Shown piece by piece: positions 1-64,000 of a stretch of 64,000 nucleotides of DNA. Positions within the stretch are counted from its first letter, which is position 1. Every line of letters begins with the position of its first letter. The DNA comes from Agrococcus sp. KRD186. Lineage in GTDB: Bacteria; Actinomycetota; Actinomycetes; Actinomycetales; Microbacteriaceae. Location of the stretch: assembly GCF_017168255.1 (NCBI RefSeq), contig NZ_JABFAP010000001.1, positions 2,797,856 through 2,861,855 on the forward strand. The letters run 5' to 3'. The notes under the pieces are model-generated. The model had not been told where the DNA came from. It did no database searches and saw only the letters and a program-made list of their open reading frames with translations. A program made the translations under genes and the position numbers.

Positions 1-1237
1 GCCCGCTCCCGCCCCCGCTCCCGCTGCGGCGCCGGATCTCGCGTCCGCTCCAGCGGCGGAAGCGGCTCCTGGCTCGACGCCCGAGCCCGAGCCCGAGCCC
101 GGCGCCCAGCCCGATCCGTCCGCTGCCGAGCCGGTGCCCGCAGCGGCGCCGACCGAGTCGGCGCTGCGTCCGCCCGCCTTCGGATGGGGTGCACCGCCGG
201 CACCTGCGCCAGCCGAGCCCGCGCAGCGGGAGCCTGTCCAGCCGGAGCCTGTCCAGCCGGAGCCGGTGCCGGCATCCGAGCCGGAGCCGGCCGCGGCAAT
301 CGTGGTGCCGCCGCCCGCAGCCGAGCCGGACGAGGAGGCATTCGACGAGCCGATCGACGAGCACACCGTGGTGATGCCGGGTCGCGAGCGCGCGCAGACA
401 GGACCCGCGGTGCTCTCCGCACCAGCGCCATCGGCGTCGGCGCCTCCACCGCCTGCAGCGACGTCGCCCGCGTTCACGGCACCGTCCGCATCCGCGTCAG
501 AGCCCAGCACCGCATCCGCCCCCGTCACGGCCCCGGGTGGGCTCAGCGGGCTGATCGACTCGGTGCCGGGGTTCGTGCGCCCCGCTGTCGCGGAACCCGC
601 TCCCGCGATCGACGAGGCGATGCGGGCGACGTCATCGCCGCAGCCGCCGACCGAGGCTGCGGCTCCGCTGGGCGACCACGACGGTCGCACGCTGACCGTG
701 GCGGAGGCGCGCCGACTGCGCGGGGAGCACACCGCGACCCAGCAGGGCGAGCCGGAGCCCTCGAGCATGCCCGCCACTGGCCCGCTGGTGCTCTCGGTGC
801 TGTGCGAGCAGGGTCACGTGAGCCCGCCAGGATCGACCCGTTGCCTGCACTGCGGGGCCGCCGTGCGGGCAGGCAGCGACGGGCGTCGCAACCGCCCCGA
901 CTTCGCGGTGCTGGTCAGCCCCAGCGGCGAGCGGGTGCCGCTCGGCCGCGGCGTCGTCGTCGGTCGCCGGCCCCGCACCTCGCGAGCCGAGCACGACCGC
1001 CTGCCGCGCCTGGTCGCGGTCGAGAGCCCGAACGAGGATGTCTCGCGCAGCCACCTGGAGGTGCGCTGCGACGAGTGGACGATCGTCGCCGTCGACCTCG
1101 ACTCCACCAACGGCACGGTGCTGCTGCAGCCCGGCAGGCCTCCGCAGCGCCTGCGCGCCGGGCAGCCGACGATCATCGCGATCGGCGATCGGCTCGATCT
1201 GGGCGACGGCGCGGTCGTCGCGATCGAGGCTCTATGA
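1..1237 (+). CDS. FHA domain protein with zinc ribbon (5' end outside window)
   Basis: The frame is open back to the first bases of the window, so the N-terminus is missing; the GTG at 134 is not the likely start. The first two thirds is a Pro/Ala/Glu-rich, probably disordered segment. A zinc ribbon follows (two CxxxG/CxxC-type cysteine pairs, about nt 799-858). The protein ends in a forkhead-associated domain (nt 900-1230) with the usual GR, SRSH and DSTNGT signatures. FHA domains bind phosphothreonine, so this is probably a substrate or scaffold of the kinase encoded directly downstream, whose ATG overlaps this stop by four bases (ATGA). The phosphothreonine partner cannot be read from sequence. 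Confidence 0.85.
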   Translation, partial: PAPAPAPAAAPDLASAPAAEAAPGSTPEPEPEPGAQPDPSAAEPVPAAAPTESALRPPAFGWGAPPAPAPAEPAQREPVQPEPVQPEPVPASEPEPAAAIVVPPPAAEPDEEAFDEPIDEHTVVMPGRERAQTGPAVLSAPAPSASAPPPPAATSPAFTAPSASASEPSTASAPVTAPGGLSGLIDSVPGFVRPAVAEPAPAIDEAMRATSSPQPPTEAAAPLGDHDGRTLTVAEARRLRGEHTATQQGEPEPSSMPATGPLVLSVLCEQGHVSPPGSTRCLHCGAAVRAGSDGRRNRPDFAVLVSPSGERVPLGRGVVVGRRPRTSRAEHDRLPRLVAVESPNEDVSRSHLEVRCDEWTIVAVDLDSTNGTVLLQPGRPPQRLRAGQPTIIAIGDRLDLGDGAVVAIEAL

Positions 1238-2715
1238 GTCCCAAGCGCGCCGCATCGCCGCCCCCGAGCATCCCCGGGTACGACTTCGACCGGCTGCTCG
1301 GATCCGGCGGCTTCGCCGACGTGTTCCTGTACCAGCAGCTGCTGCCCACGCGTCCGGTGGCGGTGAAGGTGCTGCTGCCCGACCTCGTCGACCGCGACCT
1401 CATCGAGGACTTCCGGCACGAGGCCAACATCATGGCCCAGCTCTCCTCGCATCCGTCGATCGTGACGATCTTCGGCGCGGCCGTGAGCGAGGATGGCCGG
1501 CCGTACCTGGCGATGGAGTACTGCCCGAGGCCGAACCTCGGCTCCCGCTACCGGCGCGACCGCTTCGCGGTGCCCGAGGTGCTGCAGCTCGGCGTGCAGA
1601 TCTCTGGTGCGCTCGAGACGGCGCACCGCGCCGGGGTGCTGCACCGTGACATCAAGCCGGCCAACATCCTCGTCACCGCGTACAACCGGCCGGCGCTGAC
1701 CGACTTCGGCATCGCTGCCTCCGACAGCCGTGCCGGCGGCGAGGGCATGTCGATCCCGTGGTCGCCGCCGGAGGCATTCGACTCCCCGCCGCGGGCCGGC
1801 CGGGAGTCGGACGTCTTCTCGCTCGCCGCCACACTCGCCACGCTGCTCGCCGGGCGCACGCCGTTCGAGATGCCGGGCCTCGGCAACACGGCGATCGACC
1901 TCATCGGACGCATCCAGCGCGGGCAGGCGGCACCGATCGCGCGCGCCGACGTGCCCCAGACGCTGGAGACCGTCCTGCAGCAGGCGATGCACCCCGACCC
2001 GCGCCGGCGCCACGCTACGGCGCTCGAGTTCGGGCGCGCGCTGCAGCAGGTGGAGGCAGAGCTGCACCTGCCGCCGACGCAGATGGATGTGCTCGACGAG
2101 AACCTGCCGCCGGACGAGGTGGAGGAGGACGACGGTGGCGCCACGCGCATCCGGGGCGTCGTGCACATCGACCCGCACGAGGGGGACGCCGACGCCGGTC
2201 GCACCGAGCTGCGGCCCGGCGGCCCGCGCCCGGTGCCCATGCTCGGCGCGGCGCCGGAGCCGGCCGCGCCCTCCGAGCGGCAGCCTGAGCCGGTCGTCCG
2301 CAGCCGACGCACGCGCTGGGGCGGGATCGCGGCCGCGATCTCGATCGCGATCGTGCTCGGCACGGTGCTGACGATCTCCTTGCTCTCGCTCGGCGCCGAC
2401 CCGCGGAGCGAGCCGCAGACCGGTCCGACCGACGGCCCCGCGCAGGCTGCGCCGCCGCCGCAGGCACCCATCCTGGTGGAGCAGCGCATCGAGAGCGGCG
2501 AGGCGGTCTTCGTGCTGGGCAACCCGCAGCCGCAGGAGGGCGACCGGCTGCGCTATCGGGTCGATTCGTCGGCCGCGAACGCGCAGACCGAGCGCAGCGA
2601 CGACCTCACCATCCGCGTGCCTGTGGACCCTGACGGCCGCACCTGCATCCAGGTCGCCGTCGAGCGGGCGAGCGGCGCGTCGTCGGCGCTGGTGGAGCAG
2701 TGCATCGATGGCTGA
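1234..2715 (+). CDS. Membrane-anchored serine/threonine protein kinase
   Basis: A 493-residue Hanks-type kinase. The glycine-rich loop GSGGFADV is at residues 23-30, the ATP lysine at K45, the catalytic loop HRDIKPAN has its aspartate at D139, and the Mg-binding DFG starts at D157. After a charged linker one transmembrane helix spans about residues 362-388. The remaining roughly 100 residues would be extracytoplasmic; no PASTA repeats are visible, so it is not a PknB-type muropeptide sensor by domain content. It starts at ATG 1234 inside the stop of the upstream FHA gene, and its own stop is overlapped by the next gene, giving a tightly coupled FHA-kinase-FHA operon. Substrates are unknown. 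Confidence 0.9.
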   Translation: MSPKRAASPPPSIPGYDFDRLLGSGGFADVFLYQQLLPTRPVAVKVLLPDLVDRDLIEDFRHEANIMAQLSSHPSIVTIFGAAVSEDGRPYLAMEYCPRPNLGSRYRRDRFAVPEVLQLGVQISGALETAHRAGVLHRDIKPANILVTAYNRPALTDFGIAASDSRAGGEGMSIPWSPPEAFDSPPRAGRESDVFSLAATLATLLAGRTPFEMPGLGNTAIDLIGRIQRGQAAPIARADVPQTLETVLQQAMHPDPRRRHATALEFGRALQQVEAELHLPPTQMDVLDENLPPDEVEEDDGGATRIRGVVHIDPHEGDADAGRTELRPGGPRPVPMLGAAPEPAAPSERQPEPVVRSRRTRWGGIAAAISIAIVLGTVLTISLLSLGADPRSEPQTGPTDGPAQAAPPPQAPILVEQRIESGEAVFVLGNPQPQEGDRLRYRVDSSAANAQTERSDDLTIRVPVDPDGRTCIQVAVERASGASSALVEQCIDG

Positions 2716-3454
2716 GCCGATGCAGGCCATCACGCTCGAGTTCGCCGGCGAGCTGCACCGCATCGACCCGGGCACGCGCTTCATCGTCGGCCGCGAGGGC
2801 CACCTGCGGATCGACGACAACCAGTACTTGCATCGCGCGTTCCTGCAGATCTTCGCCGAGGGCGGTCTGTGGTGGCTGGCGAACGTCGGATCGACGATCG
2901 CGGCATCCGTCTCCAGCGCGGACGGCACCGTGCAGTCATGGCTCTCGCCCGGTGCCCGGCTGCCGCTCGTGTTCCCGGACTCGACCGTGGTCTTCTCGGC
3001 GGGGCCGACGACCTACGAGCTGCTGATCGCGCAGCCGGACGCGCAGTACGACGTGGTCTCGGGCCTGCCCGTCACCGCGTTCGGCGAGACGACCAGGCGA
3101 CCCGTCAGCCTGACCCCGGCGCAGCGGCTGCTGATCGTCTCGCTCGCCGAGCCGATGCTGCGACGCGAGGGCGTCAGTGTCGCCGAGATGCCGACCAGTC
3201 AGCAGGCCGCAGCCCGACTGGGGTGGACCAGCAGCCGGTTCAACCGGAAGCTCGACAACGTCTGCGACAAGCTCGACCGCTACGGGGTGCAGGGGCTGCG
3301 TGGCGGCGCAGGCAGGCTGGCGTCGAACCGCAAGGCGCGGCTGGTCGAGTATGCGGTGATGTCGAACCTCATCACCCGCACCGACCTCGAGCTGCTCGAC
3401 GACGCGGCGCTGCGCGAGGCCACCGACCGCGCCGACGCCGACACCGACGCCTGA
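2708..3454 (+). CDS. FHA-like/helix-turn-helix protein of kinase operon
   Basis: A 248-residue protein overlapping the kinase stop by eight bases. Residues 1-110 look like a divergent FHA fold (IVGREG near residue 27), but the SRSH and TNG signatures are weak. Residues about 130-200 contain a helix-turn-helix-like stretch (AAARLGWTSSRFNRKLDNVC), resembling sigma-region-4 or LuxR-type DNA binding. No transmembrane segment is seen. It may be an output regulator of the kinase; that role is inferred from position and domain content only. Confidence 0.75.
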   Translation: MAEPMQAITLEFAGELHRIDPGTRFIVGREGHLRIDDNQYLHRAFLQIFAEGGLWWLANVGSTIAASVSSADGTVQSWLSPGARLPLVFPDSTVVFSAGPTTYELLIAQPDAQYDVVSGLPVTAFGETTRRPVSLTPAQRLLIVSLAEPMLRREGVSVAEMPTSQQAAARLGWTSSRFNRKLDNVCDKLDRYGVQGLRGGAGRLASNRKARLVEYAVMSNLITRTDLELLDDAALREATDRADADTDA

Positions 3455-3501
3455 TCGAGCTCTCGAGCACGCTGCCGCCGAACGCGCTCGCGAGCCTGCT
3501 C

Positions 3502-3717
3502 GTGCCCATCGTCGTGACCGGGCTGGTGGGCGTGGCTGCGCTGGTGGCGCACCTGACGCTGTCGCGGCCGACGGTGCCGCATCGCGAGGAGATCGCGCTG
3601 GCGGAGCGAGCGCAGGCGCTGCCGAGTGCGGCGCCAATCGTGCCCGCGCGACGCGGCTGGGCGAGTGGTGGACCCTCGATCGGGACGCCGCGCCGCAGGC
3701 CTGATGTCCGTGCTTGA
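3502..3717 (+). CDS. Possible small membrane protein
   Basis: A 71-codon frame from GTG 3502 starts with a strongly hydrophobic stretch (VVTGLVGVAALVAHLTL) followed by a basic tail. The frame extends upstream without a better start codon, and no clear ribosome-binding site precedes GTG. The end overlaps the -35 box of the rpsL promoter. It is kept because the hydrophobic helix is clean and the gap is otherwise empty, but it may be non-coding. Confidence 0.3.
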   Translation: MPIVVTGLVGVAALVAHLTLSRPTVPHREEIALAERAQALPSAAPIVPARRGWASGGPSIGTPRRRPDVRA

Positions 3718-3742
3718 CCAGATTTCCCGCCACCGGTAACAT
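3714..3742 (+). promoter_or_regulatory. Promoter of the str operon (rpsL)
   Basis: TTGACC at 3714-3719 and TAACAT at 3737-3742 are separated by 17 bases, a near-consensus vegetative promoter. The transcript would carry a leader of about 190 bases before rpsL. Confidence 0.8.
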
Positions 3743-3766
3743 TGAGCGGGTGTGCGCACATGCGCG

Positions 3767-3785
3767 CCCTGCGTCATGCGCAGGG
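3767..3785 (+). promoter_or_regulatory. Leader hairpin of rpsL mRNA
   Basis: CCCTGCG (3767-3773) pairs with CGCAGGG (3779-3785) around a 5-base loop, about 20 bases after the expected transcription start. The rest of the leader to 3939 shows no other strong element. A role in translational feedback (S7 is the str-operon repressor in E. coli) is only possible, not shown. Confidence 0.45.
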
Positions 3786-3939
3786 AGCGTACGAGTTCAC
3801 TCGGGCTGCGGAGCCTATCCGCAGACCCCCACGGCATATCCAGGAGCACGCGAGAGCGTCAGAGCTGGATCACCGATGGAGCCGGCCGAGCCGGCAAACC
3901 ACATCGAAGCGCTGTCACCGTGCAGCAGGAAGAAGCAAC

Positions 3940-4314
3940 GTGCCCACAATCCAGCAGCTGGTCCGCAAGGGTCGGTCGCCGAAGGTCACCAAGACCAAGG
4001 CGCCGGCACTGAAGGCGAACCCCCAGCAGCGCGGCGTCTGCACCCGCGTCTACACCACCACCCCCAAGAAGCCGAACTCGGCGCTCCGCAAGGTCGCGCG
4101 CGTGAAGCTCTCGAACGGCACCGAGGTCACGGCCTACATCCCCGGTGAGGGCCACAACCTCCAGGAGCACTCGATGGTGCTCGTCCGCGGCGGTCGTGTG
4201 AAGGACCTGCCCGGCGTGCGCTACAAGATCGTGCGCGGCGCGCTCGACACCCAGGCCGTGAAGAACCGCAAGCAGGCTCGCAGCCGCTACGGCGCGAAGA
4301 TGGAGAAGAAGTAA
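3940..4314 (+). CDS. rpsL: 30S ribosomal protein S12
   Basis: A 124-residue decoding-centre protein of normal length. GTG 3940 is chosen because an AGGAAG ribosome-binding site precedes it and the product begins [11 protein letters not shown] as in other S12 proteins; longer in-frame extensions run into the promoter leader. The loops [13 protein letters not shown] and [12 protein letters not shown] carry the wild-type lysines whose substitution gives streptomycin resistance, so the genotype looks streptomycin-sensitive. The stop overlaps the rpsG start by one base (TAATG). Confidence 0.97.
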
Positions 4315-4784
4315 TGCCTCGCAAGGGACCCGCACCCAAGCGCCCGGTGGTTGCTGACCCCGTCTACGGCGCACCGATCGTCTCGCAGCTCGTCAACAAG
4401 ATCCTGCTCGACGGCAAGAAGGGCCTCGCCGAGCGCATCGTCTACGGCGCGCTCGCAGGCGTCGGCACCAAGTCGGGCGAGGACGCCGTCGTCGTGCTCA
4501 AGAAGGGCCTCGACAACATCCGTCCGACCCTCGAGGTCAAGTCGCGCCGCGTCGGCGGCTCGACCTACCAGGTGCCCGTCGAGGTCAAGCCGCACCGCGC
4601 GAACACGCTCGCGCTGCGCTGGCTCGTCTCGTACGCCAAGGCTCGTCGCGAGAAGACGATGACCGAGCGCCTCATGAACGAGATCCTCGACGCATCCAAC
4701 GGCCTCGGCGCCGCTGTGAAGCGCCGCGAGGACACGCACAAGATGGCCGAGTCGAACAAGGCCTTCGCGCACTACCGCTGGTGA
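4314..4784 (+). CDS. rpsG: 30S ribosomal protein S7
   Basis: A 156-residue protein that organises the 3' domain of 16S rRNA and contacts the E-site tRNA. Sequence and length are typical from [11 protein letters not shown] to the C-terminal AHYRW. It is translationally coupled to rpsL by a one-base overlap. In E. coli S7 binds its own operon mRNA; whether that happens here is unknown. Confidence 0.97.
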
Positions 4785-4805
4785 TCACTGCGCGCTGGAG
4801 CTGAG

Positions 4806-4831
4806 GGTGGAGGCCCTTTCGGGCCTCCACC
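4806..4831 (+). terminator. Hairpin between rpsG and fusA
   Basis: A perfect 11-bp stem (4806-4816 with 4821-4831) closes a TTTC loop. No T-run follows, so it is better read as an attenuator or mRNA-processing or stability element than a full terminator. Confidence 0.6.
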
Positions 4832-4912
4832 GCGACACCAGCGCCGGAGTCCGTCTCGGACTCCGGGTCACTGCTCAACCAAACGCATCCATCCACTCAT
4901 CGGAGGAACCCT

Positions 4913-7027
4913 GTGGCACAGGACGTGCTCACGGACCTGACGAAGGTCCGCAACATCGGCATCATGGCGCACATCGATGCCGGCAAGACCACCACGACCG
5001 AGCGCATCCTGTTCTACACGGGCGTCAATCACAAGATGGGCGAGACCCACGACGGCGGAGCCACGACTGACTGGATGGAGCAGGAGCAGGAGCGCGGCAT
5101 CACGATCACGTCTGCCGCCGTGACCTGCTTCTGGGACAACAACCAGATCAACATCATCGACACCCCCGGCCACGTCGACTTCACGGTCGAGGTCGAGCGC
5201 TCGCTCCGCGTGCTCGACGGCGCGGTCGCCGTCTTCGACGGCAAGGAGGGCGTCGAGCCCCAGTCCGAGACCGTCTGGCGACAGGCCGACAAGTACGACG
5301 TGCCGCGCATCTGCTTCGTCAACAAGATGGACAAGCTGGGCGCCGACTTCTACTTCACGGTCGACACGATCATCAACCGCCTGGGCGCTCGCCCGCTCGT
5401 GCTGCAGCTGCCGATCGGCGAGGAGAGCTCCTTCGAGGGCGTCGTCGACCTGGTCGAGATGAACGCGAAGACCTGGCGAGGCGACTCCAAGGGCGACGTG
5501 AAGATGGGCGCGGAGTACGCCATCGAGGAGATCCCGGCCGACCTCAAGGAGAAGGCCGACGAGTACCGCGCGGCCCTCATCGAGACGGTCGCCGAGACCG
5601 ACGACGCTCTGATGGAGAAGTTCTTCGAGGGCGAGGAGATCTCGGTCGCCGAGATCAAGGCCGCCATCCGCAAGATGACGGTCAACTCCGAGATCTACCC
5701 CGTGCTCTGCGGCTCCGCGTTCAAGAACCGCGGCGTGCAGCCGATGCTCGACGCGGTCGTCGACTACCTCCCCAACCCGCTCGACGTCCCGGCCATCCCG
5801 GGCCGCGATGTGCGCGACGAGGACCTCATCATCGAGCGCCATGCAGACCGTGACGAGCCGTTCGCGGCGCTCGCGTTCAAGGTCGCCGTGCACCCGTTCT
5901 TCGGTCGCCTGACCTACGTGCGCGTCTACTCGGGCCAGGTGGACTCCGGTGCCCAGGTCGTGAACTCGACCAAGGGCAAGAAGGAGCGCATCGGCAAGAT
6001 CTTCCAGATGCACGCCAACAAGGAGAACCCTGTCGCGTCGATGAGCGCGGGGCACATCTACGCGGTGATCGGCCTCAAGGACACGACGACGGGCGACACG
6101 CTCAGCGACCCGGCCAACCAGGTCGTGCTCGAGTCGATGACCTTCCCCGCGCCCGTCATCGAGGTGGCGATCGAGCCGAAGACGAAGGCGGACCAGGAGA
6201 AGCTCTCCATCGCCATCCAGAAGCTCGCCGAGGAGGACCCGACCTTCCGCACCGAGAACAACCCGGAGACCGGTCAGACGGTCATCAAGGGCATGGGCGA
6301 GCTGCACCTCGACATCCTGGTCGACCGCATGAAGCGGGAGTTCAACGTCGAGGCGAACGTCGGCAAGCCCCAGGTCGCGTACCGCGAGACCATCAAGGGC
6401 ACCGTCGAGAAGTACGACTACACCCACAAGAAGCAGACCGGTGGTTCCGGTCAGTTCGCGAAGGTGCAGATCAAGCTCGAGCCGATGGAGGTCACCACGG
6501 AGACCACCTACGAGTTCGTGAACGCCGTCACCGGTGGTCGCGTGCCTCGTGAGTACATCCCCTCGGTCGATGCCGGCATGCAGGATGCGATGCAGGTCGG
6601 CGTGCTCGCCGGCTACCCGACGGTCGGCGTCAAGGCGACGCTGCTCGACGGTGCGGCGCACGATGTCGACTCCTCGGAGATGGCGTTCAAGATCGCCGGA
6701 TCGATGGCGTACAAGGAGGCTGCCCGCAAGGCCCAGCCGATCCTGCTCGAGCCGCTGATGGCGGTCGAGGTGCGCACGCCCGAGGAGTACATGGGCGACG
6801 TCATCGGCGACCTCAACTCCCGCCGCGGGCAGATCCAGTCGATGGAGGACGCGCAGGGCGTGAAGGTCATCAAGGCCCACGTGCCACTGTCGGAGATGTT
6901 CGGCTACGTCGGAGACCTTCGGTCGAAGACCTCGGGCCGCGCCGTCTACTCGATGGAGTTCTCGAGCTACGCCGAGGTCCCCAGGGCCGTCTCGGACGAG
7001 ATCGTCCAGAAGAGCAAGGGCGAGTGA
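4913..7027 (+). CDS. fusA: Elongation factor G
   Basis: A 704-residue translocase GTPase. G1 is AHIDAGKTT (about residues 18-26), G3 is DTPGHVDF and G4 is NKMDK, followed by domains II-V of full length. GTG 4913 follows a strong GGAGG. It catalyses GTP-driven tRNA-mRNA translocation and, with RRF, ribosome recycling. It lies in the conserved order rpsL-rpsG-fusA-tuf, with hairpins on both sides that could adjust its expression relative to its neighbours. Confidence 0.98.
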
Positions 7028-7030
7028 CGC

Positions 7031-7058
7031 GTCGGGGCGGCCACCACGGCGCCCCGAC
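7031..7058 (+). terminator. Hairpin between fusA and tuf
   Basis: GTCGGGGCG at 7031-7039 pairs perfectly with CGCCCCGAC at 7050-7058 across a 10-base loop, immediately after the fusA stop. There is no T-run. A partial terminator followed by a tuf promoter would fit the common separate control of EF-Tu. Confidence 0.5.
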
Positions 7059-7102
7059 CTGCACGCCTGCGACTTCGGTTTTCCCTGCAACCGCGGTCGA
7101 AG

Positions 7103-7108
7103 TACGAT
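7103..7108 (+). promoter_or_regulatory. Candidate -10 box for tuf
   Basis: TACGAT lies 72 bases before tuf. The matching -35 (TTTCCC at 7080-7085, 17-base spacing) is poor, so this promoter is tentative. Confidence 0.35.
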
Positions 7109-7180
7109 AGATCAACACCACCCCGAAGGATCGCCGCGGATGCGGCGGTGCACTCATGAGAACAGTCCTAGGAGGACATA

Positions 7181-8374
7181 GTGGCTAAGGCCAAGTTCGA
7201 GCGGACCAAGCCGCACGTCAACATCGGAACGATCGGTCACGTCGACCACGGCAAGACGACGCTCTCGGCAGCGATCTCGAAGGTCCTGGCAGACAAGTAC
7301 CCGTCGGCGACCAACGTGCAGCGCGACTTCGCAACGATCGACTCCGCTCCTGAGGAGCGCCAGCGCGGCATCACGATCAACATCTCGCACATCGAGTACG
7401 AGACGCCGAAGCGCCACTACGCGCACGTCGACGCTCCTGGTCACGCTGACTACATCAAGAACATGATCACGGGTGCGGCCCAGATGGACGGCGCGATCCT
7501 CGTGGTCGCCGCCACCGACGGCCCCATGGCGCAGACCCGCGAGCACGTGCTGCTCGCGAAGCAGGTCGGCGTGCCGTACCTGATGGTCGCGCTCAACAAG
7601 TCCGACATGGTCGACGACGAGGAGATCCTCGAGCTCGTCGAGCTGGAGGTCCGTGAGCTGCTCTCGAGCCAGAGCTTCGACGGCGACAACGCTCCGGTCA
7701 TCCGCGTCTCGGCGCTCAAGGCGCTCGAGGGCGAGCAGAAGTGGGTCGACTCTGTCATCGAGCTCATGGAAGCCGCTGACGAGCACATCCCGGACCCGGT
7801 CCGCGACCGCGACCGTCCGTTCCTGATGCCCGTCGAGGACGTCTTCACCATCACCGGCCGCGGCACGGTCGTGACGGGTCGCGCCGAGCGCGGCACGCTG
7901 AAGATCAACTCCGAGGTCGAGATCGTCGGCATCCGCCCGACGCAGAAGACCACGGTCACCGGCATCGAGATGTTCCACAAGCAGCTCGACGAGGCATGGG
8001 CCGGCGAGAACTGCGGTCTGCTCCTCCGTGGCACCAAGCGCGAGGACGTCGAGCGCGGCCAGGTCGTCGTGCAGCCGGGCTCGGTCACGCCGCACACGAA
8101 CTTCGAGGGCACGGCGTACATCCTCGCCAAGGACGAGGGCGGCCGCCACAACCCGTTCTTCACGAACTACCGCCCGCAGTTCTACTTCCGCACCACCGAC
8201 GTCACCGGCGTCATCTCGCTGCCCGAGGGCACCGAGATGGTCATGCCCGGCGACACCACCGACATGACGGTCGAGCTGATCCAGCCGATCGCCATGGAGG
8301 AGGGCCTCGGCTTCGCCATCCGTGAGGGTGGCCGCACCGTCGGCGCCGGCACGGTCACGAAGATCAACAAGTAA
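7181..8374 (+). CDS. tuf: Elongation factor Tu
   Basis: A 397-residue EF-Tu that delivers aminoacyl-tRNA to the ribosome. Motifs are GHVDHGKTT (G1), DAPGHADY (G3, alanine where E. coli has cysteine) and NKSDM (G4), followed by domains II and III. GTG 7181 follows a near-perfect AGGAGG. This is the last gene of the str operon, closed by a strong terminator at 8390-8422. Confidence 0.98.
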
Positions 8375-8389
8375 GACCTGCACGACAAC

Positions 8390-8422
8390 AGAAGGGGCTC
8401 CGCGCGATGCGGAGCCCCTTCT
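8390..8422 (+). terminator. Terminator of the str operon
   Basis: A perfect 14-bp stem (8390-8403 with 8409-8422) closes the loop GCGAT. The 3' arm ends CCCCTTCT, giving a short pyrimidine tail. Confidence 0.85.
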
Positions 8423-8497
8423 GCGTGCTCGGACGCATCCGGCTGACTTCGGCCAGTCGTCTTGGACGCCGACCTCGATCCAGCAGAGGATGGTCGC

Positions 8498-8929
8498 ATG
8501 GCAGAGCAGAAGACCAAGCCCACTGGCGCATCCGTCGACGCATTCCTCGATGCGGCCGAGCCGGCTCGGCGAGTCGAGGAGGGGCATCGGCTGGCCGCGA
8601 TCATGCGCGAGGAGACCGGCGAGGAGCCGGTGCTGTGGGGCCCGTCGATCGTCGGCTTCGGCAGCTACCGCTACGTGTCGCCCTCGAAGACCTCACGCGC
8701 CGAGGGCGAGTGGCCGAAGGTGGGCTTCTCGCCGCGCAAGGGGGCGCTCTCGCTCTACGGACTGAAGGATCTGCCCGAGGGTGCGGCGTTGCTGCCGCAG
8801 CTGGGCGGCTACACGGAAGGCGCCGGCTGCGTGTACGTGAAGCGGCTCGAGCAGGTCGACGAGGCCGTGCTGCGGGAGCTGATCCGCATCGCCCACGCGC
8901 GCGGCGACGATCCGGCCCGCGATGAGTGA
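8498..8929 (+). CDS. DUF1801 family protein
   Basis: A 143-residue protein matching the YdhG/DUF1801 pattern, with the conserved core [16 protein letters not shown], then [16 protein letters not shown], then an acidic C-terminal helix. ATG 8498 is preferred over the TTG at 8462 because AGAGGA lies about nine bases before it. The family function is not firmly established. The stop is overlapped by the next gene by eight bases. Confidence 0.8.
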
Positions 8930-9149
8930 TGCGGTCGGCGTCGTCGGCGCCGTGCTGCTGCTGATCGGCGCCGCCTTCAGCCTGCTCGTCTGGCCGACGT
9001 TCCTGCGACGGGTCGCGAAGGACGAGCGGGCAAGGGATGCGCACGGCAGGCCGACGCGGTTCCTGACCGTGCACGTGGTGCTGATCACGATCGCGCTGCT
9101 GATCGCGACCGCGCAGGCGGTGGCCGGCATCTGGTGGCTGATCGACTGA
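8922..9149 (+). CDS. SCO4848-type small membrane protein
   Basis: A 75-residue protein with two transmembrane helices (about residues 5-25 and 49-72) joined by a basic cytoplasmic loop (FLRRVAKDERARDAHGRPT). The pattern of an N-terminal helix, WPTFLRR, GRPTRF and a second helix matches the actinobacterial SCO4848 membrane-protein family from memory. It overlaps the upstream DUF1801 gene by eight bases, so the two are co-translated. Function unknown. Confidence 0.75.
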   Translation: MSDAVGVVGAVLLLIGAAFSLLVWPTFLRRVAKDERARDAHGRPTRFLTVHVVLITIALLIATAQAVAGIWWLID

Positions 9150-9261
9150 CCTCCGCCCCGGAAGGCGCTGAGCCGCTTTGGGGACTGGCGGGCGAGGGCC
9201 GGATCGGCTTGGCTGGCAGGTGCGCGGGCGACCGCCGCCCGCTCGGCACAGGAGGTGCGAG

Positions 9262-9624
9262 ATGACCGGGACCGACGACATCGCCGACGCAGGGCTCGCG
9301 GCGTTCGACCAGGAGCACGAGCTGGTGCAGCAGCCCGGCGAGCGACCCGACCGGGCTGCCGCAGAGGAGGCGGAGGCCGGCGGCGCCGCGGATGATGTCG
9401 CAGACGACTCGGTCGCCCCCGGCACGCAGGCGCCCACCAACGAGCCCGTCGGCTCCGAGACGGGCGGGCCCGATGCCTTCGGCGTCGGCGCAGCCGACAC
9501 CGACCGCACCGGCGGCAACTGGGCGGACGCCGACGACGCTGGCGCCAGCGACACCGGCATCGCGCCACCGCCAGGAGCGCAGCCGGGCAACGACGACCCC
9601 GCCGACAGCGGAGCCGTGCGATGA
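9262..9624 (+). CDS. Acidic, probably disordered hypothetical protein
   Basis: ATG 9262 follows GGAGG with the leader GGTGCGAG. The 120-residue product is rich in Asp, Glu, Gly and Ala with almost no hydrophobic core, and I recognise no family. Its leader and composition resemble the gene at 10544. The stop is overlapped by the start of the next small ORF (ATGA). Confidence 0.6.
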   Translation: MTGTDDIADAGLAAFDQEHELVQQPGERPDRAAAEEAEAGGAADDVADDSVAPGTQAPTNEPVGSETGGPDAFGVGAADTDRTGGNWADADDAGASDTGIAPPPGAQPGNDDPADSGAVR

Positions 9625-9788
9625 GCGGCGTCGGCATGCCGACGGCCGCGGATCCGCCGGAGCAGGAGCCTCCCGTGCGCGTGGGCCCCGGCGCACCCGG
9701 TGCACCGAGCGCGCCGGAGGCCCCCTTGGGTCCGCCGCCCGTGGCGCCCGAATGGCCCGCCGACCCGACGCCTCCGCCGGGCGGCTGA
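9621..9788 (+). CDS. Small proline-rich hypothetical protein
   Basis: A 55-residue ORF starting within the stop of the previous gene (ATGA) and ending PTPPPGG. It consists almost entirely of Pro, Ala, Gly and Glu. The four-base overlap favours real translation by coupling; nothing else supports a function. Confidence 0.45.
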   Translation: MSGVGMPTAADPPEQEPPVRVGPGAPGAPSAPEAPLGPPPVAPEWPADPTPPPGG

Positions 9789-9896
9789 GCAACTCCGTGA
9801 CGCCGCGTGACGCGGCATGACGATCGGTGACGCGGTGGGCTTCCGGGCCCGCCGCGTTCCTCCGTAGCGTGTGGACTCCCGACCGAAGGAGACCCC

Positions 9897-10448
9897 ATGA
9901 GCATCGCCACCGCATCCACCGCCACCCCCGCCGTCGACGTCACCGCCGACGAGCGCACGCAGCGCCTCGAGCGGGCCGAGCAGGCCTGGGGCGAGCGCCT
10001 CGCCGCCGACCCCGCGAACGGCCGCCTGGTCGTCGCCGCCGCCGGTACGGCGCAGGGCTCGGTCGCCACGCGCGTCCGCGCCGGCCGCCACGAGTGGCTG
10101 ATCGATGAGCCGGCGGCGCTGGCCGGCGACGACGCGGGCACGAGCCCGGTGGAGGCCGCGCTCGGTGCGCTGCTCGCGTGCCAGACCGTCGTCTACCGCC
10201 TCTACGCGCAGCGCCTCGGGCTCACTATCGACAGCCTCGAGCTGCGCGCCGAGGGCGACCTGGATGTGCGCGGCCTGTTCGGCGCCGACGACGTGCGACC
10301 GGGGCTCGCGGGCATCGAGATCGTCGTCGACATCGACGGCCCGCACGAGGCCGAGCAGTTCGACGAGCTGCGCCGCGTCGTCGACGCGCACTGCCCCGTG
10401 CACGACCTCTTCTCGAACCCGACGCCGGTGACGAGCCGGCTCGCCTGA
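9897..10448 (+). CDS. OsmC family peroxiredoxin-like protein
   Basis: A 183-residue OsmC/Ohr-fold protein. The two reactive cysteines are present: C95 in LLACQTVVYR and C166 in DAHCPVHD, the pattern of OsmC rather than Ohr. Such enzymes reduce organic hydroperoxides through the cysteine pair. The N-terminal 50 residues are longer than in classic OsmC. AAGGAG precedes ATG 9897. It stands alone, with about 100 bases on either side, so it is probably monocistronic. Confidence 0.88.
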   Translation: MSIATASTATPAVDVTADERTQRLERAEQAWGERLAADPANGRLVVAAAGTAQGSVATRVRAGRHEWLIDEPAALAGDDAGTSPVEAALGALLACQTVVYRLYAQRLGLTIDSLELRAEGDLDVRGLFGADDVRPGLAGIEIVVDIDGPHEAEQFDELRRVVDAHCPVHDLFSNPTPVTSRLA

Positions 10449-10543
10449 TCCGCACGCCGAGCGTCGCCATTGCCTGGCGGCGCTCGGCGTGGTGTGCTGT
10501 CAGCAGGCGGCGCACCGCCGCCGCGTCACGAGAGGGGTGCGAG

Positions 10544-10810
10544 ATGGCTGAGTACCAACCGCAGGACGACGACCGCCGCGACGAGGACGAGCCTGATGTC
10601 GAGCTGCCGGGTGCAGACGTCGACGGGAGCCGGGACTTCGTCGACGACACCACCGGCGCTTCCTACGACGAGCAGGCCGATCGGGCGCAGGCCGTGATCG
10701 ATCGGACGCACGCGATGGACAAGCCGGAGCTGCAGCCCGACGATGCCTCCGAGGCCGCGCTGGCAGACTCCCCGCCGTCCGGGCCCGACGCCGACGAGCG
10801 GCCCGCCTGA
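10544..10810 (+). CDS. Acidic, probably disordered hypothetical protein
   Basis: ATG 10544 follows AGGGG with the same GGTGCGAG leader as the gene at 9262. The 88-residue product is strongly acidic (a DDD/DEDE cluster at residues 8-18) and has no recognised domain. Its last 148 bases overlap the 3' end of the convergent IclR regulator gene. Confidence 0.55.
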   Translation: MAEYQPQDDDRRDEDEPDVELPGADVDGSRDFVDDTTGASYDEQADRAQAVIDRTHAMDKPELQPDDASEAALADSPPSGPDADERPA

Positions 10811-11532
10811 GCCGAAGCGCCGCTGCCGAGCATCTCCCAGTCACTGGGCGCCAGCGCCGCCAGCCGGAAGGTCAGCCCGACGGCCGCGGCGGGATAGCCG
10901 GCGGCGTCGCGCGCGGCGGCGGCGACGGAGCCGTAGGCCGCATCCACCTCGCCGTCCTCCCTCGCCCAGCCGCGCCGCCGCACCCCGGCGAGCAGCGTCG
11001 TCAGGGCCGAGCGCGTCGCCGGCCGCTCACCCGCCAGGTCGCGGTCGTGGGGGATGAGCGCGCGCACCTGCTGGTCGCCGAGCGCTGCCAGCATCGCCCT
11101 GCCGGTCGCCGTGCGCACCGCGGGCAGCCGCACCCCGACGTTCGAGACGGTCGCGGGCGAGCGCCGACCCTCGCCCCGGCCCGCGTAGGCGACATCGCTG
11201 CCGGCCAGCACGGCCAGGTGGCTGGTGACCGGCACCGGCGCGGTGCGCACGAGGCCGTCGAGCAGCGGCTGCGCGAGGCGCTCGAGCCTGGTCGCCGCTG
11301 CCACCCGCGAGCCGATCTGCTGCACCCGCGCGCTCGCGCCCCACGCGCCCAGCTCCGGGTAGTGCACGAGGAAGCCCTCGTCGCGCATCACCTGCAGCAG
11401 CTGGTAGGCGCTCGACCGGGGCAGCCCGAGCTCGCGGGCGATGGTCGCCGCGCGCACCGGCCCGGCCTGCTCTGCGAGCAGCGACAGCACGCGCAGCGCG
11501 CTCCTGGCCGCCGGCATCCGCGCCATCGCCAT
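10663..11532 (-). CDS. IclR family transcriptional regulator (probable hut regulator)
   Basis: The start ATG 11532 has GGAGG five bases upstream. Residues 1-65 form the winged helix-turn-helix (RSALRVLSLLAEQAG, then LGLPRSSAYQLLQVM), and residues 85-240 the effector-binding domain. At 289 residues it is about 35-45 longer than usual: the last stretch after DWEMLG is low-complexity and runs antisense through the neighbouring acidic gene, suggesting a lost stop codon. It diverges from hutHI, and a perfect 16-bp palindrome lies 12 bases from its start. Control of hutHI by a histidine-pathway effector is the natural inference. Confidence 0.85.
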   Translation of the reverse strand: MAMARMPAARSALRVLSLLAEQAGPVRAATIARELGLPRSSAYQLLQVMRDEGFLVHYPELGAWGASARVQQIGSRVAAATRLERLAQPLLDGLVRTAPVPVTSHLAVLAGSDVAYAGRGEGRRSPATVSNVGVRLPAVRTATGRAMLAALGDQQVRALIPHDRDLAGERPATRSALTTLLAGVRRRGWAREDGEVDAAYGSVAAAARDAAGYPAAAVGLTFRLAALAPSDWEMLGSGASAQAGRSSASGPDGGESASAASEASSGCSSGLSIACVRSITACARSACSS

Positions 11533-11544
11533 GATCGCCTCCGA

Positions 11545-11560
11545 GTCTGAGATCTCAGAC
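11545..11560. promoter_or_regulatory. Palindromic operator between iclR gene and hutH
   Basis: GTCTGAGATCTCAGAC is a perfect 16-bp palindrome, 12 bases from the iclR-type start and 54 bases before hutH. The position fits a regulator that represses itself and the hut genes. No clear -35/-10 pair was assigned around it. Confidence 0.65.
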
Positions 11561-11614
11561 ACGAGTATGACCGAAGCGGATGCGCGTGACCGGCTTCGCA
11601 GATGGAATGGGGCC

Positions 11615-13249
11615 ATGACTGTGGTTCTCGGAGACTCCCCCCTCACCCGGCACGAGGTCGTGCAGGTCGCCCGGTTCGACGCGCGCGTCGAGCTGAGCGC
11701 CGCGGCGCTCGAGCGCATCGACGCCTCGCGCGCCGTGATCGACTCTCTTGCTGCCGAGACCAGCCCGCACTACGGCATCTCCACCGGATTCGGTGCGCTC
11801 GCCAACACGGCCATCGCACCGGAGGACCGCACACGCCTGCAGCAGTCGCTCATCCGCTCGCACGCCGCGTCGAGCGGCGAGGAGATCGAGCGCGAGGTGG
11901 TGCGCGGGCTCATGCTGCTGCGGCTGCAGACGCTCGCGACCGGCCGCACCGGCATCCGCCGCGCGACGGCAGAGCTCTACGCCGGCATGCTCAACGCCGG
12001 CATCCACCCCGTCATCGGCGAGTACGGCTCGCTCGGCTGCTCGGGCGACCTCGCGCCGCTGTCGCACATCGCCCTCGCCGCGATGGGGGAGGGCACCGTG
12101 CGCGTCGACCGCCGGGGCGAGGGGCCGCTCGAGCCGGCCACCGAGCTCCTCGACGCCTCCGAGGCGCTTGCTCGGGCCGGCCTCACGCCCGTCGTGCTGG
12201 CCGAGAAGGAGGGGCTGGCGCTCGTCAACGGCACCGACGGCATGCTGGCGATGCTGTGCCTGGCGCTCGCTGACCTCGACAAGCTGCTCGACACGGCCGA
12301 CCTCGCCGCGGCGATGAGCGTCGAGGGGCTGCTCGGCACCGATGCGCCCTTCGCGCCCGAGCTGATGGCGCTGCGCCCGCACCCCGGCCAGGCCGCCAGC
12401 GCCGCGAACATCGCCGCGCTGCTGGCCGACAGCCCCATCGTCGCGAGCCACAAGGGGCCGGAGGACACCCGCGTGCAGGACGCCTACTCGCTGCGCTGCG
12501 CGCCGCAGGTGCACGGCACGGCGCGCGACACCGCCGCGCACGCCGCCCGCGTCGCCGAGATCGAGCTGGCGAGCGCGATCGACAACCCGGTGGTGCTGCC
12601 CGACGGCCGCGTGGTCTCGAACGGCAACTTCCACGGGGCGCCGGTCGCCGCCGTGCTCGACTTCCTCGCCATCTCGATCGCGGATGTCGCCTCGATGAGC
12701 GAGCGCCGCAGCGACCGCTTCCTCGACCCGGCGCGCTCCTTCGGGCTGCCGCCGTTCCTCGCCGGCGACCCAGGCGTCGACTCGGGCCTGATGATCGCGC
12801 AGTACACGCAGGCCGGCATCGTCTCCGAGCTCAAGCGCCTCGCGAGCCCGGCATCGGTCGACTCGATCCCCTCGAGCGCCATGCAGGAGGATCACGTCTC
12901 GATGGGCTGGGGCGCCGCGCGCAAGCTGCGCCGCGCCGTCGACGGCCTCGGCCGCGTGCTCGCGATCGAGATCATGACCGCCGCGCGCGGCATCGAGCTG
13001 CGCGACGACGCTCCCGGACCCCGCACCGGGCGGGTCATCGAGGCGCTCCGCCGGCTGGTGCCGGGCGTCGGGCCCGACCGCTTCCTCGCCCGCGACATCG
13101 AGGCATCCGTCGCCTTCGCCGTCGGCGGTGGCGCCCTGCTCGCAGCCGGGCTGCTCGACCACGCGGAGGCGTGGATGCCGCGTCGGGCGTACGGGTACTC
13201 GGCCGTGTCGACGACCTTCACCGCGCCCGAGCGAGAGGCGCGGCGATGA
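11615..13249 (+). CDS. hutH: Histidine ammonia-lyase
   Basis: A 544-residue lyase converting L-histidine to urocanate and ammonia. The prosthetic MIO group forms from C142-S143-G144 in GSLGCSGDLAPLSH; cysteine replaces the common alanine, which is compatible with MIO formation and, from memory, seen in other actinobacteria. The active-site tyrosine region YGISTGFG is present. ATG 11615 begins MTVVLGDSPLT; only a weak GGAATGGGG precedes it. The stop overlaps hutI by four bases. Urocanase (hutU) is not in this window. Confidence 0.95.
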   Translation: MTVVLGDSPLTRHEVVQVARFDARVELSAAALERIDASRAVIDSLAAETSPHYGISTGFGALANTAIAPEDRTRLQQSLIRSHAASSGEEIEREVVRGLMLLRLQTLATGRTGIRRATAELYAGMLNAGIHPVIGEYGSLGCSGDLAPLSHIALAAMGEGTVRVDRRGEGPLEPATELLDASEALARAGLTPVVLAEKEGLALVNGTDGMLAMLCLALADLDKLLDTADLAAAMSVEGLLGTDAPFAPELMALRPHPGQAASAANIAALLADSPIVASHKGPEDTRVQDAYSLRCAPQVHGTARDTAAHAARVAEIELASAIDNPVVLPDGRVVSNGNFHGAPVAAVLDFLAISIADVASMSERRSDRFLDPARSFGLPPFLAGDPGVDSGLMIAQYTQAGIVSELKRLASPASVDSIPSSAMQEDHVSMGWGAARKLRRAVDGLGRVLAIEIMTAARGIELRDDAPGPRTGRVIEALRRLVPGVGPDRFLARDIEASVAFAVGGGALLAAGLLDHAEAWMPRRAYGYSAVSTTFTAPEREARR

Positions 13250-14517
13250 GCACCACCCTGATCACCGGCATCGGCGAGCTGACCACCAACGACGACGAGC
13301 GCGGGCGGATGCGCGATGCGGCCCTGGTGGTCGACCACGACGTGATCGCGTGGGTGGGTGAGGCATCCGCCGCACCGGCCGCCGACGAGCGCGTCGACGT
13401 CGAGGGCCGCGCGGTGCTGCCCGGCTGGGTCGACAGCCACACCCACCTGGTGTTCGCCGGCGACCGCACCGCCGAGTTCGAGGCGCGCATGGCGGGCGAG
13501 GCCTACGCGGCGGGTGGCATCGGTGTGACGGTGGGCGCCACCCGCGCCGCGAGCGACGAAGCGCTCACCGCCAACCTCGACCGGCTCGCCGACGAGATGC
13601 TGCGGGGCGGCACCACCGCCTTCGAGACCAAGACCGGCTACGGGCTGACCGTCGCCGACGAGCTGCGCAGCGCCCGCATCGCCGCGACCCGCGCCGACTC
13701 GGTGACGTTCCTCGGCGCGCACCTGGTGCCGCAGGACTGGGCCGAGCGCGGCGGGGCGGATGCCTACGTCGACCTGGTGACGGGCGAGATGCTGACGGCG
13801 GTCGGGCCGCACGTCGATGCGATCGACGTCTTCTGCGAGCGCGGGGCCTTCGACGAGGCGCAGTCGCGCCGAGTGCTCGAGGCGGGCCGCGCCGCGGGGC
13901 TCGCGCTGCGGGTGCACGGCAACCAGCTCGGCCCCGGCCCGGGCGTTCGGCTCGCGGTCGAGCTCGGCGCCGCGAGCGTCGACCACGTCGCCTTCCTCGA
14001 CGACGACGAGGTGCGGATGCTCGCGGAGACCTGGCAGGGCGGCACCGGCACCGTCGCCACCGTGCTGCCCGCCTGCGACCTCTCCACCCGCATGCCGCTC
14101 GCGCCCGCGCGGCGGCTGGTCGACGCGGGCGCCGTGATCGCGATCGCGACGAACTGCAATCCCGGCACCAGCTACACGACGTCGATGGCGTTCTGCGTCG
14201 CGACCGCCGTGCTGCAGATGGGGCTGACGGTCGAGGAGGCGGTGCGGGCGGCGACGCTCGGCGGTGCCGTCGCCCTCGGGCTCGACGGCGACGAGCCCGC
14301 GGCCGCGCCGGTGCGCGTCGCCGGTTCCGGCGGGCGTGGCACGCCCGGCCCGGCCGCCTCGGGCGCCGGGCGTGCCCGCCTGCCGCTGGGACGCATCCGC
14401 CCCGGTGCCCGCGCCGACCTGCAGGTGCTCGATGCTCCGTCGATCACGCACCTGGCCTACCGGCCGGGGGTGCCGCTCACGAGCGGCGTCTGGCGCGCAG
14501 GCGAGCGGGTCGTCTGA
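13246..14517 (+). CDS. hutI: Imidazolonepropionase
   Basis: A 423-residue amidohydrolase-superfamily enzyme hydrolysing imidazolone-5-propionate to N-formimino-glutamate. The metal motif HTH sits in LPGWVDSHTHLVFAGDR, and ETKTGYGL and VHGNQLG are the other family signatures. It starts inside the hutH stop (ATGA). A Gly/Ala/Pro-rich insertion of about 35 residues (around residues 345-380) near the C-terminus is unusual and looks like a surface loop. Confidence 0.93.
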   Translation: MSTTLITGIGELTTNDDERGRMRDAALVVDHDVIAWVGEASAAPAADERVDVEGRAVLPGWVDSHTHLVFAGDRTAEFEARMAGEAYAAGGIGVTVGATRAASDEALTANLDRLADEMLRGGTTAFETKTGYGLTVADELRSARIAATRADSVTFLGAHLVPQDWAERGGADAYVDLVTGEMLTAVGPHVDAIDVFCERGAFDEAQSRRVLEAGRAAGLALRVHGNQLGPGPGVRLAVELGAASVDHVAFLDDDEVRMLAETWQGGTGTVATVLPACDLSTRMPLAPARRLVDAGAVIAIATNCNPGTSYTTSMAFCVATAVLQMGLTVEEAVRAATLGGAVALGLDGDEPAAAPVRVAGSGGRGTPGPAASGAGRARLPLGRIRPGARADLQVLDAPSITHLAYRPGVPLTSGVWRAGERVV

Positions 14518-14590
14518 GCTGCGGCGGCTGAGCGAGGTCGAGCCGGCTGCGCTGCGCGCGCCCGTCGGGCGAACCCACAGCGTGCCCCAT

Positions 14591-14596
14591 TACCCT
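14591..14596 (+). promoter_or_regulatory. -10 box of leaderless type III PKS promoter
   Basis: TACCCT ends six bases before ATG 14603 and no Shine-Dalgarno sequence is present, so the mRNA probably starts at the initiation codon. Confidence 0.55.
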
Positions 14597-14602
14597 CGCG
14601 CC

Positions 14603-15748
14603 ATGACCGTGACGATGCGAGGCCTGTCCACAGCGGTGCCGTCGACCGAGCTCTCGCAGCCGCAGGTCGCCGAGGTCTTCGCGTCGCAGCCGGGCCTGAG
14701 CCGGCTCGCGCAGCGCATCGTGAGCACCTCGTTCGGGGTCTCCGGCATCGAGCGCCGCTACACCGTGATCGACGAGCTCACCCTCGACGGCCCCGCGACG
14801 GCGGAGCCCGAGTTCTTCGACCGCGACTCCGGCCTGCTGCTCGACCCCGGCACCAGGCTGCGCAACGACCGCTACGAGACGCACGCCAGCCGGCTGTACG
14901 TCGAGGCCGGCCGGGCTGCGCTCGACGCGGTCGACGGTCTCGAGCCGGCCGATGTGACGCACGTCGTCACCGTCTCGTGCACCGGCTTCTACGCGCCCGG
15001 GCCCGACTTCGTGCTCGCGCGCGACCTCGGGCTGCGGGCCGGCGTGCAGCGCTACCACCTGGGCTTCATGGGGTGCTACGCCGCGGTGCCCGCGCTGCGG
15101 CTCGCGAAGCAGCTGTGCGAGGCCGATGCGGATGCGGTCGTGCTGGTCGTGAGCGTCGAGCTGTGCACGCTGCACCTGCGCACCTCGAACGACCCCGACA
15201 CGATCGTCGCGACCTCGCTGTTCGGCGATGGGGCGGGGGCGGCGCTCGTGACGGCCCGGCCGCCGGGCGAGCGCGAGCGCGCGCTGCAGCTCGACGCCTT
15301 CGCGACGCGCACCACACCGCAGGGTGAGGGCGACATGGCATGGCGCATCGGCGACCACGGCTTCGAGATGGTGCTCTCGAACGCGATCCCGTCGATCATC
15401 GGCGAGCACGTCACCGGCGCGATCGCGCCGCTGCTGGCGGCGGAGCCGGCGCTCGGCGAGGCGCTCGCGGAGGGGCGCGCGGGTGGCGCGATCGAGCACT
15501 GGGCGATCCATCCCGGCGGCCGCAGCATCCTCGACCGGGTCGAGTCGACGCTCGTGCTGAGCGAGGCGCAGCTCGTGCCCGCGCGCGAGACGCTGCGCGA
15601 CTACGGCAACATGTCGAGCGCCACGGTGCTGTTCGTGCTCGAGCGCATCCTGCGGGATCCCGCGGCGACCGACGGGGACCGGGTGGCGGCGATGGCGTTC
15701 GGGCCGGGGCTGACGGTGGAGTCGGCGCTGCTGACCATCCGCGGCTGA
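14603..15748 (+). CDS. Type III polyketide synthase
   Basis: A 381-residue chalcone/stilbene-synthase-like enzyme. The catalytic triad is visible: C126 in VSCTGFYAPG, H303 in WAIHPGG, and N336 in YGNMSSATV; FGDGAGAALV is also conserved. Such enzymes condense malonyl-CoA onto an acyl-CoA starter to give alkylresorcinols or alkylpyrones. One base separates its stop from a methyltransferase, and an FAD hydroxylase follows, the same three activities as the Streptomyces griseus srsABC phenolic-lipid pathway, although that methyltransferase is of a different type from memory. Starter and product cannot be read from sequence. Confidence 0.9.
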   Translation: MTVTMRGLSTAVPSTELSQPQVAEVFASQPGLSRLAQRIVSTSFGVSGIERRYTVIDELTLDGPATAEPEFFDRDSGLLLDPGTRLRNDRYETHASRLYVEAGRAALDAVDGLEPADVTHVVTVSCTGFYAPGPDFVLARDLGLRAGVQRYHLGFMGCYAAVPALRLAKQLCEADADAVVLVVSVELCTLHLRTSNDPDTIVATSLFGDGAGAALVTARPPGERERALQLDAFATRTTPQGEGDMAWRIGDHGFEMVLSNAIPSIIGEHVTGAIAPLLAAEPALGEALAEGRAGGAIEHWAIHPGGRSILDRVESTLVLSEAQLVPARETLRDYGNMSSATVLFVLERILRDPAATDGDRVAAMAFGPGLTVESALLTIRG

Positions 15749-15749
15749 G

Positions 15750-16466
15750 ATGCTGCTGAGCGGACTGCGGCGGCGCGATCCTGACGCGCACGAGGTCATG
15801 GACGACCCGGCATGCGACCCCGACATGCTCGCCCGCACCTACGCCCGCTTCGACCTCGTGAACGCGGTCGTCTCCGGCCGCGGCGCGCTGTACCGGCGGT
15901 GGATCCGCCCCCGGCTGCGCACCGGATCGCGCGTGCGGCTGCTCGACGTCGGCACGGGCGGCGCCGACCTGCCCCGGCGCCTGCTGCGCTGGGCCGCGCG
16001 CGAGCCCGGCACGCTCGAGGTGGTCGCGATCGACCCCGACCCGCGCGCGATCGCCTTCGCGGCCGGGCTCCGGGGCATGCGGGGGCTGGAGCTGCGGCAG
16101 ACGACGACGCGTGAGCTCGCTCGGGCCGGGGCGCGCTTCGACGTCGTCGTCTCCGGCCACGTGCTCCACCACCTCGCGCCGCGCGAGCTCGGCGCGATCC
16201 TCGCCGACTCCGAGCGGCTCGTCGCACCGGGAGGCGTGGCCGTGCACGGCGACATCGCGCGATCCGCGCTCGGCTACCTCGCATTCGCCGCGGGCACGCT
16301 GCCGTTTCAGGGCACGCTGCTGCGCGACTCGTTCATCCGCTCCGACGGCCTCGCGTCCATCCGCCGCAGCCACACGCCGAGCGAGCTCTCCGCGGCCGCG
16401 CCCGCCGGCTGGCGGGTGCAGCGCGGATTCCCCTCGCGGCTCGAGCTGGTCTGGGGCGCGCGGTGA
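15750..16466 (+). CDS. SAM-dependent methyltransferase of PKS operon
   Basis: A 238-residue class I methyltransferase. SAM motif I is LLDVGTGGADLP (about residues 65-76), followed by the acidic loop VVAIDPDP, and motif post-I near VVVSGHVLHHL. It starts one base after the PKS stop, so it is translationally coupled. The likely substrate is the aromatic PKS product; O- or C-methylation cannot be decided. The stop is overlapped by a GTG belonging to a damaged extra copy of the next gene's start. Confidence 0.85.
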   Translation: MLLSGLRRRDPDAHEVMDDPACDPDMLARTYARFDLVNAVVSGRGALYRRWIRPRLRTGSRVRLLDVGTGGADLPRRLLRWAAREPGTLEVVAIDPDPRAIAFAAGLRGMRGLELRQTTTRELARAGARFDVVVSGHVLHHLAPRELGAILADSERLVAPGGVAVHGDIARSALGYLAFAAGTLPFQGTLLRDSFIRSDGLASIRRSHTPSELSAAAPAGWRVQRGFPSRLELVWGAR

Positions 16467-16548
16467 CGGGGCGGCGCGAGGTCGCGCTGGTCGGCCCAGG
16501 AGCGCCATGACCGGGCGGCACGAGGTCGCGGTCGTCGGCGGGGGCGCC
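16463..16548 (+). repeat. Imperfect tandem duplication of a gene's 5' end
   Basis: Bases 16463-16506 (GTG ... GCGCC) and 16507-16548 (ATG ... GCGCC) encode the similar starts MTGRREVALVG and MTGRHEVAVVG. The spacing is 44 bases, not a multiple of three, so the first copy runs out of frame. The GTG of copy 1 overlaps the upstream stop (GTGA). Confidence 0.75.
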
Positions 16549-17637
16549 GTCGGGCTGCTGCTCGCGTGCCTGCTGGCGCAGCGCGGCGTCGATGTGGTGG
16601 TGCTCGAGCGACGCGGGCAGCCGTCGACGTCCGCGCGCGCGATCGGCATCCATCCGCCGGGCCTCGCAGCCCTCGACGTGGCCGGCGTGGGCGCGTCGAT
16701 CAGGCGCGAGGGCGCGCCCATCCGTCGAGGCATCGCCCTCAGCGGCGGCCGCGAGGTCGCGGGGCTGCGGCTCTCTGCCGAGCCGATCCGCTCGCTGCCG
16801 CAGCTGCGCACCGAGACGCTGCTGCGCGAGCGACTGGCTGCGCTGTCTCCGGGTGCGCTGCGATCCGGTGCCGAGGTCGTGGCGCTCAGCCCAGGGAGCG
16901 CGTCCGTCGAGATGGCGCTCGCCGACGGTCGGCGGCTCGTCGTCGACTGGCTGGTCGGCGCCGACGGCGTGCGCAGCACCGTGCGCGAGCTGCTGGGCAT
17001 CGACTGGCTCCCGCGACGAGGCCTCGGTGCCTACGCGATGGTCGATGCGATGGAGGATGCCGCTGCGCGGACGGACCCGGCTGCGGCCGACGCGGCCCTG
17101 CTGCACCTCGAGCCTGACGGCATCGTCGAGTCGTTCCCCATGCCAGGCGGCATGCGGCGGTGGGTCGCGCGGCTGGCTGCACCCGCAGACGACATGCCGA
17201 TCGAGGCCTTCCAGTCGATCCTCGACGCGCGCCTTCGGGAGCCGCCGCTGCTGCCGGCCGCCGCGCGCGTGAGCACGTTCGTCGCGCAGCAGCGGATCGT
17301 GGCCCGCTGCGCGCACGGCCGCGTGGTGCTCGTGGGGGATGCGGCGCATGAGGTGAGCCCCATCGGCGGCCAGGGCATGAGCCTCGGGTGGCTCGACGCG
17401 CTCGCGCTCGACCGGATGCTCGCCGGCGGCCCCGTCGACGCGAGCGAGATCGAGCGCTACGCGCGCGCCCGACGTCGATCCGCCGAGCTGGCCATCCGGC
17501 GGGCGGCCTGGAACATGGCGATGGGAGCGCCCGCATCAGGGGTCGCGCTCGGTGCTCGGCTCGCGTTCGCGCGTGCGCTCGCGCTGCCGCCCGCGCGCAC
17601 CGCGCTCTCGCGGGCGTTCACGATGCGCGGCCTCTGA
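16507..17637 (+). CDS. FAD-dependent aromatic hydroxylase
   Basis: A 376-residue flavoprotein monooxygenase of the PheA/UbiH class. The N-terminal dinucleotide fold is VAVVGGGAVGLLLACLLA, and the second FAD motif GDAAHEVSPIGGQGMSLG is near residues 277-295. It is expected to hydroxylate the aromatic ring made by the upstream type III PKS using NAD(P)H and O2. ATG 16507 is used because the GTG at 16463 is in another frame. Last gene of the three-gene operon. Confidence 0.88.
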   Translation: MTGRHEVAVVGGGAVGLLLACLLAQRGVDVVVLERRGQPSTSARAIGIHPPGLAALDVAGVGASIRREGAPIRRGIALSGGREVAGLRLSAEPIRSLPQLRTETLLRERLAALSPGALRSGAEVVALSPGSASVEMALADGRRLVVDWLVGADGVRSTVRELLGIDWLPRRGLGAYAMVDAMEDAAARTDPAAADAALLHLEPDGIVESFPMPGGMRRWVARLAAPADDMPIEAFQSILDARLREPPLLPAAARVSTFVAQQRIVARCAHGRVVLVGDAAHEVSPIGGQGMSLGWLDALALDRMLAGGPVDASEIERYARARRRSAELAIRRAAWNMAMGAPASGVALGARLAFARALALPPARTALSRAFTMRGL

Positions 17638-17739
17638 GCCGGCGCCGCAGTGCCCCGCGAGGGGTGGCGCTTGCCAGGCAAGTGTGGTTCTGTGTGCGCG
17701 GAAGCCGCGAACAGCGCGGCGACAACCGAGGGAGTGCAC

Positions 17740-17946
17740 ATGGGCTTCGAAGATCTCGTCAACAAGGGCAAGGAAGCGCTCAACAGCGAGCAGGGCGAGC
17801 AGATGAGCGACCAGGCCATCCAGGGGGCCGGCGACGGCTTCGACAAGCTGACCGGCGGCAAGTTCGCCGAGCACACCGATGGCGTGCAGCAGCAGGCTGA
17901 CGGCTTCATCGGCCAGCAGGACCAGCAGGAGCAGCAGCAGCAGTAG
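17740..17946 (+). CDS. Rv0909/MT0933-type antitoxin-like protein
   Basis: A 68-residue, charged, helical protein. The core DQAIQGAGDGFDKLTGGKFAE matches the short antitoxin family typified by mycobacterial Rv0909 (from memory). The last 20 residues are Gln-rich (QQDQQEQQQQ). ATG 17740 follows GGGAG. The usual toxin partner (SRPBCC fold, Rv0910-like) is not adjacent, so this is an orphan or has a stress-related role. A strong terminator follows directly. Confidence 0.75.
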   Translation: MGFEDLVNKGKEALNSEQGEQMSDQAIQGAGDGFDKLTGGKFAEHTDGVQQQADGFIGQQDQQEQQQQ

Positions 17947-17961
17947 TAGTCGCTGCAGAGG

Positions 17962-17993
17962 AGGGGGATGGGGCTTCGGTCCCGTCCCCCTTC
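17962..17993 (+). terminator. Terminator after antitoxin-like gene
   Basis: A GC-rich stem GGGGGATGGG/CCCGTCCCCC, with one T-G pair and loop around GCTTCGGT, is followed by TTCTGCT. From here to rpsJ (18323) the sequence holds the S10 promoter and a leader of roughly 230 bases, but no gene I can support. Confidence 0.7.
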
Positions 17994-18045
17994 TGCTGTG
18001 CCGGCACGGGCCGGTCCGAGCCGCGCGAGCACGGGGGAGCACGCA

Positions 18046-18088
18046 CGACACGCCCGGGTTGCACGAACCTCTGCATCCGTGCGAGAAT
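18046..18088 (+). promoter_or_regulatory. Promoter of the S10 operon
   Basis: The element CGACACGCCCGG (18046-18057) directly precedes TTGCAC (-35, 18059-18064), an 18-base spacer and GAGAAT (-10, 18083-18088). The same 12-mer, -35 core and spacing occur before infA at 35263, which supports both calls. Confidence 0.7.
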
Positions 18089-18284
18089 CGACAGGTTGCA
18101 AACGCGGCGTTTCAGGTCGCTCACTGCTCTGGCTGTGCACAGGTCGATCACGAACCTGGGCCGCGGGCAGCCCCAACGAGAACTTCACCGGATTCGAGTG
18201 CGGCATGGCCGTGCTCGGCATCGGTGCGCGCCCCTTGTGGGCATTGACAGAAGAACAGCGGTGCACTCGAGCAGTGCGTTGCGA

Positions 18285-18301
18285 GCAGCCTGAACGGCTG
18301 C
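18285..18301 (+). promoter_or_regulatory. Leader hairpin before rpsJ
   Basis: GCAGCC (18285-18290) and GGCTGC (18296-18301) pair around TGAAC, ending 22 bases before the rpsJ start. In E. coli, L4 represses this operon through its leader; a similar role here is untested. Confidence 0.4.
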
Positions 18302-18323
18302 GTCGACAGGAAGAGAGTCAGCC

Positions 18324-18632
18324 ATGGCGGGACAGAAGATCCGCATCCGACTGAAGTCGTACGACCACGAGGTCATCGACTCTTCGGCGCGCAAGATCGT
18401 CGACACCGTGACCCGTGCGGGCGCGACGGTGGTGGGCCCTGTGCCGCTGCCGACCGAGAAGAACGTGGTCGTGGTGATCCGTTCACCTCACAAGTACAAG
18501 GACAGCCGCGAGCACTTCGAGAAGCGCACGCACAAGCGACTCATCGACATCATCGACCCGACGCCGAAGGCTGTCGACTCGCTCATGCGCCTCGACCTGC
18601 CCGCTGACGTCAACATCGAGATCAAGCTCTAA
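18324..18632 (+). CDS. rpsJ: 30S ribosomal protein S10
   Basis: A 102-residue S10 (NusE), typical in length and sequence ([15 protein letters not shown] start, [24 protein letters not shown] end). It is a 30S head protein that also acts in NusB-dependent antitermination. First gene of the S10 operon, with eight bases to rplC. Confidence 0.97.
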
Positions 18633-18640
18633 GGAACGCC

Positions 18641-19291
18641 ATGTCGAAGATCATGACGACTCGCGGCCTGCTCGGCAAGAAGCTCGGGATGACCCAGGTC
18701 TGGGATGAGCAGAACAAGCTCGTCCCGGTCACGGTGCTCGAGATCACGCCGAACGTGGTCACGCAGATCCGCACGCCCGAGAAGGACGGCTACGCAGCCA
18801 TCCAGATCGCCGCCGGCCAGATCGACCCGCGCAAGGTCAACAAGCCCGCTGCCGGCCACTTCGAGGCCGCCGGCGTCACGCCGCGCCGCCACATCACCGA
18901 GGTCCGCACGGACAACGCCGCTGAGTACGAGCTCGGCCAGGAGCTGACGGTCGACCTGTTCGGCGTCGGCCAGAAGGTCGACGTCGTCGGCACGTCCAAG
19001 GGCAAGGGCTTCGCCGGTGTCATGAAGCGTCACAACTTCGCCGGCGTCTCCGCCTCGCACGGTGCCCACCGCAACCACCGCAAGCCCGGCTCCATCGGTG
19101 CCTCGGCAACGCCCAGCCGCGTCTTCCGCGGCAAGCGCATGCCCGGCCGCATGGGCACGGACCGCGTCTCGGTGCTGAACCTCACGATCCACTCGGTCGA
19201 CGCCGAGCAGGGTCTCATGCTCGTCAAGGGCGCCGTCCCCGGCGCTCGCGGCCGTCTTGTGTTCGTCCGCAACGCTGTGAAGGGAGCCTGA
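18641..19291 (+). CDS. rplC: 50S ribosomal protein L3
   Basis: A 216-residue early assembly protein of the peptidyl-transferase side of 23S rRNA. The conserved loop [23 protein letters not shown] lies near residues 150-172; the position methylated on Gln in E. coli is not Gln here. ATG 18641 gives the standard start, [21 protein letters not shown]. It is followed by rplD after two bases. Confidence 0.97.
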
Positions 19292-19293
19292 GC

Positions 19294-20259
19294 ATGACTG
19301 CACAGGTCGCCATCGTCAACGCCGAGGGCAAGCAGGCAGGCTCGATCGAGCTGCCCGCGAGCATCTTCGACGTGCAGACGAACGTTCCGCTCATCCACCA
19401 GGTCGTCGTGGCGCAGCTGGCTGCCGCCCGTCAGGGCACCCACGCGGTCAAGGGTCGCGGCGAGGTCTCCGGCTCCGGCGCCAAGCCCCACAAGCAGAAG
19501 GGCACGGGCCGCGCCCGTCAGGGCTCGATCCGCATGCCGCAGCACCGCGGCGGCGGCATCGTCCACGGCCCCGTGCCGCGCGACTACTCGCAGCGCACGC
19601 CCAAGAAGATGATCGCCGCAGCCCTGCTCGGCGCGCTCTCCGACCGCGCTCGCGGCGGCAAGCTGCACGTCGTCGAGGCGTTCGCAGGCGAGACGCCCAA
19701 GACCCGTGTCGCGGTCGAGATGCTCACGGCACTCGGTGTCGCCAAGAACGTGCTGATCGTGCTGGACCGCGCGGAGGAGACGGCGTTCACCTCGGTGCGC
19801 AACCTCCCCGAGGTGCACGTGCTCACGTGGGACCAGCTCAACGCCTACGACGTGCTCGTCAGCGACGACATCGTCTTCTCGCAGCCGGCCTACGAGGCGT
19901 TCGTCGCCGCGAAGTCGGGCGCGAAGGCAGAGGTCGCCGCAGCTCCCAAGGCTGCGCAGCCCGCCAAGGCCGAGAAGGCTGAGAAGCCGGCCAAGGTCGA
20001 GGTCGTCGAGGACGCGCCGGCTGCTGCCGCCGCTGACTTCGGCGCCGACTCGCACGCCGCGCTGGAGGACGGCTCGGCACCCGAGGGCTTCGAGATCAAG
20101 GGCAACGCCGACTCGATGAAGTTCCACCGCCCCGGCGGTCGCTGGTACGACCAGACCGAGGCCGAAGTGTGGTTCCGCACCGCAGAGGCCGCTGAGGCCG
20201 CAGGCTTCGCCGAGGCCGGCAAGGCCTCGAAGGCTGACAAGGCAGAGAAGGACAACTGA
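19294..20259 (+). CDS. rplD: 50S ribosomal protein L4 with C-terminal extension
   Basis: Residues 1-205 are a normal L4 (the tunnel loop includes [19 protein letters not shown]). The protein continues to 321 residues: a Lys/Ala/Glu linker (about 209-250), then a compact module (about 250-310) with IKGN, KFHRP, WY and [14 protein letters not shown]. That module is repeated at the end of L17 with 51 of 59 residues identical. It would sit on the ribosome surface. The stop overlaps the rplW start by one base. In enteric bacteria L4 also autoregulates the S10 operon. Confidence 0.96.
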
Positions 20260-20558
20260 TGAGCGGCTACAACAAGGACCCTCGCGACGTCATCATCCGA
20301 CCGATCGTGTCGGAGAAGAGCTACGCGCTCATCGACATGGGCAGCTACACGTTCGAGGTCGACCCTCGTGCCACCAAGACGGAGATCAAGCTCGCCATCG
20401 AGAAGATCTTCAGCGTCAAGGTCGAGCGCGTCAACACACTGAACCGCATCGGGAAGTCGCGCCGCACCCGCTTCGGCACCGGCAAGCGCAAGGACACCAA
20501 GCGCGCCATCGTCAAGCTGAAGTCCGGCTCGATCGACATCTTCACGGCTGTCGGCTGA
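20259..20558 (+). CDS. rplW: 50S ribosomal protein L23
   Basis: A 99-residue protein at the polypeptide exit, docking site for trigger factor and [18 protein letters not shown] near the N-terminus and the KRAIVKL strand are typical. It overlaps the rplD stop by one base. Confidence 0.96.
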
Positions 20559-20576
20559 GACTGAAGGAACGAGAAC

Positions 20577-21416
20577 ATGGCTATTCGCAAGTACAAGCCG
20601 ACGACCCCGGGTCGTCGAGGCTCGTCCGTCGCCGACTTCGCTGAGATCACACGGTCGACGCCCGAGAAGTCGCTGCTCCGCCCGCTGCCCAAGACGGGCG
20701 GCCGCAACAACACCGGTCGCATCACCACGCGGCACATCGGTGGCGGTCACAAGCGCCAGTACCGCGTCATCGACTTCCGTCGCAATGACAAGGACGGCGT
20801 GAACGCCCGCGTCGCGCACATCGAGTACGACCCCAACCGCACGGCGCGCATCGCGCTGCTGCACTTCGAGGACGGCACGAAGCGCTACATCCTGGCCCCG
20901 AACAAGCTCGGACAGGGCGACGTCGTGGAGTCGGGCGCAGGCGCCGACATCAAGCCGGGCAACAACCTGCCGATGCGCAACATCCCCACCGGTACGGTCA
21001 TCCACGCAGTGGAGCTCCGCCCCGGCGGCGGCGCCAAGATGGCTCGTTCGGCGGGCGCCTCGGTGCGTCTGGTCGCGAAGGACGGCCCCTACGTGCAGCT
21101 CCGCCTGCCGTCGGGCGAGATCCGCAACGTCGACGCGCGCTGCCGCGCAACGATCGGCGAGGTCGGCAACGCCGAGCAGTCGAACATCAACTGGGGCAAG
21201 GCCGGCCGCAAGCGCTGGCTCGGTGTCCGCCCGACCGTCCGCGGTGTCGCGATGAACCCGGTCGACCACCCGCACGGTGGTGGCGAGGGCAAGACGAGCG
21301 GTGGCCGCCACCCCGTCAGCCCCTGGGGCCAGGCAGAGGGCCGCACCCGTCGGCCCAACAAGCCGAGTGACAAGCTCATCGTCCGTCGCCGTTCGACCGG
21401 CAAGAAGAAGCGCTAG
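20577..21416 (+). CDS. rplB: 50S ribosomal protein L2
   Basis: A 279-residue core protein needed for peptidyl transfer and subunit joining. The signature [12 protein letters not shown] with its essential histidine lies near residue 230. Length and sequence are normal. It lies 18 bases downstream of rplW. Confidence 0.98.
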
Positions 21417-21428
21417 TAGGAGAGTCCG

Positions 21429-21710
21429 ATGCCCCGCAGCCTCAAGAAGGGTCCGTTCGTCGACGACCACCTCCTCACCAAGGTGGTTCGCCAGAACGAG
21501 GCCAGCAGCAAGAACGTCATCAAGACGTGGTCGCGCCGTTCGATGATCGTGCCGGCCATGCTCGGTCACACGATCGCCGTGCACGACGGTCGCAAGCACA
21601 TCCCGGTCTTCGTCACCGAGACGATGGTCGGCCACAAGCTGGGCGAGTTCGCGCCCACCCGTACCTTCCGTGGACACGTGAAGGACGACAAGAAGGGCCG
21701 TCGCCGCTAA
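21429..21710 (+). CDS. rpsS: 30S ribosomal protein S19
   Basis: A 93-residue 30S head protein, with typical [14 protein letters not shown] start, [16 protein letters not shown] motif and basic C-terminus. AGGAGAG precedes the ATG. Confidence 0.97.
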
Positions 21711-21737
21711 GCGCGGTGACGGAAGAAGGAGAAGGCA

Positions 21738-22106
21738 ATGGTTGAGTCGATCGCTCGCGTTCGTCACATCCGCGTGACCCCTCAGAAGGCCCGCCGTGTC
21801 GTCGACATGATTCGCGGCAAGCAGGCAGAGGAAGCCCTCGCGATCCTGAAGTTCGCCCCGCAGGGCGCCTCGGAGCCGGTGTACAAGCTCGTCGCCTCGG
21901 CGATGGCGAACGCCCGGGTCAAGGCCGATGCGACGAACGAGTTCCTCGACGAGCAGGACCTCTACGTGTCCCGCATCTTCGTCGACGAGGGCACCACGCT
22001 CAAGCGGTTCCAGCCGCGTGCACAGGGTCGCGCGTTCCGCATCAACAAGCGGACGAGCCACATCACCGTCGTGCTCGCGACGCCGACCACGGAGGACGAG
22101 AAGTAA
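21738..22106 (+). CDS. rplV: 50S ribosomal protein L22
   Basis: A 122-residue protein lining the exit tunnel. The start [20 protein letters not shown] and the beta-hairpin region [16 protein letters not shown] are typical; no macrolide-resistance insertion is seen in the loop. The stop shares one base with the rpsC start (TAATG). Confidence 0.97.
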
Positions 22107-22849
22107 TGGGACAGAAGGTCAACCCGTACGGCTTCCGCCTCGGCATCACCACCGACCACGTGTCGCGCTGGTTCGCCGAGTCGACGAAGCCGGGACAGCG
22201 CTACGCCGACTACGTGGCTGAGGACGTCCGCATCCGCAAGATGCTGATCACCAGCCTCGACCGCGCCGGCGTCGCCCGCATCGAGATCGAGCGCACCAAG
22301 GACCGCGTCCGCGTCGACATCCATACCGCCCGTCCGGGCATCGTGATCGGTCGCCGTGGCGCCGAGGCCGAGCGCATCCGCGCCGACCTCGAGAAGCTCA
22401 CCGGCAAGCAGATCCAGCTGAACATCCTCGAGGTCAAGAACCCCGAGGGCTCGGCGCAGCTCGTCGCGCAGGGCATCGCCGAGCAGCTCAGTGCTCGCGT
22501 GGCCTTCCGCCGCGCGATGCGCAAGGGCCTGCAGTCGGCGCAGCGCGCCGGCGCCAAGGGCGTCAAGATCAAGGTGTCGGGTCGTCTCGGCGGCGCCGAG
22601 ATGAGCCGCAGCGAGCAGTACCGCGAGGGCCGCGTGCCCCTGCACACGCTGCGGTCGAACATCGACTACGGCTTCTACGAGGCCCGCACCACCTTCGGCC
22701 GCATCGGCGTGAAGGTCTGGATCTACAACGGTGAGCTCACCAACCGCGAGCTGGCTCGCGAGCAGGCGAACCAGAAGCCGCAGCAGCGCGAGCGCCGGGG
22801 TCCCCGTCGCGACGCAGCTCCGGCCGCAGCAGGAGCAGAGGCGAAGTAA
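22106..22849 (+). CDS. rpsC: 30S ribosomal protein S3
   Basis: A 247-residue mRNA-entry protein with a KH domain ([19 protein letters not shown] near residues 88-106) and the C-terminal domain [18 protein letters not shown] basic Gln/Arg/Ala-rich tail covers the last 30 residues. It overlaps one base with both neighbours. Confidence 0.97.
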
Positions 22850-23268
22850 TGCTTATTCCCCGTCGAGTCAAGCACCGCAAGCAGCACCACCCGAACCGTC
22901 GTGGCCAGGCCACCGGCGGCACGGCCGTGTCGTTCGGTGACTACGGCATCCAGGCCCTCACGCCTGCGTATGTCACGAACCGCCAGATCGAGGCCGCACG
23001 TATTGCCATGACGCGTCACATCAAGCGCGGTGGCAAGGTGTGGATCAACATCTACCCCGACCGTCCGCTCACGAAGAAGCCTGCTGAGACCCGCATGGGT
23101 TCCGGCAAGGGTTCGCCCGAGTGGTGGGTCGCGAACGTCAAGCCGGGCCGCGTCCTGTTCGAGGTCGCCGGTGTCGAAGAGGAGCTCGCCCGCGAGGCGA
23201 TGACGCGAGCCATCCACAAGCTGCCGCTCAAGGCACGCATCATCAAGCGCGAGGAGGCTGACGCATAA
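22849..23268 (+). CDS. rplP: 50S ribosomal protein L16
   Basis: A 139-residue protein near the A-site tRNA elbow. [14 protein letters not shown] and [20 protein letters not shown] are the family signatures. Start and stop each overlap a neighbour by one base, so rpsC, rplP and rpmC are translationally coupled. Confidence 0.97.
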
Positions 23269-23585
23269 TGGCGATCGGTTCCAAGGAGCTCATGCCCGCC
23301 GAGCTCGCCACCCTCGATGACGAGCGACTCGTCGTCGAGCTGAAGCGGGCCAAGGAAGAGCTGTTCAACCTGCGCTTCCAGTCGGCCACCGGCCAGCTGG
23401 AGTCGCACGGCCGCCTGCGCGCTGTCAAGCGCGACATCGCGCGGCTCTACACCGTGATCCGTGAGCGCGAGCTCGGCATCAGCGCCTCCCCGGCGCCCGT
23501 CGAGAAGCCTGCGGACAAGAAGAAGTCGAAGAAGGCCGACGAGGCCAAGGCTTCTGAGAATGACGAGAAGGCTGAGGACAACTGA
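23268..23585 (+). CDS. rpmC: 50S ribosomal protein L29 with charged tail
   Basis: The L29 core ([21 protein letters not shown] and [30 protein letters not shown]) fills about residues 8-72. Typical L29 has 60-70 residues; this one has 105 because of a Lys/Asp/Glu/Ala-rich tail ([20 protein letters not shown]). The tail probably projects from the tunnel-exit region. It overlaps rplP and rpsQ by one base each. Confidence 0.95.
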
Positions 23586-23869
23586 TGGCTACCGAGCAGC
23601 CCAAGGACGACACCGTCCAGCGCGGCTACCGCAAGTCGCGCATCGGCTACGTCACCTCCGACAAGATGGACAAGACTGTCGTCGTCGAGGTCGAGGACCG
23701 CGTCAAGCACGCCCTGTACGGCAAGGTGCTCCGCAAGTCCTCGAAGGTGAAGGCGCACGACGAGCAGAACGCAGCCGGTATCGGCGACCGCGTGATGATC
23801 GCCGAGACCCGCCCGATGAGCGCCACCAAGCGGTGGCGCGTCGTCGAGATCCTCGAGAAGGCCAAGTAG
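23585..23869 (+). CDS. rpsQ: 30S ribosomal protein S17
   Basis: A 94-residue OB-fold 16S-binding protein with typical [22 protein letters not shown] and [24 protein letters not shown] stretches. It ends 26 bases before rplN. Confidence 0.97.
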
Positions 23870-23895
23870 GCCTCGGCCTCGAAGGAGATCCAGAC

Positions 23896-24264
23896 ATGAT
23901 TCAGCAGGAATCCCGCATCAAGGTTGCCGACAACACCGGCGCCAAGGAGCTCCTGACCATTCGCGTGCTCGGCGGCTCCGGCCGCCGCTACGCCGGCCTC
24001 GGTGACACCATCGTGGCCACGGTCAAGGACGCCATCCCCGGCGGCAACGTCAAGAAGGGCGACGTGGTCAAGGCCGTCGTCGTCCGCACCGTGAAGTCGA
24101 CGCGTCGCGCCGACGGCTCGTACATCAAGTTCGACGAGAACGCAGCAGTCATCCTGAAGACGGACGGCGACCCCCGCGGCACTCGCATCTTCGGACCCGT
24201 CGGTCGCGAGCTCCGCGACAAGCGCTTCATGAAGATCGTGTCGCTCGCACCGGAGGTGATCTGA
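23896..24264 (+). CDS. rplN: 50S ribosomal protein L14
   Basis: A 122-residue protein of the subunit interface. It begins [23 protein letters not shown] 23896 follows AAGGAG. The frame runs further upstream but only as a shadow of rpmC and rpsQ. First gene of the spc group. Confidence 0.97.
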
Positions 24265-24267
24265 CCC

Positions 24268-24639
24268 ATGGCCAGCATCAAGAAGGGCGACCTGGTCCAG
24301 GTGATCGCCGGCGCGCGCGAGTCGCGCGGCGGTGACCGCGGCAAGACCGGTCGCGTCATCCAGGTCCTCACCGAGCAGGACCGAGTGATCGTCGAGGGCA
24401 TCAACCTCGTCACCAAGCACATCAAGGTCGGCCAGACCAACCGCGGCACCCGCACGGGTGGCATCGAGACCCACGAGGCCCCGATCCACGTGTCGAACGT
24501 CGCGCTCGTCGACCCCGAGTCGAAGAAGCCCACGCGCGTCCGCAGCGAGTTCAAGACCGTCGAGAAGAACGGCGCGTCGATCCCGCAGAAGGTTCGCGTC
24601 TCGAGCAAGTCGGGCAAGGAGATCAAGAGCAATGACTGA
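24268..24639 (+). CDS. rplX: 50S ribosomal protein L24
   Basis: A 123-residue assembly initiator with an N-terminal KOW motif ([25 protein letters not shown]). It is slightly longer than average because of a basic C-terminus. It overlaps rplE by eight bases. Confidence 0.96.
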
Positions 24640-25192
24640 CACCGCTGTGCGCCTGCCCAGGCTCAAGCAGCAGTACCGCGAGACGATCGTGAAGCAGCTC
24701 CAGGAGGAGTTCGGCTTCACGAACGTCATGCAGGTGCCTGGCCTGACCAAGATCGTCGTCAACACGGGTGTCGGCGAGGCCGCGCGCGACTCGAAGGTGA
24801 TCGATGGCGCGATCCGCGACCTGACGCAGATCACCGGACAGAAGCCGAAGGTCACCGCTGCCCGCAAGTCGATCGCTCAGTTCAAGCTGCGCGACGGCAT
24901 GCCGATCGGCGCGCACGTCACGCTGCGCGGCGACCGGATGTGGGAGTTCCTCGACCGTCTGCTGACGCTCGCCCTCCCGCGCATCCGCGACTTCCGCGGC
25001 CTCGAGCCCAAGCAGTTCGACGGCAACGGCAACTACACCTTCGGCCTCACGGAGCAGTCCGTGTTCCACGAGATCGACCAGGACAAGATCGACCGCGTCC
25101 GCGGCTTCGACATCACCGTCGTCACGACGGCGAAGTCGGACGACGAGGGTCGCGCGCTGCTCAAGGCGCTCGGCTTCCCCTTCAAGTCCTGA
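24632..25192 (+). CDS. rplE: 50S ribosomal protein L5
   Basis: A 186-residue 5S rRNA-binding protein. ATG 24632 gives [17 protein letters not shown]; the typical motifs [35 protein letters not shown] and GNYTFGL follow. The next 82 bases to rpsH hold no gene: rpsN, usually found here, is absent. Confidence 0.97.
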
Positions 25193-25274
25193 CCCCATCG
25201 GCGCCGCCGGCGCCGAGCTGAATTCAAGGTCGCTGTCCGCGGAACGGGCAGCGAAACCAGAACGGAGAACATCC

Positions 25275-25673
25275 ATGACGATGACCGACCCGGTCGCCGA
25301 CATGCTGACGCGTCTGCGCAACGCCAACACGGCGATGCACGACGAGGTCACGCTGCCGTCGTCGAACCTCAAGGCGAACATCGCTGAGATCCTCGAGCGC
25401 GAGGGCTTCATCTCGGGCTGGAAGGTCGAGGACGCACGCGTCGGCAAGACGCTGACGCTGAGCCTCAAGTACGGCACGAACCGCGAGCGCGCGCTCGCCG
25501 GCCTCAAGCGGGTCTCGAAGCCCGGTCTGCGCGTCTACGCGCGATCGACCGAGATCCCCCAGGTGCACGGCGGCCTCGGCGTCGCCATCCTGTCCACGAG
25601 CTCGGGACTCCTCACTGACCGTGAGGCCGAGCAGAAGGGCGTCGGCGGGGAAGTCCTCGCCTACGTGTGGTGA
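25275..25673 (+). CDS. rpsH: 30S ribosomal protein S8
   Basis: A 132-residue protein binding the central domain of 16S rRNA; in E. coli it represses the spc operon. The start [15 protein letters not shown] and the end [12 protein letters not shown]...GGEVLAYVW are typical. A GGAG site precedes ATG 25275. Confidence 0.97.
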
Positions 25674-25679
25674 GCTGAC

Positions 25680-26216
25680 ATGTCACGAATCGGACGTCTC
25701 CCCATCGACATCCCCTCGGGTGTCGAGATCTCGGTGAACGACGGCGTCGTCACCGTCAAGGGCCCCAAGGGCGAGCTCACGACCCGCATCGCACAGCCGA
25801 TCGAGGTCGAGGTCACCGACGGCCAGGTGCAGGTCACCCGGCCCGACGACGAGCGTGAGTCGCGCTCGCTGCACGGCCTCACCCGCACCCTCATCGCCAA
25901 CGACATCGTCGGCGTCACGGAGGGCTACTCCAAGTCGCTCGAGGTCGTCGGCACCGGTTACCGCGTGCAGGCGAAGGGCACGGGCCTGGAGTTCGCGCTC
26001 GGCTTCTCACATCCGGTGAACATCGAGCCGCCCGCCGGCATCTCGTTCGCCGTCGAGGGCAACAACAAGGTCACCGTCAGCGGCATCTCCAAGCAGGCCG
26101 TCGGCGAAGTGGCCGCGAATCTCCGCAAGCTGCGCAAGCCTGAGCCCTACAAGGGCAAGGGTGTGCGCTACGCAGGCGAGCAGATCCGCCGCAAGGCTGG
26201 AAAGGCTGGTAAGTGA
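25680..26216 (+). CDS. rplF: 50S ribosomal protein L6
   Basis: A 178-residue protein near the GTPase-associated centre. [17 protein letters not shown] and the C-terminal [22 protein letters not shown] are diagnostic. The stop shares a base with the rplR ATG (TGATG). Confidence 0.97.
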
Positions 26217-26587
26217 TGGGCATCGGTACCCGAGGCAAGAGCAAGTCGGCTGCCCGCGGCCGTCGTCACGCACGCCTCCGCAAGAAGATCGTCGGCACCG
26301 CTTCGGTGCCGCGCATGGTCGTCACCCGCTCGGCACGCCACGTGTTCGTGCAGATCGTCGACGACTCGCAGGGCATCACCGTCGCCTCGGCGTCGACCAT
26401 GGAGGCAGACCTCCGTGCGCTCGACGGCGACAAGACGGCCAAGGCCAAGCGCGTCGGCGAGCTGCTCGCTGAGCGTGCGAAGGCTGCAGGCGTCGAGTCG
26501 GTCGTCTTCGACCGCGGCGGCAACCGCTACGCCGGTCGCGTCGCAGCGATCGCCGACGGCGCACGAGAGGCAGGGCTGGGACTGTGA
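26216..26587 (+). CDS. rplR: 50S ribosomal protein L18
   Basis: A 123-residue 5S rRNA-binding protein ([58 protein letters not shown]). ATG 26216 is taken; the GTG one codon earlier is possible. The stop overlaps the rpsE GTG (GTGA). Confidence 0.96.
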
Positions 26588-27309
26588 GCGAAGAGAACAA
26601 GGACACGCAGGTGACGGACACCACGCAGCAGGCTGCAGCCGGTGCTCCCGCGGCTGAGGCCGGCCAGTCGGCCGACCACCGCGACGAGCCCCGCGAGCAG
26701 CGTCGCGGCAGCCGCGACCGCGGCACGCGCAACGAGCGCGGGCGTCGCGACGACCGCACGGAGAACCAGTTCCTCGAGCGCGTCGTGACGATCAACCGCG
26801 TCTCGAAGGTCGTCAAGGGCGGCCGCCGCTTCAGCTTCACGGCGCTCGTCGTCGTGGGTGACGGCGACGGCATGGTCGGCGTCGGCTACGGCAAGGCGCG
26901 CGAGGTCCCCACCGCAATCTCCAAGGGCGTCGAGGAGGCGAAGAAGAACTTCTTCCGCGTTCCCCGCATCGCCAAGACGATCCCGCACCCGGTGCAGGGC
27001 GAGGCCGCAGCCGGCGTCGTGCTCCTGCGTCCCGCTGCCGCCGGTACCGGCGTCATCGCGGGCGGCCCGGTTCGCGCGGTCCTGGAGTGCGCTGGCATCC
27101 ACGACGTGCTGAGCAAGTCGCTCGGCTCGTCGAACTCCATCAACATCGTCCACGCGACGGTCGCGGCACTGCGCATGCTCGAGGAGCCGCGCGCAGTGGC
27201 AGCCCGTCGTGGTCTCGACGTGGACCGCGTCGTGCCGGAGCGCCTGCTCCGTGCCGAGGCGGAGAACACCAAGCACGAGGCCGAGATCGCGAAGGCGGCA
27301 TCCAAGTGA
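26584..27309 (+). CDS. rpsE: 30S ribosomal protein S5 with N-terminal extension
   Basis: The S5 core ([21 protein letters not shown], then [32 protein letters not shown]) starts near residue 62. It is preceded by an acidic then Arg-rich disordered segment rich in DTTQQ, DEPREQ and RDRGTRN, making 241 residues against about 165 in E. coli. It is translated from GTG overlapping the rplR stop and overlaps rpmD by four bases. S5 takes part in decoding accuracy. Confidence 0.96.
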
Positions 27310-27494
27310 GCAAGCTGAAGATCACGCAGACGAAGTCTGTGATCAGCGAGAAGCAGTACCAGCGCGACACGCTGCGCTCGCTCGGGCTCAAGCGCATCGG
27401 CCAGTCGGTCGAGCGTGAGGACAACCAGCAGAACCGTGGGTACGTCAACACGGTTCGGCACCTCGTCAAGGTCGAGGAGATCCAGAATGACTGA
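27306..27494 (+). CDS. rpmD: 50S ribosomal protein L30
   Basis: A 62-residue protein ([42 protein letters not shown]). GTG 27306 overlaps the rpsE stop (GTGA); the stop overlaps the rplO start by eight bases. Confidence 0.95.
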
Positions 27495-27951
27495 CAAGAA
27501 CGAGTCGGCCGAGCTGCCGTCGCTCAAGGTGCACCACCTCCGGCCCGCGCCGGGCGCGAAGACCGCCCGCACGCGTGTCGGCCGCGGTGAGGCGTCGAAG
27601 GGCAAGACGGCCGGTCGAGGCACGAAGGGCACGAAGGCCCGCTACCAGGTGCGTCCGGGATTCCAGGGCGGCCAGCTCACGAGTGTCATGCGCACTCCGA
27701 AGCTGCGGGGCTTCAAGAACCCGTTCCGCACGGAGTACCAGGTCGTCAACGTGGGCCAGCTGCAGTCGCTGTTCCCCGAGGGCGGCGACGTCACCGTGGC
27801 GGCCCTGGTCGCCAAGGGCGCGGTCCGCAAGAACGAGCTGGTCAAGGTGCTCGCCGGTGGCGAGCTCTCGGTCGCGCTCACGATCGCGGTCGACAAGGTC
27901 TCGGCCGCGGCTGAGCAGAAGATCGTGGCCGCTGGCGGTTCGGTCAAGTAA
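27487..27951 (+). CDS. rplO: 50S ribosomal protein L15
   Basis: A 154-residue late-assembly protein. ATG 27487 gives [23 protein letters not shown], then [19 protein letters not shown]. The last ribosomal gene before secY, it is followed directly by a hairpin. Confidence 0.96.
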
Positions 27952-27960
27952 GTAGGCTGA

Positions 27961-27986
27961 GGGGCGGTCCGTGCGCGGACCGCCCC
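27961..27986 (+). terminator. Hairpin between rplO and secY
   Basis: A perfect 11-bp stem GGGGCGGTCCG (27961-27971) with CGGACCGCCCC (27976-27986), loop TGCG, followed by GATT. It may attenuate transcription from the ribosomal genes into secY. Confidence 0.6.
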
Positions 27987-28012
27987 GATTGCCATTCTCT
28001 GGAAGGCTGCAC

Positions 28013-29344
<1,332 letters not shown>

Positions 29345-29926
29345 ATGTCGAATCTCCTCATCGTGGGCCCGCCTGGTGCGGGCAAAGGCACCCAGGCAGC
29401 GCGCATCGCCGAGGCGCTCGGGGTCCCGGCAGTCTCCACCGGAGACATCTTCCGCCAGAACATCAAGGACCAGACCGAGCTCGGGCAGCGCGTCTCCGCC
29501 ATCCTGGACGCCGGCGAGTACGTGCCCGACTCCCTCACCAACGAGCTGATCGACGATCGGCTCGCGCAGTCCGACGCCGAGCAGGGCTACCTGCTCGACG
29601 GCTACCCGCGCACCGCCGGTCAGGTCGAGTTCCTCGACGGGGTGAACCTCCGCCGCGGCGAGCAGATCGACGCCGTGATCCGCCTGGTCGCTGACACCGA
29701 CGAGATCGTCCGCCGGCTGGCCGCGCGCGCGCAGGACCAGGGGCGCAGCGACGACACCGAGGATGTCATCCGACACCGCCAGGAGGTCTACGAGCGCGAG
29801 ACCGCTCCGCTGGTCGCGATCTTCGCCGAGCGTGGCCTGGTCGTCGAGATCGACGGCATGGGGGCGGTCGACGACGTGACCGAGCGCATCCTCGCCGGCC
29901 TGGCCGAGCGCGGCATCACGGCCTGA
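29345..29926 (+). CDS. adk: Adenylate kinase
   Basis: A 193-residue enzyme interconverting ATP + AMP and 2 ADP. The P-loop [10 protein letters not shown] is at residues 8-17, with the AMP-site STGDIFR and the LLDGYPRT signature. The LID is short and lacks the zinc-cysteine insertion, as usual in actinobacteria. ATG starts directly after the secY TAG, and the stop overlaps map by one base. Confidence 0.97.
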
Positions 29927-30756
29927 TGCGGGGCCGCGGGCACACCAAGTCCCGGCGCGAGCTCGCCGCGATGCGTGAGCCGGGCCGCATCACCGCCCTG
30001 GCGCTCGCCGCGGTTGCGCGGGAGATCCGGGCGGGCGTCACCCCGCTCGAGCTCGACCGACTGGCCGAGGGCGTCATCCGCGGGCACGGTGCGGTCCCCA
30101 ACTTCCAGCTCGAGCCAGGCTACGAGCACACGCTGTGCGTCGGGGTCAACGACGTCGTGGTGCACGGCATCCCCGGCTCCGCCCCGCTCGAACCGGGTGA
30201 CCTGGTCACGGTCGACTGCGGTGCCACCATCGGTGGCTTCCACGGCGATGCGGCCATCACGGTGGTCGTGCCCGGCGGCGACCCGGAGCGCGCTGCGGCC
30301 CGGCAACGGCTGAGCGACGTCACCGAGGGCGCGCTCTGGGCAGGCATCGTCGCGCTCGCCTCCGCGAAGCAGCTGGGAGAGATCGGTGCCGCTGTCGAGG
30401 ACCACATCGAGGCCAACAGCGACTACGGCATCAACGACGACTACCTCGGCCACGGCATCGGCACGGCCATGCACGAGGATCCGCCGGTGTTCAACTACCG
30501 CACGCGCGTGCGCGGGCCGGCGGTGAAGCCGGGACTGTGCGTGGCGATCGAGCCGATCATCCACGCCGGATCGACCGACACCACCGTGGACGACGACGGC
30601 TGGACGGTGCGCAGCGCCGACGGCAGCGACGCCTGCCAGTGGGAGCACTCGGTCGCGGTGCACTCCGGGGGCATCTGGGTACTGACCGCGCTCGATGGCG
30701 GAGCAGCGGGCCTGGAGCCGTTCGGCATCGTGCCGGTGCCGATCGCAGAGCGCTGA
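29926..30756 (+). CDS. map: Methionine aminopeptidase, type I
   Basis: A 276-residue metalloprotease removing initiator Met. The five metal ligands are visible in order: D in VTVDCG, D in GDAAITV, H in GHGIG, E in AIEPIIH and E in WEHSVAV. There is no N-terminal zinc-finger extension. It overlaps adk by one base. Normally infA follows; here a mannitol PTS block intervenes. Confidence 0.96.
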   Translation: MRGRGHTKSRRELAAMREPGRITALALAAVAREIRAGVTPLELDRLAEGVIRGHGAVPNFQLEPGYEHTLCVGVNDVVVHGIPGSAPLEPGDLVTVDCGATIGGFHGDAAITVVVPGGDPERAAARQRLSDVTEGALWAGIVALASAKQLGEIGAAVEDHIEANSDYGINDDYLGHGIGTAMHEDPPVFNYRTRVRGPAVKPGLCVAIEPIIHAGSTDTTVDDDGWTVRSADGSDACQWEHSVAVHSGGIWVLTALDGGAAGLEPFGIVPVPIAER

Positions 30757-30782
30757 CGCTCGCAGTGCCTCGGTGGTAGCGT
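30753..30782 (+). promoter_or_regulatory. Candidate promoter of ptsH-mtl block
   Basis: CTGACG (30753-30758), an 18-base spacer and TAGCGT (30777-30782) lie 45 bases before ptsH. The -35 is weak; no mannitol-regulator site was recognised. Confidence 0.45.
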
Positions 30783-30827
30783 GTTGCCACCTCGGGCCGA
30801 CCGCGGCCCTGATCTCGAAGGAGCACC

Positions 30828-31082
30828 ATGGCCGAGCGCACCGTCACCGTCGAGTCAGCGCACGGGCTGCACGCCCGCCCGGCCTCGCTCTTCGCGCAGG
30901 CCGCGGCGAAGGCGAGCAGCCCCGTCACGGTCACCAAGGGTGAGAAGCAGGTCAACGCGGCCAGCATCCTCTCGGTCATCTCGCTGGGCGTGAACAAGGG
31001 CGACTCGATCACGATCACCTCGGACGACGAGAGCATCCTCGACGAGCTCGAGCAGCTCCTGGCCACCGATCACGACGCCTGA
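30828..31082 (+). CDS. ptsH: Phosphocarrier protein HPr
   Basis: An 84-residue PTS phosphocarrier. The phosphorylated histidine is H15 in AHGLHARPAS, and Ser46 is present although no HPr kinase is seen in the window. It takes phosphate from enzyme I and passes it to EIIA domains such as mtlF just downstream. AAGGAG precedes ATG 30828, and mtlA follows after 31 bases. Confidence 0.96.
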   Translation: MAERTVTVESAHGLHARPASLFAQAAAKASSPVTVTKGEKQVNAASILSVISLGVNKGDSITITSDDESILDELEQLLATDHDA

Positions 31083-31113
31083 TCACCCCACACCACGCAG
31101 CAGGGAGTCGACG

Positions 31114-32703
31114 ATGACCACCACGCACGCATCCACGCAGTCGGGCGGCGCGCGCGTCGCCGTCCAGAAGTTCGGCACCTTCCTGTCCGGCATGATCATG
31201 CCGAACATCCCCGCGCTCATCGCGTGGGGCATCCTGACGGCGCTCTTCATCCCTGTCGGTCCCTTCCCGAACGACGCGCTGGCGTCGATGGTCGACCCGA
31301 CGATCCACTACCTGCTGCCGATCCTCATCGCCGGCACCGGCGGCCGCATGGTCTACGAGACCCGCGGCGCCGTCGTCGGCGCATTCTCGGTGATGGGCGC
31401 CATCGCGGGTTCAGACCTGCTGATCGACCAGGTCAACGCGGCAGGCGAGGGCGGTCTCGGCTACGTGCACATGTTCATCGGCGCGATGATCCTGGGACCT
31501 CTGTCGGCGTGGGTGATGAAGCAGCTCGACAAGCTCTGGGACGGCAAGGTCAGGGCCGGCTTCGAGATGCTCGTCAACATGTTCTCGGCCGGCATCCTCG
31601 CGTTCCTGATGGCGCTGCTCGGCTTCTTTGTCATCGCCCCCATCGTGAACTGGATCATGTCGGTCGTCGGCGGCGCCGTCGGCTGGCTGGTCGACACGGG
31701 CCTGCTGTGGCTCGCGTCCTTCCTGATCGAGCCCGCGAAGGTCTTCTTCCTCAACAACGCCATCAACCACGGCGTGCTCACGCCGCTGGGCACCAGCGAG
31801 GTCGCCACCGAGGGCAGCTCGATCCTGTTCCTGCTCGAGGCGAACCCCGGCCCGGGCCTCGGCCTGCTGCTGGCGTTCTCGTTCTTCGGCGTTGGCGCAG
31901 CGCGCGCCACCGCACCCGGCGCCGCGATCATCCAGTTCGCCGGCGGCATCCACGAGGTCTACTTCCCCTACGCGCTCATGAAGCCGGTGCTCATCGTCGC
32001 GCTGGTGGCCGGCGGCGCCTCGGGCGTCGCCACGAACATGCTGCTCGGCACCGGCCTCGCCGGTCCCGCAGCTCCCGGCAGCATCTTCGCGGTGGGCGCG
32101 CAGGCGCTGCTCGTCGGCGGCGGCAACTTCCTCGGCGTGATGCTCTCCGTCGTGATCGCCGCTGCCGTCACGTTCCTGGTCGCGGCGGTCATCCTCCGTG
32201 CCAGCCGCAAGCGCGACCTCGCGCGAGAGGCCGACGGGAGCGACGCGCTCTCCGCTGCCGTCGCCAAGACCGAGGCGGCGAAGGGCAAGAAGTCCGAGCA
32301 CCTGTCGAACCTCGCGGCGGCCGGCACGGCTGCGGCGGGCAGCGCGGCATCCGGGGGAGCGGCGGCCGGCACCGCCGCCGACGCGACCGGCGCGCCGGTC
32401 GCGAGCGACCCCATCCGCACGATCGTCTTCGCCTGCGACGCGGGCATGGGCTCGAGCGCGATGGGCGCGAGCGTGCTGCGCAACAAGCTCAAGAAGGCCG
32501 GCATCGAGGGGATCGAGGTCAAGAACGTGGCCATCGCCAACCTCGACGGCAGCGAGGATCTGATCGTCACGCATCAGGACCTCACCGCCCGCGCGCGCCA
32601 GCAGAACGACCGCGCCACCCACGTGTCGGTCGAGAACTTCATGAACAGCCCGAAGTACGACGACGTCGTCACGATGGTCGGCGAGTCGAACGCGACCGAA
32701 TAG
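31114..32703 (+). CDS. mtlA: Mannitol-specific PTS enzyme IICB
   Basis: A 529-residue permease: an N-terminal EIIC membrane domain (about residues 10-360, several helices, NHGVLTPLG and FAGGIHEVYFPY as in mannitol transporters), a long Ala/Ser/Gly-rich linker (about 365-430), then EIIB with the phosphorylated cysteine C441 in VFACDAGMGSSAMG. It takes up D-mannitol as mannitol-1-phosphate. EIIA is a separate gene (mtlF) immediately downstream. Confidence 0.95.
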   Translation: MTTTHASTQSGGARVAVQKFGTFLSGMIMPNIPALIAWGILTALFIPVGPFPNDALASMVDPTIHYLLPILIAGTGGRMVYETRGAVVGAFSVMGAIAGSDLLIDQVNAAGEGGLGYVHMFIGAMILGPLSAWVMKQLDKLWDGKVRAGFEMLVNMFSAGILAFLMALLGFFVIAPIVNWIMSVVGGAVGWLVDTGLLWLASFLIEPAKVFFLNNAINHGVLTPLGTSEVATEGSSILFLLEANPGPGLGLLLAFSFFGVGAARATAPGAAIIQFAGGIHEVYFPYALMKPVLIVALVAGGASGVATNMLLGTGLAGPAAPGSIFAVGAQALLVGGGNFLGVMLSVVIAAAVTFLVAAVILRASRKRDLAREADGSDALSAAVAKTEAAKGKKSEHLSNLAAAGTAAAGSAASGGAAAGTAADATGAPVASDPIRTIVFACDAGMGSSAMGASVLRNKLKKAGIEGIEVKNVAIANLDGSEDLIVTHQDLTARARQQNDRATHVSVENFMNSPKYDDVVTMVGESNATE

Positions 32704-32710
32704 GAGCACC

Positions 32711-33142
32711 ATGCCCGTCCTCTCCCTCGAGCAGATCACCACCACCCCGACAGCCACCTCGAAGGACGAGGCGATCCAGGAGGCGGCCGACATACTGGTC
32801 GCCGCCGGCGCGGTGACGCCCGACTACGCCGACGCCATGCGCGAGCGCGAGACGAGCGTGTCGACCTACATGGGCAATCTGCTCGCGATCCCGCACGGCA
32901 CGAACGAGTCGAAGGAGTCGATCCTCGACTCCGGGCTGTCGGTCGCGCGCTACGACAGCCCCATCGACTGGGACGGCAACCCGGTGAAATTCGTCATCGG
33001 CATCGCCGGCAAGGACGGCGGGCACCTCGAGATCCTGTCGAAGATCGCCATCGTGTTCGCCGACGAGGACGAGGTCGCCAGGCTCGAGGCGGCGCCCGAC
33101 GCCGCGGCCATCCTCGAGCTGCTCGGCGACGTCAACGAGTGA
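32711..33142 (+). CDS. mtlF: Mannitol-specific PTS enzyme IIA
   Basis: A 143-residue EIIA of the mannitol/fructose class, with the phosphorylated H62 in LLAIPHGTNESKESI. It relays phosphate from HPr to EIIB of MtlA. Eight bases separate it from mtlA; the stop shares a base with mtlD (TGATG). Confidence 0.95.
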   Translation: MPVLSLEQITTTPTATSKDEAIQEAADILVAAGAVTPDYADAMRERETSVSTYMGNLLAIPHGTNESKESILDSGLSVARYDSPIDWDGNPVKFVIGIAGKDGGHLEILSKIAIVFADEDEVARLEAAPDAAAILELLGDVNE

Positions 33143-34269
33143 TGCGCGCGGTCCACTTCGGCGCGGGCAACATCGGCCGCGGCTTCGTCGGGCTGATCCT
33201 GCACCGAGCCGGCTACGAGGTCACGTTCGTCGACGTGAACCCCGAGCTGATCGGCATGCTGCAGACGGCGGATGCGTACCAGGTGCGCGAGGTCGGGCCC
33301 GACGCGGTCGTGCACACGGTCACGGGCTTCACCGGCATCGACTCGAAGGCCGAGCCGGCGGCCGCCGCGCAGGCGGTGGCGGATGCGGATGTCGTCACGT
33401 GCGCGGTGGGCCCGACGGTCATGCGGTTCATCGCCCCGGTGATCCGCGAGGGGCTCGCGCTGCGATCGGGGGCACCGCTGGTCGTGATGGCGTGCGAGAA
33501 CGCCATCGGCGCCAGCGACACGCTGCGCGACTCCGTGCTCGAGGGCGCCGAGGAGCTGGGCGCCAGGGCGGTGTTCGCCAACACCGCGGTCGACCGCATC
33601 ATCCCGCCGCAGGACCCTGCGGGCCTCGACGTGGTGGTGGAGGACTTCTTCGAGTGGTCGATCGACCGCTCGGCGTTCACCGGCACGACGGCGACCGCGC
33701 CGGTCATCCCGGATGCGCACTTCGTCGACGATCTCGCGCCGTTCATCGAGCGGAAGCTGTTCACGGTCAACACCGGGCACGCGACCACCGCCTATGCCGG
33801 CTGGAACGCCGGCATCGCGACGATCGCGGAGGCGCTCGAGGAGCCGGAGATCCGCACGGCCGTCGAGGCCGCGCTCGCCGACACCTCGAGGCTGCTGCTG
33901 GCGAAGTTCGGCTTCGACGCCGGCGAGCACGCCGCCTACGTCGCGCGCGCCATCGAGCGCTTCGAGAACCCGGCGCTGCCCGACACCTGTGAGCGCATCG
34001 GCCGCCAGCCGCTGCGCAAGCTCTCGCGCCACGAGCGCTTCGTGCAGCCGGCCGTCGAGCTGGTGGAGCGCGGCGAGCCCGCTGAGGGGCTGGTCGCGGC
34101 CTACGCCGCAGCGCTGCGCTTCGACGCGCAGGGCGACGAGCAGGCGGTCGAGCTGCAGCGGCTGCTGGGCGAGCTGGAGCCGGCGGACTTCGTCGCGCAG
34201 GTGAGCGGTGTCGAGTCTGGCCCGCTCGCCGAGACGCTCGCGCAGCGCGTGGCGGCAGCGAAGGGCTGA
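33142..34269 (+). CDS. mtlD: Mannitol-1-phosphate 5-dehydrogenase
   Basis: A 375-residue NAD-dependent enzyme converting mannitol-1-phosphate to fructose-6-phosphate. The dinucleotide motif FGAGNIGRGFVG is at the N-terminus; NTAVDRIIPPQ and the catalytic region LFTVNTGHATTAYAGW follow. ATG 33142 (MRAVHFGAG) is preferred to the GTG one codon earlier. It completes the uptake and catabolism set; no mtlR regulator is in the block. Confidence 0.96.
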   Translation: MRAVHFGAGNIGRGFVGLILHRAGYEVTFVDVNPELIGMLQTADAYQVREVGPDAVVHTVTGFTGIDSKAEPAAAAQAVADADVVTCAVGPTVMRFIAPVIREGLALRSGAPLVVMACENAIGASDTLRDSVLEGAEELGARAVFANTAVDRIIPPQDPAGLDVVVEDFFEWSIDRSAFTGTTATAPVIPDAHFVDDLAPFIERKLFTVNTGHATTAYAGWNAGIATIAEALEEPEIRTAVEAALADTSRLLLAKFGFDAGEHAAYVARAIERFENPALPDTCERIGRQPLRKLSRHERFVQPAVELVERGEPAEGLVAAYAAALRFDAQGDEQAVELQRLLGELEPADFVAQVSGVESGPLAETLAQRVAAAKG

Positions 34270-34348
34270 GACCTGCGCCGCTCCCAGCCGCGATGCGGCA
34301 GGATCGGGGGCATGGGGATGAGGCAGGCGCACGCATGAGGTCGCCGGG

Positions 34349-35254
34349 ATGCTGACGCGCGGCTCGCGCCGGCGCGGTCGCTCGAGCGCCCACCCGCGGC
34401 AGCGGCTGCTGCACGGCTGGGACTGGTCCGACCCCGGCATCGAGCTCGAGGAGCTCGCACCCGCCAGCCGTGTGCTGGTCTCCGGCGGTGCCGGCGAGAT
34501 GATCGCCGTGCTCGCCGACGCCGGCCATCGCGTCACCGCGATCGGCTCCAACCGGAACCAGCTGGAGTACGCGCGCCGGCGCGTCGCAGGCGGGGCGTTC
34601 GAGCCCGGGGCCGCGGAGCGGCTGATCGACCTGGGCCGCGGGATGATCCGCGCGGCGAGCCCGGCCTGGAGCCGCCGTCGCGTGCGGCAGTTCCTGCAGG
34701 AGGGCGATCCGATCAAGGCGTCGCAGGCGTGGAAGGACCGGCTCGACAACCGCAGCCTCGCGTCCATCCTGAAGACGATGCTGGGCCCGGCGGGCTCGCT
34801 GTCCGCGCTCGTCCTGCGCGACTTCTCGACGCCCATCCCGCCCCACTTCGACGAGGCCATCCGTGGCCGCATCGCGCGAGCGCTGCGGAAGCACGCGCCG
34901 CGCGACAACCCCTACGCCTGGCGGCTGCTGCTGGGGGAGGAGCTGCCCGGGCATCGGCTGCCGCGCGTCGACGCCGATGCGATCGGCTGGGTCGATGCGC
35001 CGCTGCTCGACCATCTCGAGGGGGTCGAGCCCGGCACCTACGACGCCATCACGCTCTCCAACGTCGTCGACGGTGCCGACGAGCGATGGGTGCGCGACCT
35101 GCGCAAGGCCGCGGTGCGGGCAGTCGTGCCCGGCGGGCCCATCATCGCCCGCTCGTTCGCCACCACCATGGACGACGATGCCGCCAAGCGCGCGCGCCGC
35201 GATCGTGCGATGCTGTGGGGCAGCATCGTGGTGCACCGCTCAGAGGTGGCCTGA
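34349..35254 (+). CDS. Methyltransferase-like SAM-binding protein
   Basis: A 301-residue protein with a Rossmann-like start (ASRVLVSGGAGEMIAVLADAG, then VTAIGSNRNQLEYARRR) and a late LSNVVDGAD loop followed by PGGPIIAR, as in class I methyltransferases. The long helical insert between them recalls the BtaA/DUF3419 group, which transfers aminocarboxypropyl rather than methyl groups; that assignment is tentative. It lies between mtlD and the infA promoter, with 79 bases to mtlD. Confidence 0.55.
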   Translation: MLTRGSRRRGRSSAHPRQRLLHGWDWSDPGIELEELAPASRVLVSGGAGEMIAVLADAGHRVTAIGSNRNQLEYARRRVAGGAFEPGAAERLIDLGRGMIRAASPAWSRRRVRQFLQEGDPIKASQAWKDRLDNRSLASILKTMLGPAGSLSALVLRDFSTPIPPHFDEAIRGRIARALRKHAPRDNPYAWRLLLGEELPGHRLPRVDADAIGWVDAPLLDHLEGVEPGTYDAITLSNVVDGADERWVRDLRKAAVRAVVPGGPIIARSFATTMDDDAAKRARRDRAMLWGSIVVHRSEVA

Positions 35255-35262
35255 ACGGCCGC

Positions 35263-35305
35263 CGACACGCCCGGCTTGCAAGTTCACTCACCTTCCGCGT
35301 AGAGT
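35263..35305 (+). promoter_or_regulatory. Promoter of infA operon
   Basis: CGACACGCCCGG (35263-35274), TTGCAA (-35, 35276-35281), an 18-base spacer and TAGAGT (-10, 35300-35305). The architecture is identical to the S10 promoter at 18046. Confidence 0.75.
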
Positions 35306-35379
35306 TGACCGTTGGTGTCGCGCGCCCTCTGCGCGCGTCACTCGCATGACCGGCAACCAGAAACTTGCAGAAGAAGGCT

Positions 35380-35601
35380 ATGGCCAAAAAAGACGGCGTC
35401 ATCGAGATCGAAGGAACGGTCGTCGAGGCACTCCCGAACGCGATGTTCCGCGTCGAGCTCTCGAACGGACACATCGTGCTCGCGCACATCTCCGGAAAGA
35501 TGCGGCAGAACTACATCCGCATCCTCCAGGAGGACCGAGTGATCGTGGAGCTCAGCCCCTACGACCTCACGCGCGGGCGCATCGTCTACCGCTACAAGTA
35601 A
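35380..35601 (+). CDS. infA: Translation initiation factor IF-1
   Basis: A 73-residue OB-fold factor binding the 30S A site. ATG 35380 gives [21 protein letters not shown] after AGAAGG; the in-frame ATG five codons earlier is unlikely. Ends [13 protein letters not shown] as usual. Confidence 0.97.
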
Positions 35602-35665
35602 TCAGGCTGCTGGAAAGGAACGGCCCGCGCACCCGCGCGAGCACGAGGCCAGCGAGGAAGCAAAC

Positions 35666-35779
35666 ATGAAGGTCAATCCCAGCGTCAAGAAGATCTGCGA
35701 CAAGTGCAAGGTGATCCGCCGGCACGGTCGCGTGATGGTCATCTGCGACAACCCCCGCCACAAGCAGCGCCAGGGCTGA
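35666..35779 (+). CDS. rpmJ: 50S ribosomal protein L36
   Basis: A 37-residue zinc-binding protein ([20 protein letters not shown]). Cysteines 11, 14 and 27 plus H32 form the zinc site, so this is the zinc-containing (C+) form. Confidence 0.96.
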
Positions 35780-35920
35780 TCCTGGCGCTCACGCCCTGAG
35801 GGCGCGGCGCACAACAGCACCCAGCAGCGGTAAGAGCCCTTTCGCGAGGGCGACACCTTGGGGAGAGGCCCAGGCACCTCCGCTGCTCCATACCTCTCAT
35901 CACTCCTTAGGAGACACACG

Positions 35921-36298
35921 ATGGCACGCATCGCAGGTGTCGACATCCCGCGCGAGAAGCGCGTGGAGATCGCACTGACGTACATCTTCGGCGTCGGCCG
36001 CACCCGGTCGATCCAGACGCTCGAAGCCACAGGCATCGACCGCAACATCCGCGTCAAGGACCTCACCGACGACCAGCTGCTCGCCCTCCGCGAGCACATC
36101 GAGGCCGCGTTCAAGGTGGAGGGCGACCTTCGCCGCGAGGTGACCGCAGACATCCGCCGCAAGGTCGAGATCGGCTCGTACCAGGGCATTCGCCACCGTC
36201 GCGGGCTTCCCGTGCACGGTCAGCGCACCAAGACGAACGCGCGCACCCGCAAGGGCAGGAAGCAGACGGTCGCCGGCAAGAAGAAGGCCGGCCGCTAG
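35921..36298 (+). CDS. rpsM: 30S ribosomal protein S13
   Basis: A 125-residue head protein contacting P-site tRNA and L5. ATG 35921 follows [29 protein letters not shown] and [19 protein letters not shown] are typical. The 141 bases between rpmJ and rpsM hold small GC hairpins (for example GCCCTGAGGGC near 35791) but no gene. Confidence 0.97.
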
Positions 36299-36321
36299 GC
36301 CGCGTGGAGGGTTAGAGAAAC

Positions 36322-36720
36322 ATGGCAGCTCCCAAGTCCGCGGTCCGCAAGCCGCGCAAGAAGGACAAGAAGAACATCGCAGCGGGCCACGCCCACATCA
36401 AGTCGACGTTCAACAACACGATCGTCTCGATCACCGACACCACCGGGGCCGTCGTCTCGCAGGTCTCCGGTGGCGGCGTCGGCATGAAGGGTTCGCGCAA
36501 GTCGACCCCCTACGCCGCACAGCTCGCCGCCGAATCGGCCGCGCGTCAGGCGCAGGACCACGGCATGAAGAAGGTGGACGTCTTCGTCAAGGGTGCCGGT
36601 TCGGGCCGCGAGACGGCGATCCGCTCGCTCCAGGCCGCTGGCCTCGAGATCGGCGCGATCCACGACGTGACGCCGCAGGCGCACAACGGCGTTCGTCCGC
36701 CGAAGCCCCGCCGCAACTAA
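36322..36720 (+). CDS. rpsK: 30S ribosomal protein S11
   Basis: A 132-residue platform protein ([18 protein letters not shown], then [11 protein letters not shown] at the end). It is followed by a hairpin and rpoA; rpsD, normally between rpsK and rpoA, is absent. Confidence 0.97.
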
Positions 36721-36729
36721 GTCGCTTCT

Positions 36730-36758
36730 GCCGGGCAGGCACGCTTTGCCTGCCCGGC
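36730..36758 (+). terminator. Hairpin after rpsK
   Basis: A 12-bp perfect stem built on CCGGGCAGGCA/TGCCTGCCCGG around CGCTT, without a T-run. It may attenuate before rpoA. Confidence 0.6.
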
Positions 36759-36777
36759 CATCCGCCGTCACTGAACA

Positions 36778-36801
36778 CGCGAGTCATATAGCGGACTCGC
36801 G
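36778..36801. promoter_or_regulatory. Inverted repeat before rpoA
   Basis: CGCGAGTC (36778-36785) and GACTCGCG (36794-36801) flank the AT-containing loop ATATAGCG, ending 18 bases before the rpoA GTG. It may be an RNA hairpin next to the ribosome-binding site or a DNA-binding site; E. coli S4 represses at this location, but rpsD is not here. Confidence 0.5.
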
Positions 36802-36819
36802 ACCGAAAGGAACCGACAC

Positions 36820-37809
36820 GTGCTGATCGCCCAGCGCCCCACTGTCACCGAGGAGACCGTCTCCGAGCACCGCTCGCGGTTCACGATCGAGCCGCTCGAG
36901 CCGGGCTTCGGCTACACCCTCGGCAACTCGCTCCGCCGCACCCTCCTCTCGTCGATCCCCGGCGCTGCTGTCACCAGCATCCGCCTGGACGGCGTGCTCC
37001 ACGAGTTCTCGACGATCGCGGGGGTGAAGGAGGATGTCACCGAGATGATCCTCAACATCAAGCGCCTCGTCGTCTCGTCCGAGCACGACGAGCCGGTCGT
37101 CGCCTACCTCTCGCGCCAGGGCGCGGGCACGGTCACGGCTGCCGACATCACGGCTCCGGCCGGCGTCGAGATCCACAACCCCGAGCTCGTGCTCGCGACG
37201 CTGAACGACTCGGCGAAGCTGCAGCTCGAGCTGACGATCGAGCGTGGCCGCGGCTACGTCTCGGCCGCCCAGAACCGCGACGAGTTCGCCGAGGCCGGGG
37301 TCATCCCGATCGACTCGATCTACTCGCCCGTGCTCAAGGTCACCTACCGCGTCGAGGCGACGCGTGCCGGTGAGCGCACCGACTTCGACTCGCTCGTCGT
37401 CGACGTGGAGTCGAAGCCGGCGATCTCGCCGCGCGACGCCATCGCGTCGGCCGGCCGCACGCTGGTCGAGCTGTTCGGACTGACGCGCGACCTGAACGCC
37501 GAGTCCGAGGGCATCGAGATCGGCCAGGCGCCCGCCGAGGCCATCGGCTCGGGCGAGCTCGCCACGCCGATCGAGGAGCTCGACCTGTCGGTCCGCTCGT
37601 ACAACTGCCTCAAGCGCGAGGGCATCAACACGGTGTCCGAGCTGGTGGCGCTGAGCGAGACGCAGCTGATGAACATCCGCAACTTCGGCCAGAAGTCGGT
37701 CGACGAGGTGAAGGACAAGCTCGTCGAGCTCGGCCTCTCGCTCAAGGACGCGGTGCCCGGCTTCGACGGCGCCCACTTCTACAGCGGTTACGACGAGGAC
37801 GCTCGCTGA
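36820..37809 (+). CDS. rpoA: RNA polymerase subunit alpha
   Basis: A 329-residue subunit. The N-terminal assembly domain ([25 protein letters not shown]) fills residues 1-230. After an acidic linker, the C-terminal domain ([33 protein letters not shown]) binds UP elements and activators. GTG 36820 follows AAAGGA. Confidence 0.98.
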
Positions 37810-37845
37810 ACGCGGGCCGACTGAACAACTAGAGGGATACGAATC

Positions 37846-38598
37846 ATGCCCAAGCCCACGAAGGGTCCCCGCCTCGGAGGCGGCCCCGCCCACGAGCGCC
37901 TGCTGCTGGCGAACCTCGCGGCCGCGCTGTTCACGCACAAGTCGATCAAGACGACCGAGACGAAGGCCAAGCGCCTCCGCCCCGTCGCTGAGCGCCTGAT
38001 CACCTTCGCGAAGCGCGGCGACCTGCACGCGCGTCGTCGTGTGCTCGGCGTCATCGGCGACAAGGGCGTCGTGCACGAGCTCTTCACGGAGATCGCTCCG
38101 CTGGTCGCCGAGCGCGAGGGCGGCTACACCCGCATCACGAAGCTCGGCTTCCGCAAGGGCGACAACGCTCCGATGGCGCAGATCGAGCTCGTGCTCGAGC
38201 CGGTGCAGAAGAAGGCCTCGAAGTCGAAGGCGTCGGCTGCCGCCAAGTCGGCAGCTGCCGACCAGGAGGCATCGGAGGCCAAGGCTGCAGAGGCCAAGGC
38301 CGCTGACGCCGAGGCCGCTGACGCCGAGGCCGAGGAGACCACCGAGGGCGACCTCGAGGGCGTCGCCACCGTGGCCGACACGGCCGTTGCCGAGACCGAG
38401 GCCGGCGAGTTCGGCGAGGACTCCGCTGCCGCGCTCGAGGACGGTTCGGCTCCCGAGGGCTTCGACATCAAGGGCAACAAGGACTCGATGAAGTTCCACC
38501 GCCCCGATGGTCAGTGGTACGAGCAGACCGTCGCCGAGGTGTGGTTCCGCACCGCCGAGGCCGCTGAGGCCGCAGGCTTCACCGAGGCCGGCAAGTAG
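37846..38598 (+). CDS. rplQ: 50S ribosomal protein L17 with C-terminal extension
   Basis: The L17 core ([39 protein letters not shown]) ends near residue 122. The protein continues to 250 residues with an Ala/Glu/Lys linker and then, from about 192, the module also found at the end of L4 ([36 protein letters not shown]). L17 sits near the tunnel exit, so the module would be solvent-exposed. Last gene of the alpha operon. Confidence 0.96.
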
Positions 38599-38615
38599 CT
38601 CGCTGACACAGCACT

Positions 38616-38646
38616 GAGGGGGTCCCGCATCGCGCGGGGCCCCCTC
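38616..38646 (+). terminator. Terminator of the alpha operon
   Basis: GAGGGGGTCCCGC (38616-38628) pairs with GCGGGGCCCCCTC (38634-38646) with one T-G pair and a 5-base loop. The operon ends here; the next gene is on the other strand. Confidence 0.8.
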
Positions 38647-38673
38647 CTGCCGTCTGCGGCGCAGAGCGCCGGA

Positions 38674-40602
38674 TCAGCGTTGCGGCGCGTCGCCGCCGTC
38701 CGGCGGCGCCACGGCGGGATCGGTCTCGCCGGGCTCGGTGAGTGTCGCATCGGCCTGCTCCCGCTCGGCGTCCTGCTGCTCCTGCTCCGCCGACTCCGCC
38801 TGCGCCGGTCCTGCCGCCGCCTGCTGCGCCTTCGCGATCTCGGTGGCAGCGAGCACGAGCCCGAGGTGCGAGAAGGCCTGCGGGAAGTTGCCCCAGTGGC
38901 GACCGGTCGCCGGGTCGATCTCCTCGGCCAGCAGCCCGACGTCGTTGCGCATCGACACCAGCCGCTCCATCAGCCGCTCCGCCTCGTCGAGCCTGCCAGC
39001 CTGCGCGTAGGCGGTCACGAGCCAGAAGCCGCACAGCACGAACGGGAACTCGTGGCCCCTGAGGCCGTCGACGCCGGTGGTGCGATATCGCAGCGGGATG
39101 CCCTCGACGAGCAGATCCTGCTCGATGCGGGCGATCGTGCCGAGGAAGCGCGGATCGGTCGCCTCGACGATGCCGATGGTCGGCAGCTGCAGCAGCGAGG
39201 CGTCGACCTCGCTCGTGCCGTAGTGCTGGCGGAACGAGCCCGTGGACTCGTCGAAGCCGCGCGTCAGCACCTCCTCGCGCAGCGCATCCCGCAGCTCGAT
39301 CCAGTGCGTGGGGTCGCCCTCGCAGCCGTCCTCCTCGATGGCGCGGACGCCGCAGTCGAAGGCCGCCCACATCATCGCCCGGGAGTGGGTGAAGAAATGC
39401 GGCTCGCCGCGCATCTCCCACAGCCCCTGGTCGGGCTCCTCCCAGTGGGTGGCGAGCTCGCCCAGCAGTGCCCGCTGCATGCGCCAGGAGTCCTGGGTGT
39501 CGTCGAGGCCGATCGACCGCAACCGCTGCAGCGTCAGCATGACCTGCCCGAGCACGTCGTGCTGCCGCTGGCCGGCGGCACCGTTGCCGATCCGCACCGG
39601 CGAGGCGCCGCCGTAGCCCGGCAGGTGGTCGAGCTCGCGCTCGAGGAGGTCGCGGCCGCCGTCGCGCTGGTACATGATGCGCATGTCCTGCGGGTCGCCT
39701 GCGATCGCCCGCAGCAGCCAGTTGCGCCACAGGTCGACCTTCTCGGACAGCCGCACGGCGAGCATCGCGTCGACGGTGAGGGATGCGTCGCGCAGCCAGG
39801 TGAAGCGGTAGTCCCAGTTGCGCTCGCCGCCGGGGGTCTCCGGCAGCGAGGTGGTCGGCGCGGCGAGGATGCCGCCGGTCACCCCGTCGGTCAGCGAGCG
39901 CAGCACCAGCACGCTCGTCTGCACCGCCTCGAGGTACGGCCCCTCGTAGTCGAGCTCGCGCAGCCATTCGGCCGACTCGGCGACCGTCGTCTCGACGATC
40001 TCCGACTCGCCCACGGGGCCCGCGAAGGGTCGCCACGAGTGGCGCCAGCAGAGGTCGAGCACGATCCGGTCGCCCTCCCGCACCGTGAAGCTCGAGCGGT
40101 GCCGGTGGCCGTCGGCACGCGGCAGCTCCGGCCCGCGCAGTACCAGCCGGTCCGGGCCCGCGATCGCGACGAGGATGTCCTTGCCGTCTTCCTGCAGGCG
40201 GCGGAACCACGGCGGCACGCTGCCGTAGCCGAAGCGCACGACGAGCTCCTGCTCGAGCTCGACCTCGCCGGCGACGCCCTCGATGATGCGCACCACGTCG
40301 GCCCGGTCGTCGCCGGTGGGCATCGCATCCGTCACCGTGACGCTGCCGGTCGCGGTCTCGTGCGTCGTCTCGAGCACGAGGCTGCCCGGCAGATAGCGGC
40401 GGGTCGAGTTCGCCTCGGTGCTCGGCCCGATGCGCCAGTGGCCGTGCTCGGGACCGCCGAGCAGCGCCGCGAAGCACGCGGGGGAGTCGAAGTGCGGGAG
40501 GCACAGCCAGTCGATCGATCCGTTCCGGCCGACGAGCGCCGCCGTGGTCCGGTCGCCGATCAGTGCGTAGTCCTCGATGGCCAAGGTGTCGTGGTTCGGC
40601 AT
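38674..40602 (-). CDS. Glycoside hydrolase family 15 protein
   Basis: A 642-residue enzyme with an N-terminal beta-sandwich (IEDYALIGDRTTAALVGRNGSIDWLCLPHFDSP) and a C-terminal alpha/alpha barrel (NWDYRFTWLRDASLTVDAML with its catalytic acid region; GLWEMRGEPHFFTHSRAMMWAAFD). This type includes glucoamylases and the mycobacterial/actinobacterial trehalase, so trehalose or maltooligosaccharide hydrolysis is likely. The start has no ribosome-binding site, and TAGCCT lies six bases upstream, suggesting leaderless mRNA. It separates truA from rplQ, which adjoin in many actinobacteria. The C-terminal 50 residues are a Gln/Glu/Ala-rich tail. Confidence 0.9.
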   Translation of the reverse strand: MPNHDTLAIEDYALIGDRTTAALVGRNGSIDWLCLPHFDSPACFAALLGGPEHGHWRIGPSTEANSTRRYLPGSLVLETTHETATGSVTVTDAMPTGDDRADVVRIIEGVAGEVELEQELVVRFGYGSVPPWFRRLQEDGKDILVAIAGPDRLVLRGPELPRADGHRHRSSFTVREGDRIVLDLCWRHSWRPFAGPVGESEIVETTVAESAEWLRELDYEGPYLEAVQTSVLVLRSLTDGVTGGILAAPTTSLPETPGGERNWDYRFTWLRDASLTVDAMLAVRLSEKVDLWRNWLLRAIAGDPQDMRIMYQRDGGRDLLERELDHLPGYGGASPVRIGNGAAGQRQHDVLGQVMLTLQRLRSIGLDDTQDSWRMQRALLGELATHWEEPDQGLWEMRGEPHFFTHSRAMMWAAFDCGVRAIEEDGCEGDPTHWIELRDALREEVLTRGFDESTGSFRQHYGTSEVDASLLQLPTIGIVEATDPRFLGTIARIEQDLLVEGIPLRYRTTGVDGLRGHEFPFVLCGFWLVTAYAQAGRLDEAERLMERLVSMRNDVGLLAEEIDPATGRHWGNFPQAFSHLGLVLAATEIAKAQQAAAGPAQAESAEQEQQDAEREQADATLTEPGETDPAVAPPDGGDAPQR

Positions 40603-40608
40603 GCCGCG

Positions 40609-40614
40609 AGGCTA
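40609..40614 (-). promoter_or_regulatory. -10 box of leaderless GH15 promoter
   Basis: TAGCCT on the minus strand ends six bases before the ATG at 40602, and no Shine-Dalgarno is present. Confidence 0.5.
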
Positions 40615-40655
40615 TCGGGCAGCCGCGGCGCCGGGAACCTGGGGCTTCGCGACCG

Positions 40656-40661
40656 TAGGCT
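40656..40661 (+). promoter_or_regulatory. -10 box of leaderless truA promoter
   Basis: TAGGCT ends six bases before ATG 40668, and no Shine-Dalgarno is present. Confidence 0.55.
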
Positions 40662-40667
40662 GGCGGC

Positions 40668-41495
40668 ATGCCGCGCATCCGCCTCGACCTCGCCTACGAC
40701 GGCGGCGGCTTCGCCGGCTGGGCCGCGCAGCCGGGCCTGCGCACCTGCCAGAGCGAGCTCGAGCGGGCGCTGACGACGATCGCGCGCGAGCCGGTGCGCG
40801 TGACGGTGGCGGGGCGGACGGACGCGGGCGTACATGCGAGCGGGCAGGTCGCGCATGCCGATGTGCCGCAGGCGCTCGCGCAGGACCTCGATGCGCATGC
40901 GCCGCGGCTCGCGCGACGCATCTCACGGCTCGCGGCCCCGGAGGGCGACCTCGTCGTGCTGGGCGCCGCGCGGGCGCCCGAGGGCTTCGACGCACGCTTC
41001 TCGGCCGTCTCCCGCTCGTACCGCTACCGCATCGTGGCGAGCCCCGCTTCCGACCCGCTCGAGCGGCGCACCGCCGCGCACGTGCCGCAGTCGCTCGATG
41101 TCGACGCGATGCAGCGCACCGCCGAGGCGCTCGTGGGGCTGCGCGACTTCGCCGCCTTCTGCAAGCCGCGCGAGGGGGCGACGACGATCCGCGAGCTGCG
41201 CGCGTTCACGTGGCAGCAGGAGGGCGCGCTGCTCACCGCGGCACTGACGGCGGATGCGTTCTGCCACTCCATGGTGCGCGCGCTCGTAGCCGCATGCGTG
41301 CGGGTGGGGGAGGGCAGGCTCGGGCTCGCGGAGGCGGCCGCGCTGCTCGACGAGCGCCGGCGCTCGCCGCTCACCGGGCTGATGCCCGCGCATGGGCTCA
41401 CGCTGGTCGCGGTCGGCTATCCGCCCGACGACCTGCTCGCCCAGCAGGCCGAGCGCGCCAGGGCGCGACGCAGCGCATCCGACCTGGACGCCTGA
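40668..41495 (+). CDS. truA: tRNA pseudouridine(38-40) synthase TruA
   Basis: A 275-residue enzyme isomerising U38-U40 in the anticodon arm. The start MPRIRLDLAYDGGGFAGWAAQ and the catalytic aspartate in VAGRTDAGVHASGQVAH (about residue 52) are diagnostic; FCHSMVRALVAACVRVGEG is the late conserved block. It is the usual companion of rplQ, here displaced by the antisense GH15 gene. Confidence 0.95.
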   Translation: MPRIRLDLAYDGGGFAGWAAQPGLRTCQSELERALTTIAREPVRVTVAGRTDAGVHASGQVAHADVPQALAQDLDAHAPRLARRISRLAAPEGDLVVLGAARAPEGFDARFSAVSRSYRYRIVASPASDPLERRTAAHVPQSLDVDAMQRTAEALVGLRDFAAFCKPREGATTIRELRAFTWQQEGALLTAALTADAFCHSMVRALVAACVRVGEGRLGLAEAAALLDERRRSPLTGLMPAHGLTLVAVGYPPDDLLAQQAERARARRSASDLDA

Positions 41496-41565
41496 GTGCC
41501 CTCGGCCAGCCAGCGCTGCGCGCGCCGCGGTGGTCGATGCGCCGAGCGGCGCTCGTCGCCGGGCC

Positions 41566-41647
41566 GAGATGTGCACGCCGACTCGGGTCCGGCTCGCGGC
41601 GATCCGCGAATTCGTGGGTCGAGCGGCTGGGCGCGCGTGCACATCTC
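41566..41647. repeat. 82-bp inverted repeat in truA 3' gap
   Basis: GAGATGTGCACGC (41566-41578) is perfectly inverted as GCGTGCACATCTC (41635-41647), with a 56-base interior. It lies in the 255-base gap between the convergent truA and HAD phosphatase genes, which otherwise contains no gene. It could be a REP-like element or a bidirectional terminator. Confidence 0.7.
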
Positions 41648-41750
41648 AGCGCAGGTCGCGCCGGGTGGCGGCTTGGCCGGGCGGCGGCGCGCGCGAGCCG
41701 GCTGCATCAGGCCGCGCGCGCCGATGTGCGTCGCGCTGGCCGCGCTGCGG

Positions 41751-42395
41751 TCAGGCCGCGAGCACCAGCCCGAGCTCGTCGACCGACTCGACGATGCGGG
41801 TCGCCCCGGCGGCCTCGAGCTCGGCGCGGCCGCCGTAGCCGTACGCGACCCCGATCGAGCGCATGCCCAGCTCGTGCGCCGAGGCGATGTCGTTGACGCG
41901 GTCGCCGACCATCACCAGCTCGGCGGCCGGCAGCCCGATGGACTCGACGGCACGCGCGATGACGCTCGCCTTCGAGTGGCCGACCTCGTCGTCGATGCGC
42001 CCGTGCACGCCGCGGAAGCGGTGGCGCAGCGTGTAGTGGTCGATGACGGTCTCGGCATCCCTCTGCAGCTTGTGCGTGGCGACAGCGAGCGGCCTGCCCG
42101 CGCCGTCGAGGGAGGCGATCAGCGCCTCGACCCCCGGGTAGAGCGTCGAGTCGACCAGGCCGCCGGCGGCCTGGCGGGCGCGGAAGGCGACGAGCGCCAC
42201 CTCGATCTCGGTGGGCGTGCGGCCCGCCTCGCCGAGCACGGTCACGAGCGGCGGCCCGAGCCACTCCAGCAGCTCGGCCTCGCTGGGCACCTGCCATCCG
42301 ACCGACTCGTGCATGTGGCGGAGGCTCGCGAGGAGTCCCGGCTTGGAGTCGGTGAGGGTGCCGTCGAGGTCGAAGATGATGCCGCTGTGAGTCAT
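41751..42395 (-). CDS. HAD hydrolase, phosphoglycolate phosphatase-like
   Basis: A 214-residue HAD phosphatase. Motif I is IFDLDGTLTDS (residues 6-16), motif II VATHKLQ, motif III lysine in GHSKASVI, and motif IV MVGDRVNDIASA. The cap is the helical type of the Gph/PGP branch. The natural substrate is not determined; phosphoglycolate or another small phosphate is likely. Confidence 0.85.
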   Translation of the reverse strand: MTHSGIIFDLDGTLTDSKPGLLASLRHMHESVGWQVPSEAELLEWLGPPLVTVLGEAGRTPTEIEVALVAFRARQAAGGLVDSTLYPGVEALIASLDGAGRPLAVATHKLQRDAETVIDHYTLRHRFRGVHGRIDDEVGHSKASVIARAVESIGLPAAELVMVGDRVNDIASAHELGMRSIGVAYGYGGRAELEAAGATRIVESVDELGLVLAA

Positions 42396-42427
42396 GTCCG
42401 ACCATGCTCTCAGGTATCTGATCGGGC

Positions 42428-42456
42428 TCGCCAGGCGTTCGCGCGCGGCTTAGACT
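42428..42456 (+). promoter_or_regulatory. Candidate promoter of coiled-coil protein gene
   Basis: TCGCCA (42428-42433), a 17-base spacer and TAGACT (42451-42456) lie 45 bases before the gene at 42501. Confidence 0.45.
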
Positions 42457-42500
42457 GGTGAGCGGTTGCCGAGGGGTTCGGCGGTACTCGGGAGGCACTC

Positions 42501-43931
42501 ATGTCGGAGCAGCAGCAGGCGTTCGATCAGGTATTCCGGGGCTACGACCGCGAGCAGGTCGACGCCGCGGTGGCGTCCCTGCGCGGCGAGCTCGACGAGC
42601 TGCGGGGCCAGGGCGAGACCGCCGCGCTCGCGACCGAGGCGCGCGTGCAGCACCTGAGCGAGGATCTCGACGCCGCGATCGCGCGCGCCGACCAGGCGGA
42701 GTCGCGCATGCTGCGCCTGGCGCAGCAGGTGCAGACGCTCGACGAGGAGGGCGCCGACGACGCCACCCCCGAGGGCGACGGCGAGGAGGGCCGGCAGACG
42801 CGCGTGCGCTTCGCCGAGATCCTGCGCGTCGCCGAGGACCAGGCGTCGACGCTCGTCACCAACGCCTCGACCTCGGCTGAGCGCATCCTCGACGACGCGA
42901 ACGCCGAGCGTGACCGCATCCGCAAGGACGCGAAGGAGGAGGCTGCGCGCGTGCTGCAGGAGGCGCAGCACGAGGCAGAGCTCACCCGTCGCCGCAGCGA
43001 GACCGAGCAGACCGCGCACAGCGCCCGCCTCGAGACCGAGCTCGGCTCGCTGGGCGAGAAGGTCTCGCAGGCCGACCGCGAGGCGCAGGTGCTGCTCGGC
43101 GAGGCCGAGCGCGCCGCCGCCGCCATGCGCGCGCAGGTGCAGCGCGAGACCGACGACCTGAAGCTCGACGCCGACCGCATCGTGCGCGAGGCGAAGGCGC
43201 GCCGGGTCGAGCTCGACGCGGCCATCACCCGTCGCCAGGACGACGCGCAGCAGGAGTTCCTGCGGCTGCACAGCCAGGCCGTCGCCCACGCCGAGCGCAT
43301 CACGAGCGACGCCAACGACAAGGTCGCCTCGGCGCTCGCGCACGCCAAGCACGTGGCCGAGCAGTCGGAGGCCTACGAGCAGCTCTCGAAGGCGCAGGCC
43401 GCGCAGATCGAGGCGAGCGCGAAGGCGCGCGCGTCGTCGATGCTCGATGAGGCCCGCCAGCGCTCGCAGTCGATCGTCGACACGGTCACGAAGCACACGA
43501 AGGACGTGCTGCGCGACGCCGAGGATCGCACGCGGAGCCTGCGCTACCAGCAGACCCAGCTGAACGGCTTCATGGCCGAGGTGCAGTCGCTCATGCACGT
43601 CGCCGACGCGGCAGACCCGCGCACCTGGGGTTCGGCGGGCTCCGAGGCGCGCTCCGAGCCGGGCGATGCGGTGGCGGATGCGTCCACGTCGTCGAGCGCG
43701 CAGGCCGCGGTGCCGTCGGTGGCCGCGGAGGACCGCGTCGTCGTGCCCGACTCGCACACCGCATCCGCCCCCGACGCCGACCCGCTCGCAGACCTCTCGA
43801 TCGAGGTGGACGAGCCCGTCGAGGGCGAGCCGCTCGAGGACGGCGCCGAGGCGTCCACCACGAGCGAGCAGGTCGTCGACGTCGTCTGGCACGAGGAGGA
43901 CGAGGCGTACGACCCGGCGATCGACCGCTGA
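42501..43931 (+). CDS. DivIVA-like coiled-coil protein
   Basis: A 476-residue protein with a short DivIVA-type N-terminus (AFDQVFRGYDREQVDAAVASLRGELD, residues 7-32), about 330 residues of almost unbroken coiled coil rich in Glu, Ala, Arg and Gln, then an acidic low-complexity C-terminus. The layout resembles actinobacterial polarity/cytoskeletal proteins (Wag31, Scy or FilP class), which organise polar growth or septation. A strong GGGAGG precedes ATG 42501. No catalytic motif is visible. It stands alone before the rplM promoter. Confidence 0.8.
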   Translation: MSEQQQAFDQVFRGYDREQVDAAVASLRGELDELRGQGETAALATEARVQHLSEDLDAAIARADQAESRMLRLAQQVQTLDEEGADDATPEGDGEEGRQTRVRFAEILRVAEDQASTLVTNASTSAERILDDANAERDRIRKDAKEEAARVLQEAQHEAELTRRRSETEQTAHSARLETELGSLGEKVSQADREAQVLLGEAERAAAAMRAQVQRETDDLKLDADRIVREAKARRVELDAAITRRQDDAQQEFLRLHSQAVAHAERITSDANDKVASALAHAKHVAEQSEAYEQLSKAQAAQIEASAKARASSMLDEARQRSQSIVDTVTKHTKDVLRDAEDRTRSLRYQQTQLNGFMAEVQSLMHVADAADPRTWGSAGSEARSEPGDAVADASTSSSAQAAVPSVAAEDRVVVPDSHTASAPDADPLADLSIEVDEPVEGEPLEDGAEASTTSEQVVDVVWHEEDEAYDPAIDR

Positions 43932-43933
43932 GG

Positions 43934-43963
43934 TTGACCGCCGGGCGATCGGGCGAGTATGCT
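43934..43963 (+). promoter_or_regulatory. Promoter of rplM-rpsI
   Basis: TTGACC (43934-43939) and TATGCT (43958-43963) with an 18-base spacer, directly after the upstream stop. Confidence 0.8.
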
Positions 43964-43974
43964 CGATCCTTGGT

Positions 43975-43991
43975 GCGCACAGCCTGTGCGC
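43975..43991 (+). promoter_or_regulatory. Leader hairpin of rplM mRNA
   Basis: GCGCACAG and CTGTGCGC are perfectly inverted around a single C, close to the expected 5' end of the transcript; in RNA the inner pairs would open into a small loop. It could stabilise the mRNA or serve L13 feedback; neither is shown. Confidence 0.45.
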
Positions 43992-44088
43992 TCCCGAATG
44001 AGCCCTCCACCGGATCGTTCCCGCGGCGTCGCTGCCGGAACACCTCGGAGTGGGATTCACGACCATCCATTCGATCAGTGAGGCATCA

Positions 44089-44535
44089 ATGACTCGCACG
44101 TATTCGCCCAAGGCGGCGGACGTCCAGCACAACTGGATCGTCATCGACGCCACCGACGTGGTGCTGGGCCGCCTGGCCAGCCACGCAGCCGCAATGCTCC
44201 GCGGCAAGCACAAGCCGACGTTCGCCCCCCACATGGACATGGGCGACTTCATCATCATCGTCAACGCCGAGAAGGTCGCGCTGACGGGCCAGAAGCTGGC
44301 CAAGAAGGTCGCCTACAGCCACTCCGGCTACCCGGGCGGCCTCCGCGCCGTCGGCTATGCCGAGATGCTCGACCGCTACCCGGTCCGCACCGTCGAGAAG
44401 GCCATCCGCGGCATGCTGCCGAAGAACTCGCTCGGCCGCGCCCAGATCAAGAAGCTCAAGGTCTACGCAGGCCCCGAGCACCCCCACGCGGCGCAGCAGC
44501 CCACCCCCTACACGTTCGACCAGGTCGCCCAGTAG
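44089..44535 (+). CDS. rplM: 50S ribosomal protein L13
   Basis: A 148-residue early assembly protein. ATG 44089 gives [20 protein letters not shown] after a GAGG site; [19 protein letters not shown] and [10 protein letters not shown] are typical. rpsI follows after 20 bases. Confidence 0.97.
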
Positions 44536-44555
44536 GGCGCGAGGAGACACCAGAC

Positions 44556-45035
44556 ATGGCGAAGATCGCAGACTCCATCGAGGCTCCTGAGAGCTTCTCG
44601 ACCGAGACGCCGGCAGCTGAGGCTCCCAAGGCTCCTCGCGTCGTCAACATCGGCGGCCAGGCCGTCGGCCGTCGCAAGCAGGCCATCGCCCGCGTGCGCC
44701 TGATCCCCGGCTCCGGCTCGTACACCGTGAACGGCCGCACGCTCGAGGACTACTTCCCGAACAAGCTGCACCAGCAGCTGATCAACGACCCGTTCACGCT
44801 CCTCGAGCTCGCGGGCAGCTACGACGTGATCGCCCGCATCTCGGGCGGCGGCCCCTCGGGCCAGGCCGGCGCGCTGCGCCTCGGCATCGCTCGTGCGCTG
44901 AACGAGATCGACGTCGAGAACAACCGTCCGGAGCTCAAGAAGGCCGGCTTCCTCTCGCGCGACGCTCGCGTCATCGAGCGCAAGAAGGCCGGTCTCAAGA
45001 AGGCCCGCAAGGCGCCGCAGTACTCGAAGCGCTGA
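44556..45035 (+). CDS. rpsI: 30S ribosomal protein S9
   Basis: A 159-residue protein whose C-terminal KAPQYSKR tail reaches the P-site tRNA. The core ([31 protein letters not shown]) begins near residue 36, after an acidic/Ala-rich extension of about 30 residues absent from E. coli S9. Confidence 0.97.
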
Positions 45036-45038
45036 TCC

Positions 45039-46391
45039 GTGTCGCGCCTGTTCGGCACGGATGGAGTTCGGGGCCTCGCGGGTCTCGACATCACGGCAGA
45101 ATCGGCGCTGGCGCTTGCACAGGGCGCCGCACTCGTGCTCGGGCGACTCGCCCGGCAGGAGGGGCGGCGCCCTGTTGCGGTCGTCGCGCGCGATCCCCGC
45201 GTCTCGGGTGAGTTCATCGTCGCGGCCGTCTCGGCGGGCCTGGCCTCCAGCGGCATCGACGTGCTCGACGCCGGCGTCATCCCCACGCCCGCCGCCGCAT
45301 ACCTGGTGGCGAGCATCGGTGCCGACTTCGGCGTGATGGTCTCGGCATCGCACAACCCGGCGCCCGACAACGGCATCAAGTTCTTCGCCACCGGCGGACG
45401 CAAGCTGCCCGACGCCGTCGAGGATGAGATCGAGACCGCGCTCGGCGGCGCCCCGCTGCGCCCCATCGGCGCTGAGGTGGGCACCGTGCGCCGCTTCGCG
45501 GACGCCGAGGACCGCTACCTCGTGCACCTGCTGGGCACGCTCGACGTGAGCCTCAAGGGCCTGCACGTCGCGCTCGACTGCGCGCACGGCGCGGCCGCGG
45601 GCGTCAGCCCGCAGGCGTTCACCGACGCCGGCGCGAGGGTGACCGTGATGGGCAACGACCCCGACGGCATCAACATCAACCGCGAGGTGGGCTCGACGCA
45701 CCTCGAGCAGCTGCGCGAGCTGGTGGTCTCCTCGGGCGCCGACCTGGGCATCGCCCACGACGGCGACGCCGACCGCTGCCTCGCGATCGACGCGGCCGGC
45801 AACGTCGTCGACGGCGACCAGATCATGGCGCTGCTGGCGCTCTCGGCCAAGCGCCGCGGGCTGCTCGCCGACGACACGCTCGTGGCGACCGTGATGTCGA
45901 ACCTGGGCCTGAAGGTGGCGATGGACGAGCACGGCATCGCGCTCGTGCAGACCGCTGTCGGCGACCGCTACGTGCTCGAGGCGCTCGGCCAGTACGGGCT
46001 CTCCCTCGGCGGCGAGCAGTCGGGGCACATCATCTTCTCGGCGCACGCCACCACCGGCGACGGCATCCTCACGGGGCTGCAGATCGCCGCCGAGATGGCG
46101 CGCACCGGTCGCTCGCTCGCAGAGCTGGCGTCGGTCATGCAGGTCTACCCGCAGGTGCTCATCAACGTCACGGGCGTCGACCGGCTCGGCCTGCGCGGCA
46201 ATCAGCAGATCGCCGACGCGGTCGCCAAGGCGGAGGCCGAGCTGGGGGAGCAGGGCCGCGTGCTGCTGCGCCCGTCCGGCACCGAGAAGATCGTGCGCGT
46301 CATGGTCGAGGCGAACGAGCAGCACCGCGCGCAGTCGATCGCCGACGAGCTCGCCGACCTGGTGCGCGCCGAGCTCAGCGCCTCGGCGTAG
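45039..46391 (+). CDS. glmM: Phosphoglucosamine mutase
   Basis: A 450-residue enzyme converting glucosamine-6-phosphate to glucosamine-1-phosphate for UDP-GlcNAc. The phosphoserine is S104 in [16 protein letters not shown], the Mg loop is [12 protein letters not shown], and the phosphate-binding [12 protein letters not shown] is near the C-terminus. GTG 45039 lies three bases after the rpsI stop, coupling wall-precursor synthesis to the ribosomal operon; glmS lies about 3.9 kb downstream. Confidence 0.97.
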
Positions 46392-46394
46392 CGT

Positions 46395-46940
46395 CTAGCC
46401 CGTGTGCGCCGTGTGGCGCGCACGGAACGCGGCGACGTTGGTGCGCGACTGGCAGGTGGTCGAGCAGAAGCGCCGGGAGCGGTTGCGCGACTGGTCGAAG
46501 AACATCCGCTCGCACCGACCGTCGCCGCAGCGCTTGCAGCGGGCGGTGTCGTCGGTGCGCACGAGGTCGACGAAGGCCATCGCCGCGTGCACCGCGACGG
46601 CACCGGGCAGCGGCGCTCCGGGCGACACGCCGTGCAGGTGCCAGTCGAAGGCACCGTGCCGCACGAGCCGGGGCTGCGCCTCGTTCGCGTCGAAGACCTC
46701 ATTCGCCATCTGGGCGGCCTCGTCCCGATCGGCATCCCAGAGCGCCTCGATCGTGCGCAGCTGCACCCACGTCGCCTCCGCATCCGCCTTCGTGGCACCG
46801 CTGGCGCCCGGGAACGACCACTCCGAGCACAGCCGCCGCAGCTGCGCCGCCGTCTCGAGCGTGCCCTCGCGATGGCGGTTGCAGAGCTCGGCCATGAAGT
46901 CGAGCGTATGCATGAGCTCTTGCGGGTGATGCAGCGGCAC
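46395..46940 (-). CDS. CGNR zinc-finger regulator
   Basis: A 181-residue protein of the CGNR/ABATE type: an N-terminal helical ligand-binding region (LDFMAELCNRHREGTLETAAQL) and a C-terminal finger, RCKRCGDGRCERMFFDQSRN then RRFCSTTCQSRTNVAAFR. GTG 46940 is chosen for the AGAGGA about seven bases upstream; longer starts are possible. It diverges from the EamA exporter gene, which it may regulate. Some other members of this family are resistance-linked regulators. Confidence 0.82.
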   Translation of the reverse strand: MPLHHPQELMHTLDFMAELCNRHREGTLETAAQLRRLCSEWSFPGASGATKADAEATWVQLRTIEALWDADRDEAAQMANEVFDANEAQPRLVRHGAFDWHLHGVSPGAPLPGAVAVHAAMAFVDLVRTDDTARCKRCGDGRCERMFFDQSRNRSRRFCSTTCQSRTNVAAFRARHTAHTG

Positions 46941-47043
46941 GGTGCGTTCCTCTAGGCTCACGACTGTCAGGGCCCACGGTCGTGACACGCGTGCCGCGCC
47001 ATGGTGAGCACGATCGTAGCCGCAGAACTGCAAGCTGGTGGTC

Positions 47044-47997
47044 ATGCCGTCTCGTCGCCCGGTCGGGCTCGCCCTCGCGCTCGCGAGCGCGGCCTCCTTC
47101 GCGCTCTCGGGGATCTTCGCGTCCGCGCTGCTCGACGGCGGCTGGAACGCCGGCGCGGTCACGCTCGTGCGCATCGCCGGCGGCGCGCTCGTGCTGCTGG
47201 TGCCGACGCTCTGGATGCTGCGAGGCAGATGGGATGCGGTGCTGCGGTCGTGGCGGGAGGTGGTCGTGCTCGGCGTGCTCGCCGTCGCGGTGTGCCAGCT
47301 CGCGTTCTTCAGCGCCGTCGCCTACATCGACCCCTCGCTCGCCCTGCTGATCGAGTTCCTCGGACCGGTGCTGCTGGTGTTCTACGCCTGGGCCAGGACC
47401 CGCCGCGCGCCCGCCGCCCTGACCTTCGCCGGCGCGGGGGTCGCGCTGCTCGGGCTCGGCCTGATCTCGGGGATCGGCGGCGAGGCGCTGCACCCGCTGG
47501 GCGTGCTGCTCGCGCTCGCGGCCGCGGTCGGCAACGCGGGCTACTGGGCGTCGGCGTCGAAGGCCGACTCTGAGCTGCCGCCGGTCGCGCTCGCGGGCCT
47601 CGGGCTGATCGTCGGCGCCGTCGTGCTCGGCATCGCCTCGGCGACCGGCCTACTGCCCTTCGTCGCGACCGCTGCGCCCGTCGTGCTCGCCGGCTCGCCG
47701 ATGCCGTGGTGGCTGGCGATGGGCATGCTCATCCTGCTGGCGACCTCGCTCTCCTACGTGCTGGGCATCCTCGGCGCCCGCCGGCTGGGCGCGACGCTCG
47801 CGAGCTTCGTCGGCTACTCCGAGCCGATGTTCGGCATCCTCTGGACGGCGCTGCTGCTGGCCATCCTGCCCACCGGTGTGCAGTGGCTCGGCGCCGCGGC
47901 GATCATCGCCGGCGTGCTGCTCGTGCGGCTCGGCCAGGTGCGGCGGCCGCGCCCCACGAAGGGGCCGGCGATCGTCGAGGGCATCCCGAGTCCTTGA
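47044..47997 (+). CDS. EamA family transporter (RhtA-like)
   Basis: A 317-residue drug/metabolite transporter with about ten transmembrane helices in two EamA repeats (ALASAASFALSGIFASALL and NAGYWASASKADSELPPVAL mark the repeat starts). RhtA-type members export amino acids such as threonine or homoserine; the substrate here is unknown. ATG 47044 or GTG 47038 could start it. Divergent from the CGNR regulator. Confidence 0.85.
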   Translation: MPSRRPVGLALALASAASFALSGIFASALLDGGWNAGAVTLVRIAGGALVLLVPTLWMLRGRWDAVLRSWREVVVLGVLAVAVCQLAFFSAVAYIDPSLALLIEFLGPVLLVFYAWARTRRAPAALTFAGAGVALLGLGLISGIGGEALHPLGVLLALAAAVGNAGYWASASKADSELPPVALAGLGLIVGAVVLGIASATGLLPFVATAAPVVLAGSPMPWWLAMGMLILLATSLSYVLGILGARRLGATLASFVGYSEPMFGILWTALLLAILPTGVQWLGAAAIIAGVLLVRLGQVRRPRPTKGPAIVEGIPSP

Positions 47998-48015
47998 GCT
48001 TCAGCGGCTCGGGCC

Positions 48016-48948
48016 TCAGAGCTTGCGCAGCAGCACCGAGCGGATGGTGTGGTCGTCGGCCTTGCGCAGCACCAGGTCGGCGCGCGTGCGGGTGGGCAGG
48101 ATGTGCTCGACCAGGTTGGGGCCGTTGATGGAGTCCCACACGTCCTCCGAATACATCCGCGCCTGCGTCCGCGTCATCTCGGCGAAGCGGTGGAAGTACG
48201 ACTGGGGGTCCTGGAAGGCGCTCTCCTTCAGCGCCCAGAACCGGTCGACGTACCACTCGCGGATCGCGCTCGTGCGCGCATCCACGTAGATCGAGAAGTC
48301 GAACAGGTCGCTCACCGCGAGGTGCGAGCCGGCGGGCGGCGGCTGCAGCACGTTGAGGCCCTCGACGATGAGGATGTCGGGCCGCCGCACGACGACCTCC
48401 TCGCCCGGCACGATGTCGTAGGTCAGGTGCGAGTAGACCGGCGCGCGCACCTCGGCCTCGCCGGCCTTCACCCGCGAGACGAAGCCCAGCAGCGCCCGGC
48501 GGTCGTACGACTCGGGGAAGCCCTTGCGCTCCATCAGCCCGCGCTCCTCCAGCACCCGGTTGGGGTGCAGGAAGCCGTCGGTGGTGAGCAGCTCGACCCG
48601 CGGCGAGCCCTCCCAGCGGCGCAGCAGCTCCTCGAGCAGCCGCGCGGTGGTCGACTTGCCGACCGCGACGCTGCCGGCGACGCCGATAACGAAGGGGGTC
48701 GGATGCGCGGCGGTGCCCAGGTAGGCGTGCGTCTCCCGGTGCAGCCTGGCCGCCGACTCCTGGTAGAGGCTCACCAGGCGCGAGAGCGGCAGGTAGACCT
48801 CCGCCACCTCGCGCAGCTCGAGCCGGTCGCCGAGGCCGCGCAGCCGCCGCACCTCGTCCTCGGTGAGCGGGTTCGGCATGCGGGGAGCGAGCCGAGCCCA
48901 GTCGGCTCGCTCGATCTCGACGAACGGCGACTGGATCGGGTGCGACAC
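48016..48948 (-). CDS. coaA: Pantothenate kinase, type I
   Basis: A 310-residue enzyme for the first step of CoA synthesis. The P-loop is [12 protein letters not shown] with K98; [23 protein letters not shown] and [12 protein letters not shown] are family signatures. GTG 48948 gives [17 protein letters not shown]; it has no ribosome-binding site and TAGGCT lies seven bases upstream, so it is probably leaderless. It diverges from glmS with overlapping promoters. Confidence 0.96.
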
Positions 48949-48955
48949 GAGCGCG

Positions 48956-48974
48956 AGCCTACCGCCGGTACGAT
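48956..48974. promoter_or_regulatory. Overlapping divergent leaderless promoters of coaA and glmS
   Basis: On the minus strand TAGGCT (48961-48956) ends seven bases before the coaA GTG. On the plus strand TACGAT (48969-48974) ends seven bases before the glmS ATG. Only seven bases separate the two -10 boxes, so polymerase could hardly occupy both at once. No Shine-Dalgarno precedes either start. Confidence 0.6.
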
Positions 48975-48981
48975 TGTCGGC

Positions 48982-50829
<1,848 letters not shown>

Positions 50830-50851
50830 TGCGGATGCGTCCGGTCGCGCC

Positions 50852-51217
50852 ATGATCGTCGGGCTCGGCGTCGACGTGGTCGACCTGGCGCGCTTCGAGC
50901 GCGCCATCACGCGCACCCCGAAGCTGCTCGAGCGCCTGTTCGACGCCGAGGAGCTCACCGCCGACGGGCAGCCGCGCTCGGTGCACTCGCTCGCGGCCCG
51001 CTTCGCGGCGAAGGAGGCGGCGCAGAAGGCGATCGGCACGACCGCCGGCACCCGCTGGGTCGACTACGTCGTGCTGCAGGCCGCCGACGGCAAGCCATCG
51101 CTCGAGCTGCGCGGCACCGCCGCCGAGCGCGCCGCCGCGCTCGGCGTTGCCCACCTGCACGTGTCGATGAGCCACGACGCCGGCATCGCCACGGCGACGG
51201 TCATCGCGGAGTCCTGA
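50852..51217 (+). CDS. acpS: Holo-[acyl-carrier-protein] synthase
   Basis: A 121-residue phosphopantetheinyl transferase activating ACP from CoA. The metal residues lie in [15 protein letters not shown] and [14 protein letters not shown]. It follows glmS by 22 bases and shares one base with alr (TGATG), so glmS-acpS-alr are probably co-transcribed. Confidence 0.95.
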
Positions 51218-53199
51218 TGCGCGTCGACGTCGACACCGCGGCGATCGCCGCCAACGTCCGCGCGCTGCGGTCCATCGTCGGCGTGCCCGTCTGCGGCGTC
51301 GTGAAGGCCGACGGCTACGGTCACGGCGCGCTGCGCTCGGCGACCGCCATGCTCGAGGGCGGCGCGGCGATGGTAGGCGTCGTCGACCTGCACGAGGCGC
51401 TGGCGCTGCGCCGCGCCGGCATCGACGCGCCGCTGCTGGCTTGGCTGCACGGCGCGGGCACCGACTTCCGGGTCGCCGCCGCGTACGACATCGAGGTGGC
51501 GGTCTCCTCGATCGCGCAGCTCGAGGCCGCTGCGACCGCCGGCGCCACGATCCACCTGAAGCTCGACACCGGCCTGGGCCGCAACGGCATCGCGCGCCGG
51601 GATCGGGCACGGGCGATCGCCCGAGCGATCGAGCTCGCCCACGGCGGTGCGCGCATCCGCGGCGCCATGTCGCACCTGGCCGGCAGCAACCGCGAGGCCG
51701 ACCTCGCGCAGGTCGCCGACTTCACGGCCGCGCTCGATCAGGCGGCGCCGCTCGGGTCCCTGGTGCGGCACCTGGCGAACTCGCAGGGCGCGCTCGCGCT
51801 GCCGGAGGCCCGCTTCGACCTGGTGCGCATCGGCATGGCTGCCTACGGCATCGACCCGAACGGCCCGGCCGCCGGCGACGGGGCAGCCGCTGGAGCGCTG
51901 GGCCTGGTGCCGGCGATGCGGGTGACCGCGGAGTTCGTCGACGGCGTCGCGAGCTGCGGGCTCGACGACGGCCTGCTGCCCGCCCTCGGCGCGCCGGTGC
52001 GCGTCGGCGGCGAGCTCGCGCGGGTCGTCGCGATCGACCCGTGCCGGCTTCGCATCGAGCCGGCGCTGACGGGCGAGGGCGTGCTGTGGGGCGACCCGGC
52101 GGCAGGGGAGCCGAGTGCGGATGCGTGGGCCGCTGCCGCGGGCACGATCGGCTACGAGACGGTCACCAGGATGTCGGCCGCGGACGGCGGCACCGCCACC
52201 GCCAGCGACGCAGCCACCGCGCCCCGCCGGGTGCTCGAGCTCGGCCTCGACGGCGAGCCGAGCCGGCTGCTGGGTCAGGTGATCGGGGTCAAGCGCGCGG
52301 AGGCGGGCCTGGGCATCTCCTACGGCGGCGAGTACGTGACACCGGGCGAGACGACGCTCGCGCTCGTCGGCCTGGGGTACGCCGACGGCGTCACCCGCGC
52401 GGCGAGCGGCCGGCCCGCGGTGCTCGCCGGCGAGGCGCACCCGATCCGCGGCCGGGTGGCCATGGATCAGTTCGTGCTCGACATCGGCGACCGCCTCGCG
52501 AGCGTGGGCGACGCGGTCGAGCTCGCCCACGCATCCGCCCCCGAGCTCACCGGCATGATCGGCGCTCGCGTCGCGGTCGAGCTGGCCGGCTCGATCGCCG
52601 ACGCCGACGAGATGGAGGCGCTCGGCGAGCGGATCGGCGCGCGGCTGCGCGCGGGCGATGCCGTGCTGCTGATCGGCCCGCTCGGCGCCGGCAAGACCAC
52701 CCTCACTCGCGGCATCGGCAGGGCGCTGGGCGCGCGCGGCACGGTGCAGAGCCCCACCTTCGTGCTCGCTCGCACCCATCGCACCGCCGCCGGGCCCGCG
52801 CTGCAGCACGTCGACGCCTACCGGCTGCTCGCCGACGACGACGATGAGGCCGAGCTCGACGATCTCGATCTCGACCTCGAGGGCGCCATCACGGTCGCCG
52901 AGTGGGGCGCGCCGCTCGAGCACGCGCTCGAGTCGTGGCTGCGCGTGGAGATCGCGCGGCCCGTCGCCGGTGAGGATGACGGCGACGACGACGAGGCATC
53001 GCCGCGCGCGGTGCGCCTCAGCGGCCACGGGCCGGGGTGGCCCGCCGGGCGCGTGCGCGGCCTCGCGGCCGATCGCGCCGTGCGGGTTGCCGGCCCCGCG
53101 GCCGAGCTCCGGGACCCCTTGCGGATCGGGGGACCCGATGCAGCGGGTCCCGCAAGCCAGAACGGGTCCGCGGGCGACGACAGGCAGGAGCTCGCATGA
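51217..53199 (+). CDS. alr-tsaE: Fused alanine racemase-TsaE with rearranged racemase C-domain
   Basis: A single 660-residue frame. Residues 1-225 are the racemase barrel with PLP lysine K30 (VVKADGYGHG). The C-domain is odd: a segment ending VLWGDPAAGEPSADAWAAA and GTIGYETVTR (309-318), normally the very end of Alr, comes first, and the block with catalytic Y369 (SYGGEY), GLGYADGVTR and MDQ (416-418) comes after a linker. From about 465, TsaE follows, with Walker A GPLGAGKTT (K493); TsaE is the ATPase of tRNA t6A synthesis with TsaB and TsaD. The last 60 residues are low-complexity. An internal start for a separate TsaE cannot be excluded. Confidence 0.88.
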   Translation: MRVDVDTAAIAANVRALRSIVGVPVCGVVKADGYGHGALRSATAMLEGGAAMVGVVDLHEALALRRAGIDAPLLAWLHGAGTDFRVAAAYDIEVAVSSIAQLEAAATAGATIHLKLDTGLGRNGIARRDRARAIARAIELAHGGARIRGAMSHLAGSNREADLAQVADFTAALDQAAPLGSLVRHLANSQGALALPEARFDLVRIGMAAYGIDPNGPAAGDGAAAGALGLVPAMRVTAEFVDGVASCGLDDGLLPALGAPVRVGGELARVVAIDPCRLRIEPALTGEGVLWGDPAAGEPSADAWAAAAGTIGYETVTRMSAADGGTATASDAATAPRRVLELGLDGEPSRLLGQVIGVKRAEAGLGISYGGEYVTPGETTLALVGLGYADGVTRAASGRPAVLAGEAHPIRGRVAMDQFVLDIGDRLASVGDAVELAHASAPELTGMIGARVAVELAGSIADADEMEALGERIGARLRAGDAVLLIGPLGAGKTTLTRGIGRALGARGTVQSPTFVLARTHRTAAGPALQHVDAYRLLADDDDEAELDDLDLDLEGAITVAEWGAPLEHALESWLRVEIARPVAGEDDGDDDEASPRAVRLSGHGPGWPAGRVRGLAADRAVRVAGPAAELRDPLRIGGPDAAGPASQNGSAGDDRQELA

Positions 53200-53240
53200 C
53201 GCAGCAGAGCATGACGCAGCAGAGCATGACGCAGCAGGCT
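53196..53240 (+). repeat. Three tandem 15-bp repeats at tsaB start
   Basis: ATGACGCAGCAGAGC occurs at 53196 and 53211 and, with the last two bases changed, at 53226. Each unit encodes MTQQS/A in frame and offers its own ATG. Confidence 0.9.
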
Positions 53241-53822
53241 GCCACCCAGCCGGGCATGGTGCTCGCGATCGACACCTCGCTCGGCACCTCGGTGGCGGTG
53301 GTCGACGGCGAGACGGTCGTCTTCCGCGAGCAGGCCGCCGACACCCGGCGCCACGCCGAGCACCTGGGCGGCATGCTCGAACGCGCCCTCGAGGGCCGCC
53401 GCGAACGCATCGGGCTCGTCGTCGCCGGCATGGGTCCCGGCGCGTTCACCGGCCTGCGGGTCGGCATCGCCGCGGCGAGGGCCGCCGCGCTCGGCCTGGG
53501 CGTGCCCTGCCGCGGCGTCGCGAGCCACACGGGCGTCACGAGCGGCAGCGCCCAGGTGACGACGGATGTGCGGCGCAAGGAGCGCGCGTGGAGCATCGTG
53601 GTCGACGGGCTGGTCGCCGTCGGCCCGCACCTGGCGCCGGCCGACGACGTGCCGCCGCCCGCTGGCGAGCACCGGGGTCTCGAGCGCATCGACGCCGAGG
53701 CGATCGACGCCGCGCTGCTCGCGCTCGCGGTGGCGCGCGGTGCCGCAGAGGTGCAGCAGGCGCTCTACCTGCGCGAGGCCGATGCGGTGCCAACCGCCGG
53801 GCCGAAGCGGGTGAGCCAGTGA
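53196..53822 (+). CDS. tsaB: t6A synthesis protein TsaB
   Basis: A 208-residue ASKHA-fold partner of TsaD. LAIDTSLGTSVAVVDGE and GMGPGAFTGLRVGIAAARAAALG are diagnostic. ATG 53196 overlaps the alr-tsaE stop (ATGA), but repeat units place two more in-frame ATGs 15 and 30 bases on; another Met (GMVLAIDTS) lies directly at the domain. The stop shares one base with rimI. Confidence 0.93.
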   Translation: MTQQSMTQQSMTQQAATQPGMVLAIDTSLGTSVAVVDGETVVFREQAADTRRHAEHLGGMLERALEGRRERIGLVVAGMGPGAFTGLRVGIAAARAAALGLGVPCRGVASHTGVTSGSAQVTTDVRRKERAWSIVVDGLVAVGPHLAPADDVPPPAGEHRGLERIDAEAIDAALLALAVARGAAEVQQALYLREADAVPTAGPKRVSQ

Positions 53823-54343
53823 TGGTCGAGCATGACGGCACCACGCGCGGCACCGGCACGTTCCGCATCAGGACGGCCACCGCATCCGACCTCGACGTCA
53901 TCATGGCCATCGAGCGGGCGTCGTTCGGCGCCAGCGCCTGGGAGGCGGAGACGATGCGGGCCGAGATCGGCAGCGAATGGGGTCGCTACATCGTGGCCGA
54001 GGATGCCGCCGCCGAGGCCACCGAGGCTGCCGCGACCACCGGTGCGCGCCGGGCGCTCGGGTATGCAGGGCTGCGCTCGGTGGGTGTGGAGGGCGATGTG
54101 CAGACGATCGCAGTCGTCGACGAGGCGCGAGGGCGCGGCATCGGGCGCGCGCTGCTGGCCGAGCTGCTGGTCGAGGCCGAGCGGCGGGGGGTGCGCGAAC
54201 TGTTCCTCGAGGTGCGGGCCGACAACCCTGCCGCGCGCGCGCTCTACGAGTCGGTCGGCTTCCGCGAGATCGGCGTGCGGCCGCGCTACTACCAGCCGGA
54301 AGACATCGACGCCGTCGCGATGAAGAGGGAGATGCCCCGATGA
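53822..54343 (+). CDS. rimI: Ribosomal-protein-S18-alanine N-acetyltransferase RimI
   Basis: A 173-residue GNAT acetyltransferase. The acetyl-CoA loop is [19 protein letters not shown], followed by [25 protein letters not shown]. The position between tsaB and tsaD identifies it as RimI rather than a generic GNAT. An Ala/Glu/Thr-rich insertion (about residues 60-75) is unusual. It overlaps both neighbours. Confidence 0.92.
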
Positions 54344-55401
54344 GCGCACCCGCGGCAGCACCGGTCGTGCTCGGCATCGAGACGAGCTGCGACGAGACGG
54401 GCGTCGGCATCGTGCGCGGCACCGAGCTGCTCGCCAACCGCATCGCCTCGTCGATGGAGCTGCACGCGCGCTTCGGCGGCGTCGTGCCCGAGATCGCGGC
54501 CCGCGCGCACCTCGAGGCGATGGAGCCGACGATCCGCGCGGCGCTCGACGACGCGCGGCTGACGCTCGACGACCTCGACGCGGTGGCCGTGACCGCCGGT
54601 CCCGGACTGGCGGGCGCGCTCATGGTCGGCATCGGCGCGGCCAAGGGCCTCGCGACCGCGCGCGAGCTGCCGCTGTACGGCGTGAACCACCTGGTCGGGC
54701 ACGTCGCCGCGGACGTGCTCTCGGGTGAGCCGCTGCAGCTGCCGACGATCGCGCTGCTGGTCTCCGGCGGCCACACCTCGCTGCTGCTCGTGCGCGATCT
54801 GGCCGGCGACGTCGAGTTGCTGGGCGAGACGATCGACGACGCCGCGGGCGAGGCCTTCGACAAGACCGCCCGGCTGCTGGGGCTCAGCTACCCCGGCGGG
54901 CCCTCGATCGACGCTGCCGCCGTCGGCGGCGACCCGCGCGCGATCGCCTTCCCGCGCGGCCTCACCGCCCCGAAGGACCGCCAGAAGCACCGCTGGAACT
55001 TCTCGTTCTCGGGCCTCAAGACCTCGGTCGCGCGCCACGTCGAGCGCGCCGAGGCCGCGGGGGAGGCGCTGCCGACCGCCGACGTCGCCGCGAGCTTCCG
55101 GGAAGCCGTCGTCGAGGTGCTGATCGCGAAAGCGCTCGACGCGTGCGAGGCGCACGGCATCCCGCGCCTGCTGCTGGGCGGCGGCGTGGTCGCCAACGCT
55201 CGGCTGCGCGAGGTCGCGACCGAGCGCTGCGCGGCCGCGGGCGTCACCCTGCGCATCCCGCCGCTCGAGCTCTGCACCGACAACGGCGCGATGATCGCCG
55301 CGGTCGGCGCGATGCTTGTCGCGCGCGGCGATGCTCCCAGCCCGGCGGGCTTCGCCGCCGAATCGACGCTCGAAGCCAGCACCGTGCAGGTGACCCAGTG
55401 A
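54340..55401 (+). CDS. tsaD: tRNA t6A37 threonylcarbamoyltransferase TsaD
   Basis: A 353-residue catalytic subunit transferring threonylcarbamoyl to A37 of ANN-decoding tRNAs. [14 protein letters not shown], the metal histidines in [21 protein letters not shown] and [12 protein letters not shown] are present. It starts inside the rimI stop (ATGA). With TsaB and fused TsaE here, only TsaC/Sua5 is missing from the window. Confidence 0.97.
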
Positions 55402-55487
55402 CGGCGACCCGGTGATGGTGACTCGGTGAAGCGGATGCCCAGGTCGGGCTGGCAGGATCAGAGTCGGAGCGTCAGGGGAGGCGAAGC

Positions 55488-55886
55488 ATGAGTCAGACCG
55501 GTTGGCAGCAGCCCGCGTGGGGCACAGCTGCAGCACCCATGCCTGCGGGAGCCATGCCGCCGCCGCCCATGCCTGCGCAGCCGCAGCCGATGCAGTGGAC
55601 GGCGCCGACGCATCCGGGACCGAAGACCGATCTGCTGGCGCTGCTCGCGATCGGTGCAGCGGCACTGGGCACCACCGTCTTCGTCGGGCTCGGATCGCTC
55701 GCCGCGATCGTGCTCGGGTTCATCGCGCTGCGCCGCATCGCGCGCACCGGCGACGACGGCCGCCTGCTCGCGATCTGGGCGATCCTGCTCGGGATCGCCA
55801 CCATCGTCGCGATCATCGCCAGCACGATCATCGGCATCGGCGCGTTCCTGGCGATCGCCGAGCAGTTCGGGGCACTGGGCGTCTGA
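55488..55886 (+). CDS. DUF4190-type membrane protein
   Basis: A 132-residue protein: a Pro/Met/Gln-rich cytosolic N-terminus (residues 1-45), then two transmembrane helices (about 50-75 and 92-122) around [13 protein letters not shown], the DUF4190 pattern. GGGAGG precedes ATG 55488. Function unknown. Confidence 0.75.
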
Positions 55887-55983
55887 GCGCGTCCACCTCG
55901 CGCTCACAATTCATCCAGGCTGCGCTTGCCTGCCGCGCGGTACGGTGGTGCCCGCGCAACCGCGCGCCGCAAGGAGGTTTCCC

Positions 55984-56946
55984 GTGAGCGACCAGTTCCC
56001 GCCGGCCGACGACCGATTCCGTCGACCCGACCAGGGCGAGCCAGAGCAGGCGAACGCCGCGCCGACAGATGGTGCGCAGGCGGGCGACCCCGCGAGCGCG
56101 CAGCCCGCGGCTGATTTCGGCCAGCAGGCAGAGCAGGTGCCCTCGTTCGGTCAGGCGCAGGATGCTCCGGCGGCACCGTCGTACGGCGATCAGAGCCAGC
56201 AGCAGGCGCCTTCGTATGGCCAGCCCGCGCAGGAGGCGCCCGGCTACGGCCAGCAGCAGCCCTACGGTCAGCCCACTGGGCAGCAGCAGGGCTTCGGCCA
56301 GCCGCCCGCGCAGGAGCCCCCCGCCTACGGTCAGCAGCCCGGCTACGGCCAGCCGGCGGCGCAGGAGCCCCCCGCCTACGGTCAGCAGCTCGGCCACGGC
56401 CAGCCGGCCGCACAGGGTGGCTCGGCGCCCTACGGTCAGCAGCCCGATGCCTCGCAGCAGCAGGCATACGGTCAGCAGCCGAGTTACGGCACCAGCGCCC
56501 CCTCGTACGGTCAGCAGCAGTACGGGCAGAGTGCTCCGGCCGACCAGGCCTACGGCCAGCAGCCTCCCGCCTACGGCCAGCAGTCTGCCTACGGCCAGCA
56601 GACCTCCTACGGCGACCCGGCGGCTGTCGGCTACGGCCAGCAGCAGGGCTACGGCCAGCAGCAGGGCTTTGCGCAACCGGGGGAGAAGAAGATCAAGGGC
56701 ATCACGCTCTGGTCCATCATCCTGACCGCTCTGGGCGTGCTCGGCACGTTCCTCTTCGGTACCGGTTTCCTGCCCGCTGCCGTCGGCTCGGTCCTCGGCT
56801 TCGTCGCCATCAAGAAGAATCCGGAGGCAAAGCCCTGGCCGCTCATCATGGGCATCGTCGGCGCGCTGGCCGCGATCATCTCGCTGGGCCTGTTCATCTT
56901 CAACATCATGAGCTTGATCGCATGGGCGCAGTACGCTGGAATGTGA
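55984..56946 (+). CDS. YGQ-repeat low-complexity membrane protein
   Basis: GTG 55984 lies after AAGGAGG. Residues about 60-235 of 320 are a low-complexity tract made of many copies of YGQQ/GYGQ/SYGQ with Pro and Ala between them. The C-terminus has two hydrophobic segments ([20 protein letters not shown] and [20 protein letters not shown]) with [10 protein letters not shown] between, as in DUF4190 proteins. The tract resembles the Tyr-Gly-Gln prion-like domain of eukaryotic FUS-class proteins in composition only. It follows another DUF4190-type gene. Function unknown. Confidence 0.75.
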
Positions 56947-56953
56947 CGTCACG

Positions 56954-57259
56954 GTGAGCTCGGCGGGCCGGCCGGGCGACCCCGACGTCGGGACCCGTGG
57001 CTGGTCGACATTGACGCTCGCCGCGCTGATCCTCGCAGGGCTCGGACTCGTGTTCGCGCCAGCCAGCGGCATCGGCCTGCCGTTCGCGCTCGCGGGCACG
57101 ATCTGCGCGGCGATCGCGATTCCGCGCGATCGCCGCGCGCGCCCGTGGCCACTCATCGCGCTCGTCGCAGGCCTGCTCGGCACGCTGCTCGCCGCCGTGC
57201 TCGTCGTGGTCGCCATGGTCACCTGGGGGCCGCTCGTCCCGGGGCTGCTGCTGCCCTGA
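56954..57259 (+). CDS. Small two- to three-helix membrane protein
   Basis: A 101-residue ORF from GTG 56954, seven bases after the previous gene. Hydrophobic segments lie at about residues 18-37, 40-55 and 64-95, with IPRDRRARPWPL between the last two, similar in layout to its two upstream neighbours. It probably belongs to the same small membrane-protein group. Function unknown. Confidence 0.6.
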   Translation: MSSAGRPGDPDVGTRGWSTLTLAALILAGLGLVFAPASGIGLPFALAGTICAAIAIPRDRRARPWPLIALVAGLLGTLLAAVLVVVAMVTWGPLVPGLLLP

Positions 57260-57269
57260 GGGCACCGCC

Positions 57270-58472
57270 TCAGCTGTGGCCCGCGGCCTCCGCCGAGACC
57301 CGATCGGCGAGGATCGCCCGGTGGCGGCCGCCGACGCGCGTCGCGAAGAGCGTCGCGCGCTCGTCACCGGAGAGCTTCAGCCGCTTGCGCAGGGTCGCCG
57401 GGTCGATGTCGGCGCCGCGCTTCTTGATCTCCAGCTCGCCGATGCCGAGCTCCCGCAGCCGCTGCGCGATGCGGCGCTCGTCCAGCGGCAGGGTCTCCCG
57501 CACTCTGAACGCCTGCGCGAGCGGCGTGGTCGCCTGCTGCGGCCCGCTCAGGTAGGCGATGCCGTCGCTGATGCTCGTCGCACCCAGCTGCTCGGCGAGC
57601 GTGCCGATCAGCTCTGCCCTGATCACCGCGCCGGCCGGCTCGTAGAGCCACTCGCCCAGCTCGCCGGGCTCCGGGTGCGCGGGCTCGCCCGCGAGCTCCG
57701 CGGCGCCGCCGTCGCCGAGCACGAGCGCGCTGCGGACGATGCCCTGCCGGGCCAGCGAGCCGGTCCACACGACCGCCTCGACCGTCTCCAGCCCATCCGT
57801 CACCCACTGGTGCTCGGCCTCCGCGGGCAGCAGCGCCCGGTCGATGCCCGGCGCGAGCTTCACCCCGGCGGGCCGCTCGGCCGCGCGTGCGAACACCGCA
57901 TCGAGCGCCGGCGACCAGTCGCCCGGGTCGCTCAAGCGCCTGCGCCCATCGCGGCGGGCGGGGTCGAACCAGAGCGCCTCCGCGTCGACCGGTGTCTCGA
58001 GCGCGTCGCCGTGCACGACGGATGCGTGCCACGCGGCGAGGTTGTACGTCGCGATCGCGGCGGTCACCTCGTCGCGCTCGACAGCGGTGACCTCGAGCCC
58101 GAGGGTGGCGAACGCGAGGGAGTCGGCACCGATGCCGCACCCCAGGTCGGCCACCGAGACGATGCCGGCCGAGCGCATCCGCCCCGCATGGTGCGCGGCG
58201 ACGCGCAGCCGCGTCGCCTGCTCGAGCCCGGCCTCGGTGAAGAGCATCTCGGTGGCGAACTCACCGAACTTCGCGCGCGCCCTGCGGCGCAGCTTCGCCT
58301 GCGTGAGCACGGCGGCGACCAGCCGGGGGTCGTGCCCCTCGGCCCGCAGCCGGGTCACCTCGCGCACCAGGTCGCGATCGTCGAGCCCGGTGCCGTCCGG
58401 GCCAGCCTCGACGCGCTCGAGCAGCGCGAGCCCGTCGGCGGACAGCAGTGCGCGCAGCTCTTCGGCATCCAT
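57270..58472 (-). CDS. SAM-dependent methyltransferase with THUMP-like domain
   Basis: A 400-residue protein. SAM motif I is VADLGCGIGADSLAFA, followed by VTAVERDEVTAAIATYNL and a LWFDPARRDGRRR loop where methyltransferases of this class place the catalytic DPP/NPP motif. The C-terminal LGIGELEIKKRGADIDPATLRKRL is the THUMP-like tail, implying an RNA substrate. ATG 58472 (MDAEELRALL) is the first reasonable Met; GGAGG is only one base away, so the true start is uncertain. Divergent from groES. Confidence 0.78.
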   Translation of the reverse strand: MDAEELRALLSADGLALLERVEAGPDGTGLDDRDLVREVTRLRAEGHDPRLVAAVLTQAKLRRRARAKFGEFATEMLFTEAGLEQATRLRVAAHHAGRMRSAGIVSVADLGCGIGADSLAFATLGLEVTAVERDEVTAAIATYNLAAWHASVVHGDALETPVDAEALWFDPARRDGRRRLSDPGDWSPALDAVFARAAERPAGVKLAPGIDRALLPAEAEHQWVTDGLETVEAVVWTGSLARQGIVRSALVLGDGGAAELAGEPAHPEPGELGEWLYEPAGAVIRAELIGTLAEQLGATSISDGIAYLSGPQQATTPLAQAFRVRETLPLDERRIAQRLRELGIGELEIKKRGADIDPATLRKRLKLSGDERATLFATRVGGRHRAILADRVSAEAAGHS

Positions 58473-58522
58473 GCCTCCAGTGAAGCACCGCGCGGGCTCG
58501 TGCCGCGTCGCCGCGAGGCCCG

Positions 58523-58555
58523 CGATTGGCACTCATGTTGACCGAGTGCCAATCG
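58523..58555. promoter_or_regulatory. CIRCE element (HrcA operator)
   Basis: TTGGCACTC (58526-58534), nine bases, GAGTGCCAA (58544-58552): the CIRCE pattern, with arms extended to 12 bp (58523-58534 and 58544-58555). It indicates HrcA repression of groES. Confidence 0.92.
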
Positions 58556-58567
58556 AGCGCCTAGGCT
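58538..58567 (+). promoter_or_regulatory. Promoter of groES
   Basis: TTGACC (58538-58543) and TAGGCT (58562-58567) with an 18-base spacer. The -35 box lies mostly inside the CIRCE loop, so HrcA would block polymerase directly. Confidence 0.8.
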
Positions 58568-58625
58568 TGGGCTGTTGTCCGGTGCATCCGGGCAGACCCC
58601 AAAGACTGAGAAGAAAGAGGCAACC

Positions 58626-58922
58626 GTGTCGGTTTCCATCAAGCCGCTCGAGGACCGCATCGTCATCCAGCAGGTCGAGGCTGAGACGACCACTGCAAGC
58701 GGTCTCGTCATCCCTGACACCGCCAAGGAGAAGCCCCAGGAGGGCGAGGTCGTGGCTGTCGGCCCCGGCCGCATCGACGACAACGGCAACCGCGTCCCGA
58801 TGGACGTCTCCGTCGGCGACCGCGTGCTCTACTCGAAGTACGGCGGCACCGAGGTGAAGTACGGCGCCGACGAGTACCTGGTGCTCTCGGCGCGCGACGT
58901 GCTCGCCATCGTCGTCCGCTGA
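58626..58922 (+). CDS. groES: Co-chaperonin GroES
   Basis: A 98-residue heptameric lid of GroEL. GTG 58626 gives [20 protein letters not shown] after AGAGG; the mobile loop ([20 protein letters not shown]) and GVLYSKYGG-type roof are present. No groEL follows: a terminator and rarD come next, so the GroEL partner is encoded elsewhere. Confidence 0.97.
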
Positions 58923-58939
58923 CGCAGCACTGACATCTC

Positions 58940-58967
58940 GGCGGCGCCCCTTCGGGGGCGCCGCCTT
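58940..58967 (+). terminator. Terminator after groES
   Basis: A perfect 11-bp stem GGCGGCGCCCC/GGGGCGCCGCC around TTCG, followed by TT. Confidence 0.8.
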
Positions 58968-58986
58968 CAGTCTTCCCGGAGGGGCG

Positions 58987-59898
58987 ATGGGCGAGCACGC
59001 CAAGGCAGGCCTCGGGTACGCGCTGTTCGCGTACCTCTTCTGGGGCTTCCTGCCCGCCTATCTGCAGCTCACCCGCGGCATCGACGGCTTCGAGCTCATC
59101 GGCTGGCGCGTCATCTCGTCGGTCGTCGTGGCATTCGCGCTCGTCGCCGCGACGCGCGGCTGGGCGCGCATGCGCACGGTGCTGCGCAGCCGCCGCGACA
59201 CCTGGACGCTCGTGATCGCGGGCCACGCGGTGCTCATCAACTGGACGGCGTTCGTCGTCGGCGTGCTCAGCGACAAGGTGCTCGAGACCAGCCTCGGCTA
59301 CTTCCTCAACCCGCTCGTGAGCGTCGTGTTCGCCGTCATCTTCCTCGGTGAGCGGCTCCGCCCCCTGCAGTGGGTGGCGGTGGGCCTGGGCGCCGTCGCT
59401 GTGGGCGTCATGATCGTCGGCTACGGCCAGGTGCCGTGGATCGGGCTGCTGGTCGCCTTCTCGTTCGGCACCTACGGCCTGATCAAGAAGCGCGTGAGCG
59501 GGTCGGTGGATGCGCTGTCGGGGTTCACGATCGAGACCACGGCCGCGCTGCCGGCGTCGATAGTCATGCTCGGTGTGGCCTTCGCGGTCAACGGCGTCAC
59601 CGTGGGGGCCAACGGCGCCACCGGGATCCTCGGCGCCGCAGGCTTCGGCATCGTGACCGCGATCCCGCTGCTCGCATTCGCGGCCGCGACCCGACGCATC
59701 CCGCTCACCTGGGTCGCCTTCGTGCAGTACCTGACGCCGATCATGACCTTCCTGTTCGGCGCGTTCATCATGCTCGAGCCGATGCCGCTCGAGCGCTGGA
59801 TCGGGTTCATCCTCGTCTGGGCGTCACTGGTGCTCTTCACCGTCGACATCGCGGGCCACCGCTTCCGCAGGCCCCGGCCGATCCTGCCTGCGGCGTAG
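58987..59898 (+). CDS. rarD: RarD-type EamA transporter
   Basis: A 303-residue protein with about ten transmembrane helices. The N-terminal LFAYLFWGFLPAYLQL, INWTAFVVGV and SLGYFLNPLVSVVFAVIFLGERL are hallmarks of RarD (chloramphenicol-sensitive protein) within the drug/metabolite transporter superfamily. Substrate unknown. GGAGG precedes ATG 58987, only 20 bases after the groES terminator. Confidence 0.88.
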   Translation: MGEHAKAGLGYALFAYLFWGFLPAYLQLTRGIDGFELIGWRVISSVVVAFALVAATRGWARMRTVLRSRRDTWTLVIAGHAVLINWTAFVVGVLSDKVLETSLGYFLNPLVSVVFAVIFLGERLRPLQWVAVGLGAVAVGVMIVGYGQVPWIGLLVAFSFGTYGLIKKRVSGSVDALSGFTIETTAALPASIVMLGVAFAVNGVTVGANGATGILGAAGFGIVTAIPLLAFAAATRRIPLTWVAFVQYLTPIMTFLFGAFIMLEPMPLERWIGFILVWASLVLFTVDIAGHRFRRPRPILPAA

Positions 59899-59959
59899 GC
59901 CCGCCGCGCCTCAGGCCTCGCCCAGGATCTCCCCAACCGGTCGCGCGTGCGCCAAGACC

Positions 59960-59975
59960 GTTACCAGGACGTAAC
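59960..59975. promoter_or_regulatory. GlnR-like palindrome before solute-binding gene
   Basis: GTTAC, six bases, GTAAC (59960-59975), extendable to CGTTAC/GTAACG. The spacing matches one half of actinobacterial GlnR boxes (GTnAC-n6-GaAAC), although the second site is GTAAC, not GAAAC. It lies 85 bases before the lipoprotein gene. Confidence 0.4.
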
Positions 59976-60060
59976 GCAGAACGCCGGAAATCGGCCCGTT
60001 CCTCGCCTACTGTTGCAACAACGCCCGCGTCAGCGAGCTACTCAGCAATCGAGGAGAACA

Positions 60061-61332
60061 ATGCAGTCCTTCCTTCGCACCAAGGGGCACAGCCCCCGCC
60101 GGTATGCCGCGCTCGGCGCAGCAACTGCGGGCGTGCTGCTGCTCGCCGCCTGTGCAGGTGGCGGTACCCCCGCACCGTCCGGCTCGGCCGGCCCCGACGA
60201 AGGCGCGTCCGACGACACGCTCTACGTCGGCACCGTGCTGCCCCAGACCGGCAACCTCGCCTTCCTCGGCCCGCCCGAGTTCGCGGCCGTCGATCTCGCA
60301 GCGCAGGAGCTCGAGGCGGCCGACTACCCGTACACGATCGAGGTCGACCACCAGGACTCCGGTGACACGCAGACCGACATCGCCACGCAGTCGGTCGGCA
60401 ACCTGGTCTCGGCTGGCGCAGACGTCATCATCGGCGCGGCTTCGTCGGGCGTCTCGTTGACGTTCATCGACCAAGTGATCGACGCGGGGATCGTGCAGAT
60501 CTCCCCGGCGAATACCTCGCCTCAGTTCAGCGACTACGAGGACGACGGCTACTACTGGCGCACCGCTCCTTCGGACGTGCTACAGGGCCGCGTGCTCGGC
60601 AACCTGATGGTCGCCAACGGTGCGGCCTCGGTCGGCTTCATCACGATCAACGACCCGTACGGCACCGGTCTGCAGGAGAACGCCACCCTGGCGATCGAGG
60701 CGGCCGGCGGCACGGTCACGCACAGCGAGCTGTACAATCCGGGTGACACGAACCTCGCCACCCAGGTCGCAGCGGTGATGGCCGACAGCCCCGACGCGAT
60801 CGGCATCCTCGCCTTCGCCGAGACGGCGCAGATCGTGCCCGAGCTCGTCACGCAGGGCTTCGACCCGGCCGGCATGTACTTCGTCGACGGCAACCTGTCG
60901 AACTCGTACAACTTCCCCGAGGGTACGCTGACCGGGGCGCTGGGTACGCTGCCCGGCAACCCCGCCGACGAGACCTTCCGCGAGCGCCTGCTCGAGGTCA
61001 CCCCCGACCTCGAGGACTTCTCGTACGCGCCCGAGTCTTATGACGCAGTCGTGCTCGCCGCGCTCGCTGCGGTGCAGGGCGGCAGCCCCGACTCGGACAC
61101 CATCCGCGACAACCTGCAGACGGTCTCCGAGGGTGGCACGAAGTGCACGGCCGTCGCCGATTGCCTGCAGCTGCTCGCCGACGGCGAGGACATCGACTAC
61201 GACGGTGTCTCCGGCCCGATCACGTTCGACGAGAACGGTGACCCGACGGAGGCGTACATCGGCATCTACCAGTACGGTGCCGACAACCAGTACACCTTCC
61301 TCCGCGCGGAGTTCGGCTCGCTCAACGAGTGA
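60061..61332 (+). CDS. ABC transporter substrate-binding lipoprotein (branched-chain amino acid type)
   Basis: A 423-residue lipoprotein. A basic n-region and hydrophobic stretch end at lipobox LLAAC (Cys about 31), followed by a Ser/Gly/Pro linker and a type I periplasmic-binding fold (VGTVLPQTGNLAFLGPPEFAAVDLAAQEL, ISPANTSPQFSDY, NDPYGTGLQENATLAIEAAGG) of the LivJ/LivK/UrtA class. GAGGAG precedes ATG 60061. The permease and ATPase genes that normally follow are absent; insertion sequences begin about 430 bases downstream. Confidence 0.9.
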   Translation: MQSFLRTKGHSPRRYAALGAATAGVLLLAACAGGGTPAPSGSAGPDEGASDDTLYVGTVLPQTGNLAFLGPPEFAAVDLAAQELEAADYPYTIEVDHQDSGDTQTDIATQSVGNLVSAGADVIIGAASSGVSLTFIDQVIDAGIVQISPANTSPQFSDYEDDGYYWRTAPSDVLQGRVLGNLMVANGAASVGFITINDPYGTGLQENATLAIEAAGGTVTHSELYNPGDTNLATQVAAVMADSPDAIGILAFAETAQIVPELVTQGFDPAGMYFVDGNLSNSYNFPEGTLTGALGTLPGNPADETFRERLLEVTPDLEDFSYAPESYDAVVLAALAAVQGGSPDSDTIRDNLQTVSEGGTKCTAVADCLQLLADGEDIDYDGVSGPITFDENGDPTEAYIGIYQYGADNQYTFLRAEFGSLNE

Positions 61333-61340
61333 ATCGGAGT

Positions 61341-61380
61341 CGATGGGGGCGGATCCGGCATGGCCGGGCCGTCCCCATCG
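61341..61380 (+). terminator. Terminator after solute-binding gene
   Basis: CGATGGGG (61341-61348) pairs with CCCCATCG (61373-61380), with an inner CCGGC/GCCGG stem. Confidence 0.65.
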
Positions 61381-61766
61381 TGCTGAGACCGGGTGGTGTC
61401 CGGCAATAAATGCAGGCGGGACGCTCTCGCTCTGACAGCGCAGTGGGATACCGGACGAAGGCGGTCCGGAGCGCGACGAGGAGCCTCGGCGGCACAAGGA
61501 GGCCGCAGCCCATTTGGCGCCGCGGGCGTGCTGGATGAATCGGGAAGATCGATGTCCCGAGGCATGCAGTGACGAGGGCCGACAGGCGAGAAGAGGGCGA
61601 GCTAGTGTCTTGCGCCGTCAACTCGTTGCAATCACTCCTTCAGCCGCGCGATCCGCCACGCGGCAGAAGCCTAAGAACAGTGGCCCTCAACCCGAATAGT
61701 GACTGGCCCTCACTGCCGCGATTGCGACCACGCGCGAGAGGCCCCCAGACGCAATATCAGTGGCCC
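61381..61766. other. Gene-free scar region with short TGGCCCTCA repeats
   Basis: This stretch has no supportable gene and is less GC-biased than its surroundings. TGGCCCTCA occurs three times (61681, 61703 and 61761 starts), twice preceded by AG or AC in the style of element ends. It looks like debris of past insertions between the solute-binding gene and the transposase remnant. Confidence 0.5.
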
Positions 61767-62116
61767 TCAGAGGAACGAATAGTCATGATCGCCATCCTGG
61801 ACGATTCTGTGCGCGAGCACCCGCCAAACGGTTGACAGCGAGGGGGTGTCTGGCACGCCCAGCTCGGCCCAGACCCGCGGCGTGTCTGCCTTCGAGGTAG
61901 GCATCCACGATGCGGGCGAGCACGAGCTGCTTTAACGGCTCGTCACCGATCGCGTCGAAGCCGAGCACCGCGTACGCCTCCTCCAGCACCTCCCAGAGCA
62001 CCCTCGAGCGCGTGGACGCGACCTTCGGCGCCGTCGTCGCAGCCGGCGCCGGGATCAGCGCATCGAGATCGAACTCGGCCTGCCGGCTCAGCCGTGATGC
62101 GTCTACGGGGGAACTA
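61767..62116 (-). pseudogene. IS1634-type transposase remnant, frameshifted
   Basis: On the minus strand, RSRVLWEVLEEAYAVLGFD and GDEPLKQLVLARIV match the N-terminal part of IS1634-family transposases. An extra base around 61900-61906 then shifts the frame; in the next frame the match resumes with PTSKADTPRVWAELGVPDTP and SLSTVWRVLAHRI before a stop at 61767. The catalytic domain is missing, and the N-terminal side is cut by the IS5-type element at 62117. It is a non-functional fragment. Confidence 0.75.
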
Positions 62117-63052
62117 GGGCGTGTTTCGTAATCGTCGGGTGTGGCTGGGAGTGTCAGGGTATGTCGCGCTTCCAGTCGCTCTCGGATGCTCAGTGGCCGT
62201 TGATCGAGGACGCGTTGCCGCGCCGGACGGGCCGTCCGGGCCGGCCGTTCGCGGACGCGCAGACGATGGTCAAGGGCGTCATCTACCACTATCGCTGCGG
62301 CATCGCGTGGCGTGATCTGCCGGAGGTGTTCGGGCCGTGGCAGACGGTCTGGCGGTGGCATCGAATGCTCGCCGCCGATGGCACCTGGGATCGGCTGCTG
62401 GCGGTGTTGACCGCTCAGGCCGACGCCGCGGGACTGGTCGATTGGTCGGTGTCGATCGACTCGACGATCGCCCGTGCGCACCAGCACGCGACGAACGCCA
62501 CTCGCCACACAGGGGGCTTCATCGAATTACAAGAATCCGCTCGTCGAGTCGCCTGATTACGCGGTCGGCCGCTCCCGCGGCGGCCTCTCGACCAAGCTGC
62601 ACCACCTCGTCGACGGGCACGGTCGGCCGCTGGTGGTCGCGGTCGCACCAGGCCAGGCCGATGACGCGCCGGCGATGCTGCCGCTGCTGCAGCAGCTGCG
62701 CGTCGGGCGAACCTCGGGACGTCCGCGCACTCGGCCGGACGCGGTCCGAGGCGACAGGGCCTACTCGTCCAGGGCGATCCGCCAGCATCCGCGCGATCGC
62801 AGCATCCGCGCCGTCATCCCGGAACCGTCCGACCAGATCGGGCATCGCAAGCGGCGCGGATCAGCGGGCGGAAGACCGCCCGCGTTCGACGTAGACGACT
62901 ACCGCGGCCGCAACGTCGTCGAGCGTCGCTTCAGCCACCTCAAGCAATGGCGCGGCATCGCCACCCGCTACGACAAGCTCGCGATCGTCTATCGCGCCGC
63001 AGCCGTCCTCCACGCCGTCATCGCCTGGACAACGACACTACGAGACACGCCC
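62117..63052 (+). mobile_element. IS5-type insertion sequence
   Basis: The left end starts GGGCGTGTTTCGTAAT at 62117; the right end (reverse complement, ending at 63052) reads GGGCGTGTCTCGTAGT: 14 of the first 16 bases match. Length is 936 bp. Flanks (CTA left, TTG right) show no target duplication, so one side may have recombined. The element contains the two-frame transposase below. Confidence 0.75.
62161..62556 (+). CDS. IS5-type transposase, first frame
   Basis: A 131-residue ORF: LSDAQWPLIEDALPRRTGRPGRPF, the DUF4096-like N-terminus, then GIAWRDLPEVFGPWQTVWRWH and SIDSTIARAHQHATN, which holds the first catalytic aspartate. The catalytic domain continues in the next reading frame after about 62515 (RHTGG), so a full transposase needs a frame change. 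Programmed frameshifting is known in several IS5-group elements; a disabling mutation is the alternative. Confidence 0.8.
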   Translation: MSRFQSLSDAQWPLIEDALPRRTGRPGRPFADAQTMVKGVIYHYRCGIAWRDLPEVFGPWQTVWRWHRMLAADGTWDRLLAVLTAQADAAGLVDWSVSIDSTIARAHQHATNATRHTGGFIELQESARRVA

Positions 63053-63115
63053 TTGGGCGCGCGTGGACAGCGGCTCGCTTTGAGGTCGCTCGCGCGACCC
63101 CAACACGCCGCCTAA
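62474..63115 (+). CDS. IS5-type transposase, second frame
   Basis: This frame carries the rest of the DDE domain: GRSRGGLSTKLHHLVDGHGR, the second aspartate in VRGDRAYSSRAIR and the glutamate in RNVVERRFSHLKQWRGIATR. The part before about 62515 is a shadow of the first frame. The frame lacks a stop inside the element, reading through the right repeat (TLRDTP) into flanking DNA to 63115. Confidence 0.75.
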   Translation: MRTSTRRTPLATQGASSNYKNPLVESPDYAVGRSRGGLSTKLHHLVDGHGRPLVVAVAPGQADDAPAMLPLLQQLRVGRTSGRPRTRPDAVRGDRAYSSRAIRQHPRDRSIRAVIPEPSDQIGHRKRRGSAGGRPPAFDVDDYRGRNVVERRFSHLKQWRGIATRYDKLAIVYRAAAVLHAVIAWTTTLRDTPLGARGQRLALRSLARPQHAA

Positions 63116-63221
63116 GGTTTCGCTTTGCAAGCGCTGTGGATAGCCTTTAGGCAGGTCGGGCATCTGCCGTGCTCGAACTTGACTCAACGACGAGACGGAA
63201 AGTACGAGGATGTTATGTCTA

Positions 63222-64000
63222 GGGTGCGGCTCTCTTGGAGTGACGGTCATGCGGCTTGTGGGATCGCGTCGTCGGCGTAGCGGGTGGCGTGGACGCGCTG
63301 GAGTTCTTGTTGTTGGTGGAAGATCCAGTAGTCGTCGAAGTCGCCGTTGCTGCGCACTGCGCGTAGCTGGAGGACGGCTTCGGCGCCGGGCAGGCCCCAG
63401 CGGGCTCCGGTGATGTCGAGCCTGTCGGCGACCAGGTGTCGGCAGGCGCCTTCGATGACGCCGGTGGCGATCGGCCAGCCTCCGGCCAGGGCGGCGGGGT
63501 AGTCGAGGTAGGGCGCCTTGTTGGTGAGGTAGCGGGCGGCGGCGTCGGCTCCTTTGCGTGCCGTGGCGCTCAGCTCTCGGGTGCTGGCGGCGCGTCGGAT
63601 GGTGGCGGCGACGGTCCTGGCCTTGCCGGCGAGGATGTCGCGGGCTTTGGCGTGCACCCAGGCTTGGGCGGCCGGGTCGCCTTCGGAGTGGAAGCACCAG
63701 GCGGCCTTCCACAGGTACTCCATGACGTGGACGAAGTCGATCAGGATGTGCACGCTGACTGCTCGATCGTCCGCTTCGGCGGTGATCCGCTCGATCTGGT
63801 GGTTGGCGCCGTCGACGAGGGCGATCCAGGTGCGGGCCTTGTCGGGGTCGCGGCGCTTCGCCTCGTCGAACACCTCGGCGATGACGGTGGCCGCGTCCTG
63901 CGCGACGCTGGCGGTCAGCCACTTGCCGGTGGCGCGGGGTCCGTCGGTGGCCGCGGCTCGTTCGGCGTCGGTGGCGGGCAGGATGTCGGCGACGGTGCGG
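63222..64000 (-). mobile_element. ISKra4-type element, cut by window edge
   Basis: The element contains the transposase below. Its downstream end is placed near 63222, at GGGTGCGGCTCTCTTGGAG, a guess from the end-like sequence just outside the gene. Bases 63116-63221 between the two elements hold nothing recognisable. Confidence 0.5.
63247..64000 (-). CDS. ISKra4-type transposase (N-terminus outside window)
   Basis: The frame is open from the window edge to a stop at 63247. Recognisable pieces are WIALVDGANHQIERI (first aspartate), HILIDFVHVMEYLWKAAWCFH (second aspartate), and GVIEGACRHLVADRLDITGA then RWGLPGAEAVLQLRAVRSNG, typical of ISKra4 transposases. At least 250 residues are present and the visible catalytic part looks intact. 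Confidence 0.85.
   Translation of the reverse strand, partial: RTVADILPATDAERAAATDGPRATGKWLTASVAQDAATVIAEVFDEAKRRDPDKARTWIALVDGANHQIERITAEADDRAVSVHILIDFVHVMEYLWKAAWCFHSEGDPAAQAWVHAKARDILAGKARTVAATIRRAASTRELSATARKGADAAARYLTNKAPYLDYPAALAGGWPIATGVIEGACRHLVADRLDITGARWGLPGAEAVLQLRAVRSNGDFDDYWIFHQQQELQRVHATRYADDAIPQAA

Follow-up and report, generated by a model that had tools for sequence, protein, structure and literature searches.

The window, by which we mean the whole 64,000-nucleotide stretch of Agrococcus sp. KRD186 DNA that was analysed, holds a run of three small membrane-protein genes (55488–55886, 55984–56946 and 56954–57259), as the original prediction had it, the middle one of which, P0001, encodes a long aromatic-Gly-Gln tail ahead of a membrane anchor. 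The P0001 frame opens with GTG at 55984 on the plus strand and its stop codon ends at 56946, so that open frame and translation bear out the coordinates first given for the feature, and the next gene starts 7 nt past the stop. A scan for sigma-70 promoters and terminators, uninformative for an actinobacterium, found none. The features of the locus are these:

55488..55886, plus strand: P0002, the upstream neighbour, a 132-aa DUF4190 protein whose tail is short and of Pro/Met/Ala type (PF13828 score 39.3 bits, cut-off 35)
55971..55977, plus strand: Shine-Dalgarno sequence AAGGAGG, a seven-base match
55984..56946, plus strand: P0001, the tailed membrane-protein gene, 320 aa, GTG start (open frame and translation)
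55984..56034, plus strand: N-terminal head, residues 1–17 (conservation among genus homologues)
56113..56676, plus strand: aromatic-Gly-Gln tract, predicted to be disordered, residues 44–231, with 18 [YF]GQ (shuffles, 23 homologues, low pLDDT, tandem repeats)
56683..56700, plus strand: basic cluster EKKIKG ahead of helix 1, a putative topology signal (translation, alignment A1)
56698..56940, plus strand: predicted three-helix membrane anchor, read as a divergent DUF4190 type (AlphaFold2 pLDDT 90, profile comparisons, Pfam)
56954..57259, plus strand: P0003, the downstream neighbour, 101 aa, a tail-less anchor paralogue (E = 6.9e-7 to P0001 residues 227–314)

Around these genes, tsaE, tsaB, rimI, tsaD, GroES and RarD each score above an NCBIfam cut-off, and the minus-strand gene at 57270–58532, which matches Pfam Thump_like only, is presumably a methyltransferase. 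We compared 20 loci from the 22 other genus genomes with a P0001 homologue, leaving out G012 and G022, and found one order in all 20: tsaB, rimI, tsaD, a DUF4190 gene, the P0001 homologue, the THUMP-like gene on the opposite strand, groES and rarD. The DUF4190 gene of the P0002 type is present at every one of these loci, and P0003 occurs as a separate gene at seven. A tblastn query with the window anchor matched 18 of the 20; at the other two (G014 and G008) the slot is matched by the P0003 query only, in the place of the P0001 homologue. In two loci (L085, L093) the tailed gene is separated from the THUMP-like gene by one to two kb more DNA than elsewhere in the genus. Further afield, the anchor profile matched 172 of 299 genomes of the family, and the slot is old, because both tsaD and the THUMP-like gene adjoin 21 of the 23 best loci from other genera.

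Modelled with AlphaFold2 from 92 residues and 22 genus sequences (alignment A1), the anchor forms helices at residues 239–258, 262–278 and 285–319 with a mean pLDDT of 90, and a full-length run on 10 sequences (mean pLDDT 49, anchor blocks 57–80) again gave three anchor helices. Membrane anchoring, as first proposed, holds, but the two transmembrane helices proposed with it model as three. The helix hairpin, the basic loop KKNPEAK (residues 277–283) and the third helix follow a DUF4190-like layout, which we read from P0002 and the relatives in the same slot, not from a solved structure. Actinobacterial DUF4190 proteins (PF13828) share with P0001 the hydrophobic pair, the basic loop and the third hydrophobic stretch, as well as an N-terminal low-complexity or small-domain segment, while P0001 departs from them in an anchor that falls below the Pfam cut-off and in an unusually long aromatic-Gly-Gln tail. 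P0001 itself has no listed PF13828 match at E up to 1 and does not reach the 35-bit cut-off, nor does its anchor reach the cut-off of any other Pfam family listed. At E up to 1 the family does match 17 of the 22 anchors from the genus, with 5.7e-4 as the best value, and all 23 of the best relatives found outside the genus with the anchor profile (best 6.8e-14). An hhalign comparison of the anchor with the P0002-type set scored 92.2% (E = 6e-7, 58 columns), and one with the A3 profile 99.4%, the latter partly by construction since A3 was collected with A1. On this sequence evidence we read the P0001 anchor as a divergent DUF4190-type domain lying below the Pfam cut-off.

Two other families were considered and rejected. 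A phage-holin family is the best Pfam match of P0001, ranking above DUF4190, but stays below its cut-off of 27 bits with the full protein (17.4 bits, E = 0.0046) and with the anchor alone (20.1 bits, E = 6.6e-4), and 4 of 22 members match it. MARVEL (PF01284) gave weak matches, at E up to 1, to 13 of the 22 anchors, and its best E on that set (4.7e-5) is lower than the best for DUF4190 (5.7e-4); the model has three helices, not four. A PDB fold search with the anchor yielded nothing at E up to 0.001, the lowest E being 0.75; the top VIA-align hit was a soluble MIT three-helix bundle (Z 7.4), which is within chance for helical bundles, and a PDB sequence search was empty up to E = 1.

By the established positive-inside rule, positively charged segments of a membrane protein lie on the cytoplasmic side, and in the P0001 translation and model the basic residues stand just before helix 1 (EKKIKG) and at the turn between helices 2 and 3 (KKNPEAK). 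A hydropathy scan gave its first window over 1.5 at residue 237, with no earlier hydrophobic segment, and since the charges are placed in this way the rule would put the tract in the cytoplasm. We also sampled DUF4190 proteins at 30 loci, two of which were skipped at contig edges, and among the resulting 28 (one, L126, having no N-terminal segment and another, L127, a doubtful start) scanned ten N-terminal segments chosen by eye as resembling small domains: four match zinc ribbons, DUF1707 was matched by three and DUF2510 by one, and the remaining two had no match. Zinc ribbon, DUF1707 and DUF2510 modules are of the cytosolic type, and these relatives agree in part with a cytoplasmic tail. Sequence and model together indicate that the Tyr-Gly-Gln tail probably faces the cell interior.

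Contact with the cell wall, which the original prediction had suggested, would then be unlikely, given the charge pattern and the N-terminal modules of the relatives, and we find that suggestion unsupported. Stretches rich in Pro, Gly, Gln and Tyr do occur generally in wall-spanning proteins, a consideration that has nothing specific to P0001 in it, and a surface-exposed tail contacting peptidoglycan has several features against it: a 235-residue segment ahead of the first helix, no hydrophobic segment before residue 237, positive charges on the tail side and at the turn between helices 2 and 3, and relatives some of which bear zinc ribbons or DUF1707 at the same end. We regard such a tail as very unlikely.

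The tract itself is about 175–190 residues long. It was described at the outset as a Tyr-Gly-Gln repeat of roughly 175 residues, and it is real: residues 44–231 hold 15 YGQ and 18 [YF]GQ, whereas 20,000 shuffles of these residues averaged 1.06 [YF]GQ (sd 0.99) and reached 7 at most. It consists of 28% Q, 17% G, 14% A, 13% P and 10% Y, has neither Lys nor Arg and carries a net charge of −10, and its DNA is partly made of imperfect 18-bp and 51-bp tandem repeats. In the full-length AlphaFold2 model residues 22–234 mostly have a pLDDT under 50. This composition and low pLDDT fit a prion-like domain, with the qualification that Asn is absent, Ser is low, and Pro and Ala are high. The likeness initially drawn to phase-separating prion-like domains holds as one to aromatic 'sticker' low-complexity domains, given the modelled disorder, the near-zero Lys and Arg and the excess of [YFW]GQ over every shuffle in 23 of 23 homologues, and the retention of aromatics in aligned homologues.

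Conservation was followed through 24 Agrococcus genomes, one per species. The anchor domain is present in 23, the one genome without it (G019) being 65% complete, and all 23 genus homologues have an in-frame start with [ST][DE]Q behind it, their starts having been chosen by a script that prefers this pattern. All 23 best genus homologues carry the aromatic-Gly-Gln tract, so that its absence from all relatives, an outcome named beforehand as telling against the feature, is contradicted. Each homologue tract contains 6–23 [YFW]GQ, in every case above the maximum of 1000 shuffles; Lys and Arg together number zero in 21 tracts and one in the other two, and aliphatics (I, L, V, M) number 0–4. Tract length, cut by script from residue 19 to 92 residues from the end, ranges from 146 to 250 residues across the 23 genomes. 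In every one of the 23 homologues the aromatics are spaced more evenly than in shuffles, an evenness that tandem repetition alone would produce.

Substitutions within the repeat unit point to the aromatic residue. Among 430 xGQ triplets, which are not independent events since repeats duplicate and relatives share ancestry, x is Y in 308, F in 41, Q in 23, P in 18, W in 14, H in 7, A in 7 and another residue in 12. Cys and Asn never occur at this position, though each is one base from TAC, which argues that the aromatic is kept and not the codon. WGQ stands beside YGQ in three homologues, and NPYGQQ occurs in three. In alignment A2, made of the window protein and nine other genus homologues (one row, L012, carrying an extra residue before the start), 175 of the 184 cells aligned to window aromatics are themselves aromatic, while the cells kept number 187 of 253 for G, 290 of 392 for Q, 119 of 194 for P, 116 of 205 for A and 31 of 99 for S; this is supportive and not proof, because aligners favour Tyr, which inflates the figure, and because the repeats are not independent.

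Outside the genus, the tails that occupy the same slot vary. Among the 23 best relatives (one of them, L060, with a doubtful start) they are Pro/Ala-rich, Lys/Ala-rich (L049, L062), GYPAQ-rich (L056) or YGQ-rich (L061, L064, L066), and three or more [YFW]GQ are found in four, three of these from one genus, the other 19 having fewer. Since these tails vary, while every best homologue in Agrococcus has the aromatic-Gly-Gln tract, tail chemistry is exchangeable at the level of the family and kept within Agrococcus; and since most slot relatives elsewhere are without YGQ chemistry, condensation through YGQ cannot be a core function common to the slot. At the two Lys/Ala-rich loci, in the tsaD slot of another genus, the tail is a long Lys/Ala/Ser/Thr repeat, the chemical opposite of a YGQ tail. 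The PYGQQP or YGQQPPAPG tails of the three YGQ-rich loci, all from one other genus, are a second occurrence of a YGQ tail in the family.

Such variation invites the reading that the tract is lineage-specific repeat filler, in which 18-bp and 51-bp units slip on a dispensable N-terminus of a DUF4190-type protein, to little functional effect. The tandem repeats, the spread of tract lengths, a paralogous anchor without a tail (P0003) and the different tails of sister genera are all as this reading would have them. It accounts poorly, however, for a tract that all 23 best homologues carry, though their anchors fall to 29% identity with that of the window, for a unit that drifts to WGQ or NPYGQQ while its aromatic stays, and for charge and aliphatics that stay near zero, and we consider it improbable.

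A second conserved element lies at the tip of the tail. Of the 23 genus homologues, 17 keep RFRR of the N-terminal head, and D9, R11, F12, R13, R14 and P15 do not vary across the ten rows of A2. Far from the window, the same genome encodes a second tailed DUF4190 paralogue (G000:C1:1933439-1934092; L033, L128), whose tail is rich in Tyr, Pro and Gln and which begins MQSDPDRFRPRD, with a DRFRPRD head. At E up to 1e-6 it has matches in 22 of the 24 genomes of the genus, some of these matches being other DUF4190 paralogues; among 18 orthologues, itself included, DRF is found within the first 40 residues in 11 and DRFRP in 10. A CGN-codon pattern for DRFR[P/R], GAYCGNTTYCGNCSNC, which covers CGN and not AGR codons, has four places in the Agrococcus sp. 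KRD186 genome, as many as a reversed control, so that the motif shows no numerical excess. The heads of P0001 and the second paralogue account for two of the four; of the others, one is out of frame in an opposite-strand open frame and one ends a 161-aa open frame. The exact pattern DRFRRPD and its control are each found a single time. The DRFR head common to P0001 and this second tailed paralogue is new here, and either common descent or a common function may account for it.

A head of this kind would give the tail a simpler role, that of a flexible tether: a long soluble linker giving the DRFR head access to a partner at some distance from the membrane, its aromatics a product of repeat expansion with nothing specific to do. 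Conservation of the head in P0001 homologues and A2, a similar head on the second paralogue and many of its orthologues, the coincidence of two of the four pattern places with the two heads, and tail chemistry that differs between genera would all suit a tether. A plain linker, on the other hand, would not require aromatics to be kept more than Ser, Ala and Pro, and Tyr is replaced by Phe or Trp rather than by His or Cys; six of the 23 genus homologues lack RFRR yet have the tract. Synonymous change in the head is also low, and is below non-synonymous change in one of 14 comparisons (that with L007 gave 0.00 synonymous against 0.08 non-synonymous change; the 14 homologues are those with an [ST]DQ start and FRR, compared over 16 head and 37 anchor codons), so that the constraint on the head may act instead on the DNA or on the translation start. 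We take the tether to be a possible account, though a good deal short of probable.

We favour, tentatively, a different explanation: tethered to the membrane, P0001 would use its tail as a sticker to form clusters at the inner face, and its head to gather a partner. This explanation builds on the tract, on its modelled disorder and anchor, and on the conservation set out above, and would add to them the cytoplasmic side, the clustering and the partner. Three helices would anchor P0001, with the N-terminal 235 residues, predicted to be disordered, in the cytoplasm; about 20 evenly spaced Tyr and Phe on spacers of Gln, Gly, Pro and Ala would make weak multivalent contacts among copies, and could also contact Arg-bearing partners in trans; copies of P0001 would gather into mobile clusters at the inner membrane face; and the DRFR head at the tip of the tail would bind a specific partner. 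Clustering by the tail, as first suggested, is a plausible hypothesis. Against a sticker tail stand the Pro/Ala-rich or Lys/Ala-rich tails that fill the slot in other genera, and a tract without Arg or Lys, for which strong phase separation would need a partner.

The FUS domain contains Tyr-Gly-Gln motifs, and P0001 differs from it in being membrane-anchored, low in Ser, high in Pro and Ala, and without Lys or Arg in its tract. The low-complexity domain of FUS is Tyr-rich and disordered, with 27 Tyr (PMC8424992), and belongs to an RNA-binding protein that has Arg in cis (PMC8424992, PMC10906006). The closer working parallel is the cytoplasmic tail of synaptophysin, an animal synaptic-vesicle protein. 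PMC8424992 reports that this tail consists of Y-G-P/Q-Q-G repeats, that changing nine Tyr to Ser abolishes its phase separation, that it coacervates with Arg-rich synapsin, and, for the tail alone, a cited concentration of 50 uM; PMC11260120 gives synaptophysin four membrane helices. Both proteins are small multi-helix membrane proteins with a Tyr-Gly repeat tail, Gly/Pro/Gln spacers and negative charge (PMC8424992). They differ in that the P0001 tail sits at the opposite end of the protein, with three helices instead of four and 18 units instead of 10; we claim no homology, P0001 being in a separate DUF4190-type family. By a rough estimate that assumes a membrane of 2–5 square micrometres and a layer of 6–10 nm, 360–1500 copies of P0001 per cell would correspond to 50 uM.

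Among actinobacterial proteins, PMC10906006 describes Rv1747 of Mycobacterium as a membrane ABC transporter whose disordered region condenses, with membrane condensates on record and an assembly that depends on phosphorylation state. Like P0001 it is an actinobacterial integral membrane protein, the condensation being seen for its cytoplasmic part; it is otherwise unrelated to P0001. Experimentally tested bacterial prion-like proteins include Rho and an SSB (PMC8409284), and the consulted parts of two surveys (PMC6400439, PMC8409284) mention no membrane protein of the P0001 sort. A further extension of the sticker tail, which we regard as doubtful, is that the two DUF4190-type proteins, encoded in separate places in the genome and alike in their disordered, Tyr-bearing tails and their DRFR heads, build a condensate layer on the inner face that gathers a common cytosolic partner, an independent counterpart of the synaptophysin tail.

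Literature searches found no paper for DUF4190, and none for Agrococcus with low complexity or for Microbacteriaceae with low-complexity. DUF4190 matches occur in 158 of 296 sampled genomes of the phylum at E up to 0.001, 128 of the 296 being over the cut-off, and the P0001 tail is a genuine, genus-wide conserved feature on a common actinobacterial membrane-protein type. An aromatic tail kept throughout a genus on a DUF4190-type anchor offers a mutable system in which to ask whether bacteria cluster membrane proteins with Tyr sticker tails, and the single conserved locus at which tail chemistry has changed serves as a natural experiment on the requirements of these tails.

Two further observations concern the locus and its copies. 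At the start of tsaB (window positions 53194–53237) the 15-bp unit GCATGACGCAGCAGA is repeated 2.9 times with no mismatch, and the tsaB start is ambiguous because each unit has an in-frame ATG (MTQQSMTQQSMTQQ). In one genus genome (G021), two loci about 111 kb apart on one contig and in opposite orientation (L005 and L026) encode an identical protein, counted once in the tract and xGQ counts, each with a P0003 neighbour; with an assembly contamination of 8%, these copies may be an assembly duplicate.
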